From positions 1 to 32,288 of the forward strand of contig JAGLPS010000004.1 in the NCBI GenBank assembly GCA_023137185.1: a DNA stretch of 32,288 nucleotides, given 5' to 3'. How positions within the stretch are numbered: the stretch's first letter is position 1; every line of letters begins with the position of its first letter. A program made the translations under genes and the position numbers. The DNA comes from Minisyncoccota bacterium. GTDB lineage: Bacteria > Patescibacteriota > Minisyncoccia > Phycocordibacterales > JAGLPS01. Of this stretch, positions 1-32,288 are shown in pieces. Below the pieces are notes generated by a model, which ran no database searches, was not told where the DNA came from, and worked only from the letters and a program-made list of their open reading frames with translations.

Positions 1-503
1 TTAGCAATGTCTGACTGACCAAACTTAGCCCAACAAGGAGATGAGGACATCCATGGTCTTGCCCCCTCCCTCTCATAGAGATATCTAGCATACGTGAGAT
101 TCCCATTAAGGGTATAAATATCGTATCCAAGTCTGTTTGAAGTCTTGCCGTGATAATATTCGTTCACTTGCATCACTCCAATATCAGACTTGTTTACTTC
201 CCCTCTCAAAGGATTTCCTATCTTGTTATATTGTCTGAAGCGAGATTCACAATACGCGATGTCCGCCAAGAGCGGAATGTCTGAGAAATAATGTCGAACA
301 TAGATTTCAACGTTAACGTCACGGAAAAACTTTTCTTTTTCGTCCCCTTTAACGACCTGTTGCGGCACTTGGCTTTCTTCGGTGATAGAAATTACTTCCC
401 TATCTACGAAATCAGATGGTACTTTAGTTTGAGTCAGATTTGAAAGAGCAAAAAGTAAGCTTAACGCGGTAAATTCTAAAATATATAAGGTTTTATGTAT
501 TAA
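1..503 (-). CDS. Partial lytic transglycosylase/lysozyme-like (SLT-fold) protein running off the left edge of the window
   Basis: Minus-strand open frame after a TAA at 504-506: ...LYILEFTALSLLFALSNLTQ (signal-like) ... ADIAYCESRFRQYNKIGNPLRGEVNKSDIGVMQVNEYYH...GYDIYTLNGNLTYARYLYEREGARPW.... The CESRF and GVMQVN motifs resemble the SLT catalytic Glu and GxMQ motifs. No clear ATG start; C-terminus outside the window. Confidence 0.6.
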
Positions 504-709
504 TTAGCTATCTTGCTTTAGTTTCCTGCTTTAAGGGCAGAAAATGTTGGGCAAGACGCCTGTCAAACAAAAAACCAGCTCGTCGCTGGATTCTTTTATA
601 TTATAACAGGCTGACAGGAATTGTCAACCCTGCATAATGAGATTTGGCGTAGCACTTTAAATATGTCCCGCAACAAACGGCTCTATATAAAGATAAAACT
701 ACATTTAGA

Positions 710-931
710 TTAGGTAGTAGCCCCTTCTTCAGGCATAATAATCCACGCAAGAATATAACCAATCGCCATAGGTCCAAACCACGTAAAAATAGCAAATAAA
801 ATAGCTATGAGACGGACAAGAGTGGGGTCAAGGTCGTAGGTATCGGCAATTCCGCCGCATACGCCGGCAATTATCTTGTGTTTGTCAGACCGATGAAGCT
901 TTTTGCTCTTTTTTTCTTCCATAGTCACCAT
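710..931 (-). CDS. PspC domain protein
   Basis: KLHRSDKHKIIAGVCGGIADTYDLDPTLVRLIAILFAI...GYILAWIIMPEE is a canonical PspC domain. Confidence 0.93.
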   Translation of the reverse strand: MVTMEEKKSKKLHRSDKHKIIAGVCGGIADTYDLDPTLVRLIAILFAIFTWFGPMAIGYILAWIIMPEEGATT

Positions 932-1151
932 AATAGCATAAAAAATGGCCGGAAGGATTTAGTGGATCCAACCGGCCTTGTTCGATGGCGATGTCGTTCG
1001 CCGTTAAAGCCCGAACGGTTATAGTCTATAACAGCGGCATCGCCTAAGTCAAGCAGCAAGAAAGAAGGTGACGCTATTTTTTTATTCCAGACAAATCCGT
1101 TGATAGTACTAACATAGCTATTTAATTGCCAAAGATTCTTGACATCTATAT

Positions 1152-1187
1152 AAAAAAAGCCGGAGGGGGAAAGGAGTACCCCTCCGA
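1152..1187 (-). terminator. Intrinsic terminator, minus strand
   Basis: On the minus strand: GTCGGAGGGGTACTCCTTTCCCCCTCCGGCTTTTTTT (stem plus T-run). Confidence 0.75.
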
Positions 1188-1311
1188 CGCGCTCTCCATC
1201 AGGTCAGCCGCAGAACCTGATGAACCCGAACAGTTTGACTGAAAATAAGTATACAATTTTCTTGATAAATGTAAACCTCCCCAACAAAAATTATTGGGCG
1301 TAGATAAAAGA

Positions 1312-1358
1312 AACCAGCCCCGTGAGATAGGCATTATCGCCATCTCACAGGGCTGGTT
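1312..1358 (-). terminator. Intrinsic terminator, minus strand
   Basis: AACCAGCCCTGTGAGATGGCGATAATGCCTATCTCACGGGGCTGGTT hairpin followed by TCTTTT. Confidence 0.6.
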
Positions 1359-1359
1359 C

Positions 1360-1705
1360 TGACTTAATTAAAAGCAAGTGTTCCGAACTTAATCTTTTTT
1401 GCGAGTCCCCTACCTTATTGAAGGTACCAGACTTGCTTGAAAAAAATTTGTTTGGAGTGGTGTAGTGAGTGTCTTCTCTACTCCCACAAACACCTCTGGA
1501 ATGAGGAATCGCAGAAAGAGAAGAAGCAGTCCTACACTCAATAAACGTAATAAGAACGTCATTTTTATCTACGGACGGGACATCACGACGGCACTCGACG
1601 TTTTCATTAGTTAGTAGTTTCTTTTTCTACTCCCTACCAACTATTCATATGCCGCATGCGGAAAATCGTCTTTCGACGGCCACCCTTCCGTACACCTTAT
1701 AATAC
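1360..1705 (-). ncRNA. Candidate structured ncRNA (or leader) with its own promoter
   Basis: Minus strand TTGACA-N16-TATTAT promoter around 1700-1727, then ~340 nt without a good ORF, ending in the terminator hairpin at 1312-1358. Confidence 0.4.
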
Positions 1706-1753
1706 TACTTTTTCAGGAGTTGTCAATATCTAATGTACATATCTAAATAGAAA

Positions 1754-2638
1754 TTAACGTGACATTTCTGTTTCGTAATATTCAAATAGAGCTTTGATAC
1801 CAGCCAAGTTTTGCTCCCACTCAATAGTTTTATGAGTCGAGAGCTCTACCGTAATTGCCGAAATATTTATCGAAGCCAGCCACCCTTCGGCATCACCCGT
1901 AATTTCATAAAAATCAAACGAATCAACCGCCGGATATCCTGACGCCTTCGAGTACAAGTTCATAATAGCGCGTGTCTCTGGAAGAATGCCATCTTCACAC
2001 TCTGACGCATACACGGCATTTGACTGACTGTGCCAGAAGATAACAGCTTTCAGATTATGCGCTAAAACAAAATCTCGAATAGCCTGCGCTTCCGGCTCGG
2101 AAAATGGCCTTTCTCCAGCGCTTACAACATTCCCCCGCCACATACTTTCCGGTTTCCATTTGCAATCAAAATTACGGTTGAGGTCTACATCACGCGCGTT
2201 GAATCTCCCCAGCCCAATGGTTTCTGTGGTATCTGGCACATCTGCGACGGCAAAACGACCTTCCAAACCTACCACTTTATACACTCCATCGGGGTTAGCA
2301 GATGGAATCACGCTGACAGTGAGATTCTCGGGAATAATGTCAGGATTTTCCTTGAGATAATCTATGAAATGATACGCCAGAAGCACGCTGTTCCATTCAT
2401 ATCCGCCGTGTATACCGCCAACAAACAACAGCTGCGTATCCCCTTCCCCAAATGTATATGCCTCTATAAAACGTCCTTCTACAGACGCGCCAATTATCTC
2501 TCGCACTAGTTCATAGGTTGCCGTAGGTGGAAACTCCTGTGTTTCCTTTCGCAAACTAGTAAACATAAATATCCCAACGCCAACTACGGCGAGAAAAATA
2601 ATTATCTTAAAAAGTTTCTTGTTAGAAAGGAGCCGCAT
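1754..2638 (-). CDS. M14-family zinc carboxypeptidase (secreted or membrane anchored), copy with catalytic residues
   Basis: FVGGIHGGYEWN, NPDG, VDLNRNFDC, FWHSQSN, TVELSTH; N-terminal TM segment. Confidence 0.85.
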   Translation of the reverse strand: MRLLSNKKLFKIIIFLAVVGVGIFMFTSLRKETQEFPPTATYELVREIIGASVEGRFIEAYTFGEGDTQLLFVGGIHGGYEWNSVLLAYHFIDYLKENPDIIPENLTVSVIPSANPDGVYKVVGLEGRFAVADVPDTTETIGLGRFNARDVDLNRNFDCKWKPESMWRGNVVSAGERPFSEPEAQAIRDFVLAHNLKAVIFWHSQSNAVYASECEDGILPETRAIMNLYSKASGYPAVDSFDFYEITGDAEGWLASINISAITVELSTHKTIEWEQNLAGIKALFEYYETEMSR

Positions 2639-3552
2639 TATTCAGCATAATGCTCAAGGAGCGCTTTAATACCCTTTAGATTTTCGTCCCACTCAACAGA
2701 GTCGTGCGTCGAGAGAAGCACGCTTATGGCGGGAATATTTTCTTTAGCCAACCAATTTACCATATCTCCCGTTACCGCGTAAAAATCAAAATCCTCGTAT
2801 GCTGGATATCCGGAAGCTTCCGCGTATATATTTGTAATCGTACTCGTTTCAGGCAAAACGCCATTCAGGCAATTTGAGGCAAAGACACCGCCCGCGGCGC
2901 TATACCAGACAACAACCGCGCTTAGTTTATGCGTTTCTACATAGTTTTTTATCGCCTGTGTTTCCGGCTCGGAAAACGGTTTATCTCCGCCGCTTACAGT
3001 TCTATTCTGCCACTTGCCGCTAGACTGCCATTCACAGTCAAAGTTTCGATTGAGGTCTACATCGTTTGCATTAAAGCGGCCGGGTATTGTCTCCTGCAAT
3101 GACGGCACATCTATTTTCGTAAAAGGGCTGGTGGTACCGACAATTTTGTTAAGCCCATCGGGATTCAATACTGGAATGACCGTTATTTTCACATTCGCAG
3201 GAATTGCATCAGGGTTTGTTTTGAGATAGTTTATCAGCTCATATGCCACAAGAGTAGTATTCCATTCGTATCCGCCGTGTATGCCACCGACAAACAAAAG
3301 TTCCATTGCGCCGTTTCCGTAGTGATATGCGACTATATCTCTCCCTTCAACGGATGTGCCGATAAGCGTCTCTCCCTTATTCTCCTGCTCCGCAGCTTGA
3401 TTTTCGTCCGTCTCTGTCACATCGTCTGATATTATTGTATCCGAAGGAGTGCCTTTACTAAAATCTACCCCGCTCGATGAACTCTGCACAAAAAAGTACA
3501 CACCCATACCGGCAATAATAATGACTATTAGTATGATGATAAAATTCTTCAT
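2638..3552 (-). CDS. M14 carboxypeptidase paralog, predicted catalytically degenerate
   Basis: Paralog of the 1754-2638 gene (FVGGIHGGYEWN, NPDG, VDLNRNFDC), but FWHSQ became VWYSAA and TVELSTH became SVLLSTH. N-terminal TM segment. Confidence 0.82.
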   Translation of the reverse strand: MKNFIIILIVIIIAGMGVYFFVQSSSSGVDFSKGTPSDTIISDDVTETDENQAAEQENKGETLIGTSVEGRDIVAYHYGNGAMELLFVGGIHGGYEWNTTLVAYELINYLKTNPDAIPANVKITVIPVLNPDGLNKIVGTTSPFTKIDVPSLQETIPGRFNANDVDLNRNFDCEWQSSGKWQNRTVSGGDKPFSEPETQAIKNYVETHKLSAVVVWYSAAGGVFASNCLNGVLPETSTITNIYAEASGYPAYEDFDFYAVTGDMVNWLAKENIPAISVLLSTHDSVEWDENLKGIKALLEHYAE

Positions 3553-3602
3553 AATTATCCTATTTTAGCACAAACTTAAAAGTTGTCTGCGGAAACTTAA
3601 AT

Positions 3603-4514
3603 CTAAAACGGATTGCTTCCTTGGATGAGTTCTGGGGGTCCGTCTTGAATTATTATTCCCCCGCCGTCAGGTATCTCTCCTCCGGTAAAATCAGTATCCT
3701 CTGAAGAAGATTCCTCGGATGAAGATTCCTCCGAAGTAGACGAAGAAGTACTTTCTTCAGAAGAGGTGTCTCCCGAACTGCTACCAGACTGGACTTCCTC
3801 CAATTCTTCTTGAATTGTCTCCACTTCCTCCTGCGCTTGAGTTACCACATCTTCCTGCATAATTATTTCCTCTGAAGTTATTGTTATTTGTTCATTTTCA
3901 TTTGCAGATGAATTTGCAAGAGTCTCAATGATAGCATCTATCTCCCCTGCCGCCTCGAAAATAGTCGTGAAATAAATATCTATCTGCTCTTGTGAAAATC
4001 CGGAGTTTTCAGGCGTGAGGGCATCAATAATCGCGAGAAGATCGTCTACAAATGATTTAACGGCCTCGGCATCTTTTTTGATAGCGCTTGCCGTCTTGTT
4101 GGGACAACTTTTGAGGATATTATTTATTTCCGCACGTTTTCCATTAATATCTGCTTCAATCTTAGGAGTTTCCGTATAAAGCCTGATTTTGGGATTTGTA
4201 CTCGGTTTATCAAACAAAATATCAAGACTTCTGACAATATTTGCTATTTTTATACACTCCGCCTGAACAGCCGCATATTGCGAATATGTGGCCCGAAATA
4301 TCTTTTTAAATTCGTTGAGCTTGTCTGTTTCCTCTTCCACGAGAGTCTGCGCTTGGGAGAGTTTCATTTGTAGTTTTTCTTCTTGGGTCTTTTTCTCATC
4401 CTGTAAACGAAAACACATATATACCCCTCCGCCAACAAGCACGGCAATTACAATAACAATAAGCGGCACAGCGATTCCTTTTTGAGTGTTCCTCATATTT
4501 TTATATTTTTCCAC
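3603..4514 (-). CDS. Membrane-anchored coiled-coil protein with Ser/Glu-rich C-terminus
   Basis: TM at ~aa 12-35, long helical region, then SSSGDTSSEESTSSSTSEESSSEESSSEDTD low-complexity tail. Confidence 0.75.
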   Translation of the reverse strand: MEKYKNMRNTQKGIAVPLIVIVIAVLVGGGVYMCFRLQDEKKTQEEKLQMKLSQAQTLVEEETDKLNEFKKIFRATYSQYAAVQAECIKIANIVRSLDILFDKPSTNPKIRLYTETPKIEADINGKRAEINNILKSCPNKTASAIKKDAEAVKSFVDDLLAIIDALTPENSGFSQEQIDIYFTTIFEAAGEIDAIIETLANSSANENEQITITSEEIIMQEDVVTQAQEEVETIQEELEEVQSGSSSGDTSSEESTSSSTSEESSSEESSSEDTDFTGGEIPDGGGIIIQDGPPELIQGSNPF

Positions 4515-5092
4515 GGAATCGGATACTTCGCAAATTCGGGGAGAAGATTTTTGCTGTATAGAAGTCGAGAAAAAGCTTCCGCTTCGTAAAGAGCGCCGTT
4601 TAGCGCGTTGTGCGGATGTGGCTCCACTGGAATACCAACATATTTCATAATCGTATCTGAATTAAGGGCGCTTCTCCCCTTTTCCACTGGAGGAGTTACA
4701 CCTCTTTCAGTGATATGAAGATAACACATTGAATGCAAATCAAGCGAGCGGTACGCGAGCGGAAAATTTATATGGGCGCGATGCGCCGCGGTACGAAGAA
4801 AATCAACATCCGTGGAAGGATTCTGTCCCGCAATCGTGTGATTTTCGCTTTCAAGAGCCCATTTGAAAAACTCCTCCACTAATTCTGCCTCTGTCTTTTT
4901 TAGCGGGTCGGTAATTTCTTTTTCCGTAAACCCATTCACTTCAAGCGCCCCGTCCATTATGTGCGCTCCTTTCCAAATTTTGCACTCTTCATAAAAACGG
5001 CGTTCAGCATTTGAAAAATCCACCGCTCCAATACTCACAATAGAGTGAAGATTTGCGTCAACTCCTGATAATTCACAGTCGGTTATTATCAT
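4493..5092 (-). CDS. DnaQ-like 3'-5' exonuclease family protein
   Basis: MIITDCELSGVD...SIGAVDF..., AGQNPSTDVDFL, HNALNGALYEAEAF: exonuclease-type DxE...H/D pattern. Ends in TGA and overlaps the next gene. Confidence 0.75.
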   Translation of the reverse strand: MIITDCELSGVDANLHSIVSIGAVDFSNAERRFYEECKIWKGAHIMDGALEVNGFTEKEITDPLKKTEAELVEEFFKWALESENHTIAGQNPSTDVDFLRTAAHRAHINFPLAYRSLDLHSMCYLHITERGVTPPVEKGRSALNSDTIMKYVGIPVEPHPHNALNGALYEAEAFSRLLYSKNLLPEFAKYPIPWKNIKI

Positions 5093-5132
5093 AAAATAGC
5101 TTTTAGCTTATAGCCGTTAGCTTGAATACAAG

Positions 5133-5342
5133 ATGAATTGTATCATAAACAATTGGGAATTTTTGAAAAATCTTCAGGGACAGATCAAAACAAAGCATCT
5201 GACCGAGGCGATACAGTACAGGAATCTGGATAGGGATTTTTTTGTTAAAGGCATCCAATTTAAAAATGTATTACAGTGTATTCTTTTTAAAATTCTTCAG
5301 AAAGCCTTTAAAAAGGTCATTTACGAGAGAAAGACAGGGTGA
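5133..5342 (+). pseudogene. Short ORF containing a duplicated fragment (EFLKNLQGQIKTKHLTEAIQYRNLDRDFF)
   Basis: An ~85 bp segment recurs at 6834-6920 with mostly frame-consistent substitutions. Confidence 0.4.
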
Positions 5343-5354
5343 TATTATAAAAAT

Positions 5355-5792
5355 ATGCAGAGGTTTAAGAAAATAGTTCTTGCGTTAATAATATTAATTG
5401 CCATTCTCTTAATACTTCGGGCGGTACTTTCTATCTTCTCCCCCGACTCTAAAGGTAGCCTACTCGAAGGGATCGTTAATATTCTTGGCTTTTATATCTC
5501 TCCACTTCTTCTAGTTTATTGGGTTTTTTTTCTTCCTATATATCCAAAACAGTGGCTGTTATTACCTTTAGGTTGGTATCTTTTAGTGCTTTCAGGGCTT
5601 GTGGGGGTTTCTTATGATAACCCCGTATCAGGAACAGGAGCAGCTGTGTTTTCCTTTGTTGGTGGGGCCCTTTTAATGTTTGTAATCTATCCCCTGTTAG
5701 TTTTACGCATAATCATAAAAATGATCACAGAGCGAAAAGAATCAGCTTCTAATCCTGCCTCTCTTTCGCCTTCTGAACACAAACCCCATTAA
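5355..5792 (+). CDS. Hypothetical multi-pass membrane protein
   Basis: 145 aa ORF with several hydrophobic segments. Confidence 0.65.
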   Translation: MQRFKKIVLALIILIAILLILRAVLSIFSPDSKGSLLEGIVNILGFYISPLLLVYWVFFLPIYPKQWLLLPLGWYLLVLSGLVGVSYDNPVSGTGAAVFSFVGGALLMFVIYPLLVLRIIIKMITERKESASNPASLSPSEHKPH

Positions 5793-5897
5793 ACCGGTGC
5801 CAAAAAGAGCTAAATTGTTACTTTCCTCAAATCGATTTTTTAAGGCAAGAAAAACGCTCTTTCAAGTGATGAAAGAGCGTTAATGGGCTACAGAACT

Positions 5898-6065
5898 CTA
5901 TCGCTTAGGACCTAAACCAGCTTCACGAAAAGCATAATCAAGAGGTAACGCAGTTAAAGCTTTCTTAGTTGGCGACCAGCTTTCAAATTCTTCAACTGCT
6001 TTCTCAATAAAATCCCAATAAGCTTTTTCTTCTGCTTCAGAAAATTCTGTTTTTAAATCAGTCAT
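5898..6065 (-). CDS. Small hypothetical protein (MTDLKTEFSEAEEKAYWDFIEKAVEEFESWSPTKKAL...)
   Basis: Codon-like ORF followed by terminator hairpin AACGCTCTTTCATCACTTGAAAGAGCGTTTTT (5851-5882). Internal ATG preferred over the track start. Confidence 0.6.
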   Translation of the reverse strand: MTDLKTEFSEAEEKAYWDFIEKAVEEFESWSPTKKALTALPLDYAFREAGLGPKR

Positions 6066-6163
6066 ACCCCCCCCTTTTTTTACCTTACTCACAAACAATC
6101 TCGTATCATATTACATTCATTGCCAAGTTCAAACAAGACCAGCGATCCACTATCGAGGTCCAC

Positions 6164-6184
6164 TATCGAGGTTCAACCTCGATA
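6164..6184. repeat. TATCGAGGTT-N-AACCTCGATA palindromic repeat (plus half-site at 6151-6159)
   Basis: Perfect 21 nt palindrome TATCGAGGTTCAACCTCGATA. Confidence 0.9.
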
Positions 6185-6214
6185 CGCTAAATTACCCCCC
6201 CCCCACTTCCTTCT

Positions 6215-6345
6215 CTTGACAATTATCGTGGTTGTAATACCATAAAAATAACGAGCTGTGAAAGCACTGATCTCTGGGAAGGGGATTTAAATGTTGGCTC
6301 TTGGGGCAGATTGTTCGCGCATTCTGCCTCATTTTTTATCTCTAA
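6215..6345 (+). ncRNA. Candidate small RNA with intrinsic terminator
   Basis: TTGACA at ~6216 and terminator GGCAGATTGTTCGCGCATTCTGCCTCATTTTTT at ~6305-6338. No ORF. Confidence 0.3.
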
Positions 6346-6421
6346 AATAAAAAATCCACCGCCTTGTATTACGTATAACACGTGACGCGTGACGCCGGAA
6401 AATTTTCTCCCTACTTTTTTT

Positions 6422-6442
6422 TATCGAGGCTGAACCTCGATA
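6422..6442. repeat. TATCGAGG palindromic repeat, one arm mismatch
   Basis: TATCGAGGCTGAACCTCGATA. Confidence 0.85.
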
Positions 6443-6529
6443 CGCTTTTAATACGCTTGGTGAAAGAAAAAACAAAGCCGCTCGTTAACATTATGAGCGG
6501 CTTTTTCGTATACTACTAAAGAACACTTT

Positions 6530-6721
6530 CTACTTCTTCACAGCTATTGGTGTCTTTTCTTTGTCACTCAGTTCCCCCTGGCATGGTTGTAATTCTGAAG
6601 GGTAATTACTACGAAATCCACTCAAATCCCGCTTCCATTTAGGCCAAGAGTATACCTCTCTAGCATTTCTCTCGATAGATTCAGTGATGCTATTTCGCTC
6701 TATTTTCTGCTCTTTTGGCAT
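6530..6721 (-). CDS. Small hypothetical protein
   Basis: MPKEQKIERNSITESIERNAREVYSWPKWKRD..., preceded by GGAGGTGATGAA-ATG and followed by an intrinsic terminator at ~6475-6510. Confidence 0.7.
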   Translation of the reverse strand: MPKEQKIERNSITESIERNAREVYSWPKWKRDLSGFRSNYPSELQPCQGELSDKEKTPIAVKK

Positions 6722-6833
6722 TTCATCACCTCCATTTTAACATCCCTAACATTATAATCTTCAATAATTTTAACAAAAACTATTCTACGTAACAATCACC
6801 CTAATTAAGACTTGGGTGGTAAAATGGGAAGAA

Positions 6834-6920
6834 TTTTTGAAAAATCTTCAGGACAGATCAAAACAAAGCATCTGGCCGAGGCGATACAGTATAGAAGTCT
6901 GGACAGGAATTTTTTTGGTT
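6834..6920 (+). pseudogene. Frameshifted duplicate of the 5150-5240 coding fragment
   Basis: GAATTTTTGAAAAATCTTCAG(G)GACAGATCAAAACAAAGCATCTG..., nearly identical to 5157-5242 with a 1 nt deletion. Confidence 0.6.
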
Positions 6921-6964
6921 GAATGCGGATTGACATATGAGACTAAAAGAGTATTCTTTAATAC

Positions 6965-7417
6965 ATGATTTTTGGAAAAACCTCGACCAATTTCAAGCAA
7001 AGAAATTTATCCCTAGGAGACATCTTATTGATTCTCATAGCGGGTTTATTTATTAACATTGGTCTTTATTCGCAATCTTTTATCTTTCAAACAATCCAAG
7101 TGATTCCCTTGACATTATGCAGCATTTACTTTATCCGAAAAAATCATAAAAGATTAGCGTTCTTCCTCCCCATCGTTATTCCCATCTTTGTAATACTTTA
7201 TCCATTATTGCAAATATGTGTAGCGTTCTTTTTAAGCTCATTTAAAGATTTCCATGCTTCTGGGGCCGGTTTGGGTTACGCTTCTTTCTATTTACTAGGG
7301 TTAACAACTGGGTTAATTCGTCCCATTTTTATAACTTACATTTGTCTTTTTATTTATTACTTCGGCTTTCATGTATTAAGCAAAAATCCTTTTTCTCCGA
7401 TTCCAGAAAGAAAATAA
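6965..7417 (+). CDS. Hypothetical multi-pass membrane protein
   Basis: 150 aa ORF with several hydrophobic segments. Confidence 0.6.
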   Translation: MIFGKTSTNFKQRNLSLGDILLILIAGLFINIGLYSQSFIFQTIQVIPLTLCSIYFIRKNHKRLAFFLPIVIPIFVILYPLLQICVAFFLSSFKDFHASGAGLGYASFYLLGLTTGLIRPIFITYICLFIYYFGFHVLSKNPFSPIPERK

Positions 7418-7496
7418 GCCTCCAACTATTCCCATCCCTAAGAGCAATAATGTAGAAGGTTCAGGGACAACATTATTATTTTCTTCAAATATCGAG
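7376..7496 (-). pseudogene. Orphan PEP-CTERM sorting-signal tail (gene remnant)
   Basis: Minus-strand frame EENNNVVPEPSTLLLLGMGIVGGLFSFWNRRKRIFA*: VPEP motif, TM helix, basic tail. Upstream frame is lost at the palindromic repeat 7490-7510. Confidence 0.65.
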
Positions 7497-7510
7497 GTTC
7501 AACCTCGATA
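7490..7510. repeat. TATCGAGGTT palindromic repeat (half-site at ~7515-7523)
   Basis: TATCGAGGTTCAACCTCGATA. Confidence 0.9.
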
Positions 7511-7770
7511 TGCTACCTCGATATGCTAACAACCACTCGCCTTTACGACCGTCGAAAAAACCGATCGGAAAAAAGTCCGACGTTTAAGATAAACTACTAG
7601 GAAGCATAGTCTTTTGCGCCCTATCTTCCTATCAATTACTTAAGGAAAGCTATAAATTCGCTCTATTATGATCCGTCCATAATTTTTAATCAATTTAAGT
7701 TCCTACAACAATTTTTCCCCAATCGAATATTATTTAACATATAATCCACTATACAATAACTCAAATCTTT

Positions 7771-7977
7771 TTAGTAGCCCCACCTCCAACCAAAAACATA
7801 CCTATATCGAGTGTCAATCTCAGCTCCTCTCAATTCATGGTAAATCTGCCTTCTGTCTTCGATACTGCTCTTCGTAAACTGGAGGCTAATTGGTTGGGTG
7901 ACAACCACAGATGAGTCTGTTGTCTTCTTGTAGTAAAAAATCTCTTCCGGTAGGTCTTTTTCAGAAAATGTTTTTAT
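7771..7977 (-). pseudogene. C-terminal gene fragment truncated at the palindromic repeat cluster
   Basis: Minus-strand frame KTFSEKDLPEEIFYYKKTTDSSVVVTQPISLQFTKSSIEDRRQIYHELRGAEIDTRYRYVFGWRWGY*, open until the TATCGAGGTT half-sites. Confidence 0.5.
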
Positions 7978-8024
7978 CGAGGTTTTTTATCGAGGTTGTT
8001 TTTTATCGAGGTTGAACCTCGATA
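7975..8024. repeat. TATCGAGGTT repeat cluster: two half-sites plus a full palindrome (8004-8024)
   Basis: TATCGAGGTT at 7975 and 7988, TATCGAGGTTGAACCTCGATA at 8004-8024. Confidence 0.9.
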
Positions 8025-8114
8025 CGCCATTGAAATAGCTTTTAACTTATAGCCGTAGCCGTTAGCTATTAGCTTACTGTATTTTTCTAAAAGCTAAAAG
8101 CTAAATGCTAACTC

Positions 8115-8516
8115 CTATTCCAGCCCTTTGCAGTTTGCCGCGGGGGTGTAACCGGCAGCTCGCGCTTCTTCAATTGAAGAAAAAGTAATAAGATTTTTGG
8201 GGGAAATAGATTTTGCTCCTGAACACCACGGATAGTGGTATTTTGTGCTGTTTTTTGAAGCCACCACCTCCCCTTCTTGAACGTCCGCGAGAGAGTTTGC
8301 GAGGTTTGAGACAGCGGGCGCCGCCGCGGCGCCTGCATACGCTTCTGAAAATTCAAGCGTTGGAATAAATTGCTGTCCCATTGACAGCCTTCCAAGCCCG
8401 AACGAAGCTGTACCAACAAAAAGTATAGAAAGAGCCACAAAAGCAATATGTATATGTTCATCATTAAGATTCCCTAAAAAATCCTTGCCTTTTGTCAAAA
8501 TTTCTTTTATACTCAT
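8115..8516 (-). CDS. Membrane-anchored protein with Ada-like zinc-binding C-terminal domain
   Basis: TM near N-terminus; KYHYPWCSGAKSISPKNLITFSSIEEARAAGYTPAANCKGLE resembles the Ada metal-binding motif (YHxPxC...GYxPxxxC). Confidence 0.7.
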   Translation of the reverse strand: MSIKEILTKGKDFLGNLNDEHIHIAFVALSILFVGTASFGLGRLSMGQQFIPTLEFSEAYAGAAAAPAVSNLANSLADVQEGEVVASKNSTKYHYPWCSGAKSISPKNLITFSSIEEARAAGYTPAANCKGLE

Positions 8517-8584
8517 TGTCTATTAGAAATATTGTAACATAATGCGGTTTTGCATTTTTTTCTAACTGTTAAAAGCTACCAAAT

Positions 8585-8857
8585 ATGGCACATAGAAAAG
8601 CTCAAGGCTCAACAAAAAACTTAAGAGATTCCCAACCTAAATACCGCGGGTTAAAGGTTGGTCAAGGACAAACTGTAAAAATCGGTATGATTTTGGTGCG
8701 CCAATCAGGCACTAAAGTAATCGCCGGAAAAGGCGTTAAAACTGGACGCGACCACACTCTCTATGCTGTAAAAAATGGCGTTGTTTCTTTCCGAGAAAAA
8801 AGAAAAATCCATTTTGACAATTCAACCCTCAAAAAGAAAATGGTTGAAGTTCTCTAA
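8585..8857 (+). CDS. rpmA: 50S ribosomal protein L27
   Basis: MAHRKAQGSTKNLRDSQPKYRGLKVGQGQTVKIGMILVRQSGTKVIAGKGVKTGRDHTLYAVKNGVVSF. Confidence 0.97.
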   Translation: MAHRKAQGSTKNLRDSQPKYRGLKVGQGQTVKIGMILVRQSGTKVIAGKGVKTGRDHTLYAVKNGVVSFREKRKIHFDNSTLKKKMVEVL

Positions 8858-8859
8858 AC

Positions 8860-8890
8860 AAAAAACCTCCGCCTAAGGCGGAGGTTTTTT
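8860..8890. terminator. Bidirectional intrinsic terminator between rpmA and rplI
   Basis: AAAAAACCTCCGCCTAAGGCGGAGGTTTTTT. Confidence 0.9.
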
Positions 8891-8891
8891 G

Positions 8892-9344
8892 TTATTTCTC
8901 TATTATCGGATTGATAGTGAGTTTGAACGCTTGTTCTTTGTCATGAGCCTTCACTGTAATTATATGTTCCCCCACTTCCTTTATCGGGTGTTCCAAATCA
9001 ATAAAATCAGGGAGAATATCCAGATGAGTTTGCTCTTTAATTGCCTTAGAAATCTCCTCTTTGTGTACTCCGGCAAATAAATGGCCTTTCTCATTAGCCT
9101 TTTCTTCCAGCGTAATATGGATTTCCGCGATATCTTTGATGTTTTTTAAAAGCAAATCCTCATGCACTTTTTGCTCTGCTTCTATCTGCTTTCTTTCCAC
9201 TTTAATGCGAGCTAAAAACGCTGGGGTAGCCGGTTTTGCTAAATCTTTTGGAAAAAGAAAATTCTCCGCATATCCTGCCGCGACTTCTTTCACATCATAC
9301 TTTTTGCCAACTTTCGGCGTATCTTTAATTAGGACTACTTTCAT
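8892..9344 (-). CDS. rplI: 50S ribosomal protein L9
   Basis: MKVVLIKDTPKVGKKYDVKEVAAGYAENFLFPKDLAKPAT.... Confidence 0.96.
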   Translation of the reverse strand: MKVVLIKDTPKVGKKYDVKEVAAGYAENFLFPKDLAKPATPAFLARIKVERKQIEAEQKVHEDLLLKNIKDIAEIHITLEEKANEKGHLFAGVHKEEISKAIKEQTHLDILPDFIDLEHPIKEVGEHIITVKAHDKEQAFKLTINPIIEK

Positions 9345-9385
9345 ATGAATAGTAAATTATTATTGGTAAGCGGTCTCTCTTTCTA

Positions 9386-10618
9386 TCATTTATTAAGAAG
9401 AATTTCAACTGCCTTTTGAAGCTGAGGGTCGCGGTCTTTTTCTAGGTCATCAAGAGTCATTTCTATGACAACATCAGGTGTTAGTCCGTTTACAGAAATA
9501 GAATTTCCATTCGGTGTGAGCCATTTGGCGATAGTAATTTTAAGAGAGGTTTTATCGGTAATATCCACAAGTTCTTGAACCGAGCCTTTTCCAAATGTTT
9601 GCTGGCCTACCACAGTTGCCGCGCCAAGCTCTGAAAGTGCCCCAGCAAGAATTTCTGAAGCGGATGCCGAGCCGCGGTTGACGAGAATTACAAACTTGAG
9701 AGTGTCATTGAAAATATCATATCCTTTACTTCGATGCTCCCGTGAATTTTCCTCCCCCCCAAAATCCTCTACCGCAATTATCTTTCCTGCCGGCAGAAAC
9801 CAGCTTGCTATGTCCACAGCGGCTTCTAAATACCCACCCGGGTTGTTGCGAAGGTCAAGAATAAGTTTGTTCGAGCCAGTAAGAATAAATTCTCTCAATG
9901 CGTTTCTGAAAAGGTTTGGGGAAGTCGCGGAAAAACTGAATAAACGAATCACAAAAATTCCATCAGAACGCAGTTCGGTTTCGATTGTCGGAATATCAAT
10001 CACCGCGCGAGTAATCGAAACGTCAAATGGTTCTTCCACTCCTTCCCGATAAATTGTCAGCACTACCGTCGTGCCTTCCAGCCCTCTTATTTTCTGCACA
10101 GCTTTTTCAATACCAAGATTCGCAGTCGATTCTTCATCGATAGCAAGAATTTTGTCCTGCGCAAGCAACCCCGCCCGAAATGCCGGGGTCCCTTTGAGTG
10201 GAGAAATAACCGTAAGTATTCCATCGCGAATCCCAATTTCCATACCTACTCCTTGAAAATTACCACTAATATCACTTTCAAAAATTTCTGCTTCGACTGG
10301 TGGGAAGAATACCGTATAAGGATCGCCGTAGGAAGCCGCAAGCCCTTCAATTGCTCCCCAGACTTTATCCTCATTACTAACCGCATTGTCCGTGCTTGTG
10401 GACACTGAAACGAATTTATTTTCAAGTATGTTCCATGCTTTCCAAAAAGGAGAAAAATCAACCGCTGAAGGTTTGCCAGTTTCTTGGTTTATGACATTAG
10501 TAGCTTTAAAATGCGCCTGTTGACCCCCTAAAAAAAATCCGAGTCCAAATGACGCGCCTATAAGAATAACAGATACCGTAATTAGAGATAAACGACTGAA
10601 AAAATTTTTCATAGACAA
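9386..10618 (-). CDS. ctpA: S41 family C-terminal processing peptidase
   Basis: TM, PDZ region (GVGMEIGIRDGILTVISPLKGTPAFRAGLLAQDKILAIDEEST), LDLRNNPGGYLEAAVDIASWFLP, NRGSASASEILAGAL, GKGSVQ. Confidence 0.93.
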   Translation of the reverse strand: MSMKNFFSRLSLITVSVILIGASFGLGFFLGGQQAHFKATNVINQETGKPSAVDFSPFWKAWNILENKFVSVSTSTDNAVSNEDKVWGAIEGLAASYGDPYTVFFPPVEAEIFESDISGNFQGVGMEIGIRDGILTVISPLKGTPAFRAGLLAQDKILAIDEESTANLGIEKAVQKIRGLEGTTVVLTIYREGVEEPFDVSITRAVIDIPTIETELRSDGIFVIRLFSFSATSPNLFRNALREFILTGSNKLILDLRNNPGGYLEAAVDIASWFLPAGKIIAVEDFGGEENSREHRSKGYDIFNDTLKFVILVNRGSASASEILAGALSELGAATVVGQQTFGKGSVQELVDITDKTSLKITIAKWLTPNGNSISVNGLTPDVVIEMTLDDLEKDRDPQLQKAVEILLNK

Positions 10619-10643
10619 AAGTAATTATCGCACGAGGCGCTGC

Positions 10644-10672
10644 TTGAGGTCAACGATTCTTTCACGTATAAT
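10644..10672 (+). promoter_or_regulatory. Sigma-70-like promoter of corA-like gene
   Basis: TTGAGG-N17-TATAAT. Confidence 0.65.
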
Positions 10673-10693
10673 ATGAAATACGCTTATATATTT

Positions 10694-11608
10694 ATGGTAC
10701 AAAAACACTTATACGAAAATCTCACGTGGATTGAAGCGAGCAGGCCCAATCAAGAGGAGATCAAAGCACTCACAAAAGAGTACTGCCTTGATCTTTTGGT
10801 TGCTCGAGACTTGAGTTCTCCTACTCCGCGTCCAGTGCTCCGCTCTGATAAAGATTCTTTTTATTCGGTGTTTCATTTTCCTGTTTCAAAACAAAGCCAT
10901 ATAGAGGGAAATGTTCAGGAGCTTGATTTTGTCGTTCTTAAACATACGACCGTTACAGTCAGATACGACACAATTGATGCAATTGAGCAATTTGGGAAAA
11001 AGATGGAAGTTCGCGAGGCAATAGACAAAAATATCGACCGCGAATCAGGAGATATGCTTTTCTTTCTTATTATGAACGCGATGTATGAATCAGTCGGGCA
11101 CGAATTAAGTTATATTGACGACACGATTTCTCACATTGAGAAAGAAATTTTCAAACAAAAAGAGAAAGAAATGGTTGTATCTGTTTCTGAAGTTATTCGT
11201 AATTTGCTAAATTTCAGAAGAGTTCTTCATCCTCATCACGCGCTTATTTCCTCCTTGAGAATAATCGGAGAAAAAATTTTTGGAAGTGGATTCACGCAAC
11301 GATCATACATTCTTGAAGAAGAGCTGAAAGCACTTCTTAAGAGAATTGAAAATCAGCTAGAACTTGTAACTTCATTGCGAGAAACAAACGACGCCCTTCT
11401 TTCAACGAAGCAGAACGAAATTATGAAAATTCTAACTATTATGGCGTTCGTAACATTCCCGCTTTCCCTTATCGCTGGCATCTTCGGAATGAACACGTCT
11501 TTTATTCCTATTGTTGGTCATTCTAACGATTTTTGGATTGTTATCGGAATAATGGGTGGAATGACTGCTGCTTTTTTTGGCTATTTCAAATACAAAAAAT
11601 GGCTTTAG
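10694..11608 (+). CDS. corA: CorA-like magnesium/divalent cation transporter
   Basis: C-terminal IAGIFGMNTSFIP (GMN motif) with two TM segments. Start moved to M8 because the track start abuts the -10 box. Confidence 0.9.
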   Translation: MVQKHLYENLTWIEASRPNQEEIKALTKEYCLDLLVARDLSSPTPRPVLRSDKDSFYSVFHFPVSKQSHIEGNVQELDFVVLKHTTVTVRYDTIDAIEQFGKKMEVREAIDKNIDRESGDMLFFLIMNAMYESVGHELSYIDDTISHIEKEIFKQKEKEMVVSVSEVIRNLLNFRRVLHPHHALISSLRIIGEKIFGSGFTQRSYILEEELKALLKRIENQLELVTSLRETNDALLSTKQNEIMKILTIMAFVTFPLSLIAGIFGMNTSFIPIVGHSNDFWIVIGIMGGMTAAFFGYFKYKKWL

Positions 11609-11634
11609 CAGAGTGGATGAGCGCCTGACTTTTT

Positions 11635-13110
11635 ATGAGATTTTTCTCTTTTTTTACACCTTCACCAGATGCTGCGTCTCGAAAAGAGATTTTTCTTTTT
11701 AATACGCTAACGGGAAAAAAAGAACAATTTGTCCCACTTAAAAATGGAAAAGTAAAAATGTACCATTGTGGTCCAACCGTGTACCAGCACGCCCATATTG
11801 GGAATCTCCGTTCGTATCTATTCGCCGATACTCTTAAGCGATTATTTCTGTCTCATCAATACAAAGTGCGTCAAGTAATCAACATTACCGATGTCGGACA
11901 CCTTACGGGAGATGAAGACGAAGGTGAAGACAAAATTGAAAAAGAAGCGCGAAAGAGAAAAAAAACAGCGCGTGAAATCACTAAATTTTACACAGACGCT
12001 TTTTTTAATGACATTAAAAAATTAGGTATTAACACCTCTAATACTTTTTTCCCTCGCGCAACCGATTATATACGCGAGCAAATTGCGCTTGTCGAAAAAC
12101 TTGAGAAAAAAGGATACACCTATAAAATTTCCGACGGTGTTTATTTTGATACATCGAAATTTCTCGAATACGGGAAACTCGGCTCTATCGATGTAAACTC
12201 GCTCAAAGAAGGTGCGCGCGTCGCCGCAAACAATGAAAAAAGAAACCCCTCGGATTTCGCTCTTTGGAAATTTTCTCCTCAGAAAAACTCAGGACAAGCC
12301 GTCCGAGAGCAAGAATGGAATTCACCTTGGGGAAAAGGATTCCCTGGTTGGCATCTTGAGTGCTCCGCGATAAGCCAAAAACTTTTAGGAGAGACATTTG
12401 ATATTCATACGGGAGGCACTGACCATATCCCAGTGCACCACAACAATGAAATTGCCCAATCGGAAGGCGTAACAGGAAAGCCTCTTTCTCGATACTGGAT
12501 GCACAATGCGTTTGTCACCGTAGCAAATGAGAAAATGGCAAAGTCTTTGGGAAATTTTTATACTCTCGCTGACTTAGAGAAAAAAGGAATCAGGGCGCTT
12601 TCATATCGTTACTGGCTTTTAACCGCTCACTACCGCTCCCCTGTCTCCTTCACTTGGGAAGCTGTTGAAGGAGCACAAACCGCGTTAAAAAGGCTCTCTT
12701 TGCATATCAAGGAATTAGAGGAAGAAAAAATAGGTTCCGTAATTTCTATCTATAAAGAAAAGTTCGATTCTGCAGTAACAGACGATCTTAATACTCCGGA
12801 AGCCATCGCTTTTCTGTGGGAACTTGTAAAAGATGAAAAAATATCGCCTCAAGACAAAAAAGCGACTCTCCTATATTTTGATACGATGCTTGGGCTTTCT
12901 TTTTCAACACTGCCTTCCCTATTTGAACATACGAAAAACATCCCCGAAGAAGTGCAAAAACTGGTTGAGGAACGCGAAACAGCGCGCAAGGAAAAAGATT
13001 GGGAGAAAGCCGACAGTCTACGCAAAGAAATCGCTCAAAAAGGATTTGTTGTTGAAGACAGCGAGAATGGTCCTGTGATAAAACCAATTATCGAGGTTCA
13101 ACCTCGATAA
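11635..13110 (+). CDS. cysS: Cysteinyl-tRNA synthetase
   Basis: MYHCGPTVYQHAHIGNLRSYLFADTLKR, GWHLECSAIS, GGTDHIPVHHNNEIAQSE, KMAKSLGN. Confidence 0.97.
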   Translation: MRFFSFFTPSPDAASRKEIFLFNTLTGKKEQFVPLKNGKVKMYHCGPTVYQHAHIGNLRSYLFADTLKRLFLSHQYKVRQVINITDVGHLTGDEDEGEDKIEKEARKRKKTAREITKFYTDAFFNDIKKLGINTSNTFFPRATDYIREQIALVEKLEKKGYTYKISDGVYFDTSKFLEYGKLGSIDVNSLKEGARVAANNEKRNPSDFALWKFSPQKNSGQAVREQEWNSPWGKGFPGWHLECSAISQKLLGETFDIHTGGTDHIPVHHNNEIAQSEGVTGKPLSRYWMHNAFVTVANEKMAKSLGNFYTLADLEKKGIRALSYRYWLLTAHYRSPVSFTWEAVEGAQTALKRLSLHIKELEEEKIGSVISIYKEKFDSAVTDDLNTPEAIAFLWELVKDEKISPQDKKATLLYFDTMLGLSFSTLPSLFEHTKNIPEEVQKLVEERETARKEKDWEKADSLRKEIAQKGFVVEDSENGPVIKPIIEVQPR

Positions 13111-13174
13111 TTTTCTTGAGTTTTTGAAGAGATCTCGCGGTAAGCGCGAGGTTTTCTGGTTATAAAAAAAGCCC
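13089..13174. repeat. 86 bp direct repeat, copy 1 (includes palindrome 13089-13109)
   Basis: Near-identical to 14165-14250; I see two mismatches. Confidence 0.92.
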
Positions 13175-13192
13175 GAAAGTAAACGTCGGGCT
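13164..13192 (-). terminator. Intrinsic terminator, minus strand
   Basis: AGCCCGACGTTTACTTTCGGGCTTTTTTT on the minus strand. Confidence 0.8.
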
Positions 13193-13459
13193 AAATAAGT
13201 GACAGGGAGAAAAAGATACTGCGCACACATACCTCTTTCTCCCTGCACCCTTAAGGCTAGGAGACATTGAAAGAACCGTTTTTCTTTGTTTCTGTCCCTA
13301 AGGTTAGCTGAACTTTTGCCTGGATTTCCTAGGAATCCAAAAACTCGGTTCGGCAAAAACAGTCTATTTAACAAAGTAACATAAAACAGGTCACCTGCCA
13401 AATTAAGACGCATCGGAAAAAAAATTTCTGAATTTGGAGAAGTATGTGATAAACAAAGA

Positions 13460-13685
13460 GACCTTGAGAGAAAATTCAATTCTCTCAAGGTCAACCGCAG
13501 GCGCAGCTGCACCTGAAGTTAGGGGGTGGAAATTCCGAAAGTTCCGAAGGATTTTCCTCTTCTGGCTTTTTCTTCCTCCTCCTGATTAGGCGCTTGGCAA
13601 AAAGATAACTGTAAATACAGTTAAAAAATCGCTTTTTACTATAGCATCCAGCAAAAAGTATACTTGACTCTCCGCACTTTGTCGA
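13460..13685 (-). ncRNA. Paralogous structured ncRNA, copy A
   Basis: 5' GACAAAGTGCGGAGAGT, CUUUUUGCU/AGUAAAAAG stem, AACUGUA-UU-UACAGUU hairpin, CCAGAAGAGGAAAAUC, terminal hairpin GACCTTGAGAGAattgaattTTCTCTCAAGGTC. Homologous to 14538-14775. Confidence 0.55.
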
Positions 13686-13718
13686 TATTTAATTATCAAG
13701 TGATTATCGAGGTGGGAT

Positions 13719-13739
13719 TATCGAGGTTCAACCTCGATA
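13719..13739. repeat. TATCGAGGTT palindrome within GGGATTATC...GATAATCCC (13714-13744), half-site at 13705-13713
   Basis: TATCGAGGTTCAACCTCGATA. Confidence 0.9.
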
Positions 13740-13768
13740 ATCCCAAAAAGCTTAATTTGGCCGAACAT

Positions 13769-13960
13769 TCAGTTTGACTTGCAAATTTTTCTAAACAATT
13801 GTGACATTCGTTCTGTACCCTCTACAAACTTTTCAAACTGAAAGTTTGCCTTGTTCCTTTTTTCATTACTTCCCGAGAAGTTACAAATTTCATGAATATT
13901 CTCAAGATTTTCGCACTTCTCAATAAAAACGTTGTACTTACCTCCCTTAGTATGATCCAT
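13769..13960 (-). CDS. Small hypothetical protein
   Basis: MDHTKGGKYNVFIEKCENLENIHEICNFSG..., preceded by AAGGAGAAAAAT-ATG and upstream TATAAT boxes. Confidence 0.6.
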   Translation of the reverse strand: MDHTKGGKYNVFIEKCENLENIHEICNFSGSNEKRNKANFQFEKFVEGTERMSQLFRKICKSN

Positions 13961-14137
13961 ATTTTTCTCCTTATTTTTAAGCCAAATTATAGGACTACAA
14001 TTATAAAGTACTATCTACAAAAGCCAAACTGTCCTAATGTGCTGGCACTAAGGCTTTTAGAATTCTGCATTTAGTATAGACTATTATTTTTAATAACACC
14101 ATAATTTCAGTTTTTCGAAAAAGAATAAGTTTTCTGC

Positions 14138-14185
14138 ATCGAGGTTTTCTGTATCGAGGTTGTGTATCGAGGTTGAACCTCGATA
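14138..14185. repeat. TATCGAGGTT repeat cluster: two half-sites plus full palindrome (14165-14185)
   Basis: catcgaggttttctgtatcgaggttgtgTATCGAGGTTGAACCTCGATA. Confidence 0.9.
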
Positions 14186-14250
14186 ATTTTCTTGAGTTTT
14201 TGAAGAGATCTCGCGGTAAGCGCGAGGTTTTCTGGCTATAAAAAAAGCCC
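14165..14250. repeat. 86 bp direct repeat, copy 2
   Basis: TATCGAGGTTGAACCTCGATAATTTTCTTGAGTTTTTGAAGAGATCTCGCGGTAAGCGCGAGGTTTTCTGGCTATAAAAAAAGCCC; see 13089-13174. Confidence 0.92.
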
Positions 14251-14515
14251 TGAAAAAAGTTTAAACTTCAAACTTTTTTCAGGGCTGGCCCGCCAGGGAA
14301 ATTGTGACATCATTGAGTCGCACCGTTTAGAATTCAGGCACAATCTCGCTCGGGTTCGATAGTTCGGGAATTCACTCCTAGAAGAATTTCCCTCTTCGTT
14401 GGTGGTATCCCCGCACTTCCTTATTTAAGAGCCTAAAGAGACCGCTAGCAGAGGAAATTCGCTCTTTATGGCTTCTTACTGTACAAGATACATAATTCTC
14501 CACAGTTTGTCTATA
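14240..14515 (-). ncRNA. Paralogous structured ncRNA, copy B
   Basis: 5' GACAAACTGTGGAGA, GAAGAGGGAAAUUCUUC core hairpin, terminator AGCCCTGAAAAAAGTTTGAAGTTTAAACTTTTTTCAGGGCTTTTTTT. Confidence 0.5.
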
Positions 14516-14537
14516 AAATAGTAATCGGAACTAAAAT

Positions 14538-14775
14538 AAAAAGGCTCTGAGAAAAGGATTGAACTTTATCTCAGAGCCCCGCTCCTCAGACACAATTTCA
14601 CCGTCTGTGCCTGCGCTTGAGGTTTCGGAAATGCCAAAAGATTTCCCTCTTCTGGTTTATTTCTTTCGCCTCCTTGAAGCGCTTGTGAAAGAGTCCAGCT
14701 ATAACATAGCGGGGAAAATTGCTCTTCACTAGCGTCCAGTGAAAAGAATATCCTACTCTCCACACTTTGTCCACA
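14538..14775 (-). ncRNA. Paralogous structured ncRNA, copy C
   Basis: 5' GACAAAGTGTGGAGAGT, CUUUUCACU/AGUGAAGAG stem, GCUAU-GUU-AUAGC hairpin, CCAGAAGAGGGAAAUC, terminator GGCTCTGAGATAAAGTTCAATCCTTTTCTCAGAGCCTTTTT. Confidence 0.55.
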
Positions 14776-14851
14776 TCACAACCTAAATAGAGCGGTTTTT
14801 GGGACTTTTACAATTATATGCAAATCATTTTAGAAGAGTATAATAGTTTCT

Positions 14852-16246
14852 ATGAACGTCCCTTCCCCATTTTTCCAAGTTAAAAACAGTGTTCGTGTCC
14901 CTCCGCAAAATCTTGAAGCGGAGATGGCGCTATTGGGTTCGATTATGCTTCGTCCAGAAGCAGTATATGAAATACTTGATTTAATTACTGCCGCCGTATT
15001 CTACTCAGAAAAGAACCGGACTATTTTTGCCACAATGCTTGAGCTGTTTCAAAAAAATACTCCTATTGATATTCTTTCGGTTACGTCTCGTTTGAAAGAA
15101 AAAAACCTTCTGGAGGAAATTGGAGGTTCCAGTTACCTTTCAGAACTTACAGGAGCGGTTCCCTCTTCGGCTCACATCAATCATTACGCTAACATTGTTC
15201 GCAAGAAATATATGATGCGAAAACTTATCGAAGCGTCTGAGCACATTTCCGTACTTGGCTATGACGAAGTGAAAGAACTTGATGAAGTTATGGATATGGC
15301 GGAAAAGAAAATCTTTGAAATCACCAATATTGGAAGTGTTCATCGCTTTATCGAAATCAAAGACGCCTTAGGCGAGGCTTGGGAGAGACTGGACAAACTG
15401 CATCACTCAGGTGAAAAAATTCGCGGTATTCCAACAGGTTTTGCCGAGCTTGATAACAAACTTTCAGGGCTTCAGCCTTCTGACCTTATTATTCTCGCGG
15501 CGCGACCTTCAATGGGAAAAACTTCTCTCGCGTTGGATATCGCCCGTCAAGCAGCGGTGTCGCACAACGTTCCTGTCGGAATTTTTTCTCTTGAAATGAG
15601 CTCACAACAGCTTGTAGACAGAATGCTTGCCGCCGAGTCTCGCGTTGACTCGTGGAAACTCCGCACCGGACAGCTTTCAGTTGAAAAAGACTTTAATAAA
15701 ATTCGCGATTCGCTTGGCGTGCTCTCAAAAGCTCCGATATTCATAGACGATCAGCCCGGAAACAATATTCTTAAAATGCGTTCCATTGCCCGCCGTCTTA
15801 AGAGCGAGAAGAAACTAGGTCTTATCGTAGTAGACTACCTCCAGCTTATGGTTCCCACACAAAGCAGAGGCAATGATTCTCTTGTTCAACAGGTTACAGA
15901 AATTTCCCGCTCCCTCAAACACCTTGCCCGCGAACTTGATATACCCGTCCTTGCCCTCTCTCAGCTTTCTCGCGCAGTTGAACAACGCGGAGGACGCCCG
16001 AGACTCTCTGACCTTCGCGATTCTGGTTCTATCGAGCAAGACGCTGATGTTGTAATGTTTATTCATCGTGATGACAGACAAAACGAGAACAGTGAGCGCC
16101 CAAATATCGCCGAAATAATGATTGAGAAACACCGCAACGGGCCAACAGGAAAAGTGGAGTTATATTTTGATGACAAGAAAACAACATTCTTAAGTCTCGA
16201 CAAAAGCGGCTCAAATGGAAGCGAGCAGGAATTTGAAAAATTTTAA
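14852..16246 (+). CDS. dnaB: Replicative DNA helicase
   Basis: PPQNLEAEMALLGSIM, AARPSMGKTSLALDIA, GLIVVDYLQLM, LSQLSRAVEQRGGRPRLSDLRDSGSIEQDADVVMFIHR. Confidence 0.97.
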   Translation: MNVPSPFFQVKNSVRVPPQNLEAEMALLGSIMLRPEAVYEILDLITAAVFYSEKNRTIFATMLELFQKNTPIDILSVTSRLKEKNLLEEIGGSSYLSELTGAVPSSAHINHYANIVRKKYMMRKLIEASEHISVLGYDEVKELDEVMDMAEKKIFEITNIGSVHRFIEIKDALGEAWERLDKLHHSGEKIRGIPTGFAELDNKLSGLQPSDLIILAARPSMGKTSLALDIARQAAVSHNVPVGIFSLEMSSQQLVDRMLAAESRVDSWKLRTGQLSVEKDFNKIRDSLGVLSKAPIFIDDQPGNNILKMRSIARRLKSEKKLGLIVVDYLQLMVPTQSRGNDSLVQQVTEISRSLKHLARELDIPVLALSQLSRAVEQRGGRPRLSDLRDSGSIEQDADVVMFIHRDDRQNENSERPNIAEIMIEKHRNGPTGKVELYFDDKKTTFLSLDKSGSNGSEQEFEKF

Positions 16247-16275
16247 TTACATATTTTGCCTAAAAAGCTATTGTT

Positions 16276-16887
16276 ATGTTTTCCCGTCTTACCGAACTTT
16301 TTTTAAAATTTCCTGGCATTGGGCCGCGTCAAGCGAAACGATTCGTCTATTTTCTTTTGCGTCAGTCCCCCGCTTTCACTAAAAGCCTCATTGATGAAAT
16401 TGAGCATTTGAAGAAAGATTACGCCCAGTGTTCCTCTTGCTACCGTTTTTTCAAAAATAGCGGTACGCAAAAAATATGCGACATTTGCGAAAGTTCTCAA
16501 CGCGACTCTACTACCCTTCTGGTTGTCGGAAATGATATTGATTTTGAGAATATAGAAAAGAGCGGGCATTTCAAGGGAGTATACTTTATTCTCGGCAATA
16601 CACTCTCCGTCTTGGAAAAAGAGCCGGAGAAAAAAATCCGCATAAAAGAGCTTTTGCGGAATATTGAAAAGCGCGCCAAGGCGGAATTGAAGGAAATTGT
16701 CCTCGCAATGAGCGCGACGCAGGAAGGAGAATATACCGCGGATTATCTCAAAGAAAAACTTTCCCCCATTTCAAAAAAATATTCAATTAAAATTTCAGAG
16801 CTCGGGCGCGGACTTTCCACCGGCACCGAGCTTGAATACTCTGACACAGATACCATTAGAAACGCCCTTGAAAGACGAATTGGTTAA
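16276..16887 (+). CDS. recR: Recombination protein RecR
   Basis: FPGIGPRQAKRFVYFLL, CSSCYRFF...KICDICESS zinc finger, Toprim region, GRGLSTGTELEYSDTDTIRNALERR. Confidence 0.95.
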   Translation: MFSRLTELFLKFPGIGPRQAKRFVYFLLRQSPAFTKSLIDEIEHLKKDYAQCSSCYRFFKNSGTQKICDICESSQRDSTTLLVVGNDIDFENIEKSGHFKGVYFILGNTLSVLEKEPEKKIRIKELLRNIEKRAKAELKEIVLAMSATQEGEYTADYLKEKLSPISKKYSIKISELGRGLSTGTELEYSDTDTIRNALERRIG

Positions 16888-17013
16888 ACTGGCTAAATTG
16901 GTTGAATGACTACCGTATAAATTTGCCATTATGTGGCAAATTGACATAAACCCTGCTATCTGGCAGAATCTGTTTCAGAAAACTTAACCTGTTAAAAAAC
17001 CAAAAAGGAGGCG

Positions 17014-17484
17014 ATGATGGTAATTTTTCTTGTTTTTCTGGCTGTTCTTTTAATAGTAGGATTATGGATGTTCGATGATAATATGGGTGCTCTTCTCTTC
17101 CTTCCCATTATAATTCTAATCTGTGGTCTAGCTATCGGAGTTCTCCACTCCAAACAGATTATAAAAGGAAAATTTGTTCCAGATGGGTGGTATACCATTC
17201 ACCACAATCTAATTTTATCCCCTGTTGAGAATGATTTTTGGGGAATACTTTCAGAAGAATACAAGCCCAAAAGAATGAGAACACAATGGATTGTTATTGA
17301 AAGCTATAATGACTATAATGATACGATGCAATATATACTTCGTCTTGAACAAAAAGAGCCCTTGCCTTTTGGAACAAAAACAGTTCTAAAAGCAGGCAAG
17401 CGCTTTATTCCCGCGGTTCCTCCTCCTCAAATCACATTGGATGAAATAGTAGAGGAAGTTAAGGAAAAAAGCTCAACACAGTAG
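17014..17484 (+). CDS. Small hypothetical protein with N-terminal TM segments
   Basis: Upstream TTGACA-N17-CAGAAT and AAAGGAGGCGATG; intrinsic terminator follows. Confidence 0.7.
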   Translation: MMVIFLVFLAVLLIVGLWMFDDNMGALLFLPIIILICGLAIGVLHSKQIIKGKFVPDGWYTIHHNLILSPVENDFWGILSEEYKPKRMRTQWIVIESYNDYNDTMQYILRLEQKEPLPFGTKTVLKAGKRFIPAVPPPQITLDEIVEEVKEKSSTQ

Positions 17485-17496
17485 TACATTAAACAA

Positions 17497-17526
17497 AAGC
17501 AGGTACAAATTGTACCTGCTTTTTTT
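17497..17526 (+). terminator. Intrinsic terminator
   Basis: AAGCAGGTACAAATTGTACCTGCTTTTTTT. Confidence 0.9.
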
Positions 17527-17734
17527 GTGTTTTTGGACACTCAGTGTCCAAAAGTGGTGTTCGCACAAAACTTGGTATTATTATTCTGCCTCAAATTTCA
17601 AAAGTTCTGTTTCTCCCCTTTAAAGTGAGCATATTATTTTAAAAAGACTCTGCGCAGGCCGTTGAGGTCGAGCAGGAGGAAAAATTCCAGCAGGAATTTA
17701 TTCCGTTCTTTTGAAAATAATATGCGAACGACCT

Positions 17735-18052
17735 TTAGCGAATGGAATCAATTTTCACCGAGAAAAATGGCTGGCGATGCCCGCGCAATTTTCTGTAACG
17801 AGATTTTGCTTTGTATTTCAAAACGTCAATTTTTTTATTTCTTCCAATTTTATTGAGTGTGGCTTCAACTTTCGCGCCATCAATATATGGAGTGCCGATA
17901 GTGGTATCTTTGCCGTTATCAACCAAAAGCACCTTATCAAAGGTAATTTTATCCCCTTCTTTGTGTGTGCCGGAAAGTTTCTCAATCTTTAGTGTTTCCC
18001 CAACTTTTACTGGGTATTGCTTTCCACCTGTTTGTATAACCGCGAATTCCAT
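17735..18052 (-). CDS. rplU: 50S ribosomal protein L21
   Basis: MEFAVIQTGGKQYPVKVGETLKIEKLSG...KVEATLNKIGRNKKIDVLKYKAKSRYRKLRGHRQPFFSVKI. Confidence 0.95.
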   Translation of the reverse strand: MEFAVIQTGGKQYPVKVGETLKIEKLSGTHKEGDKITFDKVLLVDNGKDTTIGTPYIDGAKVEATLNKIGRNKKIDVLKYKAKSRYRKLRGHRQPFFSVKIDSIR

Positions 18053-18179
18053 AATAATTGTTTCATTTTACATAAAATTTTTGATATTGCAAACAGATAA
18101 AAAACCTTTGACAACATCCCCCTTTTAAGATTTAATGTGCTAAGAAACTGAACTTTTTAAAATAGGAGATAAGGAGGTT

Positions 18180-18470
18180 TTGATGAAACTCACTGAAAAG
18201 CAAATCAGGACCCGAATACACTTCAACCAGTACTGCGATGAAGGAGGCGACCCGTTAGAATACGCTTATACCTTTAAAGTACCGCACAGAGTAGTTGATG
18301 AACTGCGAGAAAAAAGAATGAAGAGTGTCCTCCGTCCGCTTCAATCCTTATTAGGAATTGATGTTGTTGATGATGATTGGCTTCCAATACTTTTACCTCC
18401 TCCCAAAAAATGGAGCAATCCGGAGGAAAAAGAAGAGTTCATCAGAAACTTAAAAGCCGTCTCTCTATGA
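18180..18470 (+). CDS. Small hypothetical protein (HTH-like feel, unassigned)
   Basis: TTGACA-N17-TTTAAT promoter, AAGGAGG site, and a terminator overlapping the stop codon. Confidence 0.7.
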   Translation: MMKLTEKQIRTRIHFNQYCDEGGDPLEYAYTFKVPHRVVDELREKRMKSVLRPLQSLLGIDVVDDDWLPILLPPPKKWSNPEEKEEFIRNLKAVSL

Positions 18471-18480
18471 GACGGCTTTA
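18452..18480 (+). terminator. Intrinsic terminator overlapping CDS 3' end
   Basis: AAAAGCCGTCTCTCTATGAGACGGCTTTA. Confidence 0.75.
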
Positions 18481-18491
18481 TTCTATAATAT

Positions 18492-19571
18492 TTAATCTTC
18501 GTCTTTTTCAGGCTTTTCTAGAGTAAGAACTTCAATGCCTTGACTCTCTCCTGTAATGCGTAAAACGTCTTTGTCAATTTTTCCGAGCTCTTTATGCGCT
18601 TTATTATAATGGTTTACTGTCGTTCCAAGAGTATTGCCCATAGCGTTAAGATATTGTTCGTAGGCACCCAGATGTTTCCCTAGATCCTCCACCCGTTTGA
18701 TAATATCTTTAGCTGTTTCTTCAATCTGAAGAGATTTCAGGCCTTGAAGCACTGTTTGCAAATACGCAAGAAAAGACGTCGGGGAAACAATGATAACGCG
18801 CCTCTCTTTAAACGCGTACTCAATAAGGTCCCGAGTGTTTACTTTGGTTGTTCTTTCTCCGCCCACCAGAAGGTCGTAATAAATAGCTTCATGAGGTATA
18901 AACATAAACGCAAAGTCCATTGTGTTTTCTGAAGGTTTTACGTATTTTGATGTTTCGTCAATACGATTTTTTAAATCAGTCTTAAAAAGTTTCTCAAACT
19001 CGTTGCGACGCGATGGATCTTTTTCTTCAGCGAGACGATTATAATTTTCAAGAGAAAATTTTGAATCTATCGGAATCACTTTATCTTTCACAAACACAAC
19101 GGCATCTACTATTGTGCCATCTTTAAATTTATACTGCATCTGATAACTCCCCGTCGGCAGTACATTTTTTAAAAGCGTTTCCAAATAATATTCCCCAAGT
19201 ATTCCTCGTTGCTTGGGATTTTTCAAAATATCTTGAAGCGATTGCAATTGATCTGCAAAAGAAACAACTTGGCGGTTTGTTTCATCAAGTTTGGTAAGTT
19301 TTTCCGTAACATCACGAACAATTTTTGTTGAAGCCTCGCTCGTGCGATGGAGAGAATCTGTCATTTGCCGCGAATTTTCCAAAAGTTTGCTATCTACCGT
19401 TTGTGTAAGTTCGGACTGACGTCGTGTTAACTCGTTCATTTGCTCAAGAAGGAGTTTCAAACCTCCTGAATCCTCTTTTTCGGGGTTTCTTCCTATAAAA
19501 AACCACAATAAAAATCCGTTTATGACAAGAAACGCGACCCCAAGAAGTATTAAGATAAATGTTTGTGACAT
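18492..19571 (-). CDS. rmuC: RmuC-family DNA recombination protein
   Basis: N-terminal TM, coiled coil, NPKQRGILGEYYLETLLKNVLP, IPIDSKFSLENY, MFIPHEAIYYDLL, VIIVSPTSFLAYLQTV. Confidence 0.93.
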   Translation of the reverse strand: MSQTFILILLGVAFLVINGFLLWFFIGRNPEKEDSGGLKLLLEQMNELTRRQSELTQTVDSKLLENSRQMTDSLHRTSEASTKIVRDVTEKLTKLDETNRQVVSFADQLQSLQDILKNPKQRGILGEYYLETLLKNVLPTGSYQMQYKFKDGTIVDAVVFVKDKVIPIDSKFSLENYNRLAEEKDPSRRNEFEKLFKTDLKNRIDETSKYVKPSENTMDFAFMFIPHEAIYYDLLVGGERTTKVNTRDLIEYAFKERRVIIVSPTSFLAYLQTVLQGLKSLQIEETAKDIIKRVEDLGKHLGAYEQYLNAMGNTLGTTVNHYNKAHKELGKIDKDVLRITGESQGIEVLTLEKPEKDED

Positions 19572-19652
19572 GGCGCTATTATAGCAGATCTTCTGCTATA
19601 ATTGAGTTTATCTGACCTAAAAGCTAATTTACTAAAATCTAATAGCTATTTA

Positions 19653-20105
19653 ATGACACATAAAGAAATACAACAAAAAGCCACTGAGGCTATGCGCGCC
19701 AAAAACACTGCAGCTCTTAATACATATCGTAGTCTTTTAGCCGCATTTACCAACGAATTGGTAGCTAAAAAACGCAAACCGACAGAAGAACTCGATGAGG
19801 AAGAAATACAAACTGTCATTCAGAGAAGCGCGAAACAACGCAAAGACTCAATCGAGCAATTTATAAAAGGTAATCGTGCCGATTTGGTAGCATCAGAGGA
19901 AGAAGAGCTTAAAACCCTTCAAGAATTACTTCCTCCCCAAATGCCTAAAGAAGAGATACAAAAAATTGCGCAACAGAAAAAAGAAGAACTTAGAATAATG
20001 GATAAATCAAAAATGGGAATGCTTATGGGCGCGATAATGAAAGAAGTTAAGGGAAAAGCCAATGGAGACGACGTGAAAGCCGTGGTTGAGAGTTTTTTCT
20101 CTTAG
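19653..20105 (+). CDS. YqeY/GatB-related (Yqey-like) protein
   Basis: KEIQQKATEAMRAKNTAALNTYRSLLAAFTNE...VIQRSAKQRKDSIEQFIKGNRADLVASEEEELKTLQELLPPQM. Start trimmed to the ATG at 19653. Confidence 0.9.
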   Translation: MTHKEIQQKATEAMRAKNTAALNTYRSLLAAFTNELVAKKRKPTEELDEEEIQTVIQRSAKQRKDSIEQFIKGNRADLVASEEEELKTLQELLPPQMPKEEIQKIAQQKKEELRIMDKSKMGMLMGAIMKEVKGKANGDDVKAVVESFFS

Positions 20106-20184
20106 ACACTGCCTTGACAAGGTTGGGATAAGAGGCTATTATTTTCTCAGATATTTTGTCCTATATATAAAAAAGGAGGTCAAA

Positions 20185-20415
20185 ATGGTTAATGCGACAG
20201 ACCAGGATTTCTACAACACTTACCGTCTGATGGGAGGAAGACGTGCCGGATTCGGAGAAATATTTCGCGGATACTCCCCTGAAGATATTAAAGAGCTGAA
20301 GAGAAATTACCGAAAGAACGAGAAAGAACTAAAAATTGCCCATAAGAAATCGTGGGATATGTGGAAGTGTGAAAAAATATATGTCCCTTCAGAAATAATA
20401 CATTGTTGCGGCTAA
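20185..20415 (+). CDS. Small hypothetical protein
   Basis: AAAAAGGAGGTCAAA-ATG, upstream TTGACA-N17-TATTAT. Terminator follows at ~20426-20452. Confidence 0.65.
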   Translation: MVNATDQDFYNTYRLMGGRRAGFGEIFRGYSPEDIKELKRNYRKNEKELKIAHKKSWDMWKCEKIYVPSEIIHCCG

Positions 20416-20425
20416 GCCGCTTTTT

Positions 20426-20452
20426 AAAGAGCCTCAAACAGGGCTCTTTTTA
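20426..20452 (+). terminator. Intrinsic terminator
   Basis: AAAGAGCCTCAAACAGGGCTCTTTTTA. Confidence 0.8.
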
Positions 20453-20459
20453 TTGGGTG

Positions 20460-20594
20460 CCCCCACACCTGTTTTGGTATGGTATTTTGTTGCTTCAGCT
20501 ACTCTATTCACACGCTTGACAGTAACAACTGCGATTTAATTTAAAACCGTCTTATTCCGAAAATACTGCAACAATACCAAAACAGGTGTGGGGG
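20460..20594. repeat. Inverted-repeat-bounded 135 bp element (21 bp perfect arms)
   Basis: CCCCCACACCTGTTTTGGTAT (20460-20480) and ATACCAAAACAGGTGTGGGGG (20574-20594). Confidence 0.9.
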
Positions 20595-20714
20595 TTGACT
20601 TTTAAATATAATCGTGATAAGATATTTTTTAGAATAAGCTTATTAAGCTTTTTACCTTCCTAAGCAGGGACAAAAAAGCCCTTTAACATAGAAAATCCAA
20701 AAAGGAGGTGCATT

Positions 20715-21005
20715 ATGGTTTACCAGATCTGCACCAAAGAACCTAGCGCTTTGGCTCTTGATGCGCTTAAATATTCATTAATGCGCAGAAATGTCGGTAA
20801 TGCGGTAAGTCTTGGAAAGGCGGCAGAATACGCAATGCTTCAAAGTGGGTATAATGACCCCACTGGAGAAATCAAATACGCGATTGTCGCCATTATGAAA
20901 CACAGACTCAACGAATGGAAAAAACAAAAAAAAGAAGCAGTTGGGTTTCAGCATTCAGTAAGAGTGCCAAAGAACGGACACTGGAAAGCGTGTCCGAATG
21001 ATTAG
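20715..21005 (+). CDS. Small hypothetical protein
   Basis: AAAAAGGAGGTGCATT-ATG; TTGACT-N17-TAAGAT upstream; terminator downstream. Confidence 0.7.
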   Translation: MVYQICTKEPSALALDALKYSLMRRNVGNAVSLGKAAEYAMLQSGYNDPTGEIKYAIVAIMKHRLNEWKKQKKEAVGFQHSVRVPKNGHWKACPND

Positions 21006-21077
21006 TTCTATAAAGTAGTTACGCAAAGCTATGGCGTAACTCTTCCATTTACGAGATGACTGAAGTCTCGTTTCAAT

Positions 21078-21112
21078 GAGCGGAAACAGAATTTTGTTTC
21101 CGCTCTTTTTTT
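21078..21112 (+). terminator. Intrinsic terminator
   Basis: GAGCGGAAACAGAATTTTGTTTCCGCTCTTTTTTT. Confidence 0.88.
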
Positions 21113-21270
21113 AAACTTTTTTCAAAGCTTTTTTATCATCTAGAAACGCCCTTCATAAACGTAATTACGTTCGTAATTACGCGCAGTTTTGTTTGGAAAA
21201 CTATGGATCTGCCCGCAAACGGATTCTACGTAATCAGGAGATTTTTACGCGTCTTTTATCATTGGTGATG

Positions 21271-22740
21271 TTAATCACCAGATTTACACCCGCCTTTGTC
21301 AAGAAAGCAATCAATGTTTTCTCTCAAATACGCGTAAAGCATATCTACATTCATACCCCACCTCAAGACTGTGCCTCTTACAAAACCATATTTTTTTTCT
21401 TTGATAGGTTGAGAATAATTAAAAGTTTTAAAACCAAAACCATTAAAATACTTTCTGGAACAGTAGTTTAAACCTGCCTCAACTCTGTATCTATACTTGA
21501 AATAATCTGGCAGTTTCTCCCAAAGCTCACGAGTAAGCGCGCGTTCCCCAGAATTTACCGCAATTAAATGAACGGCCTTTTGCATCAAATTTCCCCTCAG
21601 TCCAATAAACATAGAAAACAAACCCCCAGTAACCGGTGAGATTATTTGTTGGATTATTTCCGGAGTCAAATTTATCAAATCGGCGTCGCAGAAAAAAAAT
21701 ATATCCGCATTCGTTGACAGTACCCCTATATCCATTGAACTTGCTTTGCCAAGATTTGTTTTATTCCGCATATACCTGACACCCTTAAACTTTTTTATTA
21801 CTTTTTCTGTATCATCCGTTGATCCGTCATCTACAACAATAATTTCATCTATACTCGGCGCCGCTGTTACAGCTTCCAAGACAGCTCCGATTCTGTCTGC
21901 TTCATTGTACGATGGGATTATAGCAGCAACTTTTTTCGGCTGCTTCGCTAGATTATGAAATATATCCCTGTCTTCAACAAAACGCAGAATTTGGTCGTTA
22001 ACTTCACTGTTGCCATCAGAAAAGAATACATTATGTGGTTTTATGGAAAACATTTTCTCATATTTAACGGTAGATCCAACATTATTTTGTATTACTCTAA
22101 GAGATTCGGGGCGACCAATGCGGTCATTGGTTGAATAGATTGTAAGTATTGGACATTTTATTTTTTGCATACTTTTCTTCAGTTCATTGCGCAACTGTCT
22201 TACAATGTTTAATCCGTTCATATGCATATATTTATAAGAAAATGCCCCTTTTCGCATCTCTTTTTCAATATGAGAAATACTTGCTTTTTTCCAATATTTT
22301 TTATATTTGTGGAGTTTTACTAAACCTAATATATTAAACGGAAACTTTAAAAGATATGGGGAGGAAACATTAAATACTCCTTTCACTGGATATCGTGACG
22401 CAAGAATTAATGAAAAAAGACCGCCCATACTGACGCCTCCTAAAATTATTTCTCGTCCCTTTCTGATATCTTTTTCTATTTCAGTAGTTAAATGCATCAG
22501 AAAGTCGTCATAAGTAACACTGTCTAAGTCCTCTATTTTTGTTCCGTGTCCCGGAAGCAAAATAACTCTGACGTTTGTATTGAATTTTTTATTTAAAATA
22601 TACGGAAGTTGGTGAAAGTCGGTGGGGCTTCCCGTATATCCATGAATTAGAAAGATTTCTGTATTTGAATCTGCCGATAATTCAATAGATTTTATTTTTT
22701 CCATTTTTAGCATTTTGACATTTTGATGGTCTTTGGTCAA
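21271..22740 (-). CDS. Fusion protein: N-terminal alpha/beta hydrolase (carboxylesterase-like) + C-terminal GT2 glycosyltransferase
   Basis: N-half: FLIHGYTGSPTDF, LPGHGT, GGVSMGGLFSLILASRY (GxSxG), SIKPHNVFF. C-half: VAAIIPSYNEADRIGAVLEAV, EIIVVDDGSTDDTEKVI, NLGKASSMDIG, FFCDADL. Confidence 0.85.
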   Translation of the reverse strand: MTKDHQNVKMLKMEKIKSIELSADSNTEIFLIHGYTGSPTDFHQLPYILNKKFNTNVRVILLPGHGTKIEDLDSVTYDDFLMHLTTEIEKDIRKGREIILGGVSMGGLFSLILASRYPVKGVFNVSSPYLLKFPFNILGLVKLHKYKKYWKKASISHIEKEMRKGAFSYKYMHMNGLNIVRQLRNELKKSMQKIKCPILTIYSTNDRIGRPESLRVIQNNVGSTVKYEKMFSIKPHNVFFSDGNSEVNDQILRFVEDRDIFHNLAKQPKKVAAIIPSYNEADRIGAVLEAVTAAPSIDEIIVVDDGSTDDTEKVIKKFKGVRYMRNKTNLGKASSMDIGVLSTNADIFFFCDADLINLTPEIIQQIISPVTGGLFSMFIGLRGNLMQKAVHLIAVNSGERALTRELWEKLPDYFKYRYRVEAGLNYCSRKYFNGFGFKTFNYSQPIKEKKYGFVRGTVLRWGMNVDMLYAYLRENIDCFLDKGGCKSGD

Positions 22741-22850
22741 ACGGGTCAGCGCTCACCCGAAAGCCCTATCGCCCTAACGGAAATACCCGAGGACTCAGTT
22801 CTGTTTGTACTTGCCCCAAAACCCATCCGTGCGCGCATAAGCAATACTCC

Positions 22851-23249
22851 CTAAATAAGTTTTAAAATCAAATCAAAAAGTCTTCCTGCGAAACTATTGT
22901 ACAATAATTTTTTTGTTTCATCCTCAGAAATTGGAAATTCTGTCCTGTTAATTTTAATAAACATTGAATAGTGATTTTCCTGAAATATTTTATTACGAAA
23001 TTCCCTTAAGGTGTTAACCAGCTCCAACTCAACTTCGTTGATTAAATTTCTCTCTTTTACGTCTGTTGTTGCTTGATAAAAATTGCCATTATTTTTATCA
23101 ACCGAATGTTTAATTATTTGTTCTGATATTATAAACAGACAAACTAATCCAGCAAAATAATTTCCATATTGATAAGAATATTCCGCCTCGGAACAAATCT
23201 TGCCAAAAACATAATCCTTTTCTATGATTTTACTCAACGTATTATTCAT
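22851..23249 (-). CDS. Small all-helical protein, possibly HEPN-like
   Basis: 132 aa; ATGA overlap with the upstream DUF3883 frame; LREFRNKIFQENHY segment recalls HEPN-type RNxxxH regions. Confidence 0.5.
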   Translation of the reverse strand: MNNTLSKIIEKDYVFGKICSEAEYSYQYGNYFAGLVCLFIISEQIIKHSVDKNNGNFYQATTDVKERNLINEVELELVNTLREFRNKIFQENHYSMFIKINRTEFPISEDETKKLLYNSFAGRLFDLILKLI

Positions 23250-24218
23250 ATTGAAAATGCTTCTATATAATATTTATCAATATTTTTACACCAATCATTA
23301 TTTTCTAAAATATTCTCAATAGGATTAGGAATCATCACTGGTTCATAATTTGGATTATTGATTTTTTCTCTATCTATTAGATATATAAAATACTTTTCTT
23401 GTAGTCGTTTTGCAGTTTCTACTTCATTTCTAGTCCAATAAAAATATGGTTTATCACCTGCATAAGACTTCACTTCAATAAATCTATCGTTATTTTGTGA
23501 TGATAAATCATGAAATGACGAAATGTCATATCCGGTACTAGAATCATATGGAGCAATCCATTGAACACCCTTTTTATTTCTTAATCTTTTTAATTCAAAA
23601 TCTAAAACAAACTTTTCTGCAATTTCTCCATTAATCTGTTGCTGTTCTTGTTGTCTTTTTAACTCCTCAATACCTATTTTTCTTTTTCTTATTTCAGGAG
23701 TAAAATTTGTCTCAAAAAACTTCTTCCACCTGGAATTAATAATTAGTATTTTACTTGGAAAGTCTGGGTGGGGTTTAAAAAACTCAAAGTCAATTAATAA
23801 ATTTCGTATACCTGCGTATTTTAGACCAAAAGCAGAGAAATTAATATTTATAGATTTATATATAAAATCATATCAGCTATGTTCTGATGAAAATATATTA
23901 TAAAAGTTTTCATCAGTATCAAGTGCCAGAAGAAATCCCTCCAGTAACTTCTGCTGACAAAGCTGCTGGCTGTGAAAAATATACTTATATTTATATGATA
24001 TTTCAATTAAATTATCTTCATCAACTTTTATTATTTCTGTCAACTTTAATAGAGGTACGCATCCATCAAAAACACTTCTATCGTCAATAATCCTGTTGTG
24101 GAAATATTGAGATATTTCTTCTGTTGACCAAATATTCTCATTTTTCAACTGTTCAAACAAGTTTCCAAAAAAACGAAGGGGTGCCTAGGTTATCATATTT
24201 TCTAAGTTCTTCTAGCAT
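23246..24218 (-). pseudogene. DUF3883-domain protein (predicted PD-(D/E)XK-like), disrupted by a frameshift and an in-frame TGA
   Basis: Start ATG at 24218 overlaps the SNF2 3' end (MLEELRKYDNLGTPSFF). A T7 run at ~24168-24174 shifts frame into FGNLFEQLKNENIW... A TGA at 23873-23875 interrupts the same frame as DUF3883 GVQWIAPYDSSTGYDISSFHDLSSQNNDRFIEVKSYAGDKPYFYWTRNEVETA. Confidence 0.75.
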
Positions 24219-26178
24219 AATCTTTCAAAAGCGTAGTAATGATATCGGTTTCATCGGAATCATTAATCCGTTTAAATAACGGAATATCCTCATCTATAAT
24301 TTCTTCCATCCTCTTCACCTTTAAATCTAATCTTTGATTAATAACTGAATCGATAGAATCATCAGAGACAAGATAGAAATAATTAGTTACAACATTATCT
24401 AAAAGTCCAACACGATGAATACGATCTTTTGACTGTAAAAAATTTGCTGCATTATAATCTCTTTCCATATAAATCGCATTGTGACACCCTTTGTGTAATG
24501 AAATAGATTCGGAAACAGAGAATGGATTAGCAATAACAACATTAAAATCACTATTCTCGGGATTGTTAAAATTCTCAATAATACTTTCGCGCTCAATTTG
24601 CGGAACTCTACCAATTAAAAGTTTGGTTTTTATTTTATTTTTTTCTAGATATTTTTGTAATTCTTCCGCATTTTGTATAAATATTGTCCATATAATAGCT
24701 TTCTCATTTCTTGGAAAGATTTCATTTTCCAATAAGTTCTCAATTTTCAGAAACTTTTGTGGTATGCTAATTTTATTGTAATTAATAATTTTTCTAAATA
24801 CTTCTGAATCATCTATACTTTCATTATTTACTGTTGCAAAATCAATATTTGGATCTATGCCATAAACAGAGTCTTCTAAAGAATCTTGTAAAGTTTTTAA
24901 TAGCAATGATGGATTTGTCGCAGCCTGTCTCAATCGGATTAATTTTGCTTTATTTAAAACATCTTTGACAGTCGCAGATGGATTGCTTTGAAAAGATTTT
25001 ACATATCTCTCTTCTATAAAGTCATAAATTTCCCTCTGATTATCATCCATTACGATTGATACTATATTCTCTTGTACATCTGGAAGCTTAAGATCTTTCT
25101 TCTTAATCCTAATGAAATATGGTTTTATATTCTCTATAAAGACTCGCACTCTTTTATCTTTAACAGAGACTGAATTTTTTGTAAGTTCTTTAAGTTGTTC
25201 ATAGTGGATTTGCAAGATATCTTGAAATTTAAATGGATAAATAAAACGGAAAAGGTTATATAAATCCTCATAACCATTTGGTACTGGTGTCCCAGTTAAA
25301 ATTACCCTTGAAGTGGCTTCTTTAGCGATTTCCACAGCACTTCGACCCCAAATGCCATCCGCATTTTTTATGCGGTGTGCCTCATCAACCACTACCATTG
25401 TTTTGTTCTGTTTAAGAAAATCAATAATTTCTTGCTCTAAGTTTCGTATTCCAGCATGAGATATAAGAGTCAATTCTTTTGGATTAGTGGAGTACAGATG
25501 TTCTTCTTTTTCATCTCTTGTTGTAGATGCATCCCCGGAAAGCCTTTGGCTTCTTACCTTTTTATCAAAACACTCTTCATATTCATTTTCCCACGGAGCA
25601 AAGGAAGAAAGTGGTCCAATTACAAGAATCTTATCAATATGTTTTGGATCATCTTTTGGTAAGTTCTTTAAATATATGTATGCTCCATAAACAATTGATG
25701 TTTTGCCAGCCCCTGGCACAGCAAAATTACAAGCATTTTGCGAAAATGCCATATGATATGCAGATAGCATTTGTAGTGGATATAGAGTTCTCACCATAGA
25801 TTGCTCTAGAACCTCTTTAAAATATCTAAAGCTATCTACAAGTTCTGATTTTTTTGAAAATTTATCGTTTCTTATTGCCTCAGCTTTTTCTGAAAAGAAT
25901 TTAAAGTTTTTCTGTTCGTTATTATATGCAGAAACCTCTTTTTTTACTGATTCGCAAATATTTTCTATAAAATCAAATTTTAATAACAATTCTTGAATTT
26001 CTTGCAAGACAAAAATCTTAGTCTTTATTTCAAAGGGAATTTTTATTATTTTACCTTCTTGCATAAAATGTAATCTTTTTATCGACAACAAAATTCTCTT
26101 ATTCTGTAAGATAGCTTCTACATCACCGCTCAGAATATAATAACTATCCTGTATATCAATGGATATATTTTTACTCAT
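24202..26178 (-). CDS. SNF2-family superfamily 2 helicase
   Basis: ACNFAVPGAGKTSIVYGAY (Walker A), VVVDEAHRIKN (DEAH), VILTGTPVPNGYEDLYNLFRFI, KAIIWTIFIQNAEEL, QSKDRIHRVG. Confidence 0.92.
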   Translation of the reverse strand: MSKNISIDIQDSYYILSGDVEAILQNKRILLSIKRLHFMQEGKIIKIPFEIKTKIFVLQEIQELLLKFDFIENICESVKKEVSAYNNEQKNFKFFSEKAEAIRNDKFSKKSELVDSFRYFKEVLEQSMVRTLYPLQMLSAYHMAFSQNACNFAVPGAGKTSIVYGAYIYLKNLPKDDPKHIDKILVIGPLSSFAPWENEYEECFDKKVRSQRLSGDASTTRDEKEEHLYSTNPKELTLISHAGIRNLEQEIIDFLKQNKTMVVVDEAHRIKNADGIWGRSAVEIAKEATSRVILTGTPVPNGYEDLYNLFRFIYPFKFQDILQIHYEQLKELTKNSVSVKDKRVRVFIENIKPYFIRIKKKDLKLPDVQENIVSIVMDDNQREIYDFIEERYVKSFQSNPSATVKDVLNKAKLIRLRQAATNPSLLLKTLQDSLEDSVYGIDPNIDFATVNNESIDDSEVFRKIINYNKISIPQKFLKIENLLENEIFPRNEKAIIWTIFIQNAEELQKYLEKNKIKTKLLIGRVPQIERESIIENFNNPENSDFNVVIANPFSVSESISLHKGCHNAIYMERDYNAANFLQSKDRIHRVGLLDNVVTNYFYLVSDDSIDSVINQRLDLKVKRMEEIIDEDIPLFKRINDSDETDIITTLLKDYARRT

Positions 26179-26193
26179 AAGTTTTTAAGAAGT

Positions 26194-27591
26194 TTACTCC
26201 AAGTGTTTTATCTTTTTTTCCAATTGATACGTTTCCTTTTCTATATCTTTTACACATTCCAAAAGACTTTCTTTATCTTCAGCATGTTTTGATACTGTAA
26301 CTGAAGACAAAAGATTCAATACTTGCCTCAAGAGTCTTTGCGGTGATTTTCTATGTAAAATATTCGTAGTGATTTCATTCAATTGCTCTACTTTTTCCAG
26401 TACATCTGGCTTCTCAACGTTTTTATTATTCTTCGCAACATTAACCGCATCTATTGATTTAGCAATAAGCTTTTCAGGTTCATCTTTATGTCTTTGGTTA
26501 AATATTTTCTGCTGATGATCTGCCAAATTATCCTCAAGTAAACCTTGTGCTTTTTGTTTAAAATTGCCGTCTCTTTTATTCAATGTCGCAGTAAGGTTAG
26601 CTGAGTCAAGATTTATATTTTCTTCTTCATCATATATAGTAGAAATGTTCTCAAAGTGGGTCTTTTTAAAACTTTCCCAAATCTCCTTATTACCAAAAAA
26701 ATGATTCTGCTTTTGACCGTAGCCTAAATATCTAAATCTTTTTCCTTCATATTTAACCCTTATATAATCAAAAGCAATAATTTTTAAGTCATCAACATCA
26801 CCATCTCTATATCCGTCAAACACTTTAACACTGCCACCACCGTAAAATATACTCAACCATTTTGTTAAATTAATAAATTGATCTTCCCGTCCGTCTAACT
26901 GTGTATATATGCCGTTATAATTTAGATAGTCAAGATAGTCATCCATCGTCTCCATGACAGCAATATACTCATCCACCGTTGACTTACTCTCTCCCATCCA
27001 ATCAGATATATCTTTTACTGATACCCCTTTTTGCTGTAAATTTTTTGCCTTTAAATATTTTTCAATAGGATTGTAACCTAATTTTTCATCTGCGCCCATT
27101 TGATAAGAAGTTTCCAGTTTTTCAATTTCAATCCTGTTTTCTTCAAGAGTTACTGGAAGAATTACAGCTTTAAAATAATCACGGTTTCTTACTTTTCCTT
27201 CTTTATTAATTTTATTGAGCAACATTGCTCGTCGGTTACCATCTATAATTATCCCGTCTCTTGTGATAATTCCTACCTCTTTCTGTCCATGATTTTCGAT
27301 GTCCTCTTTTGTTTTCTTATTTCTATCTGGCTTTGATTCCCAAAGTAATTTTTCCACAAGCTCTTTACCGTCGTCCTTTTCAACTTGAATAAAATCATTT
27401 CCGTATTGTTGTTCGATAGATTTTGTTCTACTCAAAATACGCCCGTTGTACTTATTGTAAACGAGGTACTCCAATCTTACTTTGTACATTGGCATGAGCT
27501 GTAAATCATCCTCCCACATAATTTCTTGCTGACCCCACGCTTTTTGACTTAAAAGTTCTTCAATTTTTTGGATTCTAGTTTCTTTGTTCAT
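26194..27591 (-). CDS. ParB-like protein with partition/nuclease-type N-terminal domain
   Basis: ENHGQKEVGIITRDGIIIDGNRRAMLLNKI (ParB-like GxxxIDGNRR) and HTH-like VSVKDISDWMGESKSTVDEYIAVM; C-terminal coiled coil. Confidence 0.75.
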   Translation of the reverse strand: MNKETRIQKIEELLSQKAWGQQEIMWEDDLQLMPMYKVRLEYLVYNKYNGRILSRTKSIEQQYGNDFIQVEKDDGKELVEKLLWESKPDRNKKTKEDIENHGQKEVGIITRDGIIIDGNRRAMLLNKINKEGKVRNRDYFKAVILPVTLEENRIEIEKLETSYQMGADEKLGYNPIEKYLKAKNLQQKGVSVKDISDWMGESKSTVDEYIAVMETMDDYLDYLNYNGIYTQLDGREDQFINLTKWLSIFYGGGSVKVFDGYRDGDVDDLKIIAFDYIRVKYEGKRFRYLGYGQKQNHFFGNKEIWESFKKTHFENISTIYDEEENINLDSANLTATLNKRDGNFKQKAQGLLEDNLADHQQKIFNQRHKDEPEKLIAKSIDAVNVAKNNKNVEKPDVLEKVEQLNEITTNILHRKSPQRLLRQVLNLLSSVTVSKHAEDKESLLECVKDIEKETYQLEKKIKHLE

Positions 27592-27614
27592 GGTAACAAT
27601 GTTTGATTAAAAAA

Positions 27615-29297
27615 TTAATTGTTTAGCAATGATAACAATCCGTAAGCGGACATAAGTTGAGCTATCGGAATATTATCTTTTTGTAAAATTCCTTTCCCGC
27701 TTACAACCTCCTTGTGACATTTATAGGATGAAATTATTTGAGAAAGATTTTTCAATAAAAGTATTGGGTTGGATTCTTGTTTAAGGTGCAAGTCTTGTTC
27801 ATATACTTCTTGCAGTGATGAAACGTTAACAGGTAAACTGCTAATAATTTTTTTGTATTCGTCAAAATGTAGAGATGTTCCTTTTAAAACATTTGCTAAA
27901 TCCTCTTTCTCTTGAGAAGAAAAAATTTTAACACCGTATCCATCTCCTGTTCCAAAAAATGCTACAACATACCAATTTTGTGCAACCTCGTTTTTTTTCT
28001 CTGGATGATAATTCATTAAGTCAACGGTCATATTTCCAAGCTTTATGGCATGTCGTCTAAATCTTGTATTTTTTAATCTTTTTCTAAGAGAATTAAATTT
28101 CTTTTCTTCAAATGTATTCAAGTTTTTAATTTTTTTATAATTCTCTTTTAGTTGGAAAAAATGAATTTTGTCATCTGGAACTTTTTTTAATCCCATCTTT
28201 TTTCTCAATGCTTTTGCTAAAGAGATACTTTGATGTGGACAAACAGAATTACCTATTTGTCGCCATTTTGTGCCTTCAGAACCAACAAATTGATAGACGT
28301 AAGGAAACCCCATCAGACTTGCCACTTCTCTGATAGTGGGTAAGCGATATTCTCCATCTCCACTACGATTATATTCTGATTTGTATATGATTGCTTCTCT
28401 GGTACTTGCAGAACGAGTTGCCATAATCGTACGACTTGTCCTATTTTCATTTTCAGGGAAAGACATTTTTCCCATAAATGGATGGTTTGTTTTTAAAAAC
28501 TCAGCCTTCTCCCATTCAATCTTATAGACACCAGTATCATAGAAATGGTCAGTAATTTCACTTGCTTCAAGTTTTATATTTTGGTAATTTGGGTCAGCAA
28601 ACTTTTTTTTACTATTCTTCTTTTCAGTAGTTTTTGGCATACGACTTCGGACTTCAGAAACTGTTTTATGTTTAGTTTGAATTATTGTTGGAGATATAAA
28701 TTCCCCTGTTTTTATCCACTCACCTGCAATAAATCTTTTTCTTTCTTGTGGTGCTCCATAGTCACCAGCATTCAATATTTCACCTTGTATTTTTAGCGCT
28801 ATGTCTGTTTTTTTACATCCAATTTTTTCTGCCCACTTAGCAAGATTTAGTTGCTCGAACGTATATTTTTCTCGAATGAAATCACGAGACTTTGGCACAT
28901 TTTCCATATACCATCCTTTAAGAACAGTCTCATTCTGATGTTTCTTTACGACAATTACACGAAGATATGCTTTGATAAGCTTTATTCCTAAAGTTTTATC
29001 ACCCTTGCCTGATTTATTTGACATAGAAAAAGAAACGCAAGAAGGAGATCCTATTAAAAATTCTGTGTCTTCTAATTTTTCAATTTCTTCAACATCTGCA
29101 GAATTTTTACCCCAAAAATCTAATACATCTTTTGTTGTGTCATTTAACCCATGATTTAGGTTGTGAGTATCAATCGCCGGTTGCCAAAAATCAATTCCTT
29201 TTACAATTTTAAATCCTTGTTGACGAAATCCTTCAGAAAAACCACCAGCACCACAAAAAAAGTCTATTACTGTTAATTGTTTTGGTTTTCTAAACAT
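27615..29297 (-). CDS. C5 cytosine DNA methyltransferase with extra C-terminal domain
   Basis: FFCGAGGFSEGF (motif I), IGSPSCVSFS (motif IV), YMENVP (VI), APQERKRFI (VIII), KWRQIGNSVCPHQSISLAKAL (X); ~200 aa extension. Confidence 0.92.
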   Translation of the reverse strand: MFRKPKQLTVIDFFCGAGGFSEGFRQQGFKIVKGIDFWQPAIDTHNLNHGLNDTTKDVLDFWGKNSADVEEIEKLEDTEFLIGSPSCVSFSMSNKSGKGDKTLGIKLIKAYLRVIVVKKHQNETVLKGWYMENVPKSRDFIREKYTFEQLNLAKWAEKIGCKKTDIALKIQGEILNAGDYGAPQERKRFIAGEWIKTGEFISPTIIQTKHKTVSEVRSRMPKTTEKKNSKKKFADPNYQNIKLEASEITDHFYDTGVYKIEWEKAEFLKTNHPFMGKMSFPENENRTSRTIMATRSASTREAIIYKSEYNRSGDGEYRLPTIREVASLMGFPYVYQFVGSEGTKWRQIGNSVCPHQSISLAKALRKKMGLKKVPDDKIHFFQLKENYKKIKNLNTFEEKKFNSLRKRLKNTRFRRHAIKLGNMTVDLMNYHPEKKNEVAQNWYVVAFFGTGDGYGVKIFSSQEKEDLANVLKGTSLHFDEYKKIISSLPVNVSSLQEVYEQDLHLKQESNPILLLKNLSQIISSYKCHKEVVSGKGILQKDNIPIAQLMSAYGLLSLLNN

Positions 29298-29745
29298 TTT
29301 TATAAATTTGAACTATCTTGTTTATGATCTTTGGAAGCTTTTTTTTGATTTGACATTCCCACACAATAATCACGGTCCATTTTTGTTCTTTTAATTTCTG
29401 TATTTTTATTAAGTCTCTATTTTTATTTCTCGCAAATTTATTTTTCCAAAACTTTCGATTACTCTTGGGTAACGACAATTTGCAATACGGGCATCTGTGC
29501 CAAAAACAGCCATTTACGAATATTGCTAACTTCTTATATGGGAAAGTGATATCTGGACGACCAGGGACTTTTTTCCAATAAAGTCTATAACCCCTTAGTC
29601 CATGTGCCCACAGTATATGCCTCAGAATCATTTCAGGTTCAGTGTTTCTTGCCTTGTTAGCACTCATTACTTTCGAGATACTCTCATTCTTAAGGATAGG
29701 CGCCCGTCCATCTCTTATATAAATTTTACTTATATTACTACCCAT
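29290..29745 (-). CDS. vsr: Very-short-patch-repair-like (Vsr) endonuclease
   Basis: SKVMSANKARNTEPEMILRHILWAHGLRGYRL...KVPGRPDITFPYKKLAIFVNGCFWHRCPYC...FWKNKFARNKNRD. Confidence 0.92.
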   Translation of the reverse strand: MGSNISKIYIRDGRAPILKNESISKVMSANKARNTEPEMILRHILWAHGLRGYRLYWKKVPGRPDITFPYKKLAIFVNGCFWHRCPYCKLSLPKSNRKFWKNKFARNKNRDLIKIQKLKEQKWTVIIVWECQIKKKLPKIINKIVQIYKNV

Positions 29746-29788
29746 AGTTTACCACTCTTTACAAAATAGATCCAGCCCCATGAACATG

Positions 29789-29885
29789 TTATTTTATAAG
29801 GTTATCTATTTTTACACCAAGAGCATCCTCAATCTTTTTTAAAGTTTCCACTCGCGGATGAGACTCTTTACTATCAACGTTGACG
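29789..29885 (-). pseudogene. Remnant C-terminus of an XRE/HTH regulator
   Basis: VNVDSKESHPRVETLKKIEDALGVKIDNLIK* matches the helix 4-5 end of XRE HTH domains. Sequence 5' of it is a palindrome and tRNA-derived mosaic. Confidence 0.6.
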
Positions 29886-29886
29886 C

Positions 29887-29922
29887 GCGTACGTACGAAC
29901 GTAATTACGTTCGTACGTACGC
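29887..29922. repeat. 36 nt perfect palindrome
   Basis: GCGTACGTACGAACGTAATTACGTTCGTACGTACGC equals its own reverse complement. Confidence 0.97.
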
Positions 29923-30008
29923 CTCGCCTTTTCGCCTGCTGGCGAAATATGGCTGTGGCTTCAAAAATTGCCCGCAGGCAAAGCAGTTTGCCTGCTTTAC
30001 GCAATTTT

Positions 30009-30026
30009 TGACCCCACGGGGAATCG
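30009..30026. repeat. Duplicate of tRNA-Glu 3' end
   Basis: TGACCCCACGGGGAATCG is identical to 30159-30176. Confidence 0.9.
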
Positions 30027-30115
30027 GTCACGCATAAAATTCTGCTGAATTTTTGCGCGACCCCGCCTCGCACCGTCGTGCTCCGGCTTTCGATTATCTC
30101 TCCCAGAGATTCATG

Positions 30116-30158
30116 TATCAATATAAAACTCCGCTCAAAGCGGAGTTTTATATTGATA
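30116..30158 (-). terminator. tRNA-Glu downstream hairpin/terminator
   Basis: TATCAATATAAAACTCCGCT-caa-AGCGGAGTTTTATATTGATA, 20 bp perfect arms. Confidence 0.75.
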
Positions 30159-30159
30159 T

Positions 30160-30230
30160 GACCCCACGGGGAATCGAACCCCGATTTTGAGCTTGAGAAG
30201 CTCACGTCCTAACCGTTAGACGATAGGGCC
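30160..30230 (-). tRNA. tRNA-Glu (CTC)
   Basis: GGCCCTATCGTCTAACGGTTAGGACGTGAGCTTCTCAAGCTCAAAATCGGGGTTCGATTCCCCGTGGGGTC: full cloverleaf, loop TTCTCAA, anticodon CTC. Confidence 0.93.
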
Positions 30231-30366
30231 AATTATTGTATTTTAGCAAAAGCACGGTTCGATTCCGAATCGGTCACAGATAATTTTCTGCTGAAAATTT
30301 CCGCGACCCCGCCTCGGAGCCCAAGGCTCCTCCGGCCCTGAAACGCTGCGTGCTCTCGCGTTTCAG

Positions 30367-30418
30367 CCCCTCTTTTGAGCTTGAGAAGCTCATGTCCTAA
30401 CCGTTAGACGACAGGACC
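30367..30418 (-). pseudogene. Truncated tRNA-Glu (5' ~52 nt only)
   Basis: GGTCCTGTCGTCTAACGGTTAGGACATGAGCTTCTCAAGCTCAAAAGAGGGG, then diverges into a hairpin instead of the T-arm and acceptor. Confidence 0.75.
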
Positions 30419-30561
30419 GTCTATGCAGCTTATGATCTCCGCTATATGGCGGATAGCTTTTAGCTTATAAGAAAATAGTTCTTAAAACAAGGCTAATTTT
30501 TACATTCGGCGCCGCTTTTTTGTAGAAAAAAGCAGCGCCGGGTAAACTTCCAAGTGTAGTT

Positions 30562-30602
30562 AAAAGAAACCCAGCAAGACTGTCTTGCCGGGTTTTTGTT
30601 TG
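30562..30602 (-). terminator. Intrinsic terminator, minus strand
   Basis: AAACCCGGCAAGACAGTCTTGCTGGGTTTCTTTT. Confidence 0.8.
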
Positions 30603-30611
30603 GGTTGCACA

Positions 30612-30839
30612 CTAACGAACACGTGACCCATTGGGACGAATATGGAACCACTTACCGTTCTTCTTAATAAATGCTCGACCTTCGGAAAAAGAGCAGGCAA
30701 AGTCAAACCGTTCTTCGTAAGCGGGTCTGCCGTCAGGGTGAATGTGGAACCACCTGTTATCCTTCTCAACTCGCGCCAAACCTTCAAAGAAAGGAGCAAC
30801 AAAGTCATACGCCTCCAGTAGTTCTTTTTCAGTTTTCAT
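30612..30839 (-). CDS. Small WG-repeat-like protein
   Basis: FFEGLARVEKDNRWFHIHPDGRPAYEERFDFACSFSEGRAFIKKNGKWFHIRPNGS: two WG-like units; AAGGAG upstream. Confidence 0.75.
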   Translation of the reverse strand: MKTEKELLEAYDFVAPFFEGLARVEKDNRWFHIHPDGRPAYEERFDFACSFSEGRAFIKKNGKWFHIRPNGSRVR

Positions 30840-30932
30840 TCAAAGGTTCTCCTTTCCGTTAGTCCTTGTTTGTTTATATAAATGAACTATTACTTTTCTC
30901 TTTCTAGCATATCTCACAGACTTTGGAAACTT

Positions 30933-31484
30933 CTAAACCGCGCTATTTTCAATCCCTACCCAATATCCAAGACGCTTAAAAATAAGGTGGAACAGAAAAC
31001 CGAGTACGATAGAAATAATAATAAAAAGAACTGGAACTTGAAATTTAACGAAAGGAATCGTAAGAAGTGCCGCGCCAAGTATCCAATCTGTTTGGTCAAA
31101 AGGAAACCATGACCTTCCCGAAGCAATCCCCTTTCTTCTTTTGAAAAAGCTTTTTATCAAGTCCCCAAAAATCGCCCCGAACCCAAGTCCGAACCCAACC
31201 GCTGAAGTGCTATTGTGATAATCAAATAAACTAATTTCCTGAATAAATTGATATTGATATAAAACTTGCTGAATATAAAAAGTGAAAATTCCAACAACAA
31301 CCCCAAAGACCATCCCCCGATACGTTTTATGATTTCCGAAAAGCGGTTGTCCTTGAAACGTGTTGTTCAAATCAATCGGCACATTGAAAAAGGGAATCTT
31401 CTTGGAAACCGACGCGGCTATGTTTGCAAGCGCCGCCGGAAAGAAAAACCAAATAGGCTGGAGTACAAGCAGAAAAAAATTCAT
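30933..31484 (-). CDS. CDP-archaeol synthase-like (CarS/DUF46) membrane protein
   Basis: PLFGNHKTYRGMVFGVVVGI, GFGLGFGAIFGDLIKSFFKRRKGIASGRSWFPFDQTDWILGA. Confidence 0.85.
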   Translation of the reverse strand: MNFFLLVLQPIWFFFPAALANIAASVSKKIPFFNVPIDLNNTFQGQPLFGNHKTYRGMVFGVVVGIFTFYIQQVLYQYQFIQEISLFDYHNSTSAVGFGLGFGAIFGDLIKSFFKRRKGIASGRSWFPFDQTDWILGAALLTIPFVKFQVPVLFIIISIVLGFLFHLIFKRLGYWVGIENSAV

Positions 31485-31726
31485 TGCCTTAAGAATATCA
31501 AAATATCTTGCTTACCATTAACTAACAACTGTTAACTACAATTTTTGTTGCAGTTATTTGTTAAGTATTATAAGTTTTTTTGTTAGCTTTTGATAAGCAA
31601 GCCCACTTGCCAACAAAAGCAGGTTCGCGCAGGCAGTCTCCACCCAAGTCTTTTCTATTCTTTTTATCTCTAATCTCCTATTCGCGCGAATTAGAGATTA
31701 GATTAGAGAATTGTTGTTAAGGTTTC

Positions 31727-31786
31727 GTTACCGAGGATTATCGAGGTTCAACCTCGATAATCCCAACCTCGATAATCCTCGGTAAC
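31727..31786. repeat. Nested palindrome containing TATCGAGGTT repeat (31739-31759)
   Basis: GTTACCGAGGATTATCGAGGTT ... AACCTCGATAATCCTCGGTAAC, 22 bp outer arms. Confidence 0.93.
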
Positions 31787-31921
31787 TTTGTAAAGAAAAA
31801 ACAAAAGCGAGGCCTTTGGAAAAGACCTTTGGAAAACTTTTAAAATTTTTTATATAAGAAAAGGTCCGTTGATATTATCGCGGGACCCTGCAAGTGAAAA
31901 AATTTTCCCTTGCTTTTGGAC

Positions 31922-32071
31922 TTAAGGTCTATATAAGCCCAGTGTTAACAAACATAAGTAATCGACCAATACTGACTTCCACAACGGTCTTTCACGATGC
32001 GACCCGAATGAGGTTTTTGATGGACTCGTCGCATACTTCTTGAACCATTGCCAAAATCTCTTTATTTTCAT
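31922..32071 (-). CDS. Short (49 aa) hypothetical protein absent from the ORF track
   Basis: AAAGGAGGAAAAATG then MKIKRFWQWFKKYATSPSKTSFGSHRERPLWKSVLVDYLCLLTLGLYRP*; GGTCC...GGACCTTTT hairpin downstream. Confidence 0.6.
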   Translation of the reverse strand: MKIKRFWQWFKKYATSPSKTSFGSHRERPLWKSVLVDYLCLLTLGLYRP

Positions 32072-32288
32072 TTTTCCTCCTTTGTTTGTTGGCGCACATA
32101 TTTAAAACAAAATTACATAATAGTAATAAAAAAGTCAATGAGGAATAAAATAGACCACTCCGTCCAATCGCCCCGCCTGTGGAGAGACATATATTCTCCT
32201 ACTCGCGCGAATTAGAGAATGGAAGGTTTGAATTCTTTTTCTGCCGTTACAGTTATCTGTTAAGTGTTATAAGTTTTTTTGTTATCGA

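Follow-up and report, generated by a model that had tools for sequence, protein, structure and literature searches.

The minus strand of the 1.74-kb gap between cysS (11635-13110, plus strand) and dnaB almost certainly holds three related, so far unnamed small-RNA genes in a row beside dnaB, here called copies C, B and A. The gap lies in a window, the whole stretch of DNA that was analysed, of 32,288 nt from a Minisyncoccota bacterium (contig JAGLPS010000004.1), whose genome size and gene content point to the Candidate Phyla Radiation (CPR). On balance we consider it probable that the three are tandem paralogous, stand-alone genes for trans-acting sRNAs which have been triplicated and may be under the control of DnaA.

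Promoters, structure and covariation of the three units

The initial annotation had described three minus-strand units that share GACAAASTGYGGAGA at their 5' end, a core and an intrinsic terminator. The units were found in place and the core GAAGAGGRAAAU is common to all three, but GACAAASTGYGGAGA (13669-13683, 14497-14511 and 14757-14771 in copies A, B and C; no other site in the 26 contigs of the 699-kb genome, up to one mismatch allowed) appears to be DNA rather than RNA, namely the -35 and spacer of a sigma-70-type promoter outside the transcript. A promoter scan found a -35 and a -10 hexamer 17 nt apart in all three copies (Table 1), and similarity among the copies begins at the -35, as expected of a promoter. 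With the RNA start set 36 nt past the first base of the -35, the predicted starts are the upper coordinates of the three sRNAs in Table 1. Each unit has by sequence match its own promoter, as a bacterial trans-acting sRNA gene should, and ends in its own intrinsic terminator; those of A and B were flagged by a terminator scan, and that of C is seen in the fold as a strong stem followed by U's. The predicted structured RNA measures 200-240 nt per unit, and the order of elements is promoter, 5' two-part stem, AGGAGG linker, hairpin with a GGRAAA loop, variable 3' part and terminator.

Table 1. Positions of the predicted small-RNA genes, their parts and dnaB in the window.
Feature	Position	Strand	Remarks
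dnaB	14852..16246	+	divergent from copy C; DnaA-box-like site common to both
Promoter of copy C	14745..14773	-	-35 TGGACA, 17-nt spacer, -10 TATTCT
Promoter of copy B	14485..14513	-	TAGACA, 17 nt, TATCTT; second box TGTGGAGAA
Promoter of copy A	13657..13685	-	TCGACA, 17 nt, TATACT; boxes degenerate (10/16)
sRNA C	14535..14737	-	predicted start to terminator end; from promoter spacing and covariation
C 5' domain P1	14676..14737	-	P1a GGACGCU/AGCGCU, P1b GUGAAGAG/CUCUUUCAC, P1c GCUAU/AUAGC
C AGGAGG in purine-rich linker	14669..14674	-	no start codon after AGGAGG
C P2/P2b hairpin, GGGAAA loop	14628..14663	-	conserved core CCAGAAGAGGGAAAU
C P3 hairpin CAGGCACA/UGUGUCUG	14587..14613	-	counterpart in A CAGGUGCA/UGCGCCUG
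C intrinsic terminator	14535..14578	-	three both-side changes versus A
sRNA B	14239..14477	-	P1 14424-14477, P2 14365-14413, terminator 14239-14286
sRNA A	13454..13649	-	P1 13588-13649, AGGAGG 13578-13583, P2 13537-13572, P3 13498-13515, terminator 13454-13492

Pairwise alignment bore out the earlier observation that A and C correspond over nearly their whole length. A covariance model trained on these two copies only finds B (E=2.6e-10 with the promoter, E=1.9e-6 without it), which identifies B as a true third copy, and the descent of all three from one ancestor is strongly supported. Gaps of 2, 1, 2 and 1 nt separate A from C and exclude a conserved reading frame; a coding reading of C (65-aa ORF at 14566-14763 with a GTG start) was rejected since the A/C indels break the frames and a common start codon is absent. 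The AGGAGG-containing segment reported for A and C is indeed present in both and is not followed by a start codon, and B has AGGAAG. These gaps, the finding of B by the A and C model and the covariation across the three copies describe a conserved, non-coding RNA structure.

From the predicted start, A and C fold into P1a (GGAYGCU/AGCGCY), P1b (GUGAAGAG/CUCUUUCAC or GUAAAAAG/CUUUUUGC), the apical hairpin P1c, the AGGAGG linker, P2/P2b, P3 and the terminator, while B has AGAAGCC/GGCUCU and UAAAGAG/CUCUUUA at the position of P1 and an equivalent P2 hairpin. Between A and C, the hand-written helices including the terminator hold 11 both-side and seven one-side changes that preserve pairing and no broken pair; five of the 11 both-side changes lie in P1c, the register of which is loose. 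In the alignment of the three copies, which comprises three sequences only and was itself adjusted to the structure taken from A and C, 95.6% of the helix cells pair and seven of the 24 pairs are changed on both sides. Shifting the partners by one to three columns as a control brought pairing down to 40-62% and both-side changes to 0-1. Several helix pairs are G-U in the minus-strand sense and would be A-C on the other strand, which favors transcription of the minus strand.

The first covarying stem of the initial annotation, 9 bp formed by CUUUUCACU and AGUGAAGAG, had been assigned to the wrong partner. It shows one both-side change in three copies, a result matched by 238 of 500 shuffles, and its CUUUUCACU arm sits between the -10 and the predicted RNA start and so ahead of the predicted RNA; it looked convincing because in A and C the upstream arm is nearly repeated by the downstream one. 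In the supported helix, AGUGAAGAG pairs with the downstream CUC(U)UUCAC and runs on into GGAYGCU/AGCGCY, with covariation in all three copies. The adjoining hairpin (GCUAU-GUU-AUAGC in C, AACUGUA-UU-UACAGUU in A) is present in both as P1c, but with its loose register, and the equivalent in B is weak at best.

Full-length folding z-scores of the three units are -4.5, -3.8 and -4.2 with promoter and terminator sequence included, and for the part between predicted start and terminator the values are -2.3 for C, -0.5 for B and -2.1 for A; without the terminator the plus strand folds about equally well, with similar z. Since much of the full-length score comes from terminator and promoter, the case for the RNAs rests on covariation and anatomy. 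The folding energy of B without its terminator is unremarkable and counts against the preferred explanation.

Additional features were observed in and around the gap. Unit D (13163-13399, minus strand) has a promoter-like start and a strong terminator and might be a fourth, unrelated RNA gene; it shows no folding signal once the terminator is removed and is not matched by the family model. The palindrome ATTATCGAGGTTSAACCTCGATAAT, found at 13087-13111, 13717-13741 and 14163-14187 among other positions, belongs to a dispersed repeat that is present at some 30-40 places in the genome. An 86-nt segment recurs with 98% identity at 13089-13174 and 14165-14250, in each case downstream of a terminator, that of D or of B, and is apparently a recent duplication.

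A DnaA-box-like pair at dnaB, dnaA and the promoters

The GACAAASTGYGGAGA motif coincides with a pair of DnaA-box-like 9-mers phased by 11 nt. The promoter of copy C overlaps the pair TGTGGACAA-AG-TGTGGAGAG at 14756-14775, which reads TGTGGACAAAGTGTGGAGAG in the window. Most of the 23 relatives of the order that were examined have a pair of the form TGTGNNTAA-NN-TGTGGATAA (11-nt period, minus orientation) upstream of dnaB (14756-14775 in the window and loci L038-L058), usually 28-77 nt before the start, and it stands above composition-matched shuffles, a score that is somewhat flattered as the consensus was drawn from the same loci. Within the gap of the window, C alone is equalled by five of 60 percent-level shuffles (fraction 0.05). 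Independent support comes from the recurrence of the pair at dnaA: only nine pairs at that score exist in the whole genome and three of them flank dnaA, where the sense strand reads TTGTTCACA-TC-ATATTCACA-TT-TTATTAACA (contig C17, about 18109-18140), and in the complete relative G003 such pairs are present at both ends of dnaA. By sequence and position the pairs are best described as DnaA-box-like, and they suggest that DnaA may control dnaB in this order.

Scored against the order-wide pair, C reaches 13/16, B 12/16 (imperfect) and A 10/16 (degenerate), so the link to DnaA weakens away from dnaB and control of copy A by DnaA is doubtful. DnaA, or a protein that uses the same site, could plausibly control copy C, and B and A more weakly, together with dnaB; the phased boxes overlap the -35 and spacer, and bound DnaA would shut the sRNA promoter. 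In the most far-reaching version, a tentative possibility in which we place little confidence, DnaA boxes common to dnaB overlap the promoters of a lineage-restricted sRNA family in a CPR-type bacterium with a reduced genome, so that the initiation factor would directly switch a post-transcriptional regulator. The locus was also considered as oriC; this was ruled out in G003, where the GC-skew minimum lies around 70-100 kb, dnaA at about 51-52 kb and dnaB at 456 kb near the GC-skew maximum.

The conservation of the pair raises an alternative in which the feature is mainly DNA, that is, control sites for DnaA at dnaB that were duplicated with their flanks, the transcribed bodies being incidental by-products. 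The 5' motif is in fact the most conserved segment of the units, is an order-wide element upstream of dnaB and resembles the phased boxes at dnaA, but compensatory changes extend through the RNA helices and terminators to the end of the units, and the GAAGAGGRAAAU loop is kept between B and A/C. We therefore regard this explanation as unlikely.

Possible function of the RNAs

Trans-acting sRNAs are the simplest reading because the units have no downstream gene, no conserved frame, and promoters and terminators of their own; like the initial annotation, we infer that they may be multicopy regulators. Binding to mRNAs or to a protein would then be the task of the GAAGAGGRAAAU loop, which is conserved, and/or of the AGGAGG linker, which is purine-rich and unpaired, and the triplication might serve dosage or slightly different targets. 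When loops and linkers were paired with 623 crudely defined translation start regions, the duplex energies showed no excess over coding interiors, in what is a weak test since the start regions are AT-richer. One perfect complement of 12-13 nt to the loop of B and C, located upstream of an ORF on contig C9, may be due to chance.

RNAs of the CsrB/RsmZ type, paralogues that offer GGA in loops and linkers and titrate an RNA-binding protein, would match the multiple copies, the GGA in the P2 loop region and the AGGAGG linker, but CsrA was not found in this 100%-complete genome by a search that, as a control, finds it in three reference genomes, and GGA motifs are few per RNA; such a role seems improbable to us. 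We give still less credence to cis-acting leaders or riboswitch-like attenuators. Structured RNAs that end in terminators and an AGGAGG similar to a ribosome-binding site would suit them, but none of the units is positioned in the 5' leader of a gene: A and C are not followed by a gene, and the only ORF directly 3' on the minus strand, which encodes 63 aa and lies beyond B, is preceded by a separate promoter-like site, over 200 nt past the B terminator. This ORF (13769-13960, minus strand) carries a promoter-like TTGGCT-16-TATAAT and AAGGAG ahead of its ATG, and has no Pfam match.

The units are unnamed in Rfam: no family reaches its gathering score at the locus, and a permissive search gave none close to that threshold; an Rfam scan of the window returned one tRNA only. 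The initial annotation had recognised no features of tmRNA, RNase P, 6S or SRP RNA at the locus, and this held for tmRNA, RNase P and 6S RNA. tmRNA (RF00023) lies on contig C12, the best match to RNase P RNA (RF00010) is on contig C26 (1714-1937, minus strand; 39.8 bits, E=1.5e-11, under the gathering score), the 6S RNA model (RF00013) has no match at the locus, and neither 6S nor SRP RNA was found in this genome at gathering score. That the units are diverged copies of one of these housekeeping RNAs can be dismissed as most improbable, for although Rfam finds neither 6S nor SRP RNA at that score and the core of A, GAGGAAAAUCC, resembles what we take to be the P4 strand of RNase P RNA, GAGGAAAGUCC, tmRNA and an RNase P-like RNA are encoded elsewhere, Rfam support at the locus is nil, there are three copies and other signature motifs are missing. 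Separately, a partial 16S rRNA was observed at the end of contig C2 (locus L074, 10691-11624), where it adjoins a match to domains D1-D4 of a group II intron.

Distribution and comparison with known systems

Searches by DNA sequence, by pattern and by model, more strictly filtered where the sets were large, gave no further family member in 297 genomes of the order and 381 of the phylum. None was found either in 85,462 species genomes, searched with the exact promoter pattern only, or in phages, plasmids and viral contigs. The promoter pattern has exact matches in eight unrelated species and in one viral contig, all without the RNA body, and weak order-level model matches (L032-L034) lie inside coding genes or at gene edges and score as chance. 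The proposed new class of sRNA holds only as a lineage-restricted family, since it was not seen in the other CPR-type genomes searched, save for one tentative shorter relative. This is in G001, the sole available relative of the same taxonomic family, in which cysS and dnaB keep their order with a gap of 232 nt whose minus strand has TTGACC-16-TAGAGT as a promoter-like site, the hairpin GACUGAAGA-GGGA-UCUUUAGUC and a terminator. In the 699-kb genome that carries copies A to C, GAAGAGGRA has 38 sites over both strands, which corresponds to a chance expectation of about 0.6% for 232 nt on a single strand, lower still if a long hairpin is required. The G001 candidate is single-copy and is not recognised by the family model; that it is a shorter relative of the family is probable but unproven.

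If the preferred reading as trans-acting sRNAs is true, the presence of three covarying sRNA copies in a genome of 0.7 Mb would mean that streamlined cells still invest in RNA genes, and the overlap of its promoter with an order-wide DnaA-box-like element at dnaB would offer a testable link from chromosome replication to RNA regulation. Irrespective of this, the element at dnaB and dnaA is of use for annotation. A limited literature search found no sRNA family described for bacteria of the Candidate Phyla Radiation, and we know of no sRNA family described with a promoter overlapped by DnaA-box-like sites.

Qrr of Vibrio and the csRNAs of Streptococcus are multicopy trans-acting sRNAs of bacteria. 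As predicted from sequence, the cysS-dnaB units share with them a stand-alone promoter, a structured body with a conserved loop, an intrinsic terminator and several near-identical paralogues, but differ in having no sequence relation in Rfam, in being confined to one CPR-like lineage and in a promoter that overlaps DnaA-box-like sites. With CsrB/CsrC and RsmX/Y/Z they have in common paralogous RNAs with GGA in single-stranded segments, whereas the host genome lacks CsrA and the GGA motifs are few. DnaA-regulated promoters, as in the autoregulation of dnaA, likewise have phased DnaA-box-like 9-mers beside the promoter, here also upstream of dnaA and dnaB, but in our case the boxes overlap a small-RNA promoter. 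The units would seem to represent a common type of gene at an uncommon site, a triplicated sRNA family whose predicted promoter coincides with a conserved, putative replication-control element.

Follow-up and report, generated by a model that had tools for sequence, protein, structure and literature searches.

Restriction-modification (R-M) operons in which SNF2 helicases are fused to DUF3883 have been described before, and DUF3883 was named a restriction endonuclease (REase) domain in that work (PMC3710099, Anantharaman et al. 2013). The characterised systems nearest in logic to the locus examined here are CglI and NgoAVII. Both cut in an ATP-dependent manner; their nuclease is of the PLD family and carries a B3 domain, and their ATPase is of the DEAD-Z1 type (PMC4267653). 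Restriction genes commonly vary between strains by frameshift and erosion (PMC9465063), and the locus below carries a nuclease gene with two lesions. Our literature searches found no paper on its exact gene combination, a ParB-SNF2-NOV_C R-M operon.

The operon was found in a genome of 0.70 Mb in 26 contigs (completeness 100, contamination 0.5). We use "the window" for the whole 32,288-nucleotide stretch of DNA that was analysed. Listed in the order in which they are read, the genes are as follows.

29290..29745, minus strand: Vsr-family endonuclease, intact ORF of 151 aa (Pfam Vsr, 2.9e-22)
27615..29297, minus strand: C5-cytosine DNA methyltransferase, intact ORF of 560 aa (Pfam DNA_methylase, 1.2e-33)
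26194..27591, minus strand: ParB-like subunit, intact ORF of 465 aa with a conserved DGxxIDGNRR motif (from alignments and an AlphaFold2 model)
24202..26178, minus strand: SNF2-type ATPase, intact ORF of 658 aa, Walker A and DEAH kept (Pfam SNF2-rel_dom, 3e-28)
23246..24218, minus strand: broken NOV_C/DUF3883 gene for a predicted winged helix and PD-(D/E)XK nuclease, with a 17-nt overlap between its start and the SNF2 stop
22851..23249, minus strand: ORF of 132 aa, family not assigned, its start codon and the final TGA of the broken gene overlapping as ATGA

A scan of species genomes placed the nearest homologue of the NOV_C protein in an Anaerolineales MAG (locus L003), where it is an intact ORF of 43% identity. 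The gene order there is that of the window (Vsr, C5-methyltransferase, ParB-like, SNF2, NOV_C/DUF3883), and the NOV_C gene likewise starts 17 nt inside the SNF2 gene (7908 vs 7924), an identical overlap. The Vsr proteins of the two loci share 61% identity, and that of the window scores 116.7 bits against NCBIfam TIGR00632, above the cut-off. The C5-methyltransferases share 44.5% identity, and the window's SNF2 protein is 59% identical to that of L003 and 68% to that of another locus, L057.

The 132-aa ORF at the end of the operon is without a Pfam, PADLOC or NCBIfam match; by eye only, it shows a degenerate HEPN-like RNKxF motif. Beyond it, at 21271-22740 (minus strand), alpha/beta-hydrolase and family 2 glycosyltransferase domains are joined in one ORF. 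Just upstream of the operon lie a tRNA-Glu (CTC) and a second stretch of 52 nt that is 90% like it (30158-30231 and 30367-30418, minus strand), possibly a tandem tRNA duplication or the trace of integration at a tRNA gene. A 50-nt stretch in the same region is also duplicated (30021 and 30267).

The gene at 23246-24218 (minus strand) was confirmed to be interrupted twice, by a frame change and by a TGA, and so departs from the one uninterrupted frame of its homologues. The elements concerned are these.

24155..24187, minus strand: interval holding the frame change, which includes a T7 run and is marked by the first-frame stop TGA at 24155 and the second-frame stop TAG at 24187
23871..23873, minus strand: in-frame TGA, aligned with Ser116 of the L003 protein in a variable column
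23369..23620, minus strand: NOV_C domain (Pfam), with catalytic-type D codon 23527, E 23476 and K 23470

The earlier note had proposed that two small ORFs (23873-24160 and 23246-23473) are pieces of one frame with a single internal TGA, and that this frame encodes a DUF3883 domain with a D..ExK signature. Both points held. The stretch 24160..23249 (minus strand) is a single coding frame, closed by a TGA at 23248-23246 and broken inside by just one other TGA (23873-23871). The C-terminal 208 codons match Pfam NOV_C (= DUF3883, PF13020) with an E-value of 2.6e-17 and 63.1 bits against a gathering score of 22.1; the intact L003 protein gives 67.6 bits. A frame of this length was kept open in 0 of 20,000 shuffles, and the three signature residues (D232, E249 and K251 in L003 numbering), invariant in 11 homologues, are all in frame in the window.

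The start of the gene lies in another frame. The ATG at 24218, inside the SNF2 3' end, opens 21 codons that run to the TGA at 24155. This first frame corresponds to residues 1-21 of the intact L003 homologue (67% identity, E 1.7e-4), and the second to residues 32-320. Because the two parts of one homologue match different frames, the frame change is real in the window sequence. Its site is less sharply placed than had been supposed. The earlier note put the T7 run at 24168-24174 and let the second frame be entered only by skipping one of its Ts; the run in fact occupies 24173-24167, and a residue comparison over 24187-24155 makes it a candidate and not the sole possible site. Just 3' of the run, it is still the first frame whose residues agree a little more closely with the homologues (W at 24167 vs G), so the change may sit downstream of the run.

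This bears on whether slippage at the T7 run could switch the nuclease on and off, a form of phase variation that had been raised as an alternative. The run does lie inside the frame-change interval, and R-M genes elsewhere vary by frameshifts in repeats (PMC9465063). An unusually long repeat tract that is kept in relatives, as would be looked for in a phase-variable R-M gene, is not seen here: runs of at least 7 occur about 1.5 times per kb of this genome's coding DNA, several of them in the partner genes, and runs near the gene start reach at most 6 in the seven sampled homologues. Slippage would moreover leave the TGA in place, and the frame change may itself lie 3' of the run. Phase variation is therefore a most improbable account of the locus.

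The second lesion is a TGA, which the earlier note had held, from gene ends in the window, to be a true stop. The genome encodes release factor 2 (prfB), and within the window TGA terminates conserved genes, namely an exonuclease at 4493 and a C-terminal protease at 9386. It also ends 10 of the 92 long ORFs sampled across about 203 kb of the genome, and no tRNA with a UCA anticodon was found in those 203 kb. TGA is thus a true stop here, and TGA recoding was rejected on these grounds. Past the internal TGA there is no in-frame ATG, GTG or TTG for 133 codons. The first is the GTG at 23473, and since this falls within the ExK motif, the ORF 23246-23473 could not encode a nuclease. No second NOV_C gene able to complement the broken one is present in the genome.

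A related proposal is that the TGA is read through, or that two separate proteins are the normal products of the gene. Some encouragement for it comes from a distant Chloroflexota relative, genome G805 (locus L020, G805:C74, 5394-6410, minus strand), in which a NOV_C gene following ParB-SNF2 is likewise interrupted by a single in-frame TGA; this falls in the N-terminal third and has a GTG 12 codons on. The two TGAs occupy different alignment columns, however, and in the window a frame change would still need passing. Furthermore, in each of ten distinct loci (L003, L007, L012/L014, L015, L017, L042, L044, L045, L046 and L047) the NOV_C gene after ParB-SNF2 starts within the 3' end of SNF2 and forms a single ORF, about 307-323 codons long, whose product opens with much the same peptide, M-x-x-[ED]-L-[KR]. 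A natural split into two proteins, which the earlier note had kept in view, is therefore rejected, and with release factor 2 present and no usable start before the ExK motif, we find any form of recoding hardly credible.

Relatives with damage of their own were also seen. Besides its in-frame TGA, the G805 locus has an N4/N6-type methyltransferase (by its TSPPY motif) in place of the C5 one. In genome G1089 (L036, G1089:C357, 1468-2300, minus strand) a short SNF2 remnant overlaps a partial NOV_C ORF; this rearranged remnant adjoins an unrelated ATPase gene. A same-phylum sample of 379 genomes gave no other ParB-like relative, NOV_C searches in 297 genomes of the order returned one weak match only, and a plasmid search with P0001 gave no match. 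Further ParB-SNF2-NOV_C loci were found in the Streptococcus prophage Javan191 and in IMG/VR contigs.

To gain insight into what has been lost, we turned to the intact L003 protein, for which an AlphaFold2 model was available (mean pLDDT 75). Residues 9-83 form a predicted winged helix, with Z-scores of 8-9 to several winged helices. Residues 196-323 of the model align with the archaeal Hjc resolvase 2wj0 (Z 8.9, 2.8 A, 103 aligned), and the C-terminal domain matches the effector nuclease of SPARDA (Z 9.1), although Foldseek alone gave weak E-values for this domain. Based on these matches to Hjc and SPARDA nucleases, we assign the C-terminal domain a PD-(D/E)XK nuclease fold with moderate confidence. 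The frame change falls among the initial helices of the winged-helix domain, and the in-frame TGA lies after this domain and ahead of that of the nuclease.

The ParB-like subunit was modelled in the same way. Residues 32-304 of its AlphaFold2 model align with KorB (8qa9; Z 11.7 over 198 residues), and the model gives Z 9.3 to Noc and Z 9.3 to ParB, as expected of a predicted ParB N-domain plus helix-turn-helix fold. Of the features that would bear on putative CTP binding or hydrolysis, what is seen is the conserved DGxxIDGNRR motif. Sequence profile searches of the PDB with the NOV_C and ParB alignments gave chance-level matches only.

The state of the partner genes was compared with the earlier proposal that the effector is inactivated while the methyltransferase and helicase are intact. 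The loss of the effector stands, as do the open frames of the Vsr, ParB-like, SNF2 and methyltransferase genes. The methyltransferase calls for caution: in motif IV, immediately ahead of the catalytic cysteine, it has PSC where L003, the nearest relative, shows the canonical PPC. An enzyme with this motif may have lower activity, and since PSC replaces PPC in an open frame, intact modification is not certain. The remaining motifs of the protein look normal.

How long ago the nuclease gene was interrupted may be gauged from how little else has changed. When trees were built for NOV_C, SNF2 and ParB from one set of eleven taxa, the ratio of the window branch to the L003 branch was 0.53, 0.50 and 0.55, respectively, with a bootstrap interval (about 0.5-2.5) so wide that this comparison of rates carries little weight. 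The nine other homologues share 53 invariant columns, of which 41 are kept in the window frame and 33 in L003. The equal branch ratios and the conserved columns argue that there has been little time for decay. As 6.4% of random substitutions in the broken frame create a stop, one nonsense codon and one frame change also fit a short time since loss. Judged from these comparisons, the inactivation is probably recent.

An error in the consensus would likewise leave the frame well kept, and both lesions are read from one consensus sequence. On this view the living population would carry an intact gene, and metagenome assembly would have produced both lesions; in its favour, the frame is otherwise perfectly kept and without excess divergence, and one lesion lies at or near a homopolymer. 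To set against this, 119 orthologous genes shared with a genome of the same family (about 32,600 aligned residues) held no clear internal frameshift or stop; the few cases flagged among them were end effects, antisense ORFs and an in-frame deletion. At such a rate it would be improbable for a single gene of 973 nt to pick up two errors independently, and of different kinds, and all four partner genes are in frame despite having more homopolymers. We consider assembly error unlikely. Alternatively, intact and broken alleles may coexist, the assembly showing the broken one. Restriction genes do differ between strains of one species by frameshifts and pseudogenes (PMC9465063), and the recent look of the inactivation suits such a polymorphism, to which we nevertheless assign a very low probability.

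The low GC content of the operon (27-33%, against 38% in the genome sample) suggests horizontal acquisition. The account we favour, and hold to be likely, is that of a horizontally acquired R-M operon whose nuclease subunit is now a pseudogene, probably of recent origin, through a frame change and a nonsense codon. In the intact relatives, the methyltransferase would mark self DNA, the ParB-like and SNF2 subunits would act as a complex that binds unmodified DNA and moves along it by nucleotide hydrolysis, and the NOV_C subunit would then cut it. In the window strain the cutting subunit presumably cannot be made, which would leave the operon restriction-negative and at most modification-positive.

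Orphan methyltransferases are well known to arise where a restriction nuclease is lost and its modification genes stay, and for that reason the lesion itself is ordinary. It probably represents gene loss within a little-studied family of restriction systems; that intact copies occur in unrelated bacteria and phages again argues for an ordinary and probably recent event. The window offers a natural nuclease-minus allele of the ParB-SNF2-NOV_C system. The wider family, with its ParB-SNF2 core and varied nucleases and methyltransferases, is of more interest than the lesion, and the comparison points to R-M operons that combine exchangeable nucleases with a ParB-fold protein and a SNF2 motor.

Several loci illustrate this variety. 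On a Priestia megaterium plasmid (L009, 6098-8653) the ParB-SNF2 pair occurs without NOV_C, a PLD-like nuclease being fused to the SNF2 N-terminus next to the adjoining ParB-like gene. The closest ParB-SNF2 relative of the window, the IMG/VR contig L057 (234-5699), is also without NOV_C; directly downstream it carries instead the genes for a C5-methyltransferase and for a Sau3AI/MutH-like restriction enzyme. A Lactococcus plasmid (L008) carries the pair after type III mod/res genes, and it is present on many Enterococcus plasmids. It is conceivable, though we put it forward only tentatively, that the ParB-fold and SNF2 proteins form an exchangeable nucleotide-driven core, and that the restriction systems built on it, with their varied nucleases and methyltransferases, make up a widespread NTP-dependent class that has yet to be described. 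The partners of such a core would be NOV_C in the window, PLD in Priestia, a Sau3AI/MutH-like enzyme in L057 and a BanI-like REase in Javan191, and the broken NOV_C gene would be one snapshot of nuclease loss.

Among the loci and systems compared, the uncharacterised loci of Javan191 and of the IMG/VR contigs (together L007, L012-L017, L042-L047) share the ParB-like, SNF2 and NOV_C genes in the same order. They differ in that NOV_C is intact and that the C5-methyltransferase, nearby in several, points the other way; upstream, Javan191 has in addition a gene for a BanI/DpnII-like REase. DISARM and Zorya have SNF2-like ATPases (DrmD and ZorD), and DISARM a C5-methyltransferase as well, but the window's SNF2 protein scores far below the curated cut-offs (53.7 vs 610 for DrmD, 50.4 vs 1500 for ZorD), and the operon proteins include no DrmB, DrmC or Zor partner, giving weak helicase and methyltransferase cross-matches only. 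With CglI and NgoAVII the operon shares a C5-methyltransferase and separate nuclease and SF2 ATPase subunits. Its nuclease, however, is NOV_C (PD-(D/E)XK), with no PLD or B3 match at E<=1 (Pfam) in the operon proteins, its SNF2 ATPase is without a detected Z1 domain, and it has a ParB-like subunit in addition; because the nuclease and ATPase domains differ, it does not belong with these two systems. The described DUF3883 R-M operons likewise combine a SNF2 ATPase with a DUF3883 REase domain, whereas in the window the two are separate genes, accompanied by a ParB-fold subunit and a Vsr protein, and the DUF3883 gene is broken.
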